Assembly: GCF_019720895.1 (NCBI RefSeq)
Contig: NZ_JAHKSH010000003.1
Coordinates: forward strand, 62,001 to 126,000
Source of the DNA: Microbacterium salitolerans
GTDB lineage: Bacteria > Actinomycetota > Actinomycetes > Actinomycetales > Microbacteriaceae
Direction of reading: 5' to 3'
DNA length: 64,000 nucleotides
Within the stretch, counting starts at the first letter, position 1, and every line of letters begins with the position of its first letter. The position numbers and the translations under genes are program-made. This document shows positions 1 to 64,000 of this stretch, in pieces. The notes below the pieces were generated by a model. The model saw only the letters and a list, made by a program, of their open reading frames with translations. It was not told the DNA's origin and ran no database searches.

Positions 1-681
1 TACCTCGACGTGCTGGCGCCCACCTCGGAGGGCGGTCAGGGCTTCACGGGCTTCATGTGGAACTCGCTCCTCGTGGCGCTCGCGACGGTCGTCGTGACGC
101 TGATCGTGTCGATTCCCGGCGCGTACGCCGTCAGCCGGCTCCGGTTCTTCGGTCGCCGCCATGTGTCCGCGCTCTTCCTCGCCGTGTACTTCTTCCCGGT
201 GATCCTGCTCGCCATCCCGCTGTTCGTGTTCTTCACGCGCGTCGGGCTGCGCGGATCGCTGGTCGGGCTGCTGATCGTCTACGTGTCGCAGGTCGTGGCC
301 GTCTCGATCTACACGCTGCGCAACTACTTCGCCACGATCCCCGTCTCCCTCGAGGAGGCCGCGGCGATCGACGGGTGCACGCGCGTGCAGACCATGTGGC
401 GGATCAGCCTGCCGCTCGCGATGCCGTCGATCATCTCGAACGGGCTGTTCGTCTTCATGATCGCGTGGAACGAGTTCCTCTTCGCGCTGCTGTTCCTCAT
501 CGAGAAGCGCGAGAACTGGACCGTCTCGCTGGGTCTGTCGCAGCTCTCCGGGAGCATCGAGGTGCCCACCACGATCCTCATGGCGGGATCCGTGATCCTC
601 ACGCTGCCCATCATCATCCTGTTCTTCGCGTCCGAGAAGCTTCTCGTCGGCGGGCTCACCGCCGGCGCCGAGAAGGGCTGA
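1..681 (+). CDS. Sugar ABC transporter permease (MalG type), 5' end outside window
   Basis: Membrane subunit of a carbohydrate ABC importer of the CUT1 class. The frame is already open at base 1, so the N-terminus is missing; 226 residues are visible. They contain several long hydrophobic segments and the cytoplasmic EAA loop that docks the ATPase (EEAAAIDGC starting at nt 352, then LPLAMPSI), as in MalG-type permeases. The gene ends with TGA and is followed after about 50 bp by oxidoreductase and glycosidase genes on the same strand, so the ligand is probably the glycoside these enzymes process. The partner permease, binding protein and any ATPase must lie to the left. Family assignment is firm; the substrate is inference. 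Confidence 0.9.
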   Translation, partial: YLDVLAPTSEGGQGFTGFMWNSLLVALATVVVTLIVSIPGAYAVSRLRFFGRRHVSALFLAVYFFPVILLAIPLFVFFTRVGLRGSLVGLLIVYVSQVVAVSIYTLRNYFATIPVSLEEAAAIDGCTRVQTMWRISLPLAMPSIISNGLFVFMIAWNEFLFALLFLIEKRENWTVSLGLSQLSGSIEVPTTILMAGSVILTLPIIILFFASEKLLVGGLTAGAEKG

Positions 682-733
682 CGCCCGTCTCGGCTCATCC
701 GCTTCACCCGTATCGAAAGGAGGGCGCGAGGTC

Positions 734-1792
734 GTGCCCCAAATCGTCCAGTTCACTTCCCCCCACCACGTCGAGCTCGTCGAGACCGCGTCGGCGCCCC
801 TGACGCCCGGCTCCGTTCGCGTCGAGACGTGGTACTCCGGAATCTCCGCGGGCACCGAGCTCACCGCGTATCGCGGCACGAATCCCTACCTCACGTCCGC
901 CTGGGATGCCGAGAACCGGCTCTTCGTCCCCGGGGAGCCGAGCTTCGGCTATCCGGTGCAGGGCTGGGGATACTCGGAGGTCGGGCAGATCGTCGAGATC
1001 GCCGACGACGTCGAGGGACTGGCGGTCGGCGACGTCGTGCACGGCATCTGGGGGCATCGCAGCGATGCGGTGCTTCCGGCCGCCGCGCTGCAGGGCCGGG
1101 TCATGCCGAACGATGCGGATCCGATCCTCGGCACGTTCGCGCGCGTGGGTGCGATCGCCCTCAACGGCGTGCTCGCCGCCGACGTCCGACTCGGCGAGCA
1201 GGTCGCCGTCTTCGGCCAGGGCGTCATCGGCCTCCTCGCGACCAAGTTCGCGACGCTGTCCGGCGGCCGCGTGCTCGCGGTCGATGCGATGGGGAAGCGC
1301 CTCGAGCGGGCGGCGCGCTTCGGCGCGAGCGAGGTCGTCCCCGTCGGCGTCGACGGCGGTGCCGGCCGGCGGATCCGCGAGCTCACGGGCGGCGGCGCCG
1401 ACAGCGCGATCGAGCTCTCGGGCAGCGACCGCGCGCTGCACGAGGCGGTGCGATCGGTCACCGTCGAGGGTCTGGTCGCCGCGTCCGGCTTCTACCAGGG
1501 CGGCGCGAGCGGTCTGAACCTCGGCGAGGAGTTCCACCACAACCGCGTGCGGATCGTCGCGAGCCAGATCTCGGGCGTCCCGGTCGGCCTGGGTGGCCGG
1601 TGGGATCAGCCTCGCCTCGTCCGCACCGTGATGGGGCTGTTCCTCTCCGGAGCGGTCGATGCCGCGGACCTCGTCACCGACGTCGTCGATGCGACCGACG
1701 TCGCGGGCATCTTCGAGCGCCTCGACTCGGGCGACGCCGACGTGCTCCAGGCGACGCTGCGCTTCGACGCGGCGCCGGAGCGCACTCGATGA
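734..1792 (+). CDS. MDR-family dehydrogenase without zinc-binding cysteines (YcjQ-like)
   Basis: Medium-chain dehydrogenase/reductase, 352 aa. The N-terminal GroES-like half contains YSGISAGTELTAYRG; the Rossmann half has the nucleotide-binding motif GQGVIG at residues 161-166. The protein contains no cysteine at all, so the structural zinc cluster and a Cys zinc ligand of classical alcohol dehydrogenases are absent. The GTG start is chosen because AAGGAGG lies about 10 nt upstream. It overlaps the next gene by ATGA. Length and sequence character resemble E. coli YcjQ, which oxidises position 3 of D-gulosides with NAD; the companion Gfo/Idh/MocA gene fits a YcjS-like partner. The general family is sure; the sugar-oxidising role is inferred from context. 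Confidence 0.82.
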   Translation: MPQIVQFTSPHHVELVETASAPLTPGSVRVETWYSGISAGTELTAYRGTNPYLTSAWDAENRLFVPGEPSFGYPVQGWGYSEVGQIVEIADDVEGLAVGDVVHGIWGHRSDAVLPAAALQGRVMPNDADPILGTFARVGAIALNGVLAADVRLGEQVAVFGQGVIGLLATKFATLSGGRVLAVDAMGKRLERAARFGASEVVPVGVDGGAGRRIRELTGGGADSAIELSGSDRALHEAVRSVTVEGLVAASGFYQGGASGLNLGEEFHHNRVRIVASQISGVPVGLGGRWDQPRLVRTVMGLFLSGAVDAADLVTDVVDATDVAGIFERLDSGDADVLQATLRFDAAPERTR

Positions 1793-2886
1793 CCGTCGCT
1801 CCCGACTACCGTCCCGCGTTCCCGGAGCGCCGCCTGAACGTCGGCCTCGTCGGCGCGGGCGCCATCGCCCGAACGGCGCATCTGCCGGCCTACGCGGCCT
1901 GGGATGTGCCGGTCGTGGCCGTCGCCTCGCGCTCGGTCGAGAGCGCTCGCGCGATCGCGAACGACTTCGGGATCGAGACCGTGCACGCGTCCGTCGACGA
2001 CCTGCTCGCGGATCCGCGCGTCGACATCGTCGACATCGCGACCGGCCCGGACGAGCGCGTGGAGCTGATCGCCGCGGCCGTCCGCGCGGGCAAGCACGTG
2101 CTCGCCCAGAAGCCGCTCCTCGTCGACGAGGCGGAGATCCCGCAGATGCGCGAGGTGCTGGCCGACGCCGAGGCCCGCGGCGTGCGCGTGGCCGTGAACC
2201 AGAATGCGCGCTGGGCCCCAGCTTGGCGTCTCAGCAGCCTGCTGGTGCGCCGCGGCGACATCGGCGACGTGGTCGGCGTCACGCATCTTCACGACAAGCC
2301 GCTCCCGCCCCTCGTCGGCACGCCGTTCGACGACATCGCGCACATGCTGCTGTCGGACTACCTCGTCCACTGGATCGACATCACGCGCTGCTGGCTCGAC
2401 GGATCGCGGGTGTCGACGGTCGCCGCCCAGGACGGCCGGGTTCCCGGTCAGCCGGACGCCGCGCGGAATCCATGGCAGGCCGGCCTGCAGCTCACGACCG
2501 ACACGGGAGCGACCGCCGCCATCCGCATCGTGGGCAACGCCCGCAGCGCGGAGGCCGGCTGCCCTTTCTGGATCCACGGGACCGAGGGCACCATCCGCGG
2601 CAGCATCCTGCGCGACACCGACGCCGTGGAGCTCGACCGCGACGGCGAGCGCACCTCGTTCCCGCTGGAGGGCGCCTGGTTCGTCGACGGATTCGCCGGC
2701 GCCATGGGGGAGCTCATGTCCGCCGTCGTCGAGGGGCGCGCGCCCGAGAACTCGGCGGCGCACGTTCTGGGAAGCGTGCGCGTCGGCCTCGCGGCCGTGC
2801 GGTCCGCGGAGGCGTGCGGAGTGCCGGTGCACCCCGTCGACCTGCGCCTCGATCCTGCTGACGCACGTGAAGGAGACGCGGAATGA
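1789..2886 (+). CDS. Gfo/Idh/MocA family oxidoreductase (YcjS-like)
   Basis: NAD(P)-dependent sugar oxidoreductase, 365 aa. A Rossmann motif GAGAIA stands at residues 22-27 and the signature lysine of the family is in AQKP (K108; the usual EKP glutamate is Gln here). The downstream His-x-x-Asp pair in LVHWIDITRC fits the catalytic helix of this family, followed by the C-terminal beta-sheet domain (FWIHGTEGTIRG). The ATG is fixed by the ATGA overlap with the upstream stop; the stop overlaps the next ATG the same way, so translation is probably coupled through the whole operon. In the ycj-type scheme this enzyme would reduce or oxidise a 3-keto-glycoside; that is inference. Confidence 0.88.
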   Translation: MTVAPDYRPAFPERRLNVGLVGAGAIARTAHLPAYAAWDVPVVAVASRSVESARAIANDFGIETVHASVDDLLADPRVDIVDIATGPDERVELIAAAVRAGKHVLAQKPLLVDEAEIPQMREVLADAEARGVRVAVNQNARWAPAWRLSSLLVRRGDIGDVVGVTHLHDKPLPPLVGTPFDDIAHMLLSDYLVHWIDITRCWLDGSRVSTVAAQDGRVPGQPDAARNPWQAGLQLTTDTGATAAIRIVGNARSAEAGCPFWIHGTEGTIRGSILRDTDAVELDRDGERTSFPLEGAWFVDGFAGAMGELMSAVVEGRAPENSAAHVLGSVRVGLAAVRSAEACGVPVHPVDLRLDPADAREGDAE

Positions 2887-4178
2887 TCACCGTCCACGAG
2901 ATGTCGATCACGCCCGAGGCGCGGATCTACGCGGAGGGCTGGCAGAGCTGGAGCCCGACGACCTGGTTCGGCCCCGTCGATCCCGCCCATCGGCCCGCCG
3001 AGGAGTGGCAGCGACTGATGCGGTTCCGACCCGACTCGCCCCTTCCCGACGAGGGGTACCAGGCCGAGGGACTGCTGGTCGTCGACGCCGGAGACGGATC
3101 CGCGCCGCTCGTCTGCGGCTCTCTCGACGCCTCCCGCGACGTGCCGTCCATCCGCGCGACCCCGCAGGGCGATCGTCTGCGGATCGACGCGAGCGCGCCG
3201 GTCGAGATCTGGCAGCTGGACGAGTTCGCATCCGCTCCTGATCCGCGGCGACGCGCTCTCGAGTGGTTCGGCGAGCGGTTCGGACGGGAGAACGGCGCGC
3301 GTGCCTCGGCGCCCGATCCTCGCGTGTGGTGCACGTGGTACCAGTACTTCGAGGAGGTCACGGCGGCCGACGTGCGTGAGAACCTCGCGGAGATCGAGCG
3401 CCTCGGACTGGACGTCGACGTCGTGCAGATCGACGACGGCTGGAGCCTCGGCACCGGCGAGTGGATGCGCCCGAATCCGCGGTTCGGCTCCCTGCCCGAC
3501 GCCGTGTCCGCGATCCGCGACTCGGGACGACGAGCCGGCATCTGGGCGGCGCCGTTCGCGGTCGGCTCGCAGTCGGACATCGCCCGCACCCATCCCGAGT
3601 GGCTGACGGGACCCGCTGGCTACAATTGGGGAGACCACCTCGTCGGACTGGACCTCACCCACCCCGGCGTCCAGGGCTACCTGACGGACACGTTCTCCGA
3701 GCTGCGCGATCTCGGCATCGACTACGTGAAGCTCGACTTCCTCTATGCCGGCGCCGTCGCCGCGACGCGGTACGACGCCGACGCGACGCCGGTCTCCGCG
3801 TATCGCACCGGTCTCCAGCTCATCCGCGATGTGTTCGGCGACGACGGATTCCTCCTCGCCTGCGGGGCGCCGATCCTCCCGAGCGTCGGCATCGTCGACG
3901 CCATGCGGGTCTCGCCCGACACGTTCCACGAAGGCGGGGAGGACGGATCGCAGGGGCTGCGCGGCCGCATGTCGATGCAGGCGCGCCGGTGGCAGCACGG
4001 GCGGCTGTGGACGAACGACCCCGACTGCCTCGTCGCACGGCCCGAGTTCGTGCTGCGCGACGAGTGGGCAGACGTCGTGCTGTCCGAGCCGGGGATCCGC
4101 GGATCCTCGGACCGGCTCTCGGCGCTCGACGAGCACGGCCGACAGCTCGTGCGCCAGCTGCTGGGCGGTGCGCGATGA
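2883..4178 (+). CDS. GH36-like alpha-galactosidase-type glycosidase, short form
   Basis: Retaining glycoside hydrolase of clan GH-D, 431 aa. Visible signatures are WSP near residue 23, WCTWYQYF at 149-156, DDGW at 184-187, KLDF with the probable nucleophile Asp285, and RVSPD with the probable acid/base Asp346. Classical bacterial GH36 enzymes are about 700 aa; here the N-terminal beta-supersandwich is much reduced (about 140 residues before the barrel), so the active site is probably differently shaped and substrate may not be raffinose. ATGA overlaps on both sides tie it to the oxidoreductases and the phosphorylase. It has no signal peptide, so it acts on an imported glycoside in the cytoplasm. 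Exact substrate unknown. Confidence 0.8.
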   Translation: MITVHEMSITPEARIYAEGWQSWSPTTWFGPVDPAHRPAEEWQRLMRFRPDSPLPDEGYQAEGLLVVDAGDGSAPLVCGSLDASRDVPSIRATPQGDRLRIDASAPVEIWQLDEFASAPDPRRRALEWFGERFGRENGARASAPDPRVWCTWYQYFEEVTAADVRENLAEIERLGLDVDVVQIDDGWSLGTGEWMRPNPRFGSLPDAVSAIRDSGRRAGIWAAPFAVGSQSDIARTHPEWLTGPAGYNWGDHLVGLDLTHPGVQGYLTDTFSELRDLGIDYVKLDFLYAGAVAATRYDADATPVSAYRTGLQLIRDVFGDDGFLLACGAPILPSVGIVDAMRVSPDTFHEGGEDGSQGLRGRMSMQARRWQHGRLWTNDPDCLVARPEFVLRDEWADVVLSEPGIRGSSDRLSALDEHGRQLVRQLLGGAR

Positions 4179-5881
4179 ACGCCGATCGCTCTCGCGCGCT
4201 GCGCGATCGACTCGAGACGCTCCTGGCTCCGCTCTACGGTGACGACGGGCCCGAGGTGCGGGACCAGCTCGTCGCCCTGGCGGAGCGGTGGGAACCCCAG
4301 CTGCCCCCGGAGGGCTCGTCGCCCCTCAGCCACGAGACCGCGTACCTCATCGCATACGGCGACTCGTTCACGCGCGACGGCGAGGTGCCGCTGCACACGC
4401 TCGCGGGGGTGCTCCGCGAGCACATCGGCGACATCCTCACCGACGTGCACCTGCTGCCGATCTACCCGTGGACGTCCGACGACGGCTTCGCGGTCGTCGA
4501 CCATCGCGAGGTGGATCCGGCGCTCGGCACGTGGGCCGACGTCGAGGAGACGGAGTCGGCCGGATACCAGGTGGCCCTCGACTTCGTCGCGAACCACGTG
4601 TCGGCGTCGAACCCGTGGTTCCGCGGGTGGCTGGCCGGCGATGAGCGGTACGACGGGTACTTCCTCGAGCCGTCTCCGGACTTCGACACGGCGCAGGTCG
4701 TCCGCCCGAGGGCGACGCCGCTCCTGCATCCGTTCGAGCGCGCCGACGGCACGACCGCGAACGTCTGGACGACGTTCGGGCCCGACCAGATCGACGTCGA
4801 TCCGCGCACCCCGAGCGTCCTGCTCGAGCTGACGGACGTCCTCCTGGGCTACATCGCGCGCGGTGCGCGAACGATCCGCCTCGATGCGATCGGATTCCTC
4901 TGGAAGGAATCGGGCACGAGCTCGATCCACCTGCCGCAGACGCACGCCGTGGTGAAGGTGTGGCGTGCGCTGATCGACGCCGTCGCCCCGGGTGCGCTGC
5001 TGCTCACCGAGACCAACGTCCCGCACGTCGACAACATCTCGTACTTCGGAGACGGCGACGACGAGGCGAACATGGTCTACCAGTTCGCCCTGCCGCCGCT
5101 GGTCCTCCATGCCTTCATCACGGGGCGCGCGACGGCCCTCGCCGACTGGGCCTCCGGGATCCGGCCGGTGAGCCACACCGCCACGTGGTTCAACTTCCTG
5201 AGCAGCCACGACGGCATCGGCCTCCGTCCGACGACCGGACTGCTGACCGACGACGATCGCCGGCTGATGGTCGAGCGCACGCTCGCGCGCGGCGGCCGGA
5301 TCTCGATGGCGACCCAGCCCGACGGATCCGAGACGGTGTACGAGCTCAACACCAACTACCTCGACGCGCTCGTGGAGGCCGACCACCCGGATCCCACGGC
5401 GGCGGTCGTCCAGCGCGGACTCGCGGCTCACGCGATCCTCCTGTCGGTCGTCGGCGTGCCCGCGATCTACTACCACTCGCTGCTCGGCTCCGCGCAGGAC
5501 ATCGACGGCGTGGAGGAGTCGGGGATCGCGCGCCGGATCAACCGCGCGCGCCTCGACGCCGACGTGCTGGCTGAGGAGCTGGCGACCTCGCCGCGGCGCA
5601 GGGGCATCTTCGAGGGGCTGCGGAGGCTCTTCGAGACGCGTCGCGTCCTGCCGGGCTTCTCGCCGTTCGCGGACCAGGAGATCGAGCGCCACGACGAGCG
5701 CCTCGTCGTCATCCGGCGAGCCGGTGGCACGCCCGACGAGATCGTCGCCGTCATCAACGTCAGCGGCGACCGCGTGGAGGCGCCGCGCCTGTCGGGCGTC
5801 GACGTGCTCACGGGGCGACGGCACGACGCCCTGGCGCTGGAGCCGTACGAGTACGTGTGGCTGCGCCGACCCGCCTCCTGA
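4175..5881 (+). CDS. GH13 subfamily 18 sugar phosphorylase (sucrose / glucosylglycerate phosphorylase family)
   Basis: Alpha-amylase-family phosphorylase, 568 aa, expected to split an alpha-glucoside with phosphate to alpha-glucose 1-phosphate plus aglycone. The four GH13 regions are visible: DFVANH at 136-141, RLDAIGF at 235-241 with nucleophile Asp237, TET at 278-280 with acid/base Glu279, and SSHDG at 343-347. The length, with an N-terminal stretch of about 50 residues before the barrel, is closer to glucosylglycerate phosphorylase YcjM (about 560 aa) than to bifidobacterial sucrose phosphorylase (about 504 aa). Start fixed by ATGA overlap with the GH36-like gene. The combination with MDR and Gfo/Idh genes also matches the ycj cluster. 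The family is firm; sucrose versus glucosylglycerate is open. Confidence 0.87.
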   Translation: MNADRSRALRDRLETLLAPLYGDDGPEVRDQLVALAERWEPQLPPEGSSPLSHETAYLIAYGDSFTRDGEVPLHTLAGVLREHIGDILTDVHLLPIYPWTSDDGFAVVDHREVDPALGTWADVEETESAGYQVALDFVANHVSASNPWFRGWLAGDERYDGYFLEPSPDFDTAQVVRPRATPLLHPFERADGTTANVWTTFGPDQIDVDPRTPSVLLELTDVLLGYIARGARTIRLDAIGFLWKESGTSSIHLPQTHAVVKVWRALIDAVAPGALLLTETNVPHVDNISYFGDGDDEANMVYQFALPPLVLHAFITGRATALADWASGIRPVSHTATWFNFLSSHDGIGLRPTTGLLTDDDRRLMVERTLARGGRISMATQPDGSETVYELNTNYLDALVEADHPDPTAAVVQRGLAAHAILLSVVGVPAIYYHSLLGSAQDIDGVEESGIARRINRARLDADVLAEELATSPRRRGIFEGLRRLFETRRVLPGFSPFADQEIERHDERLVVIRRAGGTPDEIVAVINVSGDRVEAPRLSGVDVLTGRRHDALALEPYEYVWLRRPAS

Positions 5882-5891
5882 CGCGCTGAGC

Positions 5892-5930
5892 CTGCGCGGA
5901 TCCGCTGACGACACCGGCGGATCCGCGCAG
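5892..5930 (+). terminator. Strong hairpin terminator after the ycj-like operon
   Basis: Perfect 14-bp inverted repeat: CTGCGCGGATCCGC at 5892-5905 pairs with 5917-5930 around an 11-nt loop, 11 bp after the phosphorylase stop. There is no T-run, as is usual in high-GC actinobacteria. Confidence 0.75.
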
Positions 5931-6107
5931 CTGGCGATGAGCCGTCATCGGGGCGGATCGGCACCCCGCCCGGCCCGCGCACATGTGCCCCTGCTAGGTT
6001 GAGGGAGTCGGCATCGCGCCGACGATCAGAGAAGACTTCTTGTCTGCCGATCCGCCTCCGGGCTCTCCGTGATCCGTCGCCTCCTCTGTGTGACCGCGAG
6101 GAGTTCG

Positions 6108-7220
6108 ATGCACGCTCATCTGCCGACCCAGTCCACCGCCATCGTCTACTGCGAGGGCCAGTTCGGCGCGCAGGACGGCAAGACCGCCAACGGCCTCGTC
6201 CGGCACTCCGAGAAGTACGAGATCCTCAGCGTCATCGACAGCACCCACGCGGGCGTCGACGCCGGCGAGTTCCTCGACGGCGTGCGCAACGGGATCCCCG
6301 TGCTCGCGGCTCTCCCCGATGCGATCGCGCACGCTGGACGGGTCCCCGACTACCTCATCTGCGGCGTCGCGCCCGCCGACGGGCTGCTGTCGACGGCGCA
6401 GCGCGTCGTGCTGCTCGACGGCATCGCCCGCGGCATGCACATCATCAACGGCCTGCACGAGTTCCTCGCCGATGACGTCGAGTTCGCCGCCGCGAGCCTC
6501 CTCGCCGGCGTCACCATCACCGACATTCGGCGTCCGCGCGAGAAGAAGGATCTGCACCTCTTCTCGGGCCGGATCGAGGGTGTCACCTGCCCGCGCATCG
6601 CGGTGCTCGGCACCGACGGCGCGATCGGCAAGCGCACCACCGCGACGCTCGTCGTGCAGGCGCTCGTCGACCGCGGGATCCGCGCTGTCATGGTCGGCAC
6701 CGGGCAGACGACGATCATCCAGGGAGGCCGCTACGGCGTCGCTCTCGACGCGCTCGTGCCGCAGTTCTGCTCCGGCGAGGTGGAGAACCAGATCGTCGCC
6801 GCCTTCGAGGGCGAGGATCCCGACATCATCATCGTGGAAGGGCAGGGCGCGCTGAGTCATCCCGCCTACCTGACCTCGGCGCACATCCTGCGCGGCAGTC
6901 GGCCCGCCGGCGTGATCGTCCAGCACGCCCCGCGCCGGCGTGTGCTCGGCGACTTCCCCATGGTCCCCATGCCCACGCTCGAGAGCGAGATCGCACTCAT
7001 CGAGGCGTTCGCCGCGACGCGGGTGATCGGCGTCACGGTCAACCACGAGGGCATGACGGACGTCGAGATCGACGACGCGATCGACGACATCGAGCTCGCG
7101 CACGGCGTGCCGGCGACGGATCCGCTGACGCGTCCGCTCGACCGACTCGTCGACATGGTGCTGCAGTCGTTCCCCGCTCTCGCGGACCGCGCGACACCTC
7201 GCCCCGCCGTCGTCGCGTAG
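6108..7220 (+). CDS. DUF1611 P-loop protein (DgcN-like)
   Basis: Protein of 370 aa with an N-terminal Rossmann-like half and a C-terminal P-loop NTPase-like half; the P-loop GTDGAIGKRTT lies at residues 168-178 and a GxG-rich VEGQGALSHP stretch follows. Members of this family (DUF1611) include DgcN, which N-acetylates D-glutamate in a marine D-glutamate pathway with the racemase DgcA. No DgcA-type enolase-superfamily gene is adjacent; the only such protein in the window is the mannonate dehydratase. The ATG at 6108 was preferred to an upstream in-frame GTG because GAGGAG lies just before it. The gene stands alone between two hairpins. Family assignment is good; the reaction is uncertain. Confidence 0.75.
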   Translation: MHAHLPTQSTAIVYCEGQFGAQDGKTANGLVRHSEKYEILSVIDSTHAGVDAGEFLDGVRNGIPVLAALPDAIAHAGRVPDYLICGVAPADGLLSTAQRVVLLDGIARGMHIINGLHEFLADDVEFAAASLLAGVTITDIRRPREKKDLHLFSGRIEGVTCPRIAVLGTDGAIGKRTTATLVVQALVDRGIRAVMVGTGQTTIIQGGRYGVALDALVPQFCSGEVENQIVAAFEGEDPDIIIVEGQGALSHPAYLTSAHILRGSRPAGVIVQHAPRRRVLGDFPMVPMPTLESEIALIEAFAATRVIGVTVNHEGMTDVEIDDAIDDIELAHGVPATDPLTRPLDRLVDMVLQSFPALADRATPRPAVVA

Positions 7221-7228
7221 ACCGACCG

Positions 7229-7247
7229 GGCGGCGGGCTCCGCCGCC
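7229..7247 (+). terminator. Short GC hairpin terminator
   Basis: GGCGGCGG (7229-7236) pairs with CCGCCGCC (7240-7247) around a 3-nt loop, 8 bp after the DUF1611 stop codon. No T-run follows. Confidence 0.5.
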
Positions 7248-7310
7248 GCCGGATCATGTGGAACCAGCACGGGCGAGACAGGCGACGCGTCGTGGCGGTA
7301 CCGTCGACGC

Positions 7311-7799
7311 ATGTCGGACGATGCCGCTTCGGCGCAGCACCCCCGCCGGCGAGAGACGCCGGATGAGCGCGCCGACCGCAACTGGCTCGAGGTGCTCCAG
7401 GAGCTGCGCGTGCTGCAGACCGGCACGCAGATCCTCACCGGGTTCCTGCTCGCCCTCGCCTTCCAGCCCGCCTTCGCCGACCTCGACCCGGGTCAGAAGG
7501 CGCTGTACCTGGTGCTTATCGCGCTGAGCGCGCTGAGCGCCGTGATCGCCCTCGCCCCCGTCGCCGCACACCGGGTGCTCTTCCGCACGGGGGCGAAGGC
7601 GTCGATCGTGACCGCGGGGCACGTGTGCCTGTCCGCGGCGCTCGCGATCGTCTCGCTCCTCCTGGCGGGCGTCGTGGGGTTCGTGTTCGACGTCGTCATC
7701 GGGTCGCCGGCAGGGTGGATCGCCGGCGGTTCGCTCGCGGCCGTCGCCGTCGCCGGCTGGGTGGTCGCACCGCTCACGTTCCGCGCTCGGCGGCGGTGA
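7311..7799 (+). CDS. Four-helix membrane protein, DUF6328 family
   Basis: Protein of 162 aa with a charged N-terminus (about 25 residues), the motif NWLEVLQELRVLQTGTQILTGFL typical of the DUF6328 family (shown here in part only by its positions 26-48), and four hydrophobic segments near 40-55, 65-85, 100-125 and 135-155. No catalytic motif is visible and no function is known to me for the family. It is monocistronic: hairpin upstream, about 65 bp to the next gene. The ATG is the first in the frame; no strong Shine-Dalgarno is seen, so a leaderless or weakly translated message is possible. Confidence 0.7.
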   Translation: MSDDAASAQHPRRRETPDERADRNWLEVLQELRVLQTGTQILTGFLLALAFQPAFADLDPGQKALYLVLIALSALSAVIALAPVAAHRVLFRTGAKASIVTAGHVCLSAALAIVSLLLAGVVGFVFDVVIGSPAGWIAGGSLAAVAVAGWVVAPLTFRARRR

Positions 7800-7866
7800 A
7801 GAACCGGCGTCGCAGCAGGTACGATTCACAGGTCATACCCGACCGATACGTGCACAAGGACGTCAC

Positions 7867-8862
7867 ATGTCTCAGCTCCGCTCCCGTTTCCTCGCTGCCG
7901 TCGGCATCGGCGCCGCCGCGCTGCTCGCCGTCACCGGCTGCTCACCCGCCGACGAGGGAGGCTCTGGCGACGACGCCGGCGGCCAGGCCTCGATCGGGGT
8001 GCTCCAGTTCGTGCAGCATCCCGCGCTCGACGCGGCCACCGAGGGATTCAAGGAGGCCCTCGCCGATGCGGGCGTCGAGGCGGAGTACGACGACCAGAAC
8101 GCGCAGGGCGAGGTGCCCAACACCAACACGATCGCCACGACGTTCGCGGGTGCCGGCCACGACCTCGTCTTCACGGTTGCGACGCCTGCCGCGCAGGCCG
8201 CCGCCCAGGCGATCGTCGACACCCCCGTGCTGTTCACGGCCGTCACCGACGCCGAGGCCGCCGGGCTGGTCGACTCGAACGAGGCGCCCGGCGCCAACGT
8301 CACCGGCACGAGCGATCTCAACCCCGTCGCCGACCAGCTGGCGCTGCTCGCCGAGATCGCGCCCGACGCCGAGAGCGTCGGCGTCGTCTACAGCTCGGGC
8401 GAGGTCAACTCCGAGGTGCAGGTCGATCTCGCGAAGGAGGCCGCGGACGAACTCGGCCTCACGATCGAGGAGGCCACGGTTTCGAACTCGGCCGAGGTGC
8501 AGCAGGCGACCCAGTCGCTCGGCGACGTCGACGCCATCTACGTGCCGACCGACAACACCGTGGTCTCGGGCATCGCCGCGCTGATCCAGGTCGCGGAGCA
8601 GAAGGGGATCCCCGTCGTCAGCGGCGACGCCGGACCCGTCGAGAGCGGCGCGATCGCCACGATCGGCATCGACTACGGCAAGCTCGGCTACCAGACGGGC
8701 GAGATGGCGGCCGCGATCCTGCAGGACGACGCGGATCCCGCGGAGATGGCCGTCGAGACGTCGAACGACGTCGAACTGATCATCAACCCGGCTGCGGCCG
8801 AGCGCATGGGCGTGGAGATTCCCGCGTCTGTGACCGACCGCGCCGACCGCGTCATCGAGTAG
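7867..8862 (+). CDS. ABC transporter substrate-binding lipoprotein (TrpX type)
   Basis: Periplasmic-type binding protein anchored as a lipoprotein, 331 aa. The signal peptide ends in the lipobox AVTGC with Cys25. The mature part has the two-lobe Rossmann pattern of the ABC_sub_bind family (TrpX and related), with IGVLQFVQHPALD near the start and VSGDAGPVESG late in the sequence. It is followed directly by a permease and an ATPase gene, forming a complete three-gene importer. In streptococci the homologous TrpXYZ system is controlled by tryptophan; here no tryptophan genes are nearby and no leader peptide or T-box is apparent upstream, so the ligand is unknown. Confidence 0.88.
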   Translation: MSQLRSRFLAAVGIGAAALLAVTGCSPADEGGSGDDAGGQASIGVLQFVQHPALDAATEGFKEALADAGVEAEYDDQNAQGEVPNTNTIATTFAGAGHDLVFTVATPAAQAAAQAIVDTPVLFTAVTDAEAAGLVDSNEAPGANVTGTSDLNPVADQLALLAEIAPDAESVGVVYSSGEVNSEVQVDLAKEAADELGLTIEEATVSNSAEVQQATQSLGDVDAIYVPTDNTVVSGIAALIQVAEQKGIPVVSGDAGPVESGAIATIGIDYGKLGYQTGEMAAAILQDDADPAEMAVETSNDVELIINPAAAERMGVEIPASVTDRADRVIE

Positions 8863-8868
8863 CGCCGC

Positions 8869-9792
8869 GTGATCGGAGCTGTCGAGCTCGGCCTCATCTA
8901 TGGAGTGATGGCGCTGGGCGTGTACTTGACGTTCCGTGTGCTGAAGTTCCCCGACCTCACGGTCGACGGGAGCTTCACGACGGGCGCAGCGGTGGCCGCC
9001 GCGATGATCACGGCGGGCCAGAACCCGGTGCTGGCGACCCTTGCGGGCGGCGGCGTGGGACTGATCGCGGGCCTCGTCACGGGCCTGCTGCACACGAAGG
9101 GGAAGATCGACGGGCTGCTCGCGGGCATCCTGACGATGATCGCCCTCTGGTCCGTCAACCTGCGGATCATGGGCGGCGCGAACGTCCCCCTGCTGCGCGA
9201 GGAGACGGTGATGACGCCGCTGCGCGACGCGCAGCTGCTCGGGCGCACGTGGATCGGCGTGCTCGTGTTCCTCGCGGTGGTGATGCTGCTCAAGCTCATC
9301 GTCGACTGGTTCCTCACGACCGATCTCGGTCTCGCGATCCAGGCCACGGGCAACAACAAGCAGATGATCGGCAGCCTCGGCGCCGACACGGATCGCACGA
9401 CGATCCTCACCCTCGCCCTGTCGAACGGTCTCGTCGGCCTGTGCGGCGCGCTCGTCGCTCAGTACCAGGGCTTCGCCGACATCAGCATGGGCATCGGCCT
9501 GATCCTCGTCGGCCTCGCGTCGGTCATCCTCGGTCAGGCGGTGCTCGGGCAGCGCTTCATGTTCCTGGCCAGCCTCGCCGTCGTGGTCGGCGCGGTCATC
9601 TACCGCGTGATCATCTACGCGGCGCTGCAGGTGGGGCTGAACCCGAACGACATGAAGGCGATCACGGCGGCGCTCGTCGTCGTCGCCCTCCTGCTGCCGC
9701 GCTGGGGACTGCTGAAGCGGATCCCGTCCTGGCGCGACCTGCGGGGCGGGCGGGCGCCCGCGCCCGCCGAGGCCGAGACGAAGGGAGTCTGA
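8869..9792 (+). CDS. ABC transporter permease (TrpY type)
   Basis: Integral membrane subunit of the preceding importer, 307 aa with about eight hydrophobic segments. The conserved opening (LGLIYGVMALGVYLTFRVL, then PDLTVDGSF) matches the BPD_transp_2 permeases that accompany TrpX-type binding proteins. The GTG start lies 6 bp after the binding-protein stop with no clear ribosome site, suggesting translational coupling; this start places the first helix correctly. The C-terminal tail is rich in Ala-Pro. The ATPase gene begins 2 bp downstream. Confidence 0.88.
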   Translation: MIGAVELGLIYGVMALGVYLTFRVLKFPDLTVDGSFTTGAAVAAAMITAGQNPVLATLAGGGVGLIAGLVTGLLHTKGKIDGLLAGILTMIALWSVNLRIMGGANVPLLREETVMTPLRDAQLLGRTWIGVLVFLAVVMLLKLIVDWFLTTDLGLAIQATGNNKQMIGSLGADTDRTTILTLALSNGLVGLCGALVAQYQGFADISMGIGLILVGLASVILGQAVLGQRFMFLASLAVVVGAVIYRVIIYAALQVGLNPNDMKAITAALVVVALLLPRWGLLKRIPSWRDLRGGRAPAPAEAETKGV

Positions 9793-9794
9793 CG

Positions 9795-10586
9795 ATGCTC
9801 ACGATCGACAGCGTCAGCAAGACGTTCTTCCCCGGATCCGTGAACGAGCGACGCGCGCTCGCCGGTGTGGACCTGCAGCTCGAGCAGGGCGACTTCGTGA
9901 CCGTGATCGGATCGAACGGCGCGGGGAAATCCACGCTGCTCAACGCGGTCGCGGGCCGGATCCCCGTCGACACCGGACGCGTCGTCATCGACGACACGAC
10001 GGTCAACAAGCTCAAGGAGCACCGCCGGGCGCAGTACGTGGGGCGCGTGTTCCAGGATCCGATGGCCGGGACGGCGCCCGACCTCACGATCGAGCAGAAC
10101 CTGTCGCTCGCGCTGCTGCGCGGGAAGCCGCGCGGTCTGCGCCGCGGCGTGACGAAGGCCCGCCGCGAGCGATTCGTCGAGGAGCTCGGGTCGCTCGAGC
10201 TCGGGCTCGAAGACCGGCTGAAGGCCAAGGTCGGGCTGCTGTCGGGCGGTCAGCGCCAGGCGCTGTCGCTGCTGATGGCCGGGTTCACGCGTCCGCGGAT
10301 CCTGCTCCTCGACGAGCACACGGCGGCGCTGGATCCGCAGCGCGCGGCGCTCGTGACCGACCTCACGGGCCGGATCGTCGAGCAGGGCGGTCTGACGACG
10401 CTCATGGTCACGCACAACATGGAGCAGGCCCTCACCCTCGGCAACCGACTCATCATGATGCACGAGGGACGGATCGTGTTCGAGGCCGACGCCGCGACGA
10501 AGCAGAAGCTCTCCGTCGAGGCGCTCATGGCCGAGTTCGGGAAGATCAAGGGCGCGAGCTTCGACGACCGCGCCATGCTCGGCTGA
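9795..10586 (+). CDS. ABC transporter ATP-binding protein (TrpZ type)
   Basis: ATPase that powers the TrpXY-like importer, 263 aa. Walker A is GSNGAGKST, the signature is LSGGQRQAL, and Walker B is RILLLDEHTAALDP; the His switch lies in VTHNM. The GAGKST/LDEHTAALDP style is that of the LivF/LivG-like group used by this importer class. The ATG at 9795 is preceded by AAGGGAG and lies 2 bp after the permease stop; a longer upstream frame is a shadow of the permease gene. The stop codon is followed within 10 bp by the first copy of the hairpin repeat shared with 22822. Confidence 0.92.
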   Translation: MLTIDSVSKTFFPGSVNERRALAGVDLQLEQGDFVTVIGSNGAGKSTLLNAVAGRIPVDTGRVVIDDTTVNKLKEHRRAQYVGRVFQDPMAGTAPDLTIEQNLSLALLRGKPRGLRRGVTKARRERFVEELGSLELGLEDRLKAKVGLLSGGQRQALSLLMAGFTRPRILLLDEHTAALDPQRAALVTDLTGRIVEQGGLTTLMVTHNMEQALTLGNRLIMMHEGRIVFEADAATKQKLSVEALMAEFGKIKGASFDDRAMLG

Positions 10587-10594
10587 CGCGCGTC

Positions 10595-10648
10595 CGAATG
10601 CCGCAGATCGCTCCACCGCGGTGTGGATCGAGCGATCTGCGGCATTCG
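10595..10648. repeat. Hairpin repeat, copy 1 (bidirectional terminator position)
   Basis: CGAATGCCGCAGATCGCTC (10595-10613) and its exact reverse complement (10630-10648) flank a 16-nt spacer. The same arm sequence recurs at 22822-22875, and both copies are followed by ACGGCGG(G)TCAG, which contains the stop codon of a minus-strand gene. Both sit between convergent genes, so it probably ends transcription from both sides. Confidence 0.85.
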
Positions 10649-10656
10649 ACGGCGGG

Positions 10657-11679
10657 TCAGGCGGGGGCTGCGGTGGACTCCCGGACGACGAGCTCGGTGA
10701 CGAGCGGATCCGTCGCCTCCGGGTCGCGCGACTCCAGCGTCGACACGAGCTCGCGGACGGCGGCGGCGCCCGCACGGTCGAGCGGACTGCGCACGGTCGT
10801 GACCGAGGGCGTCGTGAGATCGGCGCCGAAGATGTCGTCGAAGCCGACGACGCTGAGCTGCCGCGGCACGTCGACCCCCTCCCGGCGGCACGCACGCAGC
10901 AGGCCGATCGCCATGAGGTCGTTGTAGGCGAGGACCGCGGTCGCCCCCGATGCGCGCACGCGGCGCAGCGCCGCCTCGCCGCCCTCGAGGCTCGGCTGAT
11001 TCGGCCCGATCTCGGCGAACGTCATGTCGTGGGCGACAGCGGCATCGAACAGGCGTTCGCCGCGCTCGCGCGACATCCACGACGTGGTCGGGCCGGCGAC
11101 GTACGCGAGAGAGCGGTGCCCGAGCTCGGCGAGGTGGCCGATCGCCTCGGCGACGCCCGTGTCGATGTCGGGCACCACGGCGGCCAGATCGCCGACGCGG
11201 CGGTTGATGAGCACGACGTCCTTGGTCTCGGCGATCGACGCGATCTGCTCGTCGTCGAGACGCGCTGCGGCGAGCACGACGCCGTCGACCGCGGGCAGCA
11301 GTCGATCGAGTGTGCCCGACTCGATCTCACCCGACTCCTGCGACTCGGCGAACACCAGTGTGTATCCGAGCTCGCTGCACACCTGCTCGGCACCGCGCAC
11401 GAGGCGGAAGAACACGGGGTTCGTCACGTCGGAGACGACCAGGCCGATCATGCGCGTGCGCCCCGTCGGCAGGGCGCGCGCCATCGGATTGCTGCGGTAG
11501 CCGAGCTCGGCGGCCGTCTCGCGGATCCGCTTCTCGGTCTTCGCGCTGATGCGCCCGGGCTTGTTGAGGGCGCGGGAGACAGTGGACGGGCTGAGGCCGA
11601 GTTCGCGGGCGATGTCGTAGATCGTCGCCGACGGCCTTCGATTGCCCCCCGCGCCGTGCACTGCGTGACGCTCGACCAT
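10657..11679 (-). CDS. LacI-family transcriptional regulator of the glucuronide operon
   Basis: DNA-binding repressor of 340 aa. The N-terminal helix-turn-helix and hinge helix are clear (ATIYDIARELGLS at 18-30, PSTVSRALNKPG following), then a periplasmic-binding-like sensor domain with FAESQESG and VGFDDI. The start at 11679 was chosen because AAGGAG precedes it by a few bases on the minus strand; a longer open frame to 12066 lacks family similarity. The gene is divergent from the glucuronide transporter and catabolic genes, so it most likely represses them and responds to a uronic acid derivative. The palindrome at 11775-11786 overlapping a candidate -35 box is a possible operator. The ligand is inferred from context. 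Confidence 0.9.
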   Translation of the reverse strand: MVERHAVHGAGGNRRPSATIYDIARELGLSPSTVSRALNKPGRISAKTEKRIRETAAELGYRSNPMARALPTGRTRMIGLVVSDVTNPVFFRLVRGAEQVCSELGYTLVFAESQESGEIESGTLDRLLPAVDGVVLAAARLDDEQIASIAETKDVVLINRRVGDLAAVVPDIDTGVAEAIGHLAELGHRSLAYVAGPTTSWMSRERGERLFDAAVAHDMTFAEIGPNQPSLEGGEAALRRVRASGATAVLAYNDLMAIGLLRACRREGVDVPRQLSVVGFDDIFGADLTTPSVTTVRSPLDRAGAAAVRELVSTLESRDPEATDPLVTELVVRESTAAPA

Positions 11680-11771
11680 CCTGCTCCTTCGTCCGCCGCG
11701 GGTCGCTTCGACCATCGTGCCACATCGATCGGGCTTATCTGGCGTATCCGGCAATCGATAGCTAGATCGTA

Positions 11772-11800
11772 TTGACGATGAATCGTGTCTATCGTAACGT
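11772..11800 (+). promoter_or_regulatory. Candidate promoter with overlapping LacI-type operator
   Basis: TTGACG (11772-11777) and TAACGT (11795-11800) are 17 bp apart, a good sigma-A spacing. The palindrome ACGAT-GA-ATCGT (11775-11786) overlaps the -35 box. The 190-bp divergent spacer otherwise shows no gene. The assignment rests on pattern only. Confidence 0.5.
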
Positions 11801-11868
11801 CCATTGCGGCAACCGATTGACATTCCCGACGACGCACCGTTGCCCACCTCAAGACAAGGACATGGACG

Positions 11869-13404
11869 ATGAAGTTCACGAAACCTGCCACAGCCGCCGC
11901 ACTGCTCGTACCGGTTCTCGCGCTCGCCTCGTGCACCGCGGGCGGTGGAGAGTCGAGCGGATCCGGTGGCGAGGGCGGACAGACCGCTCTTACGATCGGC
12001 ATGCTCGGCGACGTGACGTCGTGGGCATCCGAGGACGCCCACGTCGGCCACGGCCTCGTTCCGCACCAGGCGCCGTATGATTCGCTGCTCCGGCGCGACG
12101 AGAACGGCGAGCTGCAGCCGATGCTCGCGACCGAGTGGTCATACGACGACTCTGCCACCGCGCTCACCCTCGAGCTGCGCGACGACGTCACGTTCAGCGA
12201 CGGATCCGCGTTCGACGCCGAGGCCGTCAAGACGAATCTCGAGCATTTCCAGGAAGACGCGCTGCGGCAGGCGTCCCAGCTCTCCGTGCTCGACTCGGTC
12301 GAGGTCGTCGATGACGACACGGTCGTCCTCCACCTGACGGAGCCGGATCCCTCCCTCGAATTCCATCTGGGCCAGGCCGCCGGCCTCATGGCCAGCCCCG
12401 ACTCCGTGGGTGCCGAATCGAGCGACACGGTGCCCGTCGGCTCCGGCCCCTATGTCATGGACGAGGCGGCGACCGTTGCGGGGTCGTCCATCGTCTTCAC
12501 CGCGCGCGAGGACTACTGGGCGCCCGAGCTCCAGAAGTATGACCGCCTCGAGCTCCGTGTCCTCGAGGACGTCTCGGCACGTTTGAACGCCCTGCAGTCC
12601 GGCCAGGTCGATGCGACGGTCCTCGATGCGACCACGTTCGATCAGGCCGAGGGCGCGGGTTTTGAGATCCTTGACGACTACCAGGTCGACTGGCACGGCC
12701 TCACCCTCATGGACCGCGACGGAGAGCTGAACCCGGCGCTCGCTGACGTGCGCGTGCGCCAGGCGCTCAACTATGCCGTCGACCGCGAGGCGCTCGTCGA
12801 GCAGAACGAGCGCGGCCATGGCACCGCGACGACTCAGCCGTTCGGCCCCGAGAGCGGGGCATTCGTCGACGAGCTCGACGAGCGCTACCCGCACGACCCC
12901 GAGCGGGCGCGTGACCTCCTTTCCGAGGCGGGTTACGACGACGGCGTCGCGATCACCGTGCCCCTCGTTCCGGGATGGGATGCCGTGCACGCGGCGCTGC
13001 GCCAGCAGCTCAGTGAGGCCGGCATCACCCTCGAGTCCGAGCCGGCGCAGATGAACACCCTTTTCGGCGACATCGCGCAGGGAAAGGTCGAGATCTTCTA
13101 CTTCAACCTGTTCCAGAGCGAGGCCTGGGTCAATGTGCAGCAGCTGCTTGCCGAGGGCACGCTGTACAACCCCTTCAACACAGCCGATCCCGAGCTGACG
13201 GCGCTGATCGACGAGATGCGCGTCGCCGGCGAGGACAGCGACGAGATCGCGCAGGAGATCAACGAGTACGTCGTCGAGAACGCCTGGTTCGTACCGCTCT
13301 ACCGCCTCGACCAGGTCGTCGCGTACGACGGCGACGCCGTCGACGTCGTGAAGCAGCCGCAGCAGGCGCTCCCGTCGCTGTACAACTTCTCGCCCGTGGG
13401 CTGA
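11869..13404 (+). CDS. Peptide/nickel-type ABC substrate-binding lipoprotein, probably glucuronide-binding
   Basis: Extracellular solute-binding protein family 5, 511 aa. The signal peptide ends in the lipobox LASC with Cys22. The mature sequence carries family hallmarks: LRDDVTFSDGSAFDAE, VRQALNYAVDREAL and a C-terminal YNFSPVG. Family 5 proteins bind peptides, nickel or oligosaccharides; because this gene heads an operon containing glucuronidase and uronate enzymes, a glucuronide or uronic acid oligosaccharide ligand is likely. The start ATG is the first codon giving a proper signal peptide. It faces the LacI regulator across a 190-bp spacer. The following permease has its own AAGGAGG site 31 bp downstream. 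Confidence 0.9.
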   Translation: MKFTKPATAAALLVPVLALASCTAGGGESSGSGGEGGQTALTIGMLGDVTSWASEDAHVGHGLVPHQAPYDSLLRRDENGELQPMLATEWSYDDSATALTLELRDDVTFSDGSAFDAEAVKTNLEHFQEDALRQASQLSVLDSVEVVDDDTVVLHLTEPDPSLEFHLGQAAGLMASPDSVGAESSDTVPVGSGPYVMDEAATVAGSSIVFTAREDYWAPELQKYDRLELRVLEDVSARLNALQSGQVDATVLDATTFDQAEGAGFEILDDYQVDWHGLTLMDRDGELNPALADVRVRQALNYAVDREALVEQNERGHGTATTQPFGPESGAFVDELDERYPHDPERARDLLSEAGYDDGVAITVPLVPGWDAVHAALRQQLSEAGITLESEPAQMNTLFGDIAQGKVEIFYFNLFQSEAWVNVQQLLAEGTLYNPFNTADPELTALIDEMRVAGEDSDEIAQEINEYVVENAWFVPLYRLDQVVAYDGDAVDVVKQPQQALPSLYNFSPVG

Positions 13405-13435
13405 GGCCCCGGAGACGACGCAGAAAGGAGGCGAC

Positions 13436-14377
13436 ATGCTCACGTTCGTCGTGAAGCGCATCGTCTCGGGGATCGTCCTCCTCGCGGTGATCTGTGTGCT
13501 CACCTACGTGCTGCTGTTCTTCTCGGGCACGGACATCGCGCGCAATCTCGCGGGCGATCAGGCCACGGAGGAGCAGGTCGCGCGTCGCGCCCAGGAGCTC
13601 GGCCTCGACCGCCCGCTTCTGGAGCGCTTCACGACCTGGATGGTGAACGCCCTGGGCGGAGACCTGGGCACGTCGTGGTTCACCTCGCAACCGGTGGCCG
13701 ATGTGATCGCCTCGCGGCTGCCCGTGACTCTCGTCCTCGTGTTCGTGTCGATCGTGCTCGTCGCGATCGTGGCGGCCGCCATCGGCGTGGCCGCTGCGGT
13801 GCGCGGCGGATGGATCGATCGCGTCGTGCAGATCGGATCCGTCGCGGGCGACATCATCCCGAACTTCGTCCTCGCCCTCGTCCTCGTGATCCTTTTCGCG
13901 ATCACGTGGAGCGTGTTCCCGGCGGTGAGCACGATCAGTCCGGGCGCGCCGATCAGCGTCTGGGTGGCGTCGATGACGCTGCCGGTCATCGCGATCGTCA
14001 TCAGCGCGGTGACCGGCAGCACGCAGCAGTTCCGCAGCGCGGTTCTGCAGCAGCTCGAGAAGGAGTACGTCCGCACGCTGCGCAGCCGTGGGATAGGGGC
14101 GGGTGAGATCCTCTTCGCGCACGTCCTGAAGAACGCCGCTCCGGCCGGACTCACGGTCCTGAGCCTGCAGTTCGTCGGCATGCTCGGCGGCGCCGTCATC
14201 ATCGAGCGCATCTTCTCGCTGCCGGGCATCGGATCGACGGCCGTCACGGCCACGACTCAGGGTGACATCCCCATCGTGATGGGCGTCGTGATCGCCACCG
14301 TGACGATCGTGGTCGTCGTCAACCTGGTCGTCGACATCGCCAACGGCTGGCTCAACCCGAAAGTGCGTGTGTCATGA
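13436..14377 (+). CDS. Peptide-type ABC transporter permease (DppB type)
   Basis: First membrane subunit of the glucuronide importer, 313 aa. The N-terminus has the DppB/OppB signature (VVKRIVSGIVLLAVICVL and LGLDRPLLERF) and the C-terminal half holds the cytoplasmic loop YVRTLRSRGIGAGEIL before the last helices. AAAGGAGGCGAC directly precedes the ATG. The stop overlaps the next start by ATGA. Together with the downstream fused permease-ATPase and a second ATPase it forms a full OppBCDF-like importer in only three genes. Confidence 0.92.
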   Translation: MLTFVVKRIVSGIVLLAVICVLTYVLLFFSGTDIARNLAGDQATEEQVARRAQELGLDRPLLERFTTWMVNALGGDLGTSWFTSQPVADVIASRLPVTLVLVFVSIVLVAIVAAAIGVAAAVRGGWIDRVVQIGSVAGDIIPNFVLALVLVILFAITWSVFPAVSTISPGAPISVWVASMTLPVIAIVISAVTGSTQQFRSAVLQQLEKEYVRTLRSRGIGAGEILFAHVLKNAAPAGLTVLSLQFVGMLGGAVIIERIFSLPGIGSTAVTATTQGDIPIVMGVVIATVTIVVVVNLVVDIANGWLNPKVRVS

Positions 14378-16149
14378 GCAGCACAGAACTCGTCGTACTG
14401 GAGTCGATGCGCACCCGCACGTCGCCGCTCCGCCGCCTCCTCACGAATCCGCTCGGGATCGTGTCGCTGACGATCCTCGCGGCCGTGGTCGTGATCGCCG
14501 TGTTCGCTCCCGTGATCGCACCGTTCTCTCCGAACTTCGCCGACGTCGGCAATGCCTTCGCCCCGCCGGGCGGGGAGTATCTGCTGGGCACCGACAGCGC
14601 AGGGCGCGATGTCTGGAGCCGCCTCGTCTCCTCGACCCAGATCACGCTCCTATCGGCGCTGCTCTGTGCCGCGGTGGCGATCGCGATCGGGCTGCCGAGC
14701 GGCCTCATCGCGGGCTTCTACGGCACCCTCTTCGACGGCGTCGCCAATTGGTGCGCGGGGCTCATCATGAGCCTCCCCGGGATCATCGTCCTTCTCACGG
14801 CGCGGGCCGCCTTCGGTCCATCGGTCTGGATTACGATGATCGTCTTCGGCATCCTCATCAGCCCCAGCTACTTCCGGCTCACCCGCACGGCCGTGCAGTC
14901 GGCGCGCAATGAGCTCTACGTCGATGCCGCCCGAGTCGCGGGGCTCAGCGATCTGCGGATCATCGCGCGCCACATCCTGTCCGTCGTGCGCGCGCCGATC
15001 ATCATCCAGACCGCGATCATCTGCGGCGTCGCGATCGGGATCCAGAACGGCATGGAGTTCCTCGGCATCGGCGATCCGCTCACGGCCACCTGGGGGGCCA
15101 TGATCAACGACGCCTACCGCAACATCTACACGGCGCCGATGCTCCTGCTCTGGCCGGCCCTCGCAATCGGCCTGACGATCGGATCCCTCGTGCTGCTGGG
15201 CAACGCGATCCGCGACGCCCTCGAAGGGGGTGCGACGGTCGCCGCCCCGCAGAAGCGCGACCACCGCCCGGTCGAGCCGTCGGAGACGGGGGTCGCCGAG
15301 TCGACCCACCTCCTCGAGGTCCGCGACCTGCAGACGGGATACCCGCGTCCCGATGGCACGACGAACGTCGTCGTCCAGGGCGTCAGCTTCGCCGTCGACC
15401 GGGGAGAGGTGCTCGGCATCGTCGGCGAGTCGGGATCGGGCAAGACGCAGACGGCGTTCTCGATCCTTGGCTTGCTGCCGAAGAACGCGCGGATCGTCGG
15501 CGGCGAGATCGTGTTCGATGGCCGACGCATCGTGTCGGGTGAGACGGGGACGGATCAGAAGGCGCTCGACGCTCTTCGAGGCACGCGCATCGCCTACATC
15601 CCGCAGGAGCCGATGTCGAACCTCGATCCGGCGTTCACGATCGGATCTCAGCTGATCCGCCCGATCATGAAGGGCCTCGGCGTCAGCCGGGCCGAGGCGC
15701 GCAAGCGCGCAGTCTCTCTGCTCGATCGTGTCGGGATCCCCGACCCCGAGCGCACGATGCGCGCGTTCCCGCACGAGATCTCGGGAGGCATGGCGCAGCG
15801 CGTGCTCATCGCGGGCGCCGTGAGCTGCGAGCCCGACCTCATCATCGCCGACGAGCCGACGACGGCCCTCGACGTGACCGTGCAGGCCGAGGTGCTCGAG
15901 CTGCTGCGAGAGATGCAGCGCGAACTCGGCATGGCGGTCGTCGTCGTGAGCCACAACTTCGGCCTGATCGCCGATCTCGCCGACCGTGTCGTCGTCATGC
16001 GCGAGGGCGAGCTCGTCGAGGAGGGCGAGGTGCGCGGGGTGCTGCGCGACCCGCAGCATCCGTACTCGAAGCAGCTGCTGGCGTCCACCGTCGCCGGGCG
16101 CGAGCCGCGGATGCCACTCCTCGCCGGAACGAATGGCGGTGTGCGATGA
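14374..16149 (+). CDS. Fused ABC permease and ATP-binding protein (DppC-DppD fusion)
   Basis: Single 591-aa polypeptide that joins the second membrane subunit to an ATPase. Residues 1 to about 290 are a DppC-type permease with the motif GTDSAGRDVWSR and the loop YVDAARVAGLSDL; residues about 308-591 are an ABC ATPase with Walker A GESGSGKTQ, signature ISGGMAQRV and Walker B LIIADEPTTALDVT. The frame runs through the junction (near nt 15240-15320) without interruption, so the fusion is genuine and not a read-through artefact. Such fusions are known in actinobacterial importers of this class. ATGA overlaps link it to both neighbours. It should form the core of the glucuronide importer. Confidence 0.92.
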   Translation: MSSTELVVLESMRTRTSPLRRLLTNPLGIVSLTILAAVVVIAVFAPVIAPFSPNFADVGNAFAPPGGEYLLGTDSAGRDVWSRLVSSTQITLLSALLCAAVAIAIGLPSGLIAGFYGTLFDGVANWCAGLIMSLPGIIVLLTARAAFGPSVWITMIVFGILISPSYFRLTRTAVQSARNELYVDAARVAGLSDLRIIARHILSVVRAPIIIQTAIICGVAIGIQNGMEFLGIGDPLTATWGAMINDAYRNIYTAPMLLLWPALAIGLTIGSLVLLGNAIRDALEGGATVAAPQKRDHRPVEPSETGVAESTHLLEVRDLQTGYPRPDGTTNVVVQGVSFAVDRGEVLGIVGESGSGKTQTAFSILGLLPKNARIVGGEIVFDGRRIVSGETGTDQKALDALRGTRIAYIPQEPMSNLDPAFTIGSQLIRPIMKGLGVSRAEARKRAVSLLDRVGIPDPERTMRAFPHEISGGMAQRVLIAGAVSCEPDLIIADEPTTALDVTVQAEVLELLREMQRELGMAVVVVSHNFGLIADLADRVVVMREGELVEEGEVRGVLRDPQHPYSKQLLASTVAGREPRMPLLAGTNGGVR

Positions 16150-16988
16150 CCGCGCTGCTCGAGATCCAGGACCTCGTCGTCGAGTTCCGCGGGAAGGGCC
16201 TCATGCGGAAGCCGTTTCGCGCGCTGCATGGCGTCTCGCTCGACGTCGAGAAGGGCAGGACGCTCGGCCTCGTCGGCGAGTCGGGATCCGGCAAGACGAC
16301 GATCGGTCGAGCCGCGCTGGGCCTCGCGCCGGTGACGAGCGGACGGATCGCCTTCGACGGCCGCGACATCAGCCACCTGAGCCGGCGCGTGCGGCGCGAG
16401 ATCTCGCGCGATCTGCAGGTCGTGTTCCAGGATCCGTACGGATCCCTCAACCCCGCGATGGAGATCGGCGAGATCCTCGCCGAGCCTCTCATCGCGCAGG
16501 GAGCGTCGGGGCGCGATGCCCGTGCGCGCATCGGGGATCTGCTCGACCGCGTCCACCTTCCGAGCGACGCCGCGCGTCGTCTCCCGCACGAGTTCTCTGG
16601 GGGCCAGCGCCAGCGCGTCGCGATCGCTCGAGCCCTCGCGCTCGAGCCCAAGCTCATCGTGTGCGACGAAGCCGTGTCGGCGCTCGACCTGTCCACCCAG
16701 GCACGAGTTCTGGATCTGCTTCTCGAGATCCAGAACGACACCTCCGTCGCCTACCTGTTCATCTCGCACGACCTCGATGTCGTGAAGCACATGAGCCACG
16801 ACATTGCCGTGCTCTACCGCGGGAACGTCGTCGAGCACGGTCCAGCGGCCGCGGTCGGAGGGGCCCCGGTTCATCCCTACACGCAGAGACTGCTGCTCGC
16901 CGCTCCGGTCATCGATCCGGATGAGCAGCGGGCCCGACGTGAGGCGTTCCAGGCGCTCGACCCCGCCGACTTCGAGGTGACGACATGA
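16146..16988 (+). CDS. Peptide-type ABC transporter ATP-binding protein (DppF type)
   Basis: Second ATPase of the glucuronide importer, 280 aa. Walker A is GESGSGKTT, the signature is FSGGQRQRVAIARAL and Walker B LIVCDEAVSALD; the C-terminal HPYTQRLLLAAPV stretch is the oligopeptide-family tail. Start fixed by ATGA overlap with the upstream stop. It overlaps uxaC by four bases at its 3' end, so transporter and enzymes are one operon. Confidence 0.93.
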   Translation: MTALLEIQDLVVEFRGKGLMRKPFRALHGVSLDVEKGRTLGLVGESGSGKTTIGRAALGLAPVTSGRIAFDGRDISHLSRRVRREISRDLQVVFQDPYGSLNPAMEIGEILAEPLIAQGASGRDARARIGDLLDRVHLPSDAARRLPHEFSGGQRQRVAIARALALEPKLIVCDEAVSALDLSTQARVLDLLLEIQNDTSVAYLFISHDLDVVKHMSHDIAVLYRGNVVEHGPAAAVGGAPVHPYTQRLLLAAPVIDPDEQRARREAFQALDPADFEVTT

Positions 16989-18399
16989 AGGGCACCATGA
17001 CCACCACAGCGCTCCGCCTCGATCCCGACCGGCTGCTTCCCGCGGATCCGTCCACGCGCGAGATCGCCCGCGAGCTGTTCGCCGCGGTGGCGCACCTGCC
17101 GATCGTCTCGCCGCACGGCCACGTCCCCGTCGAGTGGCTCTCAGGCGACGAGCCGTTCGCGGATCCGACGACCCTGCTTCTCGCCCCCGATCACTACGTG
17201 ACGCGACTTCTGCACGCGTCGGGGGTGGATCTCGCCCGGATCGGCGTCGGAGGAGCAGACGTCGACCCGCGCGCGGCATGGCGGGTGTTCTGCGAGAGGT
17301 GGCCCGTCTTCGCTGGCACCGCTTCGGGCGGCTGGCTCGAGCACGTCTTCGCCGAGGTGTTCGGCGTCGTCGAGACCCCGGCGGCTGACACCGCCGACGT
17401 GCTGTACGACCGCCTCTGCGCATCGCTCGCGACGGAGGCCTTCCGTCCGCGGGCGCTGTTCGACCGGTTCCGCATCGACGCCCTCGCGACGACCGACGAC
17501 CCGCTCGACGATCTCGACGGGCACCGGCGCCTCGACGAGGATCCGTCGTTCCGGGGGCGCGTGCTGCCGACCTTCCGCCCCGACCGGTACCTCGACCCCG
17601 AGGCGCCCGGCTACGCGGACGCCGTCGCGCGGCTCGCCGACGCCCACCGGCGGCCCGTCGACGACTACCGCGGCTACCTCTCCTCGCTCGCCGAGCGGCG
17701 CGCGCACTTCGTCTCCCACGGCGCCGTCTCCGCCGACCACGGTGTGCCCGACCCCTACACGACCGAGCTCGACGAGGTCGACGCCGCCTCGCTCTACCGT
17801 CGCGCCGTGCGCGGCGAACTGATGCCGACCGAGGCACGGGAGCTTCGCGGGCACATGCTGGTCGAGATGGCGCGGATGAGCGTCGACGACGGCCTCGTGA
17901 TGACGTTGCATCCCGGCGTGCTGCGGAACCACAGCACGGTGACGCACGCGCGTTTCGGCGCCGACTCGGGCCACGACATCCCCGTGGCTGCGGAGTTCAC
18001 CCGCAGTCTTCGCCCGCTGCTGGAGCGGTTCGGGCTCGCCAAGGACTTCCATCTGGTCCTGTTCACGATCGACGAGACCGCGTATTCGCGGGAGATCGCG
18101 CCGCTCGCGGGCTTCTACCCATCGGTGTTCATCGGCGCCCCGTGGTGGTTCCTCGACGCGCCCGACGCGATCGGGCGGTACCGGTCGGCCGTCACCGAGA
18201 CGGCGGGCTTCTCGCGCGGGTCCGGATTCGTCGACGACACGCGGGCCTTCCTCTCCATCCCGGCCCGGCATGATGTCGCGCGCCGCAGCGATGCCGCATT
18301 CCTGGCGCGGTACGTCGCCGAGGGGCGGGTGTCGATCGAGCGCGCCCGCGAGATCATCGTGGACATCACCGACCGCCAGCCCCGGGAGGTGTTCAAGCT

Positions 18400-18403
<4 letters not shown>
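16985..18403 (+). CDS. uxaC: Glucuronate isomerase
   Basis: Converts D-glucuronate to D-fructuronate (and galacturonate to tagaturonate) in the cytoplasm; 472 aa, normal for the family. It belongs to the amidohydrolase-like superfamily: the metal-site motif SPHGHV lies near residue 38, with RFRIDALATTDDPLDDL and the C-terminal DDTRAFLSIPARHD also typical of UxaC. Two starts are possible: ATG at 16985, overlapping the previous stop, and ATG at 16997, preceded by GAAGGG. The first is kept. The end overlaps the fructuronate reductase gene by GTGA, matching consecutive pathway steps. Confidence 0.95.
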
Positions 18404-21488
<3,085 letters not shown>

Positions 21489-21491
21489 CCC

Positions 21492-22730
21492 ATGATCATC
21501 GACAGGGCCGAGGTCATCGTCACGAGTCCGGACCGGAACTTCGTGACGCTGAAGATCACGACGTCCGACGGGGTCACGGGGCTCGGCGACGCGACGCTGA
21601 ACGGGCGCGAGCTCGCGGTCGTCGCGTATCTGAAGGAGCACGTCGTTCCGCTGCTGATCGGGGCCGATCCTTCGCGCATCGAAGACACGTGGCAGTTCCT
21701 CTACCGCGGCGCGTACTGGCGCCGCGGCCCCGTGACGATGGCGTCGATCGCCGCCGTCGACATGGCGTTGTGGGATATCAAGGGCAAGACCGCAGGGATG
21801 CCCGTGCACGAGCTGCTCGGTGGCGCCTCACGCGAGGGGCTGCTGGCGTATGGCCATGCGTCGGGGAAGGAACTGCCCGAGCTGTTCGACTCGGTCCGCG
21901 AGCACCTCGACGAGGGCTATCGCGCGATCCGGATCCAGTCAGGCGTCCCTGGCCTGAACGCGATCTACGGGATCGCGTCGCAGTCGGCTGCCGCGGGCGG
22001 GGGAGAAGCGCGATACGACCACGAGCCCGCCCGCCGCGGCGCGCTCCCCGTGCAGGAGGACTGGGACACGCGGGCCTACCTGCGTCACCTGCCGGGCGTC
22101 TTCGAAGCCGTGCGCAACGAGTTCGGCCCCGAGCTGCCGCTCCTGCACGACGGGCACCACCGCATGACGCCGATTCAGGCCGCAAAGCTCGGCAAGTCGC
22201 TCGAGCCGTACGACCTGTTCTGGCTCGAGGACTGCACGCCGGCCGAGAGTCAGGAGGCATTGCGCCTCGTGCGCCAGCACACGACGACGCCGCTCGCGAT
22301 CGGCGAGATCTTCAACACGATCTGGGACTTCCAGGGGCTGATCCGCGAGCAGCTCATCGACTACGTGCGCGGCGCCGTCACGCACATGGGCGGCATCACA
22401 CCGCTGAAGAAGACGATGGACTACGCGGCGATGTACCAGATCCGGTCGGGGTTCCATGGCCCCACCGACATCTCGCCGGTCGGCATGGCCGCGCAGGCGC
22501 ATCTCGGACTTGCGATCCACAACTTCGGGATCCAGGAGTACATGCAGCACGGCGCAAGGACCAACGAGGTCTTCCGGCAGTCGTACACGTGGGAGAACGG
22601 GTTGCTCCACCCGGGCACTCGGCCCGGACTCGGCGTAGAACTCGACGCCGACCAGGCCGGAAAGTACCCGTACGAGCGCGCCTACCTGCCCTACAACCGC
22701 CTCGCCGACGGCACCATCCACGACTGGTAG
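21492..22730 (+). CDS. manD: D-mannonate dehydratase, enolase superfamily
   Basis: Dehydrates D-mannonate to 2-keto-3-deoxygluconate; 412 aa. It is of the ManD (enolase superfamily) type, not the UxuA TIM-barrel type. Predicted magnesium ligands are Asp220 (LLHDGHH), Glu246 (LEDCTP) and Glu272 (IGEIFN), with His222 as a likely acid/base. The ATG is 3 bp after the uidA stop. This is the last enzyme of the operon, so KDG kinase and KDPG aldolase must be encoded elsewhere. The 3' end is followed by the second copy of the hairpin repeat. Confidence 0.93.
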
Positions 22731-22821
22731 AGGGTGGCTGCACCCACGCTGGCCGCCATGTATGACGGAGTCCTCGGGGAGTGACCCGGGTGCCGCCGTC
22801 GGAAGACGTCTGGCCCGCGCC

Positions 22822-22886
22822 CGAATGCCGCGGATTGCTCCAAGATGTCGGTCTTGGAGCGATCTGCGGCATTCGACGGCGGTCAG
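22822..22886. repeat. Hairpin repeat, copy 2 (bidirectional terminator position)
   Basis: 24-nt arms at 22822-22845 and 22852-22875 match at 22 of 24 positions around a 6-nt loop; the two mismatches would be G-U type pairs in RNA. The 19-nt core equals the arms of copy 1 at 10595. ACGGCGGTCAG follows as in copy 1 and includes the stop codon of the minus-strand SnoaL-like gene. Confidence 0.85.
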
Positions 22887-23212
22887 CCCTCGCGGATCGT
22901 CATACTCGCGAGCCGGTCGCCGGCGACGCGGAACGTGAACCGCGAGCGTCCGTTCGCGTGCGTCGAGCGCCAGTCGCCGATGACGGTGATCTCGTCGCCC
23001 TCGCGCGTGACCTCCTCGGGCGTGAGCACGCCGGTGGCGCCGATGAACTCGCCGTCGCTCCAGCCCTTGATCGCGTCGCGTCCGGTGAACACGCGACCCC
23101 AGTCGTCGACGAAGCCGTCGGCGGCGAACGCGTCGAGGAATCCCTGCTCGTCGTGCGCATTGACGGTCGTGATGAAGGACGCGACGGGCTCGGGAACGGT
23201 GATGTCGGTCAT
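22883..23212 (-). CDS. SnoaL-like / NTF2-fold small protein
   Basis: Small 109-aa protein of the cone-shaped NTF2/SnoaL superfamily: an N-terminal helix ([13 protein letters not shown]), the [23 protein letters not shown] segment (described here by its position 28-50) and a beta-sheet rich C-terminus. Such proteins act as small-molecule cyclases, isomerases or binding proteins; no catalytic Asp/His pair can be assigned with certainty. CCAGGAGG precedes the ATG on the minus strand. It is monocistronic, convergent with manD and divergent from the TauE gene. Confidence 0.75.
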
Positions 23213-23294
23213 GCGAACCTCCTGGTTGTCCCGGCCCGGTCAGAGCCGGTATCCGTCAGCCTAGGACCCCGACGTCGCGCCGTAGACTCATCCG

Positions 23295-24071
23295 GTGCCC
23301 GAGATCGATCTGCTGACGCTCTGCCTGCTGATCCTCGCGGGATTCGTGGCCGGGTGGGTCGACGCCGTCGTCGGCGGGGGAGGGCTGATCCAGCTGCCGG
23401 CGATGATGCTCGTGCCGGGCATCACGCCCTTGCAGGCGCTCGCGACGAACAAGCTGTCGAGCATCATGGGCACCTCCGTCGCCGCCGTGACGTTCGCGCG
23501 GCGGGTGAGGCCGGATCCCCGCACGGCCGTTCCGCTCGCCGTCATGGCGCTGCTCGGGGCGATCGTCGGCGCGATGCTCGCGACGTTCATCCCCGAGGAG
23601 GCGTTCACTCCGATCATCCTCGTCGTGCTCATCGGCGTCGGCGGGTTCACGGTGCTGAAGCCGAAGATGGGCGTCCACGCGAATCGCCGCTGGCACGGGT
23701 GGAAGCACGTCGTCGCGGCGAGCGTCATCGGGCTCGTCGTCGGGACGTACGACGGCGCTCTCGGCCCGGGAACGGGATCCTTCTTCGTGATCCTGCTCGT
23801 GAGCGTGCTCGGATACGCGTTCATGCCGGCGTCCGCCCTCGGCAAGATCGCGAACTTCTGCACCAATCTCGGCGCGCTCCTCTTCTTCGTGCCCGCCGGC
23901 CACGTGCTCTGGGGGCTCGGACTCCTCGTCGGGGCGGCGAACCTCGTCGGCGGATATCTCGGGGCGCGGATGGCGGTGTCGAGGGGCAATCGCTTCGTGC
24001 GGATCGTCTTCATCGCGGTCGTCGCCGCGCTGATCCTGAAGCTCTCCTACGACCTCATCAGAGGGGCCTGA
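23295..24071 (+). CDS. TauE/SafE-family sulfite/sulfur-compound exporter
   Basis: Membrane protein of 258 aa with about eight hydrophobic segments and the two internally repeated glycine-rich motifs of the family, [17 protein letters not shown] near residue 17 and [19 protein letters not shown] in the second half. TauE/SafE proteins move sulfite, sulfonates or other organic anions across the membrane. The start is GTG, 82 bp from the divergent SnoaL-like gene. The next gene encodes a cysteine synthase-like PLP enzyme, which weakly supports a sulfur connection, but the two genes are separated by 32 bp and the link is only inference. Confidence 0.85.
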
Positions 24072-24103
24072 ATCGCCCCACCCCGAGCACTACGCTCGAT
24101 GAC

Positions 24104-25177
24104 ATGGACGAACGACGCGCATGGGTCACGGGCGCGGTCAGGCTGCTCGAAGCCGACGCGAATCGCAGCGCCGACACTCACCTGCACGTCTTCCCGCTGC
24201 CGCTCGAGTGGGGCATCGACCTCTATCTGAAGGACGAGTCGGTGCATCCGACCGGATCCCTGAAGCACCGGCTCGCGCGCTCGCTCATCCTGTACGGGCT
24301 CGTCAACGGCCGCATCGGCCCTGGCACGGTCCTCGTCGAGGCGTCGAGCGGATCCACGGCCGTGAGCGAGGCGTACTTCGCTCGTATGCTCGGTTTGGAA
24401 TTCGTCACCGTCGTGCCCCGCACGACGAGCCCCGAGAAGATCGACCTGATCGAGTTCTACGGCGGCCGCTGCCACTACGTCGATCGTCCGCCGGAGATCT
24501 ACTCCGAGGCCGAGCGCCTGGCGCGCGAGTGCGGCGGGCACTATCTCGACCAGTTCACGTTCGCGGAGCGCGCGACCGACTGGCGCAGCAACAACAACAT
24601 CGCCGAGAGCGTGTTCCAGCAGCTCGCCGAGGAGCGGTATCCCGTGCCGCGCTGGATCGTCGTGGGTGCCGGCACGGGCGGAACGAGCGCCACGTTCGGC
24701 CGCTACGTCCGGTATCGGCGGCACGACACGCAGGTGTGCGTCGTCGACCCCGAGAACTCCGCGTTCTACGGCGCCTGGGAGACGGGCGCCGATGACTACG
24801 AGACGGGACTGCCGAGTCGCATCGAGGGCATCGGACGCCCCCGGATGGAGCCGTCGTTCATTCCCGGAGTCGTCGACGAGATGATGTGTATTCCCGATGA
24901 GGAATCCATCGCCGCGATCCGTCTTCTGCGCGACAAGACGCTGCACTGGGCGGGCGGATCCACGGGCACGAACCTCGCGGGGGCGTTCCGCCTCATCTCC
25001 CGCATGCGGGAGGCCGGCGAGACGGGGTCCGTCGTCACGCTCATCTGCGACGGCGGCGCGCGATACGAGCGCACCTACTACGACGACGCGTGGGTCGCGC
25101 AGCAGGGTATGGACCTCTCGTCGGCGCGGACGCGAATGGAGGAGTTCCTCGAGACGGGAAGGTGGCGGGATGACTGA
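24104..25177 (+). CDS. PLP-dependent cysteine synthase-family enzyme
   Basis: Fold-type II pyridoxal phosphate enzyme, 357 aa. The PLP lysine lies in the SLKHRLA segment (residues 52-58), the substrate loop is [12 protein letters not shown] and the phosphate-binding loop GAGTGGTSA. It is longer than CysK and has its own N-terminal segment [12 protein letters not shown]; such stand-alone members are annotated as cysteine synthase-like but may act on other amino acids. The ATG at 24104 starts the conserved part; a much longer frame upstream runs across TauE in another frame and is not real. It overlaps the ThrE-like gene by 8 bases, suggesting amino acid metabolism coupled to export. Confidence 0.83.
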
Positions 25178-26753
25178 TCATCGGGTGAGCCGGGCGCGGC
25201 GCATGCTCGCGGGCATGAAGCACGCCGTCTGGAGCGACCCCGCGCGGCGGGCGATGACCGACTCGATGCCGATCATCGACGACGCGATGGCGCAGCGCAT
25301 CATCGATCTCGCCATGCGCGTCGCCGCGGTGATGCTCTCGGTCGGAGCATCGGCGAAGGAGGTCACGCTCGCGGCCCTTCGCGTCACGAGCGCATACGGC
25401 CTGCGCAGCGTCCACGTCGATGTGACGTTCAACTCCGTCACGGTGTCGGATCACCGTGACGGCGCGGGCCGTCCGATCACTCTCATGCAGGTGGTGCAGT
25501 CGGCGCAGACCGACCACGCGAAGCTGCAGCGCGTGCAGGCGCTCGTCAACGACATCGAGACGGGCTTGACCCTCCCGGACGCGATCGTGCGCTTCCACAT
25601 CATCCGCCGCACGCCGTTCCTCTATCGCATCCCCGTCGTGCTCCTCGTCCAGGCGATCCTGCCCGTCGCGGTGGCCGTGATGTTCGGCGGGAGCTGGGTC
25701 ATCCTCCTGTCCGTCTTCATCGCCGCGTTCGGCGTCGCGGCGACGCAGTATCTGCTCGCGCGCGCACGCGTGCCGCTCTTCTTCAGCCAGATCGCGGGTG
25801 CGGTCGTGCTGACGGGCATCACCGTGCTGATCTCGACGCTCGGCAGCGCCGGCGTCGACCCCTTCGTCGACGTGCGCTCGAGCCTCGTCGTGTCGGCCGG
25901 CATCATCCTCATGCTCGCGGGCCTCGCCGTCGTGGGCGCGGCGCAGGACGCGATCGACGGCTTCACACTCACCGCGGGCGGCCGGATCCTCGACCTCACG
26001 GTCGCGACGATGGGCGTCGTCCTCGGCATCCTCGTGGGCCTCGAGGCGGCGCGGCACTTCGGGGTGGGGCTGGAGCTTCCCAGCGAGGCGCTGGAGCTCG
26101 GAGCCGCGCCGGGTCAGGCCATCGGGGCCGTGCTGATCGCCGGGGCCGTCGCCGTGATCAACGGCGCCGGGATCCGCATCCTCTTCATCAGCGCCGCCCT
26201 CGGCCTGCTCGCGTGGCTCGGCTCGTATCTGCTCACCGACGTCACGGGGGTCCCCGTGGCGGCCGCGTCCTTCGGAGGCGCGCTCATCGCGAGCCTGATC
26301 GGATCCGTCGTCGCCGACCGCCTCAAGGTGCCGTCTGTGGCCGTCACGACGGCGGCCATCGTCCCGATGGTGCCGGGATCCTACGTGTTCCGTGGCCTCC
26401 TCGGCGTCGTCGAATCCGGAACGGATCCGACGACGCTCATGCACGGTTTCGACGCCCTGTTCTCTGCGGCGATGATCGGCATCGGGCTGGCGGCCGGCGC
26501 GACGCTCGGTCTCTTCCTCGGAAGCCCCCTGCGGGCGCGGATCGGCGGTCGGCGCGTGGCGCTCCGATCGAAGCCGCGGTCGGTGTCGGGTGCCGGCGGG
26601 ACCGCGGGGTTCGAGGTCGTGCCCACACACCGAGACGCTCCGACCAAGCCCGTCCCGTCGCAGCCAGAGGTTCCGCCCACCGTGGCGGAGACGTCGGACC
26701 CGCACCCCATCACAAAGCCCTACGACGAGGAACAGGACGGGCCGGTTCCGTAG
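25170..26753 (+). CDS. thrE: Threonine/serine exporter (ThrE family)
   Basis: Exporter of 527 aa with the two-part ThrE architecture: an N-terminal cytoplasmic DUF1212 domain ([33 protein letters not shown]) followed by about ten transmembrane segments and a Pro/Thr-rich tail (about 50 residues). Known relatives export threonine and serine by proton motive force. The ATG at 25170 overlaps the previous gene; an internal ATG at 25257 is the main alternative. Pairing with a PLP enzyme of the threonine/cysteine synthase fold is consistent with relief of an intracellular amino acid, though this is inference. Confidence 0.87.
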
Positions 26754-26759
26754 GAATGT

Positions 26760-26785
26760 GCGTCGCCGACTCTTGTCGGAGACGC
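26760..26785 (+). terminator. Hairpin terminator after thrE
   Basis: GCGTCGCCGAC (26760-26770) pairs with GTCGGAGACGC (26775-26785) around TCTT; one internal G-A mismatch. It begins 7 bp after the exporter stop. Confidence 0.55.
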
Positions 26786-26848
26786 GCGGTGCTGGCACTA
26801 TGCGGGGCAAGGAAGCCGATCGGCGGTTTCACGTCTCTGGGGGCCAGC

Positions 26849-27643
26849 ATGTCGAAGTCCGATCCGAAGCCGGAAGCGCACGTCGAGCCGACAGACCTCG
26901 CGCACACGCCACCACCCGCGCCGTCCACGAGCTCGAAGCTCGTCGCCGAGGCGTTCGGCACGTTCCTGCTCGTGTTCGGCGGCGTCGGAACGGCGCTGTT
27001 CGCCTCGAACCTCTACACCGAGGACAGCGGTGCGAGTGTCTACGCGGCGGTTGCGCTCGCGTTCGGCCTCACCGTCGTCGTCGGCGCCTATGCGTTCGGC
27101 CCGGTCTCCGGCGGCCACTTCAACCCGGCGGTGACGCTCGGCGCGGCGGCGGCGGGACGCCTGCCGTGGCGCGACGTGGGCGGCTACATCATCGCGCAGA
27201 TCGTGGGTGGCCTGCTCGCCTCGACGGTGCTCATGCTCATCGGCACGATGGGCCCCGACGGCTGGCTCGTCGGCGCCCAGGAGGGCGGCTTCGCGAGCAA
27301 CGGCTGGGGTGAGCTCTCGCCGGGCGGCTTCGGCATGGGCGCGGCGATCATCGTCGAGATCGTGCTGACGGCGATCTTCCTGTACGTCATCCTCGGCGCC
27401 ACGCACCCGACCCGCGGAACGCCGATGGCGGGTCTCGCGATCGGTCTCACGCTCACGCTGATCCACCTCATCTCGATTCCCGTCGACAACACGTCGGTGA
27501 ACCCGGCGCGCTCGATCGCGGCGGCGATCTACGGCGGCAGCGAGCCGCTCATGCAGCTGTGGGTGTTCATCGTGTTCCCGATCGTCGGCGCCCTGATCGC
27601 CGGATTCACCTACCGCGCGCTCTTCGACACCAAGCCGCGCTGA
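26849..27643 (+). CDS. Aquaporin (MIP family, AqpZ-like)
   Basis: Water channel of 264 aa with six transmembrane helices and both pore signatures: HFNPAVT after helix 2 and VNPARS after helix 5. The Arg after the second NPA box and the overall similarity to AqpZ favour a water-selective pore over a glycerol facilitator. A 30-residue Pro/Thr-rich cytoplasmic N-terminus precedes helix 1, unusual for AqpZ but common in actinobacteria. The ATG at 26849 was chosen as the first methionine of the unbroken family sequence; the upstream extension in this frame belongs to a shadow of thrE. It ends in a strong hairpin and is monocistronic. Confidence 0.92.
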   Translation: MSKSDPKPEAHVEPTDLAHTPPPAPSTSSKLVAEAFGTFLLVFGGVGTALFASNLYTEDSGASVYAAVALAFGLTVVVGAYAFGPVSGGHFNPAVTLGAAAAGRLPWRDVGGYIIAQIVGGLLASTVLMLIGTMGPDGWLVGAQEGGFASNGWGELSPGGFGMGAAIIVEIVLTAIFLYVILGATHPTRGTPMAGLAIGLTLTLIHLISIPVDNTSVNPARSIAAAIYGGSEPLMQLWVFIVFPIVGALIAGFTYRALFDTKPR

Positions 27644-27664
27644 CGCACCCGCCGACCGTTTCGC

Positions 27665-27698
27665 CCGAGGAGGACGCCGTACGCGGCGTCCTCCTCGG
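27665..27698 (+). terminator. Strong hairpin terminator after aquaporin gene
   Basis: Perfect 15-bp stem (27665-27679 with 27684-27698), CCGAGGAGGACGCCG on the left arm, closed by a TACG tetraloop. It lies 22 bp after the stop. Confidence 0.8.
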
Positions 27699-27870
27699 CG
27701 TATGCGGGGGCTCCGCGGCGATCGGACAGGCGCGGCCCTTGGATATCATGACCGGCAGACCGTGCCGGGGCGGATCGGCGGACGCCCGGCGACGATGCGC
27801 TCGACGTCGGGCGCGCGTCGTCCGCAGCCGGGACCGATCGATCCGGTCCGCTCGATTCTCAGGAGGACAG

Positions 27871-28398
27871 ATGACGCAGAGCGAGGCCCAGCGAACGGAG
27901 ACCTTCGCCTTCATGCACCGCGAGAACTTCCTGGGGAGGTCCGGCGGCGCGGGAATGCAACGATGGGACTATCGCGGATACCGATGGGAGGCGATTCGGC
28001 CAGCCGACGGCGAGCCGCCGATGCACGTGACGGCGTCGTGCACGGAATGCGACACGGTCGCCGAGCTGCAGGTGCTCCCTCCGGGCGGTCTGCGGAGGCA
28101 GCGCGCTCTCATGCTGGCGTTCTCGCTTCTGGGAGTGCTGGTCCTGGTGGCGGGTCTCGTGATGGCGGGCATCGCGATTCCGATCGCGGACGACTCCGCC
28201 CTTCCCGATGCGCAGCGAGACGACGCCACTGCGGTTGCGGTCACCGGTGTGATCATGGTGATGGTGGGCCTGACCGTCGCGTGGACGTTCTTCCTGAAGC
28301 GCGAGGCGCAGATCGGCGTGACGGGCCGCGGCGCCGGAGCCGCCGGCCTCGCGAAGCACGTCGTGACGCGGGTTGACGACGGTCCGGCGCCGGAGTGA
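27871..28398 (+). CDS. Hypothetical two-helix membrane protein
   Basis: Unrecognised 175-aa protein. Residues 1-90 are soluble and contain two cysteines in SCTECD, a CxxC that could bind metal or form a disulfide; two hydrophobic segments follow near 88-108 and 123-145, then a short basic tail. AGGAGGACAG directly precedes the ATG at 27871. The upstream 170 bp carry only the aquaporin terminator and no other gene. It is convergent with the xylulokinase gene. Function unknown. Confidence 0.65.
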   Translation: MTQSEAQRTETFAFMHRENFLGRSGGAGMQRWDYRGYRWEAIRPADGEPPMHVTASCTECDTVAELQVLPPGGLRRQRALMLAFSLLGVLVLVAGLVMAGIAIPIADDSALPDAQRDDATAVAVTGVIMVMVGLTVAWTFFLKREAQIGVTGRGAGAAGLAKHVVTRVDDGPAPE

Positions 28399-28479
28399 GA
28401 GCGGCGCCTCGGGGCCACGGTGACGCTCGCTCTGTTCGTCGCCTCTGATCGACGGGCGCCGCCCTCGTGGAGCACATGG

Positions 28480-29931
28480 TCACGTTTGCTGACGCACCCG
28501 AGCAGGGGCGACGATTCTGGCGGATGCCGAGCGGTACTGCGACCGCACACCGGAGGATGCCGGGTGCAACGTGGCGACGGTCGGGACGGGCCACTCGGGA
28601 AGCTCTCCCGTCAGGGCCCAGGCGGCCTGCCGCGCCGCACCGCGTGCGACGTACTCCGCCCGCTCCGGGACGTCGACAGGGGCCGCGAAGATGTGGCGGG
28701 AGGCCTCCCGGACTGCCGGATTCCGCGCTGCGCCGCCGATGAGCAGCAGCCGGTCCGCGGGTACTCCCAGTGCGATGAGCGCGTCGAGCCCGTCGGCGAG
28801 GCCGCACAGCATCCCCTCGACGAACGCGCGCGCGATGTGCTCGGGCCGCGTGTTGGCCAGGGTCATGCCGGCGAGGTGTGCGCTCGCGTCCGGGAGGTTC
28901 GGGGTTCGCTCGCCCTCGAAGTACGGCACGAGCGTCAACCCCGCCGCGCCGGGTCCGGACTGCAGCGCCAGACTCGACACGCCGGCATGATCCGTGCGCA
29001 GGGCATGCGTGGCGGCGTCGAGCACGCGCGCGGCGTTGAGAGTCGCGACGAGCGGCAGCCGCGCGCCGTCCGCGGCTGCGAACCCGGCTACGGTTCCGGT
29101 CGCGTCGCGGATGTCGGCCGAGGTCGCCGCGAACACCGTCCCCGACGTGCCGAGCGAGACGGCGACGTCGCCGGGGTCCAGTGCGAGGCCGAGCGCGGCC
29201 GCCGCGTTGTCGCCTGCCCCGGCACCGAGGACGATGCCGCGATCCGTGGATCCGGCTCGCTCCGACGGCGTGAGCACGCGCGGCAGCACGATCCCCGGCG
29301 CGGAGGCGTCGCCCGCCTCGCGCGCCGTCGCCTCAAAGGCCGTCTCGAACAGGTCGAGATCGTAGGATCCGTCGCGGGCCGAGAAGTACGCGGTGCCGCT
29401 GGCGTCGGAGGCATCGGTGACGAGCCGCTCGACGTCGCCGCCGCCTCGCAGGCGCCATGTCAGCCAGTCGTGGGGGAGTGCGACGGCCGCGACGCGATCC
29501 GCGTTCTCGGGTTCGTGGCGGCGCAGCCACCGCAGCTTCGACGCGGTGAACGACGCCACCGGCACGATGCCGGTCCGGCGCGCGTAGGCCTCGGATCCGA
29601 CCTCCGCGACGAGGTCGTCGGCGCTCTGTCCGCTGCGCGTGTCGTTCCAGAGCAGCGCGTCGCGGACGACGCGGCCCTGCCGGTCGAGGGCCACGAGCCC
29701 GTGCTGCTGGCCGGCCACGCTGATCGCCGCGACGTCGTCGAGCCCGCCGGCCGCGCGGATGGCGACGCCGAGAGCCTCCCACCAGGCGTGCGGGTCGACC
29801 TCGGTGCCTCGCGGGTGCGGCGCGGATCCCTCGCGGACGAGTTCGCCCGTCGCGCGGTCGACGATGACGACCTTGCAGCTCTGCGTCGACGAGTCGACGC
29901 CTGCCACCAGCTGCGTTCCGCCGGGTGTCAT
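28480..29931 (-). CDS. xylB: Xylulokinase (FGGY carbohydrate kinase)
   Basis: Phosphorylates D-xylulose to xylulose 5-phosphate; 483 aa, normal length. Signatures: [16 protein letters not shown] (N-terminal phosphate-binding loop), [14 protein letters not shown] with the xylulose-binding QQHG, WNDTRS, and [10 protein letters not shown] near the C-terminus, as in XylB. The ATG at 29931 overlaps the regulator stop by ATGA. The neighbouring divergent operon imports and oxidises a polyol, so the substrate is probably xylulose formed from arabitol or xylitol. The C-terminal 25 residues beyond the usual end are Ser/Arg-rich and of doubtful function. Confidence 0.92.
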
Positions 29932-30881
29932 CGAGGCTCTTCGTCGTCGAAGGTCTCGGCGAGCAGCGCCTCGGCGAGACCCGCGTCGACGATCATCACG
30001 TCGATGATGCCGGCCGCAGCCGCGGCACGCACGGCGTCTGCGCGGGCCGCCCCGTGGGCGACGCCGACGGTCGTCTTCGCGGCGCGCAGCTGGTCGAGGG
30101 AGACGGCGATGATGCGGTCGTCGATCGTGTCGACCGGGGATCCGTCTGCGGCGATCAGCCGTCCGGAGGTCTCGGCGATGGCGCCTGCGGCGGCGGCGGC
30201 CTCTCGCTGGTCCGGGGTGCACTTGAGCCAGACAGACGAGAGGTCCTCCTGCCACGAGCCCACCGAGACGAGGGCGAGGTCGAGGTCGTCGGCCGCCTGA
30301 AGGGCGAGGGTGATCTCGGAGAGCGCGAGCAGGTCGGTGGCCGTGTCCGCCTCCGTGACGAGCAGCGGTGCGAAGAGCCTCGCCACGTGCACCGCCGGAT
30401 CCTGCCCGAGGCGGGTGAAGACCTCCTGGCGCGACGGCTCGTCGCCCAGCTGGAGGGCGCCCGCGAGCTGGACGACGGTGCTCGGGGGGAGTGCGGGCAC
30501 GAAGGAGGCGGCGGCATCGAGGGTGCGCGACCACGACATCCCGATCCGCTGCCCGGGCCGCGCCTGCGCATCGATGTAGCGCAGCGCGGCCCGGCCCATC
30601 GCGGTCGTGAGGTCGCGCGCGTCCTCGTCGACGATGATGGCCGATCGGATCCCGAGGCGACTCGCGAGGTCGTCGGCGCGATCGTCGAATCCGGAGGATC
30701 CCGATTCGATCGTGATCGTGACCACGCCGGCGTCGTGCGCTTCGTCCAGCATGCGCGCGACCTGGAAGCGACTCAGCCCGAAGCGATCGGCGATCTGCAC
30801 TTTGGAGAGCCGGTCCAGGTAGTAGGCGCGCGCCAGCTGGGTCAGCAGCCGTCGGTGCCGTGCGGTCGGGGTCGCGGTCAC
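29928..30881 (-). CDS. SorC/DeoR-type sugar-binding transcriptional regulator
   Basis: Regulator of 317 aa with an N-terminal helix-turn-helix ([21 protein letters not shown] near residues 24-44) and a C-terminal sugar-binding domain of the SorC family ([16 protein letters not shown] near the end). GTG at 30881 is preferred because GGAGG lies four bases before it; an ATG at 30899 is the alternative and would add six residues. It is co-transcribed with xylB and divergent from the polyol transporter operon, so it probably controls both, with a phosphorylated pentulose or hexitol as effector. The inverted repeat at 30930-30959 in the divergent spacer is a candidate binding site. Confidence 0.85.
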
Positions 30882-30929
30882 GTGGCCTCCCTCGGTCATG
30901 GTGTCGGCGCTCTCCGATGAGCGACGCGT

Positions 30930-30959
30930 GCTCAGACGATACCCCTTGCGCATCTGAGC
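30930..30959. promoter_or_regulatory. Inverted repeat in divergent spacer, candidate SorC operator
   Basis: GCTCAGA (30930-30936) and TCTGAGC (30953-30959) form perfect 7-bp arms, centres 23 bp apart, just upstream of the regulator start. Further TGAGC and GAGCTC half-like sequences follow at 30980-31000. Confidence 0.45.
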
Positions 30960-31085
30960 GCGTCGTGGCACCGTAGCTTCTCAGGTGAGCACGAGCTCTC
31001 ATATGTGCGGCACGATCGAGTGCCAACTCGGACCCGGCAGCGAAGCCGAGCCTTCGCCGCCCCTCAGAGACGAGGAGTGCAGGAC

Positions 31086-32444
31086 ATGGAACGCAGCAGG
31101 ACGAAGCGCATCACGATCGGATCCACCGCCGCGGTGGGCGTGCTCGCGCTCAGCGCGTGCGGCGGAGCCGGTGGCGCAGCGAGCGGCGGCGACGGCGACG
31201 GCCGCGAGGTCGACGTCATCATGGTGAACAACCCGCAGATGGCCGACCTGCAGAAGCTCACGGCCGACCATTTCACTGCCGAGACGGGCATCACCGTGAA
31301 CTACACCGTGCTCCCGGAGAACGAGGTGCGCGCCAAGATCGGTCAGGAGTTCGCCGCACAGGCCGGGCAGTACGACGTCGCCTCGCTGTCGAACTATGAG
31401 ATCCCCACCTTCGCGCGCAACGGCTGGCTCTCGCCGATGACCGAGGGCGTCGTCGACGATCCCGACTTCGACCAGAGCGACATCCTCGCGCCGATGGCCG
31501 AATCGCTCACCGTCGACGGCGAGGTCTACGGCCAGCCGTTCTACGGCGAGGGCTCGTTCCTCATGTATCGCACCGACGTGTTCGAAGCGGCAGGGCTCAC
31601 GATGCCCGAGAACCCGACCTGGGACGAGGTCGCCGAGCTCGCGGCCGAGGTCGACGGAGTCGAGCCCGGGATGGCCGGGATCTGCCTGCGCGGGCTCCCG
31701 GGCTGGGGACAGATGTTCGCTCCTCTGACGACCGTCGTCAACACGTTCGGCGGGACCTGGTGGGACGAGAACTGGGACGCCCATGTCGACGACCCCGAGT
31801 TCACGGAGGCCGTGGACTTCTACGTGGACCTCGTCAGAGAGCACGGCGAGACCGGGGCCGCGCAGTCGGGATACACGGAGTGCCTCACGAACCTGCAGCA
31901 GGGCAATGTCGCGATGTGGTACGACTCCACGGCCGCGACGGGCACCCTCGAGGCCGAGGACTCGCCCGTCAAGGGAGACATCGGCTACGTCGCCGCTCCC
32001 GTCAAGGAGACCGAGTCGAGCTCGTGGCTGTACACGTGGGCGTGGGGCATCCAGGCCGCGGGCGCGAACCAGGAGGAGGCGAAGGAGTTCGTCGCGTGGG
32101 CGTCGTCGACGGAGTACGAGGAGCTCGTCGCGGAGGAGTTCGGCTGGGCCCGCGTGCCCGCAGGCAAGCGCGCCTCGACGTACGACAACCCCGAGTACCA
32201 GGAGGCCGCGGCGCCGTTCTATCAGCAGACGGTCGACGCGATCGAGTCGGCGGATCCCGTGAGCCCGGGCGTGCAGCCGCGCCCCGCGCTCGGCGTTCAG
32301 TTCGTCGCGATTCCCGAGTTCGCGGACCTGGCCACCGGCGTCTCCGAGGACATCAGCTCAGCGATCGCGGGCCGTGGATCCGTCGAGGACGCGCTGTCGA
32401 AGGGCCAGGCCGAAGCTCAGGACATCGGCGAGAGCTACAAGTAG
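31086..32444 (+). CDS. Sugar/polyol ABC substrate-binding lipoprotein (SmoE-like)
   Basis: Family 1 solute-binding protein, 452 aa. The lipobox is ALSAC with Cys25; the mature protein carries the family pattern ([36 protein letters not shown]). It heads an operon with two CUT1 permeases and a mannitol-type dehydrogenase, which together resemble the sorbitol/mannitol (smo) importer of alphaproteobacteria. GAGGAGTGCAGGAC precedes the ATG at 31086. Ligand inferred as a hexitol or pentitol from the dehydrogenase and the divergent xylulokinase. Confidence 0.88.
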
Positions 32445-32472
32445 GAACCGCCGAGCCCCTCAGGAGGCCGTG

Positions 32473-33408
32473 ATGTCCACGCCGACACTCGCACCGGACA
32501 CGCGCGCGATCGTGGCGGCCCCGGGCGCGGCCAGCGAAGGAAACCGCTGGCTGCGCCGGGTCCCCATGCTCCCCGCGCTGCTGTTCGTCATCGTCGTCAC
32601 CCAGATCCCGTTCGCGATCACCATCGTGATCTCGTTCATGAACTGGAAGGCGCAGTATCCGAACGACATCTCGTTCGGGACCCTCGAGAACTACCGCACA
32701 GTGTTCACGGATCCCGACATCCTGCGGGCCGTCTGGGTGACGGTGTCGCTGACGGTCGGCGTCGTCGTGGTGTCGGCGGTGCTCGGCATGCTGATCGCGC
32801 TGCTGCTGGATCGGAAGTTCTTCGGCCGCGGCGTCGTCCGCACGCTGATGATCGCGCCGTTCCTGATCGTGCCCGTCGCGGCGGCCCTCGTGTTCAAGCA
32901 TGCGATCTTCAACCCGTCGTACGGACTGCTGAACGGCATGCTGACGACGCTGTTCGGCGAGAACGCCCCGCAGCTCGACGTCATGTCGACGTCCCCGCTG
33001 CTCGCGATCGGCCTCGTCCTCGTCTGGCAGTGGACGCCGTTCATGATGCTCATCATGCTGGCCGGGCTGCAGTCGCGACCCCTCGATGTGTACGAGGCGG
33101 TCATGATGGACGGCGCCGGGCCGTGGCAGGCGTTCCGCTACGTGACGCTTCCGCACATGCGGCGGTACATCGAGCTGGCGACGCTGCTCGGCACGATCTA
33201 CATCGTGCAGAACTTCGACACCGTGTTCACGATGACGTCCGGCGGGCTCGGCACGGCCAACCTGCCGTACGTCATCTACCAGGAGTTCTTCGTGGCACAG
33301 GACTACGGCGTCGCGTCGGCCGTCGGCGTGGTCGTCGTCGCCGCCTCGCTGATCGTCGCGACCTTCGCTCTGCGCACCGCGTCGAGCCTGCTGAAGGAGG
33401 AGAGCTGA
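32473..33408 (+). CDS. Polyol ABC transporter permease (SmoF / MalF type)
   Basis: Membrane subunit of 311 aa with six hydrophobic segments; the first follows a 30-residue cytoplasmic N-terminus. The EAA-type loop reads YEAVMMDGAGPWQAFRYVTL. CAGGAGGCC precedes the ATG. It ends one base into the next start (TGATG). With the upstream binding protein and downstream permease it makes a CUT1 importer whose ATPase is not in this operon. Confidence 0.9.
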   Translation: MSTPTLAPDTRAIVAAPGAASEGNRWLRRVPMLPALLFVIVVTQIPFAITIVISFMNWKAQYPNDISFGTLENYRTVFTDPDILRAVWVTVSLTVGVVVVSAVLGMLIALLLDRKFFGRGVVRTLMIAPFLIVPVAAALVFKHAIFNPSYGLLNGMLTTLFGENAPQLDVMSTSPLLAIGLVLVWQWTPFMMLIMLAGLQSRPLDVYEAVMMDGAGPWQAFRYVTLPHMRRYIELATLLGTIYIVQNFDTVFTMTSGGLGTANLPYVIYQEFFVAQDYGVASAVGVVVVAASLIVATFALRTASSLLKEES

Positions 33409-34280
33409 TGACCGTCGTCACCGCACCCGCGCGGCCGCTCGTCCGGCGCCGGAAGAAGGGCCGCGCGACGAACGTCGTCTTCGCCGTCGTCGCCTGGCTT
33501 GTCGGGCTGATCTTCATCACGCCGATCCTGTGGATGGTTCTGACCGGGCTGCACTCCGAGGTCGACGCGGCGACGAACCCGCCGAGCTTCCTCGCGCCGC
33601 TCACGATGGAGTCGTTCGCGGACTTCTTCGGCGCGAGCGGCGGCGTGGATCCCTGGCCGTTCCTGATCAACTCGGCCGTCGCGTCGGTCGTCTCGACGAT
33701 CATCGTGCTCGTGCTGGCGACCATGGCGGCCTACGCGCTCGCGGTCCGAAAGATCCAGCGCTGGTCCGACGTACTGTTCTTCCTGCTCTCGACGAAGATG
33801 CTGCCGATGGTCGCCGGCCTGCTGCCGGTGTTCATCCTCGCCAGGGTGCTCGGGATCCTCGACACCTGGCTGCTGCTGATCATCATCTACTCGTCGATGA
33901 ACCTGCCGATCGCGGTGTGGATGATGCGCTCGTTCCTTGCCGAGGTGCCTCTCGCGATCCTCGAGGCGGCCGAGATCGACGGGGCGAAGCTGCCGCGCGT
34001 GTTCGCCCAGATCATCCTGCCGCTGACCGCGCCGGGACTCGCCGCGACCGCGCTGATCTGCGTCATCTTCAGCTGGAACGAGCTCCTGTTCGCCTCCGTG
34101 CTCACATCCACCGCCGCGTCGACGGCGCCCGTGTTCCTCACGAGCTTCGTGACGTCGCAGGGCCTGTTCCTCTCACAGGTGTGCGCCGCCTCCCTCGTCA
34201 TCTCGGTGCCGGTTCTCGTGGCGGGCATCGCCGCGCAGGACAAGCTCGTCCAGGGCCTCTCGATGGGCGCCGTCAAGTGA
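33408..34280 (+). CDS. Polyol ABC transporter permease (SmoG / MalG type)
   Basis: Second membrane subunit, 290 aa, with six helices and the EAA loop ILEAAEIDGAKLPRVFAQIIL. The ATG shares one base with the previous stop, indicating coupling. No ATP-binding gene follows: the next gene is the dehydrogenase. Many actinobacterial CUT1 importers borrow a shared MsiK-type ATPase encoded elsewhere, and that is the likely arrangement here. Confidence 0.9.
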   Translation: MTVVTAPARPLVRRRKKGRATNVVFAVVAWLVGLIFITPILWMVLTGLHSEVDAATNPPSFLAPLTMESFADFFGASGGVDPWPFLINSAVASVVSTIIVLVLATMAAYALAVRKIQRWSDVLFFLLSTKMLPMVAGLLPVFILARVLGILDTWLLLIIIYSSMNLPIAVWMMRSFLAEVPLAILEAAEIDGAKLPRVFAQIILPLTAPGLAATALICVIFSWNELLFASVLTSTAASTAPVFLTSFVTSQGLFLSQVCAASLVISVPVLVAGIAAQDKLVQGLSMGAVK

Positions 34281-34308
34281 CGCGCCCGCGCCGATCCAAG
34301 GAGGAATC

Positions 34309-35817
34309 ATGACATCCGACACGTCCGTGCGCCCGTCGGCGTCCACGCTCGACGCGATCGCCTCGATGGGCGTCGCCGTCCCCACGTACGACCGCGCGGC
34401 GCTCTCGCCCGGCATCGTGCACTTCGGCGTCGGCGGCTTCCACCGTGCCCACATGGCGATGGTGCTCGACGATCTGCACGCCGAGGGGCTCGCGATGGAC
34501 TGGGGCATCGTCGGCGCCGGGCTGCTGCCGTCCGACGAGCGGATGCGCGACGCGCTCGCCGCACAGGATCACCTGTACACGCTCGTCATCAAGCACGCGG
34601 ACGGCGGACGCGATCGCCGCGTCATCGGATCCCTCGTCGACTATCGCTACGGGCCCGAGGACCCGGAGGGGCTCCTGTCGCTCCTGGCGGATCCGTCGAT
34701 CCGCATCGTGTCGCTCACCGTCACAGAGGGCGGCTACAACGTGAATCCGGTGACGGGCGATTTCGTCGCGGACGAGCCCGGCGTGGTCGCCGACGTCGGG
34801 GCACTTCGCTCCGGGCGCGCCCCGGCGACCGTGTTCGGGTACGTGACGGAGGCCCTGCGCCGCCGCCGCGCGGCCGGGATCGAGCCGTTCACGCTGCAGT
34901 CGTGCGACAACATCGCCGGCAACGGCGAGGTCGCGCGCCGGATGTTCGGCGCCTTTGCGCGGCTCGTCGACCCCGACCTCGCCGTCTGGATCGAGGATCG
35001 CGTCGCCTTCCCGAACTCGATGGTCGACCGGATCACGCCGGTGACGACCGACGCGGATCGCGACGAACTGCGCGACGCGGGAGTGGACGACGCGTGGCCC
35101 GTCGTCGCCGAGCCGTTCTTCCAGTGGGTGCTGGAGGGCCGCTTCTCGACGGGGCGGCCGCCGTATGAGAAGGCGGGCGTGCAGGTCGTCGACGACGTCG
35201 TGCCGTACGAGCACATGAAGCTGCGGCTGCTGAACGCGTCGCACCAAGGGCTCGCGTACTTCGGCACCCTCGCCGGGCACACCTACGCGCACGAGGCGAT
35301 GGCGGATCCCGACATCGCGCGGTACCTGCGCCGCTACATGGACGAGGAGGGCACGCCCAGCCTCGACCCGGTTCCCGGCATTGATCTCCACGACTACAAG
35401 GACACGCTCATCGAGCGCTTCGCGAACCCCGAGATCCGCGACACGCTCGCCCGGCTCGGCGCCGAGTCGTCCGACCGCATCCCCAAGTGGCTCGTGCCGG
35501 TGATCGCCGACAACCTCGCGTCGGGCGCACCCGTCGAGGTCTCGGCGGCCATCTGCGCCTCGTGGGCGCGATACGACGAGGCCGTCGACGAGGACGGATC
35601 CCCGATCGAGGTCGTCGACCGCTTCGCGGACGAGCTGAAGGCCGTCGCGGCGACGCAGAGTGAGAATCCGCTTGCGTTCGTTCACCAGGAGCGGTTCTTC
35701 GGCGACCTCGCGTCGCGCGAGGAGTTCGCGGCGCCGTACCTCGCGGCTCTCGCCTCGCTCCACGAGCGCGGCGCGAAGGAGACGGTGCGCCGCCTCGCGG
35801 CCCACGAAGCGCTGTGA
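34309..35817 (+). CDS. Mannitol 2-dehydrogenase family polyol dehydrogenase
   Basis: Long-chain NAD-dependent polyol dehydrogenase, 502 aa, the full length of mannitol/arabitol 2-dehydrogenases. Nucleotide-binding start IVHFGVGGFHRAH; catalytic Lys-x5-Asn-x2-His in HMKLRLLNASHQ; DRITPVTTD is also typical. AAGGAGGAATC precedes the ATG. It should oxidise D-mannitol (to fructose) or D-arabitol (to xylulose); the divergent xylulokinase supports arabitol as at least one substrate. It is the last gene of the operon and ends 8 bp from the convergent ArsA-like gene with no evident hairpin between. Confidence 0.9.
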   Translation: MTSDTSVRPSASTLDAIASMGVAVPTYDRAALSPGIVHFGVGGFHRAHMAMVLDDLHAEGLAMDWGIVGAGLLPSDERMRDALAAQDHLYTLVIKHADGGRDRRVIGSLVDYRYGPEDPEGLLSLLADPSIRIVSLTVTEGGYNVNPVTGDFVADEPGVVADVGALRSGRAPATVFGYVTEALRRRRAAGIEPFTLQSCDNIAGNGEVARRMFGAFARLVDPDLAVWIEDRVAFPNSMVDRITPVTTDADRDELRDAGVDDAWPVVAEPFFQWVLEGRFSTGRPPYEKAGVQVVDDVVPYEHMKLRLLNASHQGLAYFGTLAGHTYAHEAMADPDIARYLRRYMDEEGTPSLDPVPGIDLHDYKDTLIERFANPEIRDTLARLGAESSDRIPKWLVPVIADNLASGAPVEVSAAICASWARYDEAVDEDGSPIEVVDRFADELKAVAATQSENPLAFVHQERFFGDLASREEFAAPYLAALASLHERGAKETVRRLAAHEAL

Positions 35818-35825
35818 CGAAGCCG

Positions 35826-36770
35826 CTACGCCAGCGCCCCCGCGATCCGCTCCAGCGCCGGCAGGCCGATGAGCTCGTCGACGAGGGGGATCCGCGTGAC
35901 CGGTGCGCCGAGGTCGAGGCTCGCCAGAAGCGCCTCCTCGCGGGCGGCGCGGGCGGGCATGAGGTCGGCGGGTGAGAGGCGGTTCGCCACGGCGCCGATG
36001 AGGGGGATCCCGAGATTGCGCAGCTGCGCCGCGACCTCGCGGCTCTCGGCGATGGGCATCGGCTCGGGGACGAAGACGAGGACGAAGCCCGTGCGGTGCG
36101 GATCCGTGAGGGTGTCGCGCATGAGCGAGAAGCGCGCCTGGCGCCGCAGCAGCATGCGCCGCAGCTCGGCGTCGCGGTCGGACGTGTCCTTCGTGCCGCC
36201 GAGGGCGCCGTAGGCGACGGAGAAGCGCTCGGAGCGGTCGCGGTTGGCGAGGAGCTTCTCTGTCCATCCCGTCATGCGCTCGGGCATCGCGAGCAGATGC
36301 AGGGTGTGCCCGGACGGCGCCGTGTCGAACAGCACGAGGTCGTAGCGATCAAGCCCTGTCTCGAGCGTTTCGGCGACGCGCTCGAGCACGGCGGCCTCGT
36401 GCGTTCCGGGGGCGTCGCGAGCCGCTTCGAGGTGGTCGCGCGCGGCGCGGTGCAGGCGGTCGGGCAGCAGCCGCATCATCGTCTCGGACACGGCGGCGAG
36501 GTGGCGGTCGACGGTGCGGGCGGGGTCGATCTCGACGCCGTCGACGAGGCCGGGGCCGTCTCCCGCGGACCAGAGCGGCGTGATGTCGTCGCCGACCGGC
36601 TGCTCCCACAGGTGTCCGAGGTTGTGAGCGGGATCCGTCGAGACGACGAGCACGCGGGATCCCCGCTGGGCGCGCGCGAGCGCCATCGACGACGCGAGCG
36701 ATGTCTTGCCGACGCCGCCCTTGCCGCCCACGAACACGGCACGGTGCGTCGCGACGGAGTTCAGCAGCAC
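35826..36770 (-). CDS. ArsA/GET3-family ATPase
   Basis: Deviant-Walker P-loop ATPase, 314 aa. The P-loop is GGKGGVGKTS near the N-terminus, the switch I region VVSTDPAHN, and the switch II region LFDTAPSGHTLHLL, all diagnostic for the ArsA/Get3 class. No arsenic genes are near. The start is set at GTG 36770, which overlaps the ybdD stop by 10 bases; no ATG lies before the P-loop, so the start is uncertain. It is the third gene of a cstA-ybdD operon, the place where E. coli yjiX is followed by the GTPase gene yjiA. A role in assembly or quality control of the transporter or YbdD is speculation. Confidence 0.85.
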   Translation of the reverse strand: MLLNSVATHRAVFVGGKGGVGKTSLASSMALARAQRGSRVLVVSTDPAHNLGHLWEQPVGDDITPLWSAGDGPGLVDGVEIDPARTVDRHLAAVSETMMRLLPDRLHRAARDHLEAARDAPGTHEAAVLERVAETLETGLDRYDLVLFDTAPSGHTLHLLAMPERMTGWTEKLLANRDRSERFSVAYGALGGTKDTSDRDAELRRMLLRRQARFSLMRDTLTDPHRTGFVLVFVPEPMPIAESREVAAQLRNLGIPLIGAVANRLSPADLMPARAAREEALLASLDLGAPVTRIPLVDELIGLPALERIAGALA

Positions 36771-37018
36771 GAGATGTGGTCCAACGGCGATCGCTCCATC
36801 CCCGCGCGCTGGTGCCACGCGTGGAAGTCCTCGTAGACGGCGGGCAGCAGCTCGGCCGTGTAGTAGGCGGCAGGATCCGGCACGCCGAGCGACTCGGCGA
36901 GCACGACGAGCATGAAGTGGTCGTCCTCGTCGCGCTGGGCCCTGCCGAACGTCTTGCGGTACGGGCCCGCGTAGTAGTCGTTCAGCCCCTTCATGAAGGA
37001 GGCCCAGCGCGACGACAC
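36761..37018 (-). CDS. ybdD: YbdD/YjiX family small protein
   Basis: Protein of 85 aa matching the YbdD/YjiX (DUF466) family: YYAGPYRKTFGRAQRDED near residues 15-32 and a C-terminal region ending in HISCC, where two cysteines close the protein. Family members are encoded directly downstream of CstA/BtsT-type peptide or pyruvate transporters, as here. GTG at 37018 lies 5 bp after the cstA stop; the ribosome site is weak, suggesting coupling. Molecular function is not established. Confidence 0.85.
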   Translation of the reverse strand: MSSRWASFMKGLNDYYAGPYRKTFGRAQRDEDDHFMLVVLAESLGVPDPAAYYTAELLPAVYEDFHAWHQRAGMERSPLDHISCC

Positions 37019-37023
37019 GGTTG

Positions 37024-38760
37024 CTACTTCGTCGCGGTCGGAACCACGCCCGTGACGTGGTCGGTGAGGTCGGCGTCCTCGTTCTCGGCCGGCTCCTTGG
37101 TCGCACGGCGCATGGCCGTGATGCCCTCGACGGCGACCCACACGGCCGCGATGATGATGATGACGTCGAGGACGAGCAGCAGCCAGTTCGTCTCCTCGCC
37201 GCCGTTCCAGAACGTGCCGACCTGGAGGATCGCGGCCCAGAACGCGGCGATGAACACGAACACCAGCGGGAGGACGGCGACGTAGTAATTGCGGCGCTTC
37301 CGAATCAGCATGATCGACACGATGATCAGGGTGAGCGCCGCGAGCAGCTGGTTCGTCGTGCCGAACAGCGGCCAGATCGTGAGTCCGCCGGATCCGTCGA
37401 TGCCCTGGCTGAAGACGAGCGCGACGCACACCACGAGCACGATGACCGTGCTGACGACCGTGTTGAGCTTGACGCCGATGATCTCGCCGGCCTCTTGGAA
37501 GACGAAGCGCAGGAGGCGCACGCCCGTGTCCATGGTCGTCGCGGCGAACAGGACCGCCATGGTCGCGAGCACGGTCGCGGCGAGCGACTGCGGCAGGCCG
37601 AGGCCGATCTCGACGATGCGACCGCCGCCCTCGACGAACGCATTGACGCCGTCGACGCTGAAGGTGCTGTAGATCTCGTTCCATCGAGCGACTGACTGGA
37701 TGCCCGCGGTCGTCGCGATGATCGCGCCGAGGGCGAGCATGCCCTCGCCGACGGCGCCGAAGTAGCCGACGAAGCGCGCGTCGGGCTCCTTGTCGAGCTG
37801 CTTCGACGTCGTGCCGCTCGCGACCGCACCGTGGAAGCCGCTGATGGCACCGCACGCGATCGTCACGAACAGCAGCGGCCAGATGCCGGGAGTGTCGGCG
37901 GGGACGGCGTCGTTGATCATGGGCGCGACGAAGCCGTTGCCGAAGAACAGGCCGGCGACGATCGTGCCGATGAACAGGATCGCGAGCCCGATGAACAGCT
38001 GCACGCCGTTGATGTAGTCGCGCGGCTGCAGGAGGAGCCACACGGGCAGAAGCGAGGCGATTCCTGCGTAGACGAACAGCGCGAGGATCCAGAACGTCTC
38101 GGGCGCCATGCCGAGGATGGGGTCGGGCAGCACGACGGGGAAGCTGTCGCCGACGAAGATCAGCGCGTACAGGGCGACGACGCCGACGACCGTGACGGCC
38201 GCGAGGTTCCAGCGGAGCTTGTAGACGGCGAGGCCGATGAGGATCGCGACGGGGATCGCGCCCCACGCGGGGATGACGGCCGACGGGTTGGCCATGAGCA
38301 GGTTCTTGATGACGACGGCGAACGCCGCGATCACCATGAGCAGCAGCAGCGCGATCACGAGCAGGAACACGTAGGACCCGCGGCGGCCGATGTAGCGGGC
38401 CGCGAGCGCGCCGATCGATCGGCCCTTGTTGCGCTCGGACGCCCACAGCGCGCCGAGGTCGTGCATGCCGGCGAAGAAGACCGTGCCGATCGTGACCCAC
38501 AGGAAGGCGGGCAGCCATCCCCAGATCACTGCGATCGCGGGCCCGACGATCGGCGCGGCCCCCGCCACCGACGTGAAGTGGTGGCCCCACAGCACGAACT
38601 TGTTGGTGGGAACGTGGTCGATCCCGTCGTTCTTCTCGTGCGCGGGCGTGCGGAAGGCGGCGTTCAGCCGCAGCACCTTGCTGCCGAGGTACTTCGAGTA
38701 CACGAAGTAGCCGAAGGAGAAGATCGCGAGGCCGATGAGCAGCAGGAACACGGAGTCCAT
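37024..38760 (-). CDS. cstA: CstA/BtsT-type transporter (carbon starvation protein A)
   Basis: Large membrane protein of 578 aa with about sixteen helices. The CstA signatures are clear: KFVLWGHHFTSVAGAAPIVGPAIAVIWGW (positions 54-82), GAISGFHGAVASGTTSKQL and a C-terminal LFGTTNQLLAALTL. Family members import pyruvate (BtsT, CstA) or peptides. In this operon it is followed by ybdD and an ArsA-like ATPase gene. The start ATG lies 157 bp from the divergent dehydroshikimate dehydratase gene; the spacer holds the 38892 palindrome close to the other gene. Confidence 0.95.
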   Translation of the reverse strand: MDSVFLLLIGLAIFSFGYFVYSKYLGSKVLRLNAAFRTPAHEKNDGIDHVPTNKFVLWGHHFTSVAGAAPIVGPAIAVIWGWLPAFLWVTIGTVFFAGMHDLGALWASERNKGRSIGALAARYIGRRGSYVFLLVIALLLLMVIAAFAVVIKNLLMANPSAVIPAWGAIPVAILIGLAVYKLRWNLAAVTVVGVVALYALIFVGDSFPVVLPDPILGMAPETFWILALFVYAGIASLLPVWLLLQPRDYINGVQLFIGLAILFIGTIVAGLFFGNGFVAPMINDAVPADTPGIWPLLFVTIACGAISGFHGAVASGTTSKQLDKEPDARFVGYFGAVGEGMLALGAIIATTAGIQSVARWNEIYSTFSVDGVNAFVEGGGRIVEIGLGLPQSLAATVLATMAVLFAATTMDTGVRLLRFVFQEAGEIIGVKLNTVVSTVIVLVVCVALVFSQGIDGSGGLTIWPLFGTTNQLLAALTLIIVSIMLIRKRRNYYVAVLPLVFVFIAAFWAAILQVGTFWNGGEETNWLLLVLDVIIIIAAVWVAVEGITAMRRATKEPAENEDADLTDHVTGVVPTATK

Positions 38761-38891
38761 GCGATGCCCTTTCTGTCGTCATTGACAGCGTGCGCGGGGC
38801 GTGACGCTGTGAGAGGTGCGGACGCAGGAGACACCGGCGACCGATGTCTCCCAGCGTACTCTCAACCGGCTCGCAGAAACGGATCGCGAAT

Positions 38892-38911
38892 AATGTACGA
38901 CCTGGTACGTT
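38892..38911. promoter_or_regulatory. 20-bp palindromic operator, site 1
   Basis: AATGTAC-GACCTG-GTACGTT, seven-base half-sites with one mismatch between halves and a 6-bp spacer, ending 6 bp before the start codon of the dehydratase gene. Nearly the same site occurs at 41225. The TetR gene at the end of the same operon is the likely binder. Confidence 0.75.
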
Positions 38912-38917
38912 ACTCGC

Positions 38918-40696
38918 ATGAAGACGTCAGTGGCGACGGTGTGTCTGTCGGGTGGGCTCGTCGAGAAGATCCATGCGTGTGCGACGGCAGGTTTCGACGG
39001 CGTCGAGATCATGGACGCCGATCTCGTGACCGCGTTCGAGTCGCCGGAGGAGATCCGCGCGCTGTGCGACCGGCTCGGCCTGACGATCGACATGTACCAG
39101 CCGTTCCGAGACTTCGAGGGAGTCGACGAGGAGACGTTCGCCGACAACATGCGGCGTGCCTCGGCGAAGTTCGACGTGATGGAGCGGCTCGGCACCGACC
39201 TCATGCTCCTCTGCACGAACGCCGGCACGGCGACGATCGACGACGACGACCTCGTGGTGCGCCAGCTCACGCAGCTCGCCGACCTCGCGGCCGAGCGGGG
39301 GATCCGCATCGCCTTCGAGGCGCTCGCCTGGGGCCGCTTCATCGACGACTACCGCCACGCCTGGCGTCTCGTCGAGCGCGCAGACCGACCCAACCTCGGG
39401 GTGTGCCTCGACAGCTTCCACATCCTCAGTCGCGGGCACGACCCCGCCGGCATCGAGGGGATCCCCGGCGAGAAGATCTTCTTCCTGCAGCTCGCCGACG
39501 CACCCGCGCTCGACATGGACGTCCTGCAGTGGAGCCGCCACCACCGCCTGTTTCCCGGCGAAGGCGACTTCGACCTCACCGGCTTCCTCGGGCACGTGCT
39601 GCGCGCCGGATACGCGGGGCCGCTGTCGCTTGAGGTGTTCAACGACACCTTCCGGCAGACCGAGGTCGTACGCACTGCCGCCCACGCGCGTCGCTCGCTC
39701 ACGTGGCTCGCGGATCGCACGGCCGCGTCCCACGACTGGTCCGACGCCCGCATTGTCGAGGCCCCGCAGGCGCATGGCGTCGACTTCGTCGAGATCGCGG
39801 GCGCGGATCTGCACGATCTCGATCAGCTCCTCGGGCAGCTCGGCTTCGCATTCCGGGGCACGCACGAGACGAAGCCCGTGCGCCTCTGGACGGCGGGCCG
39901 TGCCCGGGTGATCCTGAACGAGCAGGTGCGCCTGACCGAACCGCGCCTCTCGGCGTTCGGTCTCACGGTCGACGACGCCGCGGCGGCGTCCGATCGCGCG
40001 GCGGCGCTCGGCGCGCCTCCGATCTACCGCCGTACGTACCGCGGCGAGGTCGAGCTGCGTGCGGTCGCCTCGCCCGATGGCACGGAGGTGTACTGGAACG
40101 ATCAGGATCCGGAGCGCTCGTGGGTGCGCGAGTTCGTCGGCGGCGACGATGACAGCGCGTTCCGCGGCGAGATCGACCACATCAACGTCGCGTACCCCTG
40201 GCAGGATTTCGACGAGGCCGTGCTGTTCATGTCGAGCGTCGTCGGCCTCGATGCCGAGCCGCCCGCCGATGTGCCGGGCCCCCGAGGGCTCGTGCGCAGC
40301 CAGGTCATGCGCTCGCGGGATCGCGTCGTGCGACTCCCCCTGAACCTCGCGCCGCCGACGGCGCCCGTTCCGCATCGCCACCTCGCTGTGCGCGTCGACG
40401 ATGCGATCGCCGTGGCGGAGCGAGCACATGACAGAGGGCTCGCATTCCTGACGATCCCCGGGAACTACTACGACGACCTCGCGGCGCGGTTCGCTCTGGA
40501 TCCCGACCTGCTCGCGACGCTCCAGCGGCTCCATCTGCTGTACGACCGCGACGAGACCGGCGAGTTCATCCACTTCTACACCCCCACGTTCGGCGGGCTC
40601 TTCCTCGAGATCGTCGAGCGCCGCGGCGAGTACGACGGCTACGGCGCTCCCAGCGCGCCGGTACGCTTGTCGGCGCAGCGGCAGATGGTGGCGTGA
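38918..40696 (+). CDS. qsuB: 3-Dehydroshikimate dehydratase fused to HPPD-like domain
   Basis: Turns 3-dehydroshikimate into protocatechuate; 592 aa. Residues 1 to about 270 are a sugar-isomerase-like TIM barrel with metal-site segments IAFEAL, CLDSFH and LSLEVFND; residues about 290-592 are a tandem VOC domain related to 4-hydroxyphenylpyruvate dioxygenase, with [18 protein letters not shown] and FLEIVERRG that keep the His-His-Glu iron-site pattern. This fusion is that of C. glutamicum QsuB. A 20-bp palindrome lies just before the ATG, leaving almost no room for a leader, so the operator overlaps the ribosome site or the message is leaderless. It begins the quinate/shikimate operon. Confidence 0.93.
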
Positions 40697-40734
40697 GTGC
40701 GCCTCCCGGACGCCCCGAACGAGGAGGGCACGGC

Positions 40735-41172
40735 GTGAACAAGCGCATTCTGGTGGTCAACGGCCCGAACCTGAACCTGCTGGGCACGCGCCAGCCCGAC
40801 CTGTACGGATCCGACACCCTCGCCGACGTCGAGGCGCTCGTCGGCGACGTGGCGGGCGAGCTGGGCTTCGAGGTGCGCTGCGTGCAGTCGAACTCCGAGG
40901 GGGCGCTCGTCGATGCGATCCACGCCGCCCGGGAGAGCTGCGACGCGATCGTCATCAACGCGGGCGCCTACACGCACACGTCCGTCGCGATCCGCGACGC
41001 CCTGCAGGGCGTCGACCTGCCGTTCGCCGAGGTGCACGTGACGAACGTGTACGCCCGCGAGCCCTTCCGCCACCACTCCTTCCTCAGCGACGTCGCGACG
41101 TGCGTCATCGCCGGCGCGGGGATCCGCGGGTACGAGTTCGCCGTGCGGCAGCTCGTCGCGACGCTCGCCTGA
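40735..41172 (+). CDS. aroQ: Type II 3-dehydroquinate dehydratase
   Basis: Interconverts 3-dehydroquinate and 3-dehydroshikimate; 145 aa. Signatures: [17 protein letters not shown] with the flexible-loop Arg and Tyr, [10 protein letters not shown], and VHVTN. GAGGAGGGCACGGC precedes the GTG at 40735; the longer frame from 40693 lacks family similarity in its extra residues. In this operon it works catabolically as QsuC does in Corynebacterium, feeding the dehydratase. The stop codon lies inside a tandem heptamer repeat. Confidence 0.95.
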
Positions 41173-41194
41173 CGCCTGACGCCTGACGCCTGAC
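41167..41194. repeat. Tandem heptamer GCCTGAC x4
   Basis: Four perfect copies of GCCTGAC in a row, starting in the last codons of aroQ and running past its stop codon, so the repeat offers TGA in several frames. Likely a slippage product. Confidence 0.8.
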
Positions 41195-41224
41195 GCGATC
41201 GGCGGGATCGAGTCTTGCGCTCGT

Positions 41225-41244
41225 TATGTACTATCCGGTACGTT
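41225..41244. promoter_or_regulatory. 20-bp palindromic operator, site 2
   Basis: TATGTAC-TATCCG-GTACGTT, 40 bp before the TRAP small permease gene. It matches site 1 (38892) at 13 of 14 half-site bases with the same 6-bp spacer. A further GCGTACC follows at 41250, perhaps an additional half-site. Confidence 0.75.
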
Positions 41245-41283
41245 CGTCGCGTACCACCCGACATGGACCGACAAGGATGTCCC

Positions 41284-41826
41284 ATGGCCGATACCCCGAG
41301 CCCCCCGCCGCGCCGCCCCTGGCGCGCGGCCGTGCGCATCATCACCGGCATCGAACTCACGATCGGCGTCATCTTCCTCGTCGTCGTCTTCGTGCTCGTG
41401 CTGTTCCAGGCGCTGCAGCGCCACCTGCCCATCGACCAGGTCGCCTGGACCGGCGAGGTCTCGCGCTTCTGCCTCGTGTGGATGACGTTCGCCGCGGCGG
41501 GAGTCCTCGTGACGACGCGCGGCCACATCGCGCTCGAGGTCGTCGACGCGATGCCCTCGCGCACCGTCGTGCGCGTCACGCAGGCGCTCGCGCTCCTCAT
41601 CGTGGCGGCCGTCGCGATCGGCCTCGTCGTCGAGGCGGTCGTGCTCATCGACAGCCAGGGCATCATCAAATCGCCCGTCCTGCGCATCCCGATGTCGTGG
41701 GTCTACATCCCCCTGCTCATCGGCGTCGCGAGCACGGCGATCCGGGCGCTCGCCCAGGCATGGACCATCGCCGTGCACGGTCCGATCCTGGCCGTCATCG
41801 CCGACGACGAGGAGGCACGCGCATGA
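41284..41826 (+). CDS. TRAP transporter small permease (DctQ)
   Basis: Small membrane subunit of a sodium-driven TRAP importer, 180 aa with four helices (about 18-42, 55-75, 95-120, 135-155) and the DctQ pattern WTGEVSRFCLVWMTFAAAG with a conserved aromatic/glutamate core. AAGGATG lies before the ATG at 41284; an in-frame ATG at 41263 is an alternative. It overlaps dctM by ATGA. Because the substrate-binding partner and quinate/shikimate enzymes are in the same operon, it probably imports quinate, shikimate or dehydroshikimate. Confidence 0.9.
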   Translation: MADTPSPPPRRPWRAAVRIITGIELTIGVIFLVVVFVLVLFQALQRHLPIDQVAWTGEVSRFCLVWMTFAAAGVLVTTRGHIALEVVDAMPSRTVVRVTQALALLIVAAVAIGLVVEAVVLIDSQGIIKSPVLRIPMSWVYIPLLIGVASTAIRALAQAWTIAVHGPILAVIADDEEARA

Positions 41827-43097
41827 TGCTCGCTCTGCTCGGCATCGCCATCGCGGTGCTGCTCATCATCCGCGTCCCCGTCGCGTTCGCCTTCCTCGGG
41901 CCGTCGCTCGTCTACATGTGGGTCGGCGGCCAGTCGGTCGGCAACGCGCTGCGCGAGGTGTTCAACGCGGCCGACAGCTTCCCGCTTCTCGCCGTGCCGC
42001 TGTTCGTCCTCCTCGGCTCCCTCGCGAACCGAGCCGGGATCGCCGACCGCTTGTTCCGCTTCGCGCTCGCCGTGCTCGCTCGCGTGCGCGGCAATCTCGG
42101 ATACGTCTCGATCGGCACGAGCGTCGGATTCTCCTGGATGTCCGGATCCGCGATCGCCGACGCCGCCGCGCTCGGCAAGGTGCAGATCCCCCAGATGGTG
42201 CGCGAGGGCTACGGCCGCCGCTTCGCGACGGGCGTCTCGGCGTCGTCGTCGCTCATCGCCCCCGTCATGCCGCCGAGCATCCCGGCGGTCATCTACTCGG
42301 GGCTCGCCGCCGTCTCGACCGGTGCGCTCTTCGCGGCGTCCGTGCTGCCGGCGATCGCGATGGCGGTCGGGCTGTGCATCGTCGTCGCCGTCCTCGTCGC
42401 CCGCAACCCGAAGATCCGCCGCGGCGAGTTCGACCGCCGCGAGGTGCTGGCGTCGACGAAGGGCGTCCTCCTGCCGATGGTGACCCCGGTCATCATCCTG
42501 GGTGGGATCCTCGGTGGGTTCTTCACGCCGACCGAGGCGGCGGCCGTCGCCGTCGCGTACATTCTCGTCATCGCGCTGATCCAGCGTTCGCTGCCGTGGC
42601 GCGAGCTCCTCGAGGCCCTCAAGGAGACCGTGCTCACGACGGGCGCGATCATGCTGATCGTCGCGTCGGCGTCGCTGCTCGGCTACATCCTCGCCCGCGA
42701 GCGTCTGCCGCAGCTCCTCACCGAGGCGATGTTCGCGATCAGCGACAGCCCCACGGTGTTCCTCCTGATGACGGTCATCCTCTGCCTCATCCTCGGGACC
42801 GTCATCGACGCGACGGCCGTGCTCGTGCTGATCGTGCCGATCCTCATCCCCATCGCGACCAGCTACGGGGTGGATCCCATCACGCTCGGCGTGATCGTGA
42901 TCATCTCCCTCATGATCGGGCTGCTCACGCCGCCCGTCGGCACGGTCCTGTTCGTCACGGCCTCGGTCTCGTCCTCGCGCGTCGGCGAGGTGTTCCGCGG
43001 AACGATGCCGTTCCTCATCCCGTTCCTCGTCATCGTCGCGGTCGCGGTCGCGTATCCGCCCGTGATCATGTGGCTCCCGGGGGTGCTCGGCCTGTGA
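41823..43097 (+). CDS. TRAP transporter large permease (DctM)
   Basis: Large permease of the TRAP importer, 424 aa, about twelve hydrophobic segments. DctM hallmarks include FPLLAVPLFVLLGSLANRAG, VSASSSLIAPVMPPSIPAVIY and LGGFFTPTEAAAVAVAY. Start fixed by ATGA overlap with dctQ; the end overlaps the shikimate dehydrogenase gene by GTGA. This placement of an enzyme gene between the permease and the binding-protein gene shows that uptake and catabolism are one transcription unit. Confidence 0.94.
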   Translation: MMLALLGIAIAVLLIIRVPVAFAFLGPSLVYMWVGGQSVGNALREVFNAADSFPLLAVPLFVLLGSLANRAGIADRLFRFALAVLARVRGNLGYVSIGTSVGFSWMSGSAIADAAALGKVQIPQMVREGYGRRFATGVSASSSLIAPVMPPSIPAVIYSGLAAVSTGALFAASVLPAIAMAVGLCIVVAVLVARNPKIRRGEFDRREVLASTKGVLLPMVTPVIILGGILGGFFTPTEAAAVAVAYILVIALIQRSLPWRELLEALKETVLTTGAIMLIVASASLLGYILARERLPQLLTEAMFAISDSPTVFLLMTVILCLILGTVIDATAVLVLIVPILIPIATSYGVDPITLGVIVIISLMIGLLTPPVGTVLFVTASVSSSRVGEVFRGTMPFLIPFLVIVAVAVAYPPVIMWLPGVLGL

Positions 43098-43999
43098 CCA
43101 TCGCCCCTCGCCTCCCCGGGTCACCTCGCAGCGTGCTCGTCGGCCTCATCGGGCAGGGCGTGGCGCCGTCGCTCACGCCGCCCATGCACGAGCTCGAGGG
43201 TGCCCGCCACGGCATGACCTACGTCTACCGGCCGATCGATATCGTGCCCGACGAGGCGACGGCCATCGGCGAACTCGGCCGACTCCTCGCCTACGCTCGC
43301 CGCATCGGATTCACGGGACTCAACGTCACGCACCCCGTGAAGCAGAGCATCATCCCTCTGCTCGACGAGCTGGCGACGAGCGCCCGCCAGGTCGGCGCCG
43401 TCAACACGGTCGTGTTCGAGGGCGACCGCGCGATCGGACACAACACCGACGTGACGGGATTCGGATCCGCGTTCGACCGGACACTCGGATCCGTCCCGCG
43501 CGACCACGTCGTCCTCGTCGGGGCGGGCGGCGCAGGGTCGGCCGTGGCGACCGCACTGGCCGAGCGCGGGATCGCCGACCTCGTGATCGCCGACGTCTCG
43601 ATCGAGCGCGCCGACGCGCTCGCCGAGCTGGTGCGACCGCTGTCGAGCGGATCCGTCCGCGGCGCGTCCGCGACCGAGGTCCCCGCCCTGCTCGCCGGGG
43701 CGTCGGGTGCGGTCAACGCGACGCCGTTCGGCATGGCGGCGCACCCCGGCATGGCCTTCGACCCCGCCCTGATGCCTGACGGCGCGTGGGTCAGCGACAT
43801 CGTCTACCGGCCCACCGACACCGCGCTGCTCATGGCCGCGCGCGACCGGGGCCTGCGCACGATGTCGGGGCTCGGAATGGCGATGGGCCAGGCCGCCGAC
43901 GCCTTCGAGATCTTCACGGGCGAGCCCGCCGACCGGGCCGCCATGACGCAGGACCTGAAGAACCTGGTCGCCCGCGAGGCGGCCGTGAGCCCGGCATGA
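43094..43999 (+). CDS. qsuD: Shikimate/quinate dehydrogenase, NAD-type (QsuD-like)
   Basis: AroE-fold dehydrogenase, 301 aa. The substrate site reads GVAPSLTPPMHELEG and GLNVTHPVKQ with the catalytic Lys; the nucleotide loop is GAGGAGSAV. The second beta strand ends in Asp (VIADVSIERA) instead of the Arg/Thr found in NADP-dependent AroE, which favours NAD and a catabolic role, as in corynebacterial QsuD. The extra SLTPPMHE motif also resembles the quinate/shikimate group. GTG start set by overlap with dctM. It would oxidise quinate or shikimate to the dehydro forms used by AroQ and QsuB. Confidence 0.9.
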   Translation: MTIAPRLPGSPRSVLVGLIGQGVAPSLTPPMHELEGARHGMTYVYRPIDIVPDEATAIGELGRLLAYARRIGFTGLNVTHPVKQSIIPLLDELATSARQVGAVNTVVFEGDRAIGHNTDVTGFGSAFDRTLGSVPRDHVVLVGAGGAGSAVATALAERGIADLVIADVSIERADALAELVRPLSSGSVRGASATEVPALLAGASGAVNATPFGMAAHPGMAFDPALMPDGAWVSDIVYRPTDTALLMAARDRGLRTMSGLGMAMGQAADAFEIFTGEPADRAAMTQDLKNLVAREAAVSPA

Positions 44000-44027
44000 C
44001 CGCCGGGACCCGAGGAGAGGAATACTC

Positions 44028-45053
44028 GTGATGAACGCACGAACCAAGCGAGCAGCGTGGGTCGCTCTGGTCGCCGCGCCGGCACTGGCGCTGACCGGGT
44101 GCAGCGGGTCGTCGGGCGGAGACGCCGGCGATGGCGACGGCGGTGAGATCGAGCTCACGTTCGCGACGAGCTACAACGAAGACCAGCCGCAGCACACGTG
44201 CGGGGTCGACATCATCAAGGAGCAGGTCGAGAGCGCCGATGTCGGGCTGTCGGTCGAGGTGTTCCCGTCGAGTCAGCTCGGGGGCGACGCTGACCGCATC
44301 GCCGCGGTCGCCTCGGGCGACATCGACATCGACCTGCAGGGCGCTTCGGCGCTCGGCGCCGTGTACGAGCCGATCTCCGTGCTCGATGCGGCCTACGCCT
44401 TCGATGGCCCCGACCACCTCGCCGCCTTCGCCGAGAGCGAGGAGGGCCAGCAGATCTTCGCCGACTTCGCCGACGCCTCCGGCGTCAACGTCCTCGGCGT
44501 ATGGTCGGCGGGCGCTCGCCACTTCACGTCGAACGCCCCTGTCCTCGAGCCCGCCGATCTCGAGGGGCAGCGCATGCGCTTCCCCGGATCCCCGCAGTTC
44601 CTGCTCAACGCGCAGGCGCTCGGAGCCGAGGCGACGGAGGTCGCGTACGAGGAGCTCTACCTCGCGCTGCAGCAGGGCACGGTCGACGGGCAGGAGAACC
44701 CGATCACCAACATCGCGACCCTCAACCTGCAGGAGGTGCAGAGCGATCTCAGCCTCTCGGAGCACGCGCTGAACACGAACCTCATCATCATGGGCGAGGT
44801 CTGGAACGAACTCTCCGAGGAGCAGCAGACCGTGCTGAGCGATGCCGTCGCGCAGGCCGTCGAGGAGGTCACGACGTGCGTCGCCGACGACGAGGCCGCG
44901 ACGATCGAGGAGTGGAGCTCCGGCGACGAGTGGACCGTGCACGACGACGTCGACGTCGATGCGTTCCGCGAGCAGGCCGTGAGCTGGTTCGAGGAGAACC
45001 TCGAGGGCGACTCCCTCGCGGCGTTCGAGGCGATCCGCGCCACGGCGGAATGA
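44028..45053 (+). CDS. TRAP substrate-binding lipoprotein (DctP)
   Basis: Binding protein of the TRAP importer, 341 aa. The lipobox ALTGC gives Cys25, so it is membrane-anchored, as usual in Gram-positive bacteria. DctP features: the N-terminal ELTFATSYNEDQPQHTCG, the LGGDADRIAAVASGDIDID loop, and the selectivity segment GQRMRFPGSPQFL containing the conserved Arg that binds the ligand carboxylate. GAGGAGAGG precedes both GTG 44028 and ATG 44031; the first is taken. A carboxylate ligand (quinate or shikimate) fits the operon. Confidence 0.92.
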   Translation: MMNARTKRAAWVALVAAPALALTGCSGSSGGDAGDGDGGEIELTFATSYNEDQPQHTCGVDIIKEQVESADVGLSVEVFPSSQLGGDADRIAAVASGDIDIDLQGASALGAVYEPISVLDAAYAFDGPDHLAAFAESEEGQQIFADFADASGVNVLGVWSAGARHFTSNAPVLEPADLEGQRMRFPGSPQFLLNAQALGAEATEVAYEELYLALQQGTVDGQENPITNIATLNLQEVQSDLSLSEHALNTNLIIMGEVWNELSEEQQTVLSDAVAQAVEEVTTCVADDEAATIEEWSSGDEWTVHDDVDVDAFREQAVSWFEENLEGDSLAAFEAIRATAE

Positions 45054-45059
45054 CGATCC

Positions 45060-45099
45060 TCCCGGGCCCCGCGACGTCCCCACCGGGCGGGGCCCGGGA
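45060..45099 (+). terminator. Strong hairpin terminator after the quinate/TRAP operon
   Basis: Perfect 13-bp stem: TCCCGGGCCCCGC (45060-45072) with 45087-45099, loop 14 nt, 6 bp after dctP. It separates the operon from the regulator gene. Confidence 0.75.
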
Positions 45100-45126
45100 C
45101 ACCCTGCGGAAAGAGGACGCCGTACG

Positions 45127-45777
45127 ATGACCTCCATGTCGGTCGACCACGCACCCCGCCAGCGCGATGCCGAGCGGACGCGGCGAGAGCTCCTCGACGT
45201 CGCCACCGAGGTCTTCGCCGAGCAGGGGTACTCCGGTGCGCGCGTCGACGAGATCGCCGCCCGCACCCGCACGACGAAGCGGATGATCTACTACTACTTC
45301 GGCGGCAAGGATCAGCTCTACACGGCCGTCCTCGAGCGCGCATATCGCGGGATCCGGGAGGCCGAGCGGCAGATCGACGTCGCGGAGCTCGCCCCCGCCG
45401 ACGCGCTGCGAGCCATCGCCGAGGCGACGTTCGATCACCACGTGCGCCACAGCGAGTTCATCCGGCTCGTGATGATCGAGAACATCCACCGGGCCGAGTT
45501 CCTCCGCCGCATCGACTCGCTGCGCGAACTCGGGCAGCCGGCGGTCGACATGCTCGAGCGGATCCTCCGCCGCGGTCGCGCGGACGGCATCTTCCGCGAC
45601 GACATCGAGGCGTTCGACCTGCATATGCTCATCAGCGCATACTGCGTGTTCCAGGTCGCGAACCAGCACACCTTCGGCCACCTGTTCGACCGCGACCTCC
45701 TCGCCGACCCGACGGCCTCCCACTCGCGGGCGATGCTCGGCGACGTCGTCGTGTCGTGGGTGCGCCCGCACAACTAG
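45127..45777 (+). CDS. TetR-family regulator, probable controller of the quinate/TRAP operon
   Basis: Regulator of 216 aa. The N-terminal HTH runs LLDVATEVFAEQGYSGARVDEIAAR then TTKRMIYYYFGGKDQLYTAV (residues 22-66), the standard TetR pattern; the ligand domain follows with LVMIENIHRAEFLRR. The start is ATG 45127 (alternative 45136). It lies directly after the operon terminator. The two 20-bp palindromes at 38892 and 41225 in front of operon segments have the size and symmetry of TetR sites, so control by this protein is likely but unproven. Confidence 0.88.
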   Translation: MTSMSVDHAPRQRDAERTRRELLDVATEVFAEQGYSGARVDEIAARTRTTKRMIYYYFGGKDQLYTAVLERAYRGIREAERQIDVAELAPADALRAIAEATFDHHVRHSEFIRLVMIENIHRAEFLRRIDSLRELGQPAVDMLERILRRGRADGIFRDDIEAFDLHMLISAYCVFQVANQHTFGHLFDRDLLADPTASHSRAMLGDVVVSWVRPHN

Positions 45778-45825
45778 GCCACCTGGCCGACGCGCGCCGA
45801 GCCCGCACCGGCGCACGATCGGGGG

Positions 45826-46488
45826 ATGACCTCCCCCGCATCCCGCATCCCCGCCCGTGAGTGGCTGATCGCCGCCGGGCTCATCGTCCTCGCGCTGATC
45901 CCCGCCGCTGCGGGCGGCGTGCGGCTCGGCGACGTCGCCGTCGGCATGCCGACCGCCGCCACGGCGCGGTTCCACGCGGATCCGCTGCCTCTCGTGCTCC
46001 ACATCGTGTCGGCGCTCGTGTTCGCGTTCGTCGGCGCGTTCCAGTTCCTGCCGGCATTCCGCAGACGGAATACGGGGTGGCACATGTTCGCGGGTCGTGT
46101 CCTGCTCGTGCCCTCCGGCGTGATCGTGTCGGTCTCAGGCCTGTGGATGACCGCGGCGTACGTCTTCCCGCCGATCGACGGCCCAGGCCTTGCGCTCTCG
46201 CGCGGCATCGTCGGCATCGCGACGCTCGCCTTCCTCGCTTTCGGCGTGCGCAGCATCATCCGGCGCGACGTCCGGTCCCACGGGGCCTGGATGATCCGCG
46301 CCTATGCCCTCGCGATGGGGGCGGGAACCCAGGTGCTGACGTCTGCGCCGTTCGCGATCGCGTTCGGCGAGCCGACCGAGCTCTGGCGACTCGTGCAGAT
46401 GGATGCGGGGTGGATCGTGAACGCGATCGCGGCTGAGGTCATCATCCGGCGGATGCACGCGCGGCGCCCCGTGAGGGCCGCCGCATGA
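45826..46488 (+). CDS. DUF2306 membrane protein
   Basis: Protein of 220 aa with about six hydrophobic segments. The family pattern is visible in HIVSALVFAFVGAFQFLPAFR and WHMFAGRVLL followed by SHGAWMIRAYALAMGAGTQ, which is the DUF2306 (cytochrome b561-like fold) signature with conserved histidines at the helix ends. Those histidines could bind haem, but this is not demonstrated for the family. It overlaps the sensor kinase gene by ATGA, so it may be a membrane partner or target of the two-component system. Confidence 0.78.
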   Translation: MTSPASRIPAREWLIAAGLIVLALIPAAAGGVRLGDVAVGMPTAATARFHADPLPLVLHIVSALVFAFVGAFQFLPAFRRRNTGWHMFAGRVLLVPSGVIVSVSGLWMTAAYVFPPIDGPGLALSRGIVGIATLAFLAFGVRSIIRRDVRSHGAWMIRAYALAMGAGTQVLTSAPFAIAFGEPTELWRLVQMDAGWIVNAIAAEVIIRRMHARRPVRAAA

Positions 46489-47672
46489 GTAGCGTGACGA
46501 GCATGCGCGAGCGGATCCGGGCGGCCTGGCAGGCACCCGCCGCGCCCGGTGCGCGGGCGCCGCGGATGCGCGACGTCTGGGTCGTCGGAATCGTCTGCCT
46601 GATCGCGGGAGTCGAGGCGTTCTGGCGACCTGATCTCACCTCACCATGGATCCCCCTGATCGTGACCCTCGTCGTGGCGGCGCTGGTCCCCTGGAGGCGG
46701 ACCCATCCCCTCGCGGTGATCACGGTGGCCGGCGCGCTGGCGGTCCTGACCGAGGTCGCGCAGCTGGCGACCGGCGCGTCCGAAGACGTGCTGGGGGCGA
46801 TCGCGATCGCCATCGTGTATCCGTATGCGCTGTTCCGGTGGGGGACGGGGCGAGCTCGAGTCGTCGGATCCGCGATCCTCTTCGCCGGGACGGCGCTCTC
46901 GGTCGTCACGGGCGACGAGGGCGTCGCGGGCGCTACTGCCGGCCTCGCGGTCGTGGGCGGCACGTGCCTCGCGGGCGCCCTGCGACGTGAGCGCGTGCTG
47001 TCCCGGGCTCGGGAGCGCGACCGGATCCGCGCGCGGGAGCGCGAGGCCCTCGCACGCGACCTCCACGACACCGTCGCGCACCACGTGTCGGCGGTCGTGC
47101 TCCACGCCCAAGGCGCCGGTGCCCTCCTGCGGGCGGATCCCGAACGCGCCGGCGACTCCCTGGCGCAGATCGAAGCCGAGGCCAAGGATGCGCTCAGCGA
47201 CATGCGGTCGCTCGTGCGGGTTCTGCGGGAGGAACCGCCCCAGCCTGCCGCGGTCCCGCCCGCCGAGGATGCGCCGGCTGTTGATCCTCCGTTCGCCCCG
47301 ACGCCGGGTCTCGACGAGGTGCGCGCGCTCACAGAGACCGGCCCGCCGGCCGTCCGCGTCCGGGTCGACGTCGACGACCTGCCCGACGTCCTCGCGCAGA
47401 CGGTGTTCCGCATCGCGCAGGAGTCCGTCACCAACGCCCGACGTCACGCGCGGCGCGCGACGGCGATCGATGTCCTCGTCTGCGCAGAGCACGAGGGCCT
47501 CATCGTCGAGGTGACCGACGACGGATCCGGGTCCTCCCGCGTCCGCCCCGGCTTCGGGATCCTCGGCATGACCGAGCGCGCGACCCTCTTCGGCGGCACT
47601 CTCGAGGCCGGACCGGACCCGCGAGGCGGATGGCGGGTGCGGGCCGTGCTCCCGAGGGAGGACGACCGATGA
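46485..47672 (+). CDS. Two-component sensor histidine kinase (NarL-associated type)
   Basis: Sensor kinase of 395 aa. Five or six hydrophobic segments (residues 30-165) with almost no extracellular loop form the sensor part; then a coiled linker rich in Arg/Glu, the HisKA_3 box LARDLHDTVAHHVSAVV with phospho-acceptor His194, a Pro-rich linker (about 250-280), and the HATPase domain with N-box AQESVTNARRHA, DDGSGS and GFGILGMTERA. The architecture is that of DesK/NarX-like kinases reading membrane or envelope state. ATGA overlaps join it to the DUF2306 gene and to the response regulator. Confidence 0.9.
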   Translation: MSSVTSMRERIRAAWQAPAAPGARAPRMRDVWVVGIVCLIAGVEAFWRPDLTSPWIPLIVTLVVAALVPWRRTHPLAVITVAGALAVLTEVAQLATGASEDVLGAIAIAIVYPYALFRWGTGRARVVGSAILFAGTALSVVTGDEGVAGATAGLAVVGGTCLAGALRRERVLSRARERDRIRAREREALARDLHDTVAHHVSAVVLHAQGAGALLRADPERAGDSLAQIEAEAKDALSDMRSLVRVLREEPPQPAAVPPAEDAPAVDPPFAPTPGLDEVRALTETGPPAVRVRVDVDDLPDVLAQTVFRIAQESVTNARRHARRATAIDVLVCAEHEGLIVEVTDDGSGSSRVRPGFGILGMTERATLFGGTLEAGPDPRGGWRVRAVLPREDDR

Positions 47673-48310
47673 CGCGGGTGCTCATCGCCGACGACCAGCC
47701 CGCCGTGAGGGCAGGGCTGCGCCTGCTGCTCGAGACGCAGGGATTCGACGTCGCGGGCGAGGCGGTCGACGGCGCGGACGCGGTCGGCGCCGCCCGACGG
47801 CTGCGCCCGGATGTCGTGCTGATGGACATCCGCATGCCACGGCTCGACGGGATCGCCGCCACCCGTGCGCTCGCGGGGCCGGACGTCGAGGATCCGTTCG
47901 CCGTTGTGGTCGTCACGACCTTCGACCTCGACGAGTACGTGCACGGCGCCCTGCGCGCGGGGGCGAAGGGGTTCGTTCTGAAGGACGCCGGCCCCCTTCT
48001 GCTCGCCGAGGCCGTGCGGGCGGCCGCGGTGGGCGACGCGCTCATCTCGCCGCGGGTGACGACGCGGCTGCTGTCCGCCTTCGCGGCGAAGGATCCGCAC
48101 GCCCGCTCGCCGATCGACCCGCTGTCGCCGCGGGAGGAGGAGGTGCTGCGCCTGCTCGCGCGCGGCCTCACGAACACGGAGATCTGCGACGAGCTCTTCG
48201 TGTCGCTCGGCACCGTCAAGACCCACATCGGCGGGATCCTCACGAAGCTCGGCCTGCGCAACCGCGTCGAGGCCGCGATGTGGGCCTATGAGACGGGGCG
48301 CGTCGGGTGA
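47669..48310 (+). CDS. NarL/LuxR-family response regulator
   Basis: Regulator of 213 aa. Receiver domain residues 1-120: acidic pocket DD at 8-9, phospho-acceptor Asp53 in LMDIRMP, Thr in VVTTFD and Lys105 in FVLKD. The DNA-binding part starts with LSPREEEVLRLLARGLTN and ends TVKTHIGGILTKLGLRNR, the LuxR-type HTH. The ATG overlaps the kinase stop. No nearby target gene is obvious; the cotranscribed DUF2306 gene is one possibility through autoregulation. Confidence 0.93.
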   Translation: MTRVLIADDQPAVRAGLRLLLETQGFDVAGEAVDGADAVGAARRLRPDVVLMDIRMPRLDGIAATRALAGPDVEDPFAVVVVTTFDLDEYVHGALRAGAKGFVLKDAGPLLLAEAVRAAAVGDALISPRVTTRLLSAFAAKDPHARSPIDPLSPREEEVLRLLARGLTNTEICDELFVSLGTVKTHIGGILTKLGLRNRVEAAMWAYETGRVG

Positions 48311-48320
48311 CCCTCGCGCG

Positions 48321-48881
48321 TCACTGCTTCGGAAGCTCCCCGCGGATCCCCTCGATCGGATCCGTGATGTCGCCGACCGTCGCGTCGTAGGCGTCGAGAA
48401 GCGCGTCGGCGTCGAGGAACATCGTGCGGCCGTGGGCGCCGGCGCCCATCGAGACGCGCCTGCCGCGGATGCGCTCGTCGGCGTACACGGGCCACGCGGT
48501 CGTGGAGCCCAGCGGCACGATCGTGCCGCGTTCGTAGCCGGTCGCCTCGAGCGCGAGGTGGGGCTCGGGCAGGCGCAGCCGGTTGACGCCCACGGCTGCG
48601 CGCAGCTTCGCCCACGAGATCGCGCGGTCGCCCGGGACGAGCGCGAACAGGTAGTGGTCGCCCCTGCCCTTCACGACGAGCGTCTTGACGATGTCGGCGG
48701 GGGAGATGCCGCGCAGCTCGGCCGCCTCCTCGAGCGACGCGGCCCGGGGCGAGACCCGCACCTCGATGTCGAGCCCGCGCTCGGCGGCGGCGTCGCGCAC
48801 GCGGCGCGAGGGGTCGTCAGCCCCCGTGTCGGGAGCGAGCGGCGTCACGTCGTCGGTCACGAGGATCCTCTCGTCGTGCAT
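48321..48881 (-). CDS. ybaK: YbaK/EbsC-family aminoacyl-tRNA deacylase
   Basis: Protein of 186 aa of the YbaK/ProX editing family, which clears mischarged aminoacyl-tRNA (Cys-tRNA(Pro) in YbaK). Visible signature: SPADIVKTLVVKGRGDHYLFALVPGD, with the invariant Lys of the KTL motif, and GTIVPLG followed by the C-terminal SMGAGAHGRT loop. The start is taken at ATG 48881; 32 more codons upstream are open but fall in a 19-bp palindrome and lack family similarity. The palindrome begins exactly at the first base of the start codon. Convergent with the response regulator (10 bp apart). Confidence 0.85.
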   Translation of the reverse strand: MHDERILVTDDVTPLAPDTGADDPSRRVRDAAAERGLDIEVRVSPRAASLEEAAELRGISPADIVKTLVVKGRGDHYLFALVPGDRAISWAKLRAAVGVNRLRLPEPHLALEATGYERGTIVPLGSTTAWPVYADERIRGRRVSMGAGAHGRTMFLDADALLDAYDATVGDITDPIEGIRGELPKQ

Positions 48882-48931
48882 GTCCCACGACACGCCGTCT
48901 CGGCATCCGGATGACGGCGTGTCGTGGGACA
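48881..48931. repeat. 19-bp perfect palindrome at the ybaK start
   Basis: TGTCCCACGACACGCCGTC (48881-48899) and its exact complement (48913-48931) around a 13-nt loop. It covers the expected leader of ybaK on the minus strand, where it would sequester the start region in a hairpin. The size is like the other hairpin repeat but the sequence differs. Confidence 0.85.
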
Positions 48932-48949
48932 CGCGGGTGGGATGAGAAA

Positions 48950-48979
48950 GGGTGCGAGGTCCCGAAGGACCTCGCACCC
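48950..48979 (-). terminator. Hairpin terminator of the minus-strand gene at 48996
   Basis: 13-bp stem GGGTGCGAGGTCC / 48967-48979 closed by a CGAA tetraloop; on the minus strand the stem is followed by TTTCTC, a short U-tract, 17 bp after the stop. Confidence 0.75.
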
Positions 48980-48995
48980 GGAAGAGCTCAGCGGA

Positions 48996-49511
48996 TCACG
49001 CGTCGGGCGCGGCAACCGCTTCGTCGGCGACCCACAGCTCGTCGTCGGCGCTCAGCGTCTTCCACGCGACGACGAAGATGCCGACCGCTGCCGCGATGCC
49101 GAGAACGGCCGCGATGACCGCGCCGGCGCTCGACTTCTTCTTGGGAGGCTCGACGACGATCGTCTTCTTGCCGAGCTTCGAGGCGGTGGCGTCGTAGGCG
49201 CCGATGGCACGGCCGATGACGCCGCCCGCCGCGGGGATGACCGTTCCGTTGAAGAACTTGCTGCTCGAGCGGTAGCCCTTCTCGACATACGGCTGCGCCC
49301 GCTCGACGTACGGCTCGACGTACTCGTGGTACTTCTTGCTCGCTTCGGGGCGGATGGTCTCGCTGTTGATGGCGCTGAGCTGTCGACCCGCTTCGCGGGC
49401 CATGTCAGCGGCGTCGGCGGCGACAGAGCGCTGCGCCTCCAGCACCTTGTTGACGGTGCCCTGCAGCTTGCGGAGCTCCTTCTTGCGCTTCTTGCTGAGG
49501 CTGAGGCTCAC
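48996..49511 (-). CDS. Small single-pass membrane protein, unknown function
   Basis: Protein of 171 aa. The first 15 residues are very basic (KKRKKELRKLQ), followed by a predicted coiled region with a YVEPYVERAQPYVEKG repeat of PYVE units (about 68-86), then a Lys-rich PPKKKSS stretch and one hydrophobic helix near 128-150. No family known to me by function; homologues in related genera are often mislabelled as DNA helicase. It is monocistronic, with its own hairpin terminator, and divergent from ppiA. Confidence 0.6.
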   Translation of the reverse strand: MSLSLSKKRKKELRKLQGTVNKVLEAQRSVAADAADMAREAGRQLSAINSETIRPEASKKYHEYVEPYVERAQPYVEKGYRSSSKFFNGTVIPAAGGVIGRAIGAYDATASKLGKKTIVVEPPKKKSSAGAVIAAVLGIAAAVGIFVVAWKTLSADDELWVADEAVAAPDA

Positions 49512-49606
49512 GTGTGCCCTCCCGCGTCGTCGGATCTTTCGTCCATCCTGCCACGGCGGGCCCCATACCGGCGAGGGAATCGAGGTTCTCTGCGAGAATG
49601 GACCCC

Positions 49607-50164
49607 ATGACTCAGCACACCGCCGTCGCGACCGTTCACACGAACCACGGCGACATCGTGATCAACCTGTTCGGCGACCACGCACCCGTCACGGTCGACA
49701 ACTTCATCGGCCTCTCGACGGGCGAGAAGGAGTGGACGGATCCGCGCACCGGCGAGAAGGGCGACGGCCCCCTCTACAAGGACGTCATCTTCCACCGCAT
49801 CATCCCCGGCTTCATGATCCAGGGCGGCGACCCGCTCGGCCAGGGCGTCGGCGGTCCGGGCTACAGCTTCGACGACGAGATCCACCCCGAGCTGCACTTC
49901 AACGAGCCCTACATCCTCGCGATGGCCAACGCGGGCAAGCGCCCCAACGCGATCACGGGCAAGATGAGCGGCACGAATGGCTCGCAGTTCTTCGTGACGA
50001 CGGACCCGACCCCGTGGCTCCACGGCAAGCACACGATCTTCGGCGAGGTCGCAGACGACGCCTCGAAGAAGGTCGTCGACGCGATCGCCGCCATCCCGAC
50101 CGGCGCGATGGACCGCCCGAACGAGGACGTCGTCATCAGCTCGATCGACATCGAGAAGCTCTGA
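49607..50164 (+). CDS. ppiA: Cyclophilin-type peptidyl-prolyl cis-trans isomerase
   Basis: Cytoplasmic proline isomerase, 185 aa. Cyclophilin signatures: VIFHRIIPGFMIQGGDP with the catalytic Arg, SGTNGSQFFVTT, and LHGKHTIFGEV. The ATG at 49607 is the second of two close in-frame ATGs (the other at 49598). The gene opens the locus ppiA-rhomboid-crgA-sortase-pknAB that lies near the replication origin in many actinobacteria. No signal peptide. Confidence 0.95.
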   Translation: MTQHTAVATVHTNHGDIVINLFGDHAPVTVDNFIGLSTGEKEWTDPRTGEKGDGPLYKDVIFHRIIPGFMIQGGDPLGQGVGGPGYSFDDEIHPELHFNEPYILAMANAGKRPNAITGKMSGTNGSQFFVTTDPTPWLHGKHTIFGEVADDASKKVVDAIAAIPTGAMDRPNEDVVISSIDIEKL

Positions 50165-50210
50165 CCAGCTTCTCCTCCACGAAGCTCCGCCAGATCGGAT
50201 CCCGCCCGCA

Positions 50211-51122
50211 GTGACGTCGACCTCGTACCCCGACAACCCCGACAACTACTGCTATCGGCATCCTGATCGGCGGAGCTTCGTGCTGTGCCAGCGCTGCACA
50301 CGCACCATCTGCCCCGAATGCCAGACGCAGGCCTCCGTCGGCTTCATCTGCCCCGAGTGCATGAAGGAGCAGAGGAAGAACCGCACCCCCGCGCAGAAGA
50401 AGGCGGCTCGTCGCTGGAAGCGCCGCTCGGGGGGAGGATCCGCGCTCGCCTCGTTCGGATCCGGTGACACGAAGGTCATGACGACGATCTTCATCGTCAC
50501 GGCCGTCGTCTACCTCCTGCAGATGCTGGGCCGCGTCGTGCCGGGGTTCGACGTCCAGTCGTGGCTCCTGTTCTACGCGCCCTATCTCTATCCCGAGCTG
50601 CTCGGCACGTTCCAGCCGTGGCGGATCCTCACGGGCAGCCTGGTCCATTCGAGCTTCTGGCACATCGCGCTGAACATGCTCGCGCTGTGGATGCTGGGGC
50701 GCTCGCTCGAGCCGCTGCTCGGATCCGGGCGGTTCCTCGCGACCTACCTGCTGAGCGCGGCGGGCGGATCCGCGGGCGTCGCACTGCTGTCGTTCGGCAC
50801 GCCCGTCGTCGGCGCCTCCGGTGCGATCTTCGGCCTGTTCGGCGCGCTGCTCGTCGTCGGCCGGCATCTCGGGGCGAACATGACGGGCCTGTACGTCGTG
50901 CTCGGCATCAACCTCGTCATCGGGTTCATCCCGGGGATGGGGATCTCGTGGCAGGCGCACGTCGGCGGCCTGGTGACCGGCGCGCTCGTGGGCCTGGTGC
51001 TCACCCGCACGCGTCGCGCGAAGCAGAAGCGCCTGCAGATCGGGCTGCTCTGCCTGGTGGGCGCGCTCATCGTCGCGGCCTTCCTCGTGCCGCCGCTCAC
51101 GGGCTTCGTCTCGCTCACCTGA
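50211..51122 (+). CDS. Rhomboid intramembrane serine protease with N-terminal zinc-finger-like domain
   Basis: Membrane protease of 303 aa. Residues 14-52 carry paired cysteines and histidine (CYRHPDR, CQRCTRTICPEC, CPECMKEQ) like a treble-clef or B-box zinc site, then a basic linker and six transmembrane helices. Catalytic Ser is in GASGAIFG, the conserved His-Asn pair in HIALNMLALW and the catalytic His in AHVGGLVTG. The GTG start lies 46 bp after ppiA. The 3' side is followed by the DnaA-box array. The cytoplasmic zinc-site module is common in actinobacterial rhomboids; its role is unknown. Confidence 0.93.
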   Translation: MTSTSYPDNPDNYCYRHPDRRSFVLCQRCTRTICPECQTQASVGFICPECMKEQRKNRTPAQKKAARRWKRRSGGGSALASFGSGDTKVMTTIFIVTAVVYLLQMLGRVVPGFDVQSWLLFYAPYLYPELLGTFQPWRILTGSLVHSSFWHIALNMLALWMLGRSLEPLLGSGRFLATYLLSAAGGSAGVALLSFGTPVVGASGAIFGLFGALLVVGRHLGANMTGLYVVLGINLVIGFIPGMGISWQAHVGGLVTGALVGLVLTRTRRAKQKRLQIGLLCLVGALIVAAFLVPPLTGFVSLT

Positions 51123-51141
51123 GCGTCGTTCTGCGCGGGCC

Positions 51142-51346
51142 CCGTCCACACCTTTCTCCACAGGGTGGGCGGGGTTCTCCACAGGTCTGGGGAATCTGTC
51201 CACCGATCGGGGTGAGTTCTCCACCGTCCGTCCACGTGTTGTCCACCGAAATCCCGGGGTTATCCCCGGGGTTATCCACAGATTTGTCCACAGGTGGGGA
51301 GAATCACACGGGTGTTATTCACAGGTGGGGACACGGATGTGGATGA
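51142..51346. other. Array of DnaA-box-like 9-mers (oriC-like element)
   Basis: The 304-bp spacer 51123-51426 has no gene. It holds TTATCCACA (51272), TTGTCCACA (51284), TTCTCCACA (51154, 51175), TTGTCCACC (51239), TTCTCCACC (51217), TTATTCACA (51315), TTATCCCCG (51260), CTGTCCACC (51196), CCGTCCACA (51142), CCGTCCACG (51228), all on the plus strand, plus one on the minus strand at 51338. Steps between starts are 12, 21, 21, 21, 11, 11, 21, 12, 12 and 31 bp, that is, multiples of about 10.5. Confidence 0.8.
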
Positions 51347-51426
51347 ATGACAACGGTGTGATTCAGGCTCGATGAGGGTCGGGGGAGGCCTCGTCGGAGC
51401 CCTCCGCTCGGCGTAGCATCGACGGC

Positions 51427-52095
51427 ATGTGGAGCGAGCGCGCGTCGTCGCACGATGCGATCCGCACGGTCTGGTCGGCTCGAGTCGAGCAGGCTGGTCG
51501 CTATCCGGTCGCTGCGAGCGAGCACTGGGGGCTCTCGTTCGTCCGCCATGTCGATGAGACGGTGACGTGCGAGCTCGACGGGCCGACGCTCGCCCCCCGC
51601 ATCCTGGACGGCGTGATCGGCGAGGAGTACTGGGGCGTCGAGTGGCAGTCGCACGTCTTCATGCGAAACATCGACAAGAGCGCCGTCATCGGCGAGACCG
51701 TCGCGCTCCCCGTGCGCGACGGCCGGGTCGTCCTCGACGGATCCGCGGTGCCCGTCCCGACGGCCGACGGTCTGGAGGAGTTCGTGGTCGCGCTGCTCGA
51801 CACGGGCGTCGTCGTCGCAGATCCGGACGTGCGGCGCGCGCTCGCGGGCGACAGGACGGGGTTCTCGCTGCGGGCATGGCAGCGCCGGTTCCGGCGGGTC
51901 ACCGGGTTCTCGCAGGTGCAGATCGCACAGCTGGAACGCGCGCGGCACGCGTATCGGCTGCTGCAGGAGGGCATGCCGTGCGCGGGGGCGGCGGTGCGGG
52001 CGGGATACTCCGACCAGGCCCACCTCACGCGCGCGATGCGGGTCTTCCACGGGCAGACTCCGGCGCGGATCCTCGCCGGAGAACTCCCGAGCTGA
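51427..52095 (+). CDS. AraC-type transcriptional regulator
   Basis: Regulator of 222 aa. The N-terminal part resembles the short beta-barrel-like sensor of DUF6597-type AraC proteins (VTCELDGPTLAPRILDGVIGEEYWGVEW, residues 43-70); the C-terminal half is the double HTH with SLRAWQRRFRRVTGFSQVQ and AGYSDQAHLTRAMRVFHGQTP. It is followed after 80 bp by a VOC-domain gene which it may control, a common arrangement. Both genes interrupt the otherwise conserved order rhomboid-crgA and look like a later insertion. Confidence 0.85.
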   Translation: MWSERASSHDAIRTVWSARVEQAGRYPVAASEHWGLSFVRHVDETVTCELDGPTLAPRILDGVIGEEYWGVEWQSHVFMRNIDKSAVIGETVALPVRDGRVVLDGSAVPVPTADGLEEFVVALLDTGVVVADPDVRRALAGDRTGFSLRAWQRRFRRVTGFSQVQIAQLERARHAYRLLQEGMPCAGAAVRAGYSDQAHLTRAMRVFHGQTPARILAGELPS

Positions 52096-52175
52096 CACAG
52101 CGGAGCGTCGTTTTCCTTCAAGACCCCGTGCGTGCGGGGTGGTTGCATCGAAGCACCACGACGAGAAGGAGCACC

Positions 52176-52694
52176 ATGTCCGCACCCGCGACGGTCAACC
52201 CGTTCATCATCACCCGCGACGCCGCCGCGCTCGGGAGCTTCCTCATGGAGGTGTTCGATGCCTCGGAGAACGCGCATGCGCGCACGGTGGACACCGACGG
52301 GCTCCTGCTCCACTCGGAGTACGTCGTGGGCACGTCGACGATCGCCGTCGCCGAGCGCAAGCCCGACTGGCCGTTCACGCCGAGCCTGCTGCAGGTGTGG
52401 GTCGCGGATGCGGCCGCCGCACTCGCACGGGCCGAGGCGCGCGGCGCCGCCGTCGTCACGCGGCCGACGGAGTTCTTCGGATCCGTCCTCGCGCGATTCA
52501 CGGACGAGTGGGGAAACCTCTGGTGGCTGTACGAGGAAGCCGAGCAGACCGACAGCGCTCCCGGGGGAGACGACGACTGGGGCGAGGCGGAGTGGGACGC
52601 GGATTCGACCGAGACCTGGGAGGCGACCGCAGAGCTCACCTACATCAACGACACCCTCATCGAGGCGATGCGCCACCTGGGAGCGCGCGAGTGA
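52176..52694 (+). CDS. VOC-family (glyoxalase/bleomycin-resistance-like) protein
   Basis: Protein of 172 aa with a PhnB/VOC-type fold: FIITRDAAALGSFLMEVF at the start, LLHSEYVVGTSTIAVAERK in the middle and DEWGNLWWLYE in the C-terminal paired beta-strands, followed by an acidic tail and a helix (TYINDTLIEAMRHLG). AGAAGGAGCACC precedes the ATG. Metal ligands cannot be assigned with confidence. Function unknown; a target of the upstream AraC regulator by context. Confidence 0.75.
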   Translation: MSAPATVNPFIITRDAAALGSFLMEVFDASENAHARTVDTDGLLLHSEYVVGTSTIAVAERKPDWPFTPSLLQVWVADAAAALARAEARGAAVVTRPTEFFGSVLARFTDEWGNLWWLYEEAEQTDSAPGGDDDWGEAEWDADSTETWEATAELTYINDTLIEAMRHLGARE

Positions 52695-52739
52695 CGCGTG
52701 GCTCGGGGACGTCCGACCGCTGATCGCCCGCACGAGAAA

Positions 52740-52768
52740 GCCCCGCCCGGAGCGCATCCGAGCGGGGC
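52740..52768. terminator. Hairpin between convergent VOC and crgA genes
   Basis: GCCCCGC (52740-52746) pairs with GCGGGGC (52762-52768); an inner CGGA/TCCG pairing extends the stem. On the minus strand it is followed by CTTTCTC, so it mainly serves crgA. Confidence 0.65.
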
Positions 52769-52782
52769 AGAAGAGAGGGTGG

Positions 52783-53019
52783 CTAGCGCCAGCGCGTGGC
52801 CATGATGAGGCCGATGAACGCGAGGCCGCCGCCGATCGCGAGATTCCAGGCGTTGATGCCGGGGATCGGGAACTGCGAGCCGGAGAGATAGAACACGAGG
52901 ATCCAGACGAGCCCCAGCAGGAAGAACGTCACCATGACGGGCTTGAACCACACCGGGTTGGGGAGCGGCTCACCCGGGATGTGGGTGACGTCGTCGTCCT
53001 CGTTCTTCTTTCGAGCCAT
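52783..53019 (-). CDS. crgA: Cell division protein CrgA
   Basis: Small division protein of 78 aa with two transmembrane helices (about 27-46 and 57-75) and a charged cytoplasmic N-terminus; NPVWFKPVMVTFFLLGLVWI and the ending MATRWR are typical. CrgA coordinates septal assembly by contacting FtsZ, PBPs and other divisome proteins. The ATG at 53019 is preceded on its strand by TAGACT about 8 bp upstream, so the mRNA may be leaderless or have a very short leader. The gene is divergent from the sortase gene, as in other actinobacteria. Confidence 0.95.
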   Translation of the reverse strand: MARKKNEDDDVTHIPGEPLPNPVWFKPVMVTFFLLGLVWILVFYLSGSQFPIPGINAWNLAIGGGLAFIGLIMATRWR

Positions 53020-53094
53020 GTCGGTCAGTCTACGGGAGGCGGCGGCGCGCGGGGATTCCGAGAGGAGTGTCGGATCCGCGGGTACCCTCATATC

Positions 53095-53871
53095 GTGACC
53101 GTTTCCGCGCCCCCGCCGTCGCGTCGCCAGCATCGCCGGCGGCGTCCGCGGCGCAAGGCGACCTTCGCGAGCGTGCTCGGCGAGCTGCTCGTGACGGCTG
53201 GTGTCGTCGTGCTCCTGTTCGTGGCCTGGCAGCTCTGGATCGGCGACCTCATCATCGCCCAGGAGAACAACCTCGCGGGTGAGGAGCAGGTGCAGGAGTG
53301 GGCAGAGCTCGACATCCCGCTGCCGGAGGCGAGCGAGGATCCCGAGACGGGCGAGAAGTCGTACGAGCCGCCTGTTCTCGAGCATCCCGGCGATGGCGAG
53401 GTCTTCGCGACCATGCGGGTGCCGCGCTGGGGCGACGACTACAAGGTCAACATGGCCGGCGGCACGACGCGCGCCGTGACCCTGGACCACATCGGCATCG
53501 GCCTGTACACCGATTCGAAGATGCCCGGCGAGGTCGGAAACTTCTCGCTCGCGGCGCACCGCACGACGTTCGGCAAGCCGTTCGCCGACATCACGCTGCT
53601 GGAGCTCGGCGACGCGATCGTGGTCGAGGCGCCTGAGGGATGGTTCACCTACCGCTACCGGTCGCTCGAGTACGTCGTGCCGACGCAGACCGACGTGCTC
53701 GCCGACGTGCCGCGCATGCCCGACATGCCCGCCGACGGCGAGCGCTACATCACCCTGACCAGCTGCTCACCCAAGTTCTCGCTCGCGGAGCGCATCATCG
53801 GCTACGGCGAGTTCGAGTCGTTCACACCGCGCGCCGAGGGCGAGCCCGAATCCCTTGCGAGCGTGAACTGA
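53095..53871 (+). CDS. Class E sortase
   Basis: Membrane-anchored transpeptidase of 258 aa that attaches LPxTG-like proteins (often LAxTG) to the cell wall. A basic N-terminus and one helix (about 29-50) anchor it; the catalytic residues are His155 (LAAHRTTFG), Cys224 (LTSCSPKFS) and Arg233 (AERIIGYGEF). The GTG start at 53095 lies 7 bp after TACCCT, suggesting a leaderless message. No sortase substrate is encoded in the window. It overlaps the next small gene by one base (TGATG). Confidence 0.93.
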   Translation: MTVSAPPPSRRQHRRRRPRRKATFASVLGELLVTAGVVVLLFVAWQLWIGDLIIAQENNLAGEEQVQEWAELDIPLPEASEDPETGEKSYEPPVLEHPGDGEVFATMRVPRWGDDYKVNMAGGTTRAVTLDHIGIGLYTDSKMPGEVGNFSLAAHRTTFGKPFADITLLELGDAIVVEAPEGWFTYRYRSLEYVVPTQTDVLADVPRMPDMPADGERYITLTSCSPKFSLAERIIGYGEFESFTPRAEGEPESLASVN

Positions 53872-54056
53872 TGTACGCGGGCCTCTGGCGCATCCTCCCC
53901 GGCCCCTGGCCGGTCAAACTCCTGATCCTGCTCGTGCTGATCGCGGCGGCGCTCTACGCGCTGTTCTGGCACGTGTTCCCGTGGGTCGCGGGCATGATCA
54001 TCCCCGACGAGGCGACCGTCGGAATGGCTCTCGTCGCGGGGATCCCACCCGCCTGA
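53871..54056 (+). CDS. Small single-pass membrane protein next to sortase
   Basis: 61-aa protein with one strong hydrophobic helix (about 15-40) between WRILPGPWPVK and a short Pro-ending tail. The ATG shares a base with the sortase stop, so it is translated with the sortase. Similar small proteins occur at this place in related genera, which supports it as a real gene; function unknown. It is convergent with pknB, 14 bp apart. Confidence 0.7.
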   Translation: MYAGLWRILPGPWPVKLLILLVLIAAALYALFWHVFPWVAGMIIPDEATVGMALVAGIPPA

Positions 54057-54070
54057 CCACGCGCACGCGC

Positions 54071-55942
<1,872 letters not shown>

Positions 55943-56024
55943 GTCGTGGCCTCCCCGGTGATCGGTGCGGACTGGCGTCTCGAAAGCCTAACCGAGGCGC
56001 TGGTGCGCGACGTTCAGGCGCAGG

Positions 56025-57854
56025 TCAGAGGATTCCGTCGTCGCCCGGCGCGGGGGTCTCAGAGGGTGTCGGCGATCCGCCGTTCTCGTTTCCGCCGCCA
56101 TTCGGGTTGCCGTTGCCCGGCTCGTCGGGAGGAGTCTCCTCGGACTCGGGCTCGGGGTCGACCGGCGTGATCGGGTCGGACTGCGCCGACTCGGAGCTGC
56201 GCGTCTCGGTGCCCGTGCACTGGGCCGCGTAGGAGGCGACGACCGACGAGGCGTCCTCGTCGATCGTGACCTGCGTGACGTAGCCGTCGGCGCCGAACGA
56301 CCGCTCGGTGCTTCCGTCGTCGAACGTCGCGCCGAAGAGGCTCACGGTGTAGGCGCTGACCGTTCCGGTTCCGCTCGGGCACGTGTACGGGGACCAGTTG
56401 AGGTTGGCCGTCTCGCCGCGCACGAGCTCGCTGCCGTCGAACGACGGCGCACTCGATGGCGCTGGGATCTCGACGAGATCGCCGTAGTACGTCGCCGTGA
56501 TGTCGGTACCGGGATCCACGAAGCCGCCCGGAGCGACGCTGTAGATGACGCCGACCTGGTCGGAGGCCGGCGCGGCGTCGCCCGCCTCGCAGTTGAGCGT
56601 GACGTCGGCGCTCTGCTCGCTGATCCGCTGGTTCGCCTCGTCGCAGGAGAGACCCTCGAGCCCGAGGGCCGTGACGTCGATGCGGGTCTCGGTCGGAGTC
56701 GGCTCGGGCGTCGGCGTCGGCGTCTCGGTCTGCTCGACCGACGGCGTCGGCGTCGGCTCTGCGTCGTCGCCGCCGAACCAGCCGGAGGTCATGCCCCAGA
56801 CGGTGCCCCCGATCACGATCGCGAGCAGGACGATGAGGGCGATGAGCGGGCCCGTCCACGGGCTGCGCTTCTTCTTCTTCTTCTCCGCCGCCTCGTCCAC
56901 GTCGGTGGTCGCGGGCAGCGGCGACGTCGTCGGCATCATGGCCGTCGCCTGATCGGTCGTGCCGAGCAGACGCGTCACCTCGTCCTCGGCCCCGCCGGCC
57001 GCGATCATCGGCACGGCGGCGACCGCCGCTTCGAGGTCTCCGCGGCGCAGCGCGTTGCACGCGCGCGAGACGGCCGCGGCGGATGCAGGACGCTCGGCGG
57101 GCTTCTTGGCGATCATCGCCATGACGAGGCGGCGCACGGGAGCCGGGATGCTCTCGGGCAGCGGCGCAGCCGTGTCGTTGATCTGCGCCATCGCGATGGC
57201 GACCTGCGACTCGCCCGTGAAGGGCCGCTTGCCGGCCAGCGACTCGTACGCGACGATGCCGAGCGAGTAGATGTCGGTCGCGGGGCTCGCCGGGTGTCCG
57301 GACGCCTGCTCCGGTGACAGGTACTGAACCGTGCCCATGACCTGGCCCGTTGCCGTCAGAGGGACCTGGTCGGCGATGCGTGCGATGCCGAAGTCGGTGA
57401 TCTTCACGCGCCCGTCGGGCGTGATCAGCAGGTTGCCGGGCTTGATGTCGCGGTGCACGAGACCTGCGGCGTGCGCGGCCTGCAGGGCGGATGCCGTCTG
57501 CGACACATAGTCGAGGACCGTGTCGGAGGGCAGCGACGTGTCGCGCTCGAGCCGAGTCGACAGCGCCTCACCGGGCACGAGCTCCATGACGAGGTACGCG
57601 GATCCGTTCTCCTCGCCGTAGTCGAAGACGCTCGCGATCCCCTCGTGATTGACGAGAGCGGCGTGCCGGGCCTCGGCGCGGAAGCGCTCGAGGAAGCCCG
57701 GATCCCCCATGTACTCGTCCTTGAGGATCTTGATCGCGACCGTCCGGCCGATGACGTGGTCTGTGGCTTCCCAGACCTCGCCCATCCCGCCGATGGCGAT
57801 GCGCGAGTTGAGCTCGTAGCGACCGCCGAACGTCACACCCTGCGTTGGCCTCAT
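56025..57854 (-). CDS. pknA: Serine/threonine kinase PknA
   Basis: Transmembrane kinase of 609 aa that acts with PknB in growth control. Kinase domain: AIGGMGEVWEA loop, Lys42, HRD with Asp136, DFG at 154-156. A KKKKK run precedes the transmembrane helix (ALIVLLAIVIGGTVWGM). Unlike mycobacterial PknA, whose outside part is short, this protein has an extracellular region of about 230 residues with a Thr/Pro/Glu linker, one degenerate PASTA-like unit (LSCDEANQRI) and a Pro/Gly/Asn-rich end. The ATG at 57854 overlaps the pbpA stop. Confidence 0.93.
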   Translation of the reverse strand: MRPTQGVTFGGRYELNSRIAIGGMGEVWEATDHVIGRTVAIKILKDEYMGDPGFLERFRAEARHAALVNHEGIASVFDYGEENGSAYLVMELVPGEALSTRLERDTSLPSDTVLDYVSQTASALQAAHAAGLVHRDIKPGNLLITPDGRVKITDFGIARIADQVPLTATGQVMGTVQYLSPEQASGHPASPATDIYSLGIVAYESLAGKRPFTGESQVAIAMAQINDTAAPLPESIPAPVRRLVMAMIAKKPAERPASAAAVSRACNALRRGDLEAAVAAVPMIAAGGAEDEVTRLLGTTDQATAMMPTTSPLPATTDVDEAAEKKKKKRSPWTGPLIALIVLLAIVIGGTVWGMTSGWFGGDDAEPTPTPSVEQTETPTPTPEPTPTETRIDVTALGLEGLSCDEANQRISEQSADVTLNCEAGDAAPASDQVGVIYSVAPGGFVDPGTDITATYYGDLVEIPAPSSAPSFDGSELVRGETANLNWSPYTCPSGTGTVSAYTVSLFGATFDDGSTERSFGADGYVTQVTIDEDASSVVASYAAQCTGTETRSSESAQSDPITPVDPEPESEETPPDEPGNGNPNGGGNENGGSPTPSETPAPGDDGIL

Positions 57855-59314
57855 TGTGCGAGCACCGCCTCCATGACCTTCTTCGCGATGGGAGCCGCGA
57901 TCGTGTTCCCCGAACCTTCTTGACCTATTCCGCCGCCATCTTCCACCACGACCGCCACGGCCACCTCGGGATTCTCCACGGGGGCGAATCCGGTGAACCA
58001 CAGCGTGTAGGGCTCGCCGGGATTGTTCTCGGCGGTGCCCGTCTTTCCGGCCACGTCAACGCCCTCTATTCTTGCACCCGTGGCGGCTCCCTCGGAGACG
58101 CTCGCGGCCATCATCTCGGTAACGCTTGCGGCGGAGTCCTCGTCGAGCGACCGTCTCATCTCAGATGGGGCGTAGCGCTCCTGCACCGACAGATCGTCGC
58201 CGACGACCTGATCGACCATCCAGGGGTTCATCGCGACGCCGCCGTTCGCGATCGCCGCCGAGGTGAGAGCGACCTCGAGCGGCGTCGACGTGACCTTGCT
58301 CTGCCCGAACCCGGTCTGCGCGGTCTCATCGTCGGTGAGGCCCTCGGGATAGCTCGACGGCGTCACCTGGAGCGGGATCTCGAGAGCGCTGTTGTATCCG
58401 AACTTCTCGGCCTGCTCGCGGATCGCGTCCTGTCCGAGCTCGTCTGCGAGCTGGGCCATCGGCACGTTGCAGCTGAGGGAGACGGCCGTCTCGAGCGTGA
58501 CCTCGTCGCCGGATCCGCACGTGCCGCGGGTGGCGTTGAACACCTCGGTCGACGTGCCGGGCAGCGTGTAGGCGACCGTGTTGTCGAACGTGCTCTCGGG
58601 CGTGTAGTCGCCCGACTCGAGGGCCGCGGACGCGACGACGAGCTTGAATGTGGATCCGGGCGAGTACGTGTCGCCCGCGATCGCGCGATTCTGCAGCGGG
58701 TTGCCCGGCGCGGCCTCGAGGTTCTCGTACGCCGTGTTCGCCGCGGTCCAGTCGTGCACTGAGAGGAGGTTCGTATCGAAGCCCGGCGTCGACACGAGGC
58801 CGAGCACGCGTCCCGTGGCGGGCTCGAGCGCGACTACGGCCCCCGAGTAGCCGGAGCCGACCATCGCATCGTATGCCGCGCGCTGCACGGCTGGATCGAG
58901 GCTCAGCTCGACGGTGGATCCGCGGGGCGCCTGCCCCGTCACGACCTGTTCGAGACGCGACAGGAACGCCGAGTCGGCGAAGCCGGACAGCTCCTGGTTC
59001 ATCGCCTGCTCGATGCCCGTCGCCGAGCCGAGGGCCGGATTGAGCCACCCGGTCACGCCGGACCACATCTCGGGATCCTCGTATAGGCGCTGGAAGGCGT
59101 AGAGGTCGTCGGTCGACTGGGAGCGCGCGATCTGCTCGCCGCCCGCGACGATCGGACCGCGACGCACCTCGTACGAGTCGTACAGCGTGCGCCGGTTGTT
59201 CGGATCCTTCGCGAGCTCGTCCGCGTGCACCACCTGGATGATGCTCGTCGACGCGAACAGTGCGACGAACATGAACACCACGATGATGCTCAGTCGCCGG
59301 ATCTCCTTGGTCAT
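57851..59314 (-). CDS. pbpA: Penicillin-binding protein PbpA (class B transpeptidase)
   Basis: Peptidoglycan cross-linking enzyme of 487 aa. One N-terminal signal-anchor helix (8-29), a dimerisation-like domain, and the transpeptidase domain with SxxK at Ser221 (STFK), SCN at 281-283 and KTG at 424-426. It pairs with the RodA-type glycosyltransferase encoded just upstream, forming an SEDS-PBP unit for elongation or septation. ATGA overlaps with both neighbours. Confidence 0.95.
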   Translation of the reverse strand: MTKEIRRLSIIVVFMFVALFASTSIIQVVHADELAKDPNNRRTLYDSYEVRRGPIVAGGEQIARSQSTDDLYAFQRLYEDPEMWSGVTGWLNPALGSATGIEQAMNQELSGFADSAFLSRLEQVVTGQAPRGSTVELSLDPAVQRAAYDAMVGSGYSGAVVALEPATGRVLGLVSTPGFDTNLLSVHDWTAANTAYENLEAAPGNPLQNRAIAGDTYSPGSTFKLVVASAALESGDYTPESTFDNTVAYTLPGTSTEVFNATRGTCGSGDEVTLETAVSLSCNVPMAQLADELGQDAIREQAEKFGYNSALEIPLQVTPSSYPEGLTDDETAQTGFGQSKVTSTPLEVALTSAAIANGGVAMNPWMVDQVVGDDLSVQERYAPSEMRRSLDEDSAASVTEMMAASVSEGAATGARIEGVDVAGKTGTAENNPGEPYTLWFTGFAPVENPEVAVAVVVEDGGGIGQEGSGNTIAAPIAKKVMEAVLAQ

Positions 59315-60693
59315 CAGCCGATCACCGCCCGAGGCTGTCTGCGCACCGAATCGCTCACGCGCAGGAGGATCCCGACGATCAGCCAGTTGGCCAGCAGTGA
59401 GGATCCGCCCGCCGCGAGGAACGGCGTCGTGAGTCCGGTCAGCGGGATCACGCGCGTGACGCCGCCGACCATGATGAACACCTGCAGCGCGAGCGTGAAG
59501 GACAGCCCGACCGCGAGGAGCTTGCCGAAGTCGTCCTGCCCGGCGACGCCCACGCGGGCGCCGCGGCTGGTGAAGACGAGGTAGAGCGCGAAGATCGCGA
59601 ACAGGCCGACCAGGCCGAGCTCCTCACCGAGGCTCGGAATGATGTAGTCGCTGTTCGCGACCGGCGTCAGGTACGGGCGGCCCTGCCCGAGGCCCGTACC
59701 GAACATGCCGCCGTGCGCGAGCCCGAAGATGCCGTTGACCAGCTGGTAGCTGCCGCCGTCCGGATCGCTGTAGAGAGACTCGTCGAATGCGTGGATCCAG
59801 GCGTTGAAGCGGTTGTGCACATACGGCATCACGAATGTCGCCGCGACGGCGCCGGCTCCTGCCAGCGCGACGCCGATGACGACCCACCCGGTCTTGCCCG
59901 TCGCGACGTAGAGCATCGCGACGAACATGCCGAAGATCAGCATTCCCGTGCCGAGGTCGCGCTGCGCGATGATGATGCCCATCGAGATGAGCCAGATCAC
60001 GAGCAGCGGGCCGAACTCGCGGGCGCGCGGGAACGTGAACCCGAGCACGCGCCGGCCCGTGGAGGTGAGGCTCTCGCGTGTGCGCACGAGGTACCCGGCG
60101 AAGAAGATCGCGAGGCAGATCTTCGCGATCTCGCCCGGCTGGAAGTAGTAGCCCGCGACCTGGATCCACACGGTCGCGTTTCCCCCGCCGTTGAGGAACG
60201 GGATGAACGGCAGCACGAGCAAGACGAGCCCCGCGAGGCCGAAGATGTAGGTGTAGCGGAACAGCACGCGATGATTCGTGAGCGTCCACACGAGCACGCC
60301 GCACAGCGCGACCGACAGCATCGCGAACATGAGCTGATGCAGGCCGGCCTGCGTCTCCTCGTAGAGGTCGATGCGGTAGATCATCGCCGCGCCGAGGCCC
60401 GTCAGGAGCACAGCGATCGGCAGCAGGAACGGATCGGCCTGCGAGGCGCGGATCCGCAGCACGATGTGCAGCACGACCGAGAGGGCGCAGAAGGCGCCGA
60501 CGACGTAGAGGATCGGCTGCTCGAGCGCCCCGAGCGCTCCGAACTGCACGAGGGCGAAGGCGCCCAGCGTGAGCACGATCGCGAACAGCAGGAGCAGGAG
60601 CTCGCGGTTGCGGAGGCGCTGAGCCTTCTGCATGCGCCGCAGATCGCGCTGCACGCCTTTCTCGGTCTTGCGGTCCTTCGAGACGTCGGTCAC
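59314..60693 (-). CDS. rodA: RodA/FtsW-family SEDS glycosyltransferase
   Basis: Polytopic peptidoglycan polymerase of 459 aa with about twelve helices and a 35-residue basic N-terminal tail. SEDS signatures: YYFQPGEIAKICLAIFFAGYL, IAQRDLGTGMLIFG with the catalytic Asp region, and GLGQGRPYLTPVANSDYIIPSLGEELG. The GTG start overlaps the phosphatase stop by four bases. It works with the adjacent PbpA. Confidence 0.95.
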   Translation of the reverse strand: MTDVSKDRKTEKGVQRDLRRMQKAQRLRNRELLLLLFAIVLTLGAFALVQFGALGALEQPILYVVGAFCALSVVLHIVLRIRASQADPFLLPIAVLLTGLGAAMIYRIDLYEETQAGLHQLMFAMLSVALCGVLVWTLTNHRVLFRYTYIFGLAGLVLLVLPFIPFLNGGGNATVWIQVAGYYFQPGEIAKICLAIFFAGYLVRTRESLTSTGRRVLGFTFPRAREFGPLLVIWLISMGIIIAQRDLGTGMLIFGMFVAMLYVATGKTGWVVIGVALAGAGAVAATFVMPYVHNRFNAWIHAFDESLYSDPDGGSYQLVNGIFGLAHGGMFGTGLGQGRPYLTPVANSDYIIPSLGEELGLVGLFAIFALYLVFTSRGARVGVAGQDDFGKLLAVGLSFTLALQVFIMVGGVTRVIPLTGLTTPFLAAGGSSLLANWLIVGILLRVSDSVRRQPRAVIG

Positions 60694-62024
60694 TGCTGGT
60701 CACCTCCGTCGGAAGGGGTCGGCGAGGGGGAGGGCCTCTGCGAGGGGCGCGGGGACGGCGTGGCGTCGGCCTCGGGCTCCTCGTCGATGTCCTCGCCCAG
60801 TCGGGAGCGCAGGTTCTCGACGATCTGCTCGGCGTCCTCGAGAGAGTCGGCCGCGATCGTGTCGTCGACACGATCGCGCCACGCGTCGGGCAGCAGGTCG
60901 AGCTCGATCTGCGTGTCTTCGTGCGGGGTCGCCAGCGAGATCGGGCCGACCGTCTGCTGGATCCCCTGGTAGATCACGACGGTGTCGGCATCGGTGCCGA
61001 CGTAGTAGCGCGTCTGCGTCCAGCTGTAGAAGGCCCAGGCGCCGGTGGCGATGGCCGCGAGGAGCAGCACGAACGCGGTGATCCCGACGATGCGGCGGCG
61101 ACGCGCGCGTCGGCGATCCTCGGCGATGAGCTCCTCGAGGTACTCCGTGTCGGGCTCGAAATGGCTCGGCTCGTTGGCGGCCGCGCGCTGCGGATGCAGC
61201 CACCCCGTCGGCAGCAGCGACCGCGAGGCGGGCACGACGACGCCGTCGGGGTTCGACGCGGAGCCCACGATCGTGGGGGTGCCCGTGTACAGCGGGTGCT
61301 GGCCGCCCACGTCGACGATGACGATCGTCACGTTGTCGGGCGCACCCCCATCGAGCGCCTGCTTCAGCAGGTTGTCGGCTGTGCGCGCCGGCGGCATCTC
61401 CTGCTTGAGCGTCTTCGAGATGTGCGCCTCGTCGACGACGCCCGACAGCCCGTCCGAGCACAGCACCCACCGGTCGCCCGGCCGGGTCGGCATGATGAAC
61501 GTGTCGACCTCGGGATCCGGATCCATATCGCCGAGCACGCGCATGAGCACCGAGCGGCGCGGGTGGAAGCGCGCCTCCTCCGGGGTGATGCGCCCCGTCT
61601 CGACGAGTCGCTGCACGAACGTGTGGTCGGTCGTGATCTGCGTGAGGTCGCCATCGCGATAGAGATAGATGCGCGAGTCGCCGATGTGGCCGATGACCGC
61701 GTACTCGTCGACCATGACGATGCCGCTCACGGTCGTGCCGAGCCCTGCGAGCTCGGGCTTGCGCGCCGCGACGTCGATGAGATCGCCCGCCGTCGACGTG
61801 ATCACCGTGCGCAGCGCCTCCTCGGCGTGCGCGGGGGAGTCGAAGTGCGCGTCGAGCTGCTGCAGCTCGCTGATCACGACGGCCGAGGCGACGTCGCCGC
61901 CGGCGTGGCCGCCCATGCCGTCGGCGACGACGAACAGATTCGAGCCGGAGTAGCCCGAATCCTGATTGTTCGACCGCACGCGCCCGGTGTGGGAGATCGC
62001 GGCGCTGGAGCCCTCGAAGACCAT
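60690..62024 (-). CDS. pstP: PP2C-type Ser/Thr phosphatase PstP
   Basis: Opposes PknA/PknB; 444 aa. The PP2C domain has SNNQDSGY near the N-terminus, DGMGGHAGGDVAS, GHIGDSRIYLY, CSDGLSGVV and DNVTIVIVD, holding the metal-binding aspartates. A linker of about 90 residues, one transmembrane helix (VFLLLAAIATGAWAF type, near 310-332) and an extracellular domain ending in a Pro/Ser-rich tail follow. Start at 62024; FhaB ends 10 bp upstream. Confidence 0.95.
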   Translation of the reverse strand: MVFEGSSAAISHTGRVRSNNQDSGYSGSNLFVVADGMGGHAGGDVASAVVISELQQLDAHFDSPAHAEEALRTVITSTAGDLIDVAARKPELAGLGTTVSGIVMVDEYAVIGHIGDSRIYLYRDGDLTQITTDHTFVQRLVETGRITPEEARFHPRRSVLMRVLGDMDPDPEVDTFIMPTRPGDRWVLCSDGLSGVVDEAHISKTLKQEMPPARTADNLLKQALDGGAPDNVTIVIVDVGGQHPLYTGTPTIVGSASNPDGVVVPASRSLLPTGWLHPQRAAANEPSHFEPDTEYLEELIAEDRRRARRRRIVGITAFVLLLAAIATGAWAFYSWTQTRYYVGTDADTVVIYQGIQQTVGPISLATPHEDTQIELDLLPDAWRDRVDDTIAADSLEDAEQIVENLRSRLGEDIDEEPEADATPSPRPSQRPSPSPTPSDGGDQQ

Positions 62025-62034
62025 CTGGCGGAGA

Positions 62035-62586
62035 CTACTTCCGCAGCTCGAAGGTCGTCTGGCCGACCTTGATCGGCGCGCCGACCTTCACGGCGACCGG
62101 AGAGTTCGGAGACACGCGCTTGTCGTCGTGGAAGGTGCCGTTCGTCGAGTCGAGATCCTGGATCATCCACTGATCCGCGTAGCGCACGAGGCGCGCGTGA
62201 TGGCTCGACGTGTAGTCGTCGCGGATCACGAGGCCCGACTCGCTCGACCGCCCGATCGTGAGCGGTTCGGAACCGAGCGAGATCTCGAGACCCGCCTTCG
62301 GACCCGACGTGATCACGATGCGACTCGCGCTCGCCGCCGTCGCCGTGACGGGCGCTGCCAGGGGCGCGGGCGCCGGAGGGCGGGAGACGTCGTGTGCGAC
62401 CGTCTGGGCCTGAGGATCCGCCCCCACGGGGGGAACGGGAGTCGCCGCGCGCGGCGCGGAATCGGGAAGCTTGCGCACGCGCGTGCCGAAGACGTCGGCA
62501 CGCAGCGCGAAGATGAGCACGAAGACGAACACCCACAGCAGCAGCAGGAAGCCGTACTGCAGGAGGAACAGCGTCAGCGCGCTCAT
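62035..62586 (-). CDS. fhaB: FHA-domain protein FhaB (FipA)
   Basis: 183-aa protein with an N-terminal transmembrane helix (about 6-28), a Pro/Ala-rich linker, and a C-terminal FHA domain (LTIGRSSESG, SSHHARL, DLDSTNGT) that binds phosphothreonine made by PknA/PknB. In mycobacteria the homologue links FtsZ and FtsQ at the septum. The ATG at 62586 overlaps the fhaA stop by four bases. Confidence 0.94.
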   Translation of the reverse strand: MSALTLFLLQYGFLLLLWVFVFVLIFALRADVFGTRVRKLPDSAPRAATPVPPVGADPQAQTVAHDVSRPPAPAPLAAPVTATAASASRIVITSGPKAGLEISLGSEPLTIGRSSESGLVIRDDYTSSHHARLVRYADQWMIQDLDSTNGTFHDDKRVSPNSPVAVKVGAPIKVGQTTFELRK

Positions 62587-63323
62587 CCGCGACCCCCGTG
62601 GAAGGCGTCGATGATCTGCGTCGCATCCTGCTGCTGCGGCAGGCGCTCGGCACGCGGCGAGGCCGTCGCGACCACGTGGAAGACGATCTCGGTGCGGCCG
62701 ATCGTGATCGCCTGACCGTCGGTGAGTCCCGCCTGCTTGACCTTCTGACCGTCGAGCTTGGATCCGTTCGTCGAGCCGAGATCGCGTACCATCGCGCGTT
62801 CGCCGTCCCACAGGACCTCGACGTGCCGGCGGCTCGTGCCCGCGTCGGGAATCGTGATGTCGGAGTCGGATCCGCGGCCGATGACCGTGCGGGCCCGCGT
62901 GATCGGGTGGCGTCTGCCGTTGATGTCGAGCACCGCCTGCCACGACACGCTGCCCTCGACCGACGAGCTCAGGACGTCGATCGTTCCGGTCGACACGCCC
63001 TCGGCGCGACGCACGTCGATCGTGAGCGGACCGGAGAAGCTGTAGCCCTGCGCCGACGCGTGCTTCTGCACGATCGTGCGGAGCTCGTCGTGCAGGGCGT
63101 GGCCCAGCGAGGCCATGCGCTCGGCATCCGCCGGGCTGAGTCGCACCTCGTAGCTGTTGGGTGCGAGGATCCGTTCGCGGCTCACGACGGCCGCCTTCGT
63201 ATCCATCTCGCGGCGCAGTGCCGAGGCGATCTCGACGGGCTGGATGCCGCTGCGGAAGGTCTTCGCGAACGCGCCGTTCACTGCGCGCTCGAGACCTTTC
63301 TCGAAGCTGTCAAGCAATCCCAC
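62583..63323 (-). CDS. fhaA: FHA-domain protein FhaA
   Basis: 246-aa cytoplasmic protein: N-terminal DUF3662 domain (residues 1 to about 115, LLDSFEKGLERAVNGAFAK) and C-terminal FHA domain (VIGRGSDSDI, TSRRHVEV, LGSTNGS). The mycobacterial homologue regulates peptidoglycan synthesis and binds phosphorylated MviN. The linker between domains is much shorter than the long glutamine/glycine-rich one of M. tuberculosis FhaA. GAGGAG precedes the GTG start. It is the first gene of the seven-gene kinase/cell-wall operon. Confidence 0.94.
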   Translation of the reverse strand: MGLLDSFEKGLERAVNGAFAKTFRSGIQPVEIASALRREMDTKAAVVSRERILAPNSYEVRLSPADAERMASLGHALHDELRTIVQKHASAQGYSFSGPLTIDVRRAEGVSTGTIDVLSSSVEGSVSWQAVLDINGRRHPITRARTVIGRGSDSDITIPDAGTSRRHVEVLWDGERAMVRDLGSTNGSKLDGQKVKQAGLTDGQAITIGRTEIVFHVVATASPRAERLPQQQDATQIIDAFHGGRG

Positions 63324-63479
63324 GGGTCTCCTCGGGGTCGGATGGTGTTCTGCGTCATGCTACTTGGGAGGTCTGACATCGCGAGTCGAACCCAGGGCGG
63401 ACATTCAGGGTGGGCGATTGGCGACCCCCGTTGACCCCGTGGTATTCTCGGGAAGTTGAGTTCGCATCCGTGCGAACAC

Positions 63480-63566
63480 GCGCAAGTGGCGGAATCGGTA
63501 GACGCGCTGGCTTCAGGTGCCAGTGTCCTAACGGACGTGGGGGTTCAAGTCCCCCCTTGCGCACCA
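63480..63566 (+). tRNA. leuT: tRNA-Leu (anticodon CAG)
   Basis: Class II tRNA of 87 nt. The acceptor GCGCAAG (63480-63486) pairs with CTTGCGC (63556-63562), followed by A and an encoded CCA. Anticodon stem CTGGC/GCCAG closes the loop TTCAGGT, anticodon CAG; a long variable arm (TGTCCTAACGGACG) and the T-loop GTTCAAGTC are present. A 6-bp hairpin TTCGCA/TGCGAA lies just before it (63461-63476). Position next to fhaA is as in mycobacteria. Confidence 0.97.
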
Positions 63567-63575
63567 GACACCCTG

Positions 63576-63615
63576 CATCCCCCTGGTCGTGGCTTCGCCG
63601 CCACCCAGGGGGATG
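63576..63615 (+). terminator. Long hairpin terminator after tRNA-Leu
   Basis: CATCCCCCTGG (63576-63586) pairs with 63605-63615, and an inner GTGGC/GCCAC pairing extends it to 16 bp; TCTCGTT follows. It begins 10 bp after the tRNA. Confidence 0.85.
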
Positions 63616-63718
63616 TCTCGTTGTATCGGTCCCGTGGGCGACCGCGCGGACGGCGATGCGCTTGCGATCGGGGCGGGTGGTGCCGCATCATCCGGGGCTT
63701 TTGCTCGCATCAGGAACA

Positions 63719-63741
63719 CTTATGTGTAGATCATGCATAAG
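63719..63741. promoter_or_regulatory. Imperfect palindrome upstream of the DUF6379 gene
   Basis: CTTATG (63719-63724) and CATAAG (63736-63741) flank 11 bp with a central GATC. It lies about 50 bp before the last gene and could be an operator for its operon. Sequence pattern only. Confidence 0.4.
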
Positions 63742-63788
63742 CGCGATACCGTCATGCGACGAATCGTCTTGTCCCTGTGAGGAGCATC

Positions 63789-64000
63789 ATGCCCAACGGA
63801 CTCATCGCCGCCGACAGTCTCCGCCTCCACTCCGAGGGCGCGGCGCTGCGCCTGCAGATCCCCTGGTATCGCAGCCTCTGGCTGTCGTCGGTCACGACGA
63901 TCACCATCGCGATCGACGGATCCGAGGTGCCGCAGGGCGACCTCGTCCTGGAGCTGGCCGGTCGGCGCTACGCGCTCGACGAGCTGCCCGCGCAGAGCGA
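63789..64000 (+). CDS. DUF6379 protein, C-glycoside deglycosidase beta-subunit-like, 3' end outside window
   Basis: Only 70 residues are visible, running off the right edge. The segment LRLQIPWYRSLWLSSVTTITIAIDG (positions 20-44) is typical of DUF6379, the fold of the beta subunit of bacterial C-glycoside deglycosidases, whose alpha subunit is a sugar-isomerase-like protein. These enzymes split C-glycosides after oxidation of position 3 of the sugar by a Gfo/Idh/MocA-type enzyme. GTGAGGAG precedes the ATG. Assignment is based on this short N-terminal piece. Confidence 0.6.
   Translation, partial: MPNGLIAADSLRLHSEGAALRLQIPWYRSLWLSSVTTITIAIDGSEVPQGDLVLELAGRRYALDELPAQS

What the first reader, a model, noticed from the sequence alone, without database searches (positions are those of the whole stretch)
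51123..51426. Helically phased array of DnaA boxes outside the dnaA-dnaN locus
The spacer after the rhomboid gene holds about eleven DnaA-box-like 9-mers in one orientation within 182 bp, including a perfect TTATCCACA and a perfect TTGTCCACA. Their starts are 12, 21, 21, 21, 11, 11, 21, 12, 12 and 31 bp apart, all close to multiples of the 10.5-bp helical turn. This is what a DnaA filament-forming element would need. Such box-rich spacers normally lie beside dnaA, and no dnaA, dnaN or gyr gene is in the 64 kb. It could be the true oriC, a second DnaA-binding regulator of initiation (titration or DARS-like), or a site linking replication to the adjacent division/cell-wall genes.
Basis: partly seen in the sequence, partly recalled or inferred. 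Interest (0 to 1): 0.85.

Follow-up and report, generated by a model that had tools for sequence, protein, structure and literature searches.

The report
Actinobacterial DnaA-control element beside crgA
The spacer is very probably not the replication origin but an old DNA control site, kept near the division gene crgA in many actinobacteria, where the replication initiator DnaA should bind beside a second, unknown protein; this bacterium has enlarged it into a long array.

Summary
The array is real: ten same-strand DnaA-box-like 9-mers (at most 2 mismatches) in 182 bp, the densest spot of a 658-kb contig; none of 1000 shuffles reached it. It is very probably not oriC: dnaA, dnaN and a box-rich spacer between them lie 94 kb away on the same contig, and gene-strand bias switches there.

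The array is a local enlargement of a conserved 49-bp element: two tandem DnaA boxes, an opposed box, then a palindrome AATNACACNNGTGTNATT. It follows the rhomboid gene in 119 of 121 regions compared; crgA lies beyond in 116 of 121. A profile finds it across the class: 57 of 59 outside genomes whose surroundings I read have rhomboid, ppiA or crgA beside it. One family keeps the DnaA part without the palindrome.

The syntenic mycobacterial site is a published DnaA-bound locus of unknown role, reported without obvious counterpart elsewhere (PMC7738170). This is such a counterpart. The palindrome also stands alone before whiB-family genes, so it is probably a second regulator's operator.

Most likely an origin-proximal site controlling DnaA supply or state, perhaps tied to division. 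DnaA binding is shown in mycobacteria only; function is inferred.

The parts
51142..51323 (+). array of ten same-strand DnaA-box-like 9-mers, steps near multiples of 10.8 bp; the seven upstream of box A (51142-51268) are the lineage's enlargement, the last (51315) overlaps palindrome 1
   Evidence: register kept in M. suaedae L073
51271..51320 (+). conserved core element (profile R1): DnaA box A, box B, opposed box C, palindrome
   Evidence: 54.8 bits (this copy is one of the 44 training sequences of R1); family alignment
51272..51280 (+). DnaA box A, perfect TTATCCACA
   Evidence: perfect at this place in 71 of 78 and 35 of 40 relatives with the element
51284..51292 (+). DnaA box B, perfect TTGTCCACA, 12 bp after box A
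51295..51303 (-). opposed DnaA box C (TTCTCCCCA), overlaps the palindrome
51301..51320 (.). palindrome 1, GAATCACACGGGTGTTATTC: probable operator of an unknown regulator
   Evidence: same motif before whiB-family genes
51338..51346 (-). opposed box TCATCCACA in front of palindrome 2
51345..51364 (.). palindrome 2, 44 bp from the first; second copy also in M. suaedae L073, M. excoecariae L074, M. sorbitolivorans L075
49514..50164 (+). ppiA (cyclophilin-type isomerase ORF), upstream neighbour
   Evidence: PF00160
50211..51122 (+). rhomboid protease gene, ends just before the first box
   Evidence: PF01694
51427..52095 (+). AraC-type regulator gene between the element and crgA; crgA's 3' end is about 1.5 kb past the element here, about 0.13 kb in M. 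suaedae
   Evidence: PF12833
52783..53022 (-). crgA (division protein), convergent with rhomboid
   Evidence: PF06781

Best explanation
A chromosomal DnaA-control site, not an origin. A 49-bp core carries two tandem DnaA boxes 12 bp apart (A, B) and an opposed third box (C) that overlaps a palindrome bound by another regulator. It sits in the gap between ppiA-rhomboid and crgA, usually 11-50 kb from oriC in this genus, so it is copied soon after initiation. DnaA assembles on it and is thereby held back from oriC or changed in its nucleotide state; the palindrome-binding protein, which would also act before a whiB-family gene, would tune this and tie it to division. In this lineage seven further same-strand, phased boxes upstream enlarge the DnaA platform, which would favour a head-to-tail filament. 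Shown: the anatomy, its conservation and the synteny (here); DnaA binding at the syntenic mycobacterial site (published). Inferred: binding in this species, the sense of the effect on initiation, the second protein and the coupling to division.
For: Conservation: element in 119 of 121 rhomboid-downstream regions (80 named loci, nearly all labelled Microbacterium; 40 further genera of the family, of 74 with a rhomboid match; own); crgA found in 116 of 121 and convergent in 115 of 116, so it is not an ordinary promoter. The conserved island is just these ~49 bp; flanks are at background. It is kept in either orientation (35 of 78 and 4 of 40 inverted), as expected of a DNA site. Profile R1 at E<=0.01 in 126 of 149 genomes of the order and at E<=0.001 in 113 of 197 of the class, own family included and some matches partial; of 59 outside genomes whose surroundings I read (best-ranked loci plus 20 fetched), 57 have crgA, rhomboid or ppiA in the stretch at tblastn E<=0.05. 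The DnaA part is the more widely kept: in family f31 only the DnaA part matches (21 of 21 genomes), in the same rhomboid-crgA gap in 12 of 12 loci read. Boxes changed less than the bases between them (86% v 56%). Published: DnaA binds the Rv0010c-Rv0011c gap in vitro and the homologous region in M. smegmatis in vivo; variants there lengthened cells; neither neighbour's expression changed in dnaA mutants (PMC7738170, passages and section 9). Other mycobacterial DnaA-bound regions have likely counterparts here: clusters at oriC and upstream of dnaB, and a single perfect box before dnaA. Palindrome as a separate operator: before a whiB-family gene in 11 of 11 Microbacterium genomes looked at (11 of 20 loci) and in 5 of 18 class-level loci, with no DnaA box (<=1 mismatch to TTATCCACA) within 80 bp at any of these 16.
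Against: No binding or replication data exist for this species. The A-B-C triple also occurs in this genome's own oriC (C10:18877-18907), so it is not specific to a control site. The cumulative skew minimum of the contig lies in the array. In mycobacteria the palindromic stretch is 65 bp upstream of the Rv0010c start, so a local transcriptional role is open there. One paper reports that an antitoxin, HigA2, binds a palindrome of this type at the Rv0010c site in vitro and that Rv0010c was up-regulated without it (PMC11205783, passages). Here an AraC-type gene starts 62 bp after palindrome 2. The published reading of the mycobacterial palindrome is two DnaA-box-like sequences, not a second operator. 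M. halotolerans L086 shows no R1 match, no palindrome and no convincing crgA in the 20.9 kb held, so the element can be lost or moved. In 9 of the 59 outside genomes only a distant rhomboid (28-41% identity) marks the context, and in 2 nothing does.
Confidence: 0.68

Rival explanations
1. Titration site (datA-like or like the Streptomyces DnaA-box clusters): the boxes simply soak up DnaA near oriC and delay re-initiation; the palindrome is incidental. (A sub-case of the best explanation.)
For: Densest box cluster of the contig, array boxes in one direction; datA's essential boxes share one direction and datA lies near oriC (PMC5742627 passages). That review says DnaA-box clusters of S. coelicolor and B. 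subtilis repress untimely initiation.
Against: Most relatives keep only about three boxes in the core but keep spacing and the palindrome, more than a sink needs.
Confidence: 0.35
2. DARS-like reactivation site: the opposed triple reloads DnaA with ATP, helped by the palindrome-binding protein in the place of IHF and Fis. (A sub-case of the best explanation.)
For: Same topology as E. coli DARS cores: one box opposed to two tandem boxes; tandem spacing 12 bp in both. A second-protein site adjoins, as in DARS2.
Against: Spacing between the opposed box and its neighbour is 9-12 bp here, 14 bp in DARS1 and in the triple taken as DARS2. The same triple occurs in oriC.
Confidence: 0.25
3. Transcriptional control site for a neighbour (rhomboid, crgA, or here the AraC-type gene).
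For: The palindrome elsewhere lies before whiB-family genes; the AraC-type gene starts 62 bp after palindrome 2; in mycobacteria the site is upstream of Rv0010c, whose expression rose without HigA2.
Against: In 115 of 116 regions with crgA, rhomboid and crgA converge on it; 35 of 78 and 4 of 40 copies are inverted; no sigma-70-like promoter or terminator found by consensus scan; neighbours unchanged in mycobacterial dnaA mutants.
Confidence: 0.12
4. The true, relocated oriC of this lineage.
For: Ten phased same-strand boxes; contig skew minimum at C10:113160; oriC-type triple.
Against: A box-rich dnaA-dnaN spacer exists; + strand coding share goes 0.21 to 0.73 at dnaA but 0.73 to 0.65 at the array, and 0.39 to 0.68 at dnaA in M. 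suaedae; the element keeps its own neighbours across the class, at varying distance from dnaA in the genus.
Confidence: 0.04

Closest known systems
Mycobacterial Rv0010c-Rv0011c (crgA) intergenic DnaA site (PMC7738170)
   Same: Same gap beside crgA near ppiA; R1 finds the element there in Mycobacterium-like genomes (L288-L290, L294); DnaA-box cluster with a small palindrome.
   Different: No rhomboid found in those four loci; the window has seven extra upstream boxes and two palindromes; DnaA binding not tested here. The paper sees no obvious correspondence in other species and reads the palindrome as two DnaA-box-like sequences. I did not fetch the M. tuberculosis sequence itself.
E. coli DARS1 / DARS2 core
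   Same: One DnaA box opposed to two tandem boxes 12 bp apart; in DARS2 sites for other proteins next to it.
   Different: 9-12 bp instead of 14 bp between opposed and next box; no IHF/Fis sites sought; other gene neighbourhood.
E. coli datA; S. coelicolor and B. subtilis DnaA-box clusters
   Same: Cluster of DnaA boxes outside oriC, often near it; array boxes in one direction as in datA.
   Different: Fixed 49-bp composite core kept across a bacterial class. Whether a Streptomyces cluster (names H69, D78 recalled) is this very gap was not checked.
oriC (dnaA-dnaN spacer) of the same genome
   Same: Contains the same box triple (C10:18877-18907).
   Different: No palindrome match there (one search lists none); lies beside dnaA; has other boxes on both strands.

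Membership tests
Orthologue of the mycobacterial crgA-gap DnaA site | lies in the gap next to crgA, near ppiA | tested here: met
   (ppiA, rhomboid, crgA); in this species two ORFs lie between it and crgA
Orthologue of the mycobacterial crgA-gap DnaA site | same sequence element recognisable in Mycobacterium | tested here: met
   R1 hits in 11 genomes of f19 genus g134, E 2.4e-9 to 6.7e-6; four of them read, beside crgA and ppiA; g134 judged Mycobacterium from a PpiA closely matching chain 1w74 (its organism recalled)
Orthologue of the mycobacterial crgA-gap DnaA site | bound by DnaA | not testable with these tools
   shown for mycobacteria only (PMC7738170)
oriC | beside dnaA/dnaN | tested here: not met
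   94 kb from dnaA
oriC | switch of GC skew and gene-strand bias | tested here: inconclusive
   strand bias switches at dnaA; skew minimum of this contig at the array, not repeated in M. suaedae
oriC | AT-rich unwinding element | tested here: inconclusive
   lowest 40-bp GC 0.475 here, 0.425 in the dnaA-dnaN spacer
DARS | three boxes, one opposed to two tandem boxes | tested here: met
DARS | 14/12-bp spacing shared by DARS1 and the triple taken as DARS2 | tested here: not met
   9-12/12 bp
DARS | promotes ADP release from DnaA | not testable with these tools
   biochemical
datA-like titration cluster | DnaA-box cluster outside oriC, boxes in one direction | tested here: met
   ten + strand boxes; the core also has an opposed box
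datA-like titration cluster | loss raises initiation, extra copies lower it | not testable with these tools
   needs deletion and copy-number tests
Known structured RNA | match to an Rfam family | tested here: not met
   no match at E<=1 in window 51000-51500

The most novel reading that the evidence does not exclude
An ancient two-protein checkpoint element of actinobacteria. DnaA and a division regulator (the factor that also binds before whiB) share one composite site; binding of the second protein switches the DnaA complex between holding and releasing DnaA, so that initiation and septation are timed together. The site stays beside crgA because both belong to that circuit.
Probability: 0.27. 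Interest if true: 0.92.

Novelty: new variant of a known kind. Interest (0 to 1): 0.77.

Why it matters
How actinobacteria restrain DnaA is largely open: the published mycobacterial site has a cell-length phenotype, no settled function and, its authors say, no obvious correspondence in other species (PMC7738170). If this report holds, that site is one member of an element found across the class that can be studied in harmless genera, and its palindrome belongs to a second, unidentified protein shared with a whiB upstream region. That turns a cryptic site into a defined question: which protein binds the palindrome, and what does it do to DnaA? The enlarged array here is a natural experiment in DnaA-platform size.

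Tried and rejected
True oriC: rejected mainly on gene order and strand bias, although this contig's skew minimum pointed to it.

Conserved RNA: no Rfam match. The spacer folds better than its shuffles (z -2.98; 2 of 100 shuffles fold as well), which palindromes and repeats would give; inversions argue for a DNA site.

A phoH-type gene as a second shared target: the palindrome precedes it in the own genome but the phoH query hit none of the 20 Microbacterium or 18 class-level palindrome loci. Dropped.

Identity of the palindrome factor: a BldD-like half-site (recalled) has a one-base centre, here two; HigA2's ATCAC-N6-GTGAT fits but whether HigA2 occurs across the class was not examined. Left open. 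MtrA-like GTTAAC repeats beside the element in part of the genus (MtrA motif recalled) were not pursued.

Literature: nine searches in open-licence PubMed Central papers. The listings and the passages I opened gave no report of a class-wide element or of the palindrome before whiB; most listed papers were not opened. Subscription papers were not searchable; the Streptomyces cluster paper PMC1595370 was not held and is known to me only through PMC5742627 and recall. PMC7738170: abstract, outline, passages and section 9; PMC5742627, PMC8203912, PMC13270200, PMC4245941, PMC11205783: passages only; PMC12371093: abstract, outline and passages.

Selection limits: the palindrome list, the places list and the hit lists were cut by the tool or ranked by score; I read surroundings only of the loci returned or fetched, which are the better-scoring ones. 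The 40 family genera were chosen by hand from the listed places. Three family sequences (G139, G210, G311) were left out of the set printed, and G180, L131 and L089 of that set were not given, so A1 holds 44 of the 47 printed. Elements were chosen with at most 3 palindrome mismatches and the best box offset, which biases the conservation profile; by my own hand estimate (no call) about 0.06 such palindromes are expected per 1.5-kb region by chance. Seven of the 119 scored over 3 mismatches in box plus palindrome at the offsets tried (112 of 119 at 3 or fewer); by eye these hold indels or weaker boxes in the core. R1 contains the own copy and family copies, so only matches outside the family are independent of its making.

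Full report
WHAT WAS CLAIMED AND WHAT IS THERE. The finding places about eleven DnaA-box-like 9-mers in the spacer after a rhomboid gene. None of 1000 dinucleotide shuffles of the spacer reached ten (mean 0.79, maximum 5). Along the 658-kb contig this is the densest spot: 11 boxes per 182 bp on both strands, against 6 in the dnaA-dnaN spacer and 6 before dnaB. The spacing fits a period near 10.8 bp (resultant 0.92 after scanning periods); exact 10.5-bp phasing is weaker (0.59, p about 0.03).

WHERE IT LIES. The window is C10:62001-126000 of a 3.46-Mb, 21-contig assembly. dnaA is at about C10:17.26-18.67 kb and dnaN begins at 19264, with several perfect and near-perfect boxes between them. The array is 94 kb from dnaA; in 102 of 105 Microbacterium genomes with dnaA and rhomboid on one contig the distance is 11-50 kb, the three others being this genome, M. 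suaedae G039 (104 kb) and G111 (98 kb).

NOT THE ORIGIN. Coding on the + strand goes from 0.21 to 0.73 at dnaA and from 0.73 to 0.65 at the array; in M. suaedae from 0.39 to 0.68 at dnaA. But the curve is nearly flat between dnaA and the array, the contig begins 17 kb before dnaA, and in the 400 kb of M. suaedae examined the minimum falls between the two sites, at neither. I give the oriC reading 0.04.

A CONSERVED ELEMENT. Comparing 80 named loci from a rhomboid search showed a common core after the rhomboid gene: box A TTATCCACA, box B 12 bp on, an opposed box C (TGGGGA...), then a 20-bp palindrome GAATNACACNNGTGTNATTC. I fetched the same gap from 40 further genera of the family, chosen by hand from 74 with a match. 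The element is present in 119 of 121 regions (80 + 40 + own). The misses are M. halotolerans L086, which shows no R1 match, no palindrome and no convincing crgA in its 20.9 kb, and L107, whose contig ends 112 bp after the gene. crgA was found in 116 of 121 and converges on rhomboid in 115 of 116. Conservation is confined to about 49 bp. The element is inverted in 35 of 78 and 4 of 40. In this species an AraC-type gene and another ORF lie between the element and crgA.

ACROSS THE CLASS. A sequence-only profile (R1) matched 126 of 149 genomes of the order at E<=0.01 and 113 of 197 of the class at E<=0.001. These include the own family and some partial, box-only matches, one of which in this genome is oriC itself, so the counts are upper bounds for the full element. 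Of 59 genomes outside the family whose surroundings I read, 57 have crgA, rhomboid or ppiA in the stretch at tblastn E<=0.05 (44, 51 and 39 of 59). In 9 of these only a distant rhomboid is seen, and the two without any have short stretches (1574 and 1631 bases), apparently cut at a contig end. In family f31 all 21 genomes match at E<=1, but only in the DnaA part, no listed place reaching past model position 39; yet all 12 loci read lie in the same rhomboid-crgA gap, with a further opposed DnaA box in the palindrome's place. So the DnaA part is the more widely kept module.

THE PUBLISHED COUNTERPART. [quoted passage not shown] Rv0011c is crgA (recalled; consistent with the crgA matches). R1 finds the element between ppiA and crgA in four Mycobacterium-like genomes read (L288-L290, L294); the genus is judged from a PpiA closely matching chain 1w74. 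The paper calls the site without obvious correspondence in other species, reports longer cells for variants, and leaves the mechanism open. This genome carries box clusters at oriC and before dnaB (C10:259880-260078; L015 234-1616 is DnaB), a single perfect box before dnaA (rpmH was not looked for) and the present array: likely counterparts of four of the five.

THE PALINDROME IS PROBABLY ANOTHER PROTEIN'S SITE. It occurs a few times per genome in 119 of 119 genus genomes at up to two mismatches, the reversed-pattern control being near zero. In the own genome the other good sites lie before a WhiB-family gene and before phoH2. A whiB-family gene adjoins it in 11 of 11 Microbacterium genomes looked at (11 of 20 loci; the other 9 loci have neither whiB nor phoH) and in 5 of 18 class-level loci, two of them Mycobacterium-like; none of these 16 has a DnaA box (at most one mismatch) within 80 bp. 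Of the other class-level loci 11 are the crgA-gap element itself and 2 are neither. HigA2, an antitoxin of M. tuberculosis, binds ATCAC-N6-GTGAT including the Rv0010c site in vitro (PMC11205783, passages), so a helix-turn-helix factor of that sort is plausible; the class-wide factor is unknown.

HOW IT MOST LIKELY WORKS. DnaA binds boxes A-C; the neighbouring protein binds the palindrome, which overlaps box C, so the two can help or exclude each other. Two known outcomes are possible. (1) Holding or inactivating DnaA near the origin, as datA and the clusters of B. subtilis and S. coelicolor are said to do (PMC5742627). (2) Reloading DnaA, as at DARS: the box topology (one opposed to two tandem, tandem step 12 bp) equals that of the E. 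coli DARS cores, but the other step is 9-12 bp instead of 14, and the same triple is part of this genome's oriC. I lean slightly to holding, since the array boxes all point one way as in datA. The array's boxes look constrained: 86% against 56% identity to M. suaedae inside and outside boxes.

NOVELTY AND INTEREST. A DnaA site in this gap is known in mycobacteria, so the kind is known. What I did not find in print (nine searches, listed under Tried and rejected) is its conservation across the class, its separable two-module build, the palindrome shared with whiB upstream regions, and the enlarged array. I rate it a new variant of a known kind, interest 0.77.

Noticed in passing
G000:C10:259880-260078 (L014 end, L015 1-80): Joint second densest DnaA-box spot of the contig, just upstream of dnaB, matching the mycobacterial DnaA-bound region before dnaB.
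   Followed up: partly
G000:C14:334608 (L158 about 1501): The palindrome stands alone before a WhiB-family gene; same link in 11 of 11 Microbacterium genomes and 5 of 18 class-level loci examined.
   Followed up: yes
G000:C8:112745 (L155 about 1501): Palindrome before a phoH2-type gene in the own genome; link not seen in the 20 Microbacterium and 18 class-level loci fetched.
   Followed up: partly
L077, L079, L083, L084 and others, just after the palindrome: Direct repeats of GTTAAC about 11-12 bp apart follow the element in many Microbacterium; resembles an OmpR-type (MtrA-like, recalled) site. The own dnaA-dnaN spacer also holds GTTAAC-like repeats.
   Followed up: no
G000:C10 about 19-113 kb and G039:C5: In the window's species and M. 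suaedae dnaA and rhomboid are about 94-104 kb apart against a genus median of 15 kb, with nearly flat GC skew between them in the own genome.
   Followed up: partly
family f31, L346-L357: The crgA-gap element keeps the DnaA triple but has a further opposed box in place of the palindrome.
   Followed up: partly
order-level family f11 (for example G409:C13:10803 and 10991; G456:C1:860754 and 861135): Two profile matches 170-570 bp apart in several genomes.
   Followed up: no
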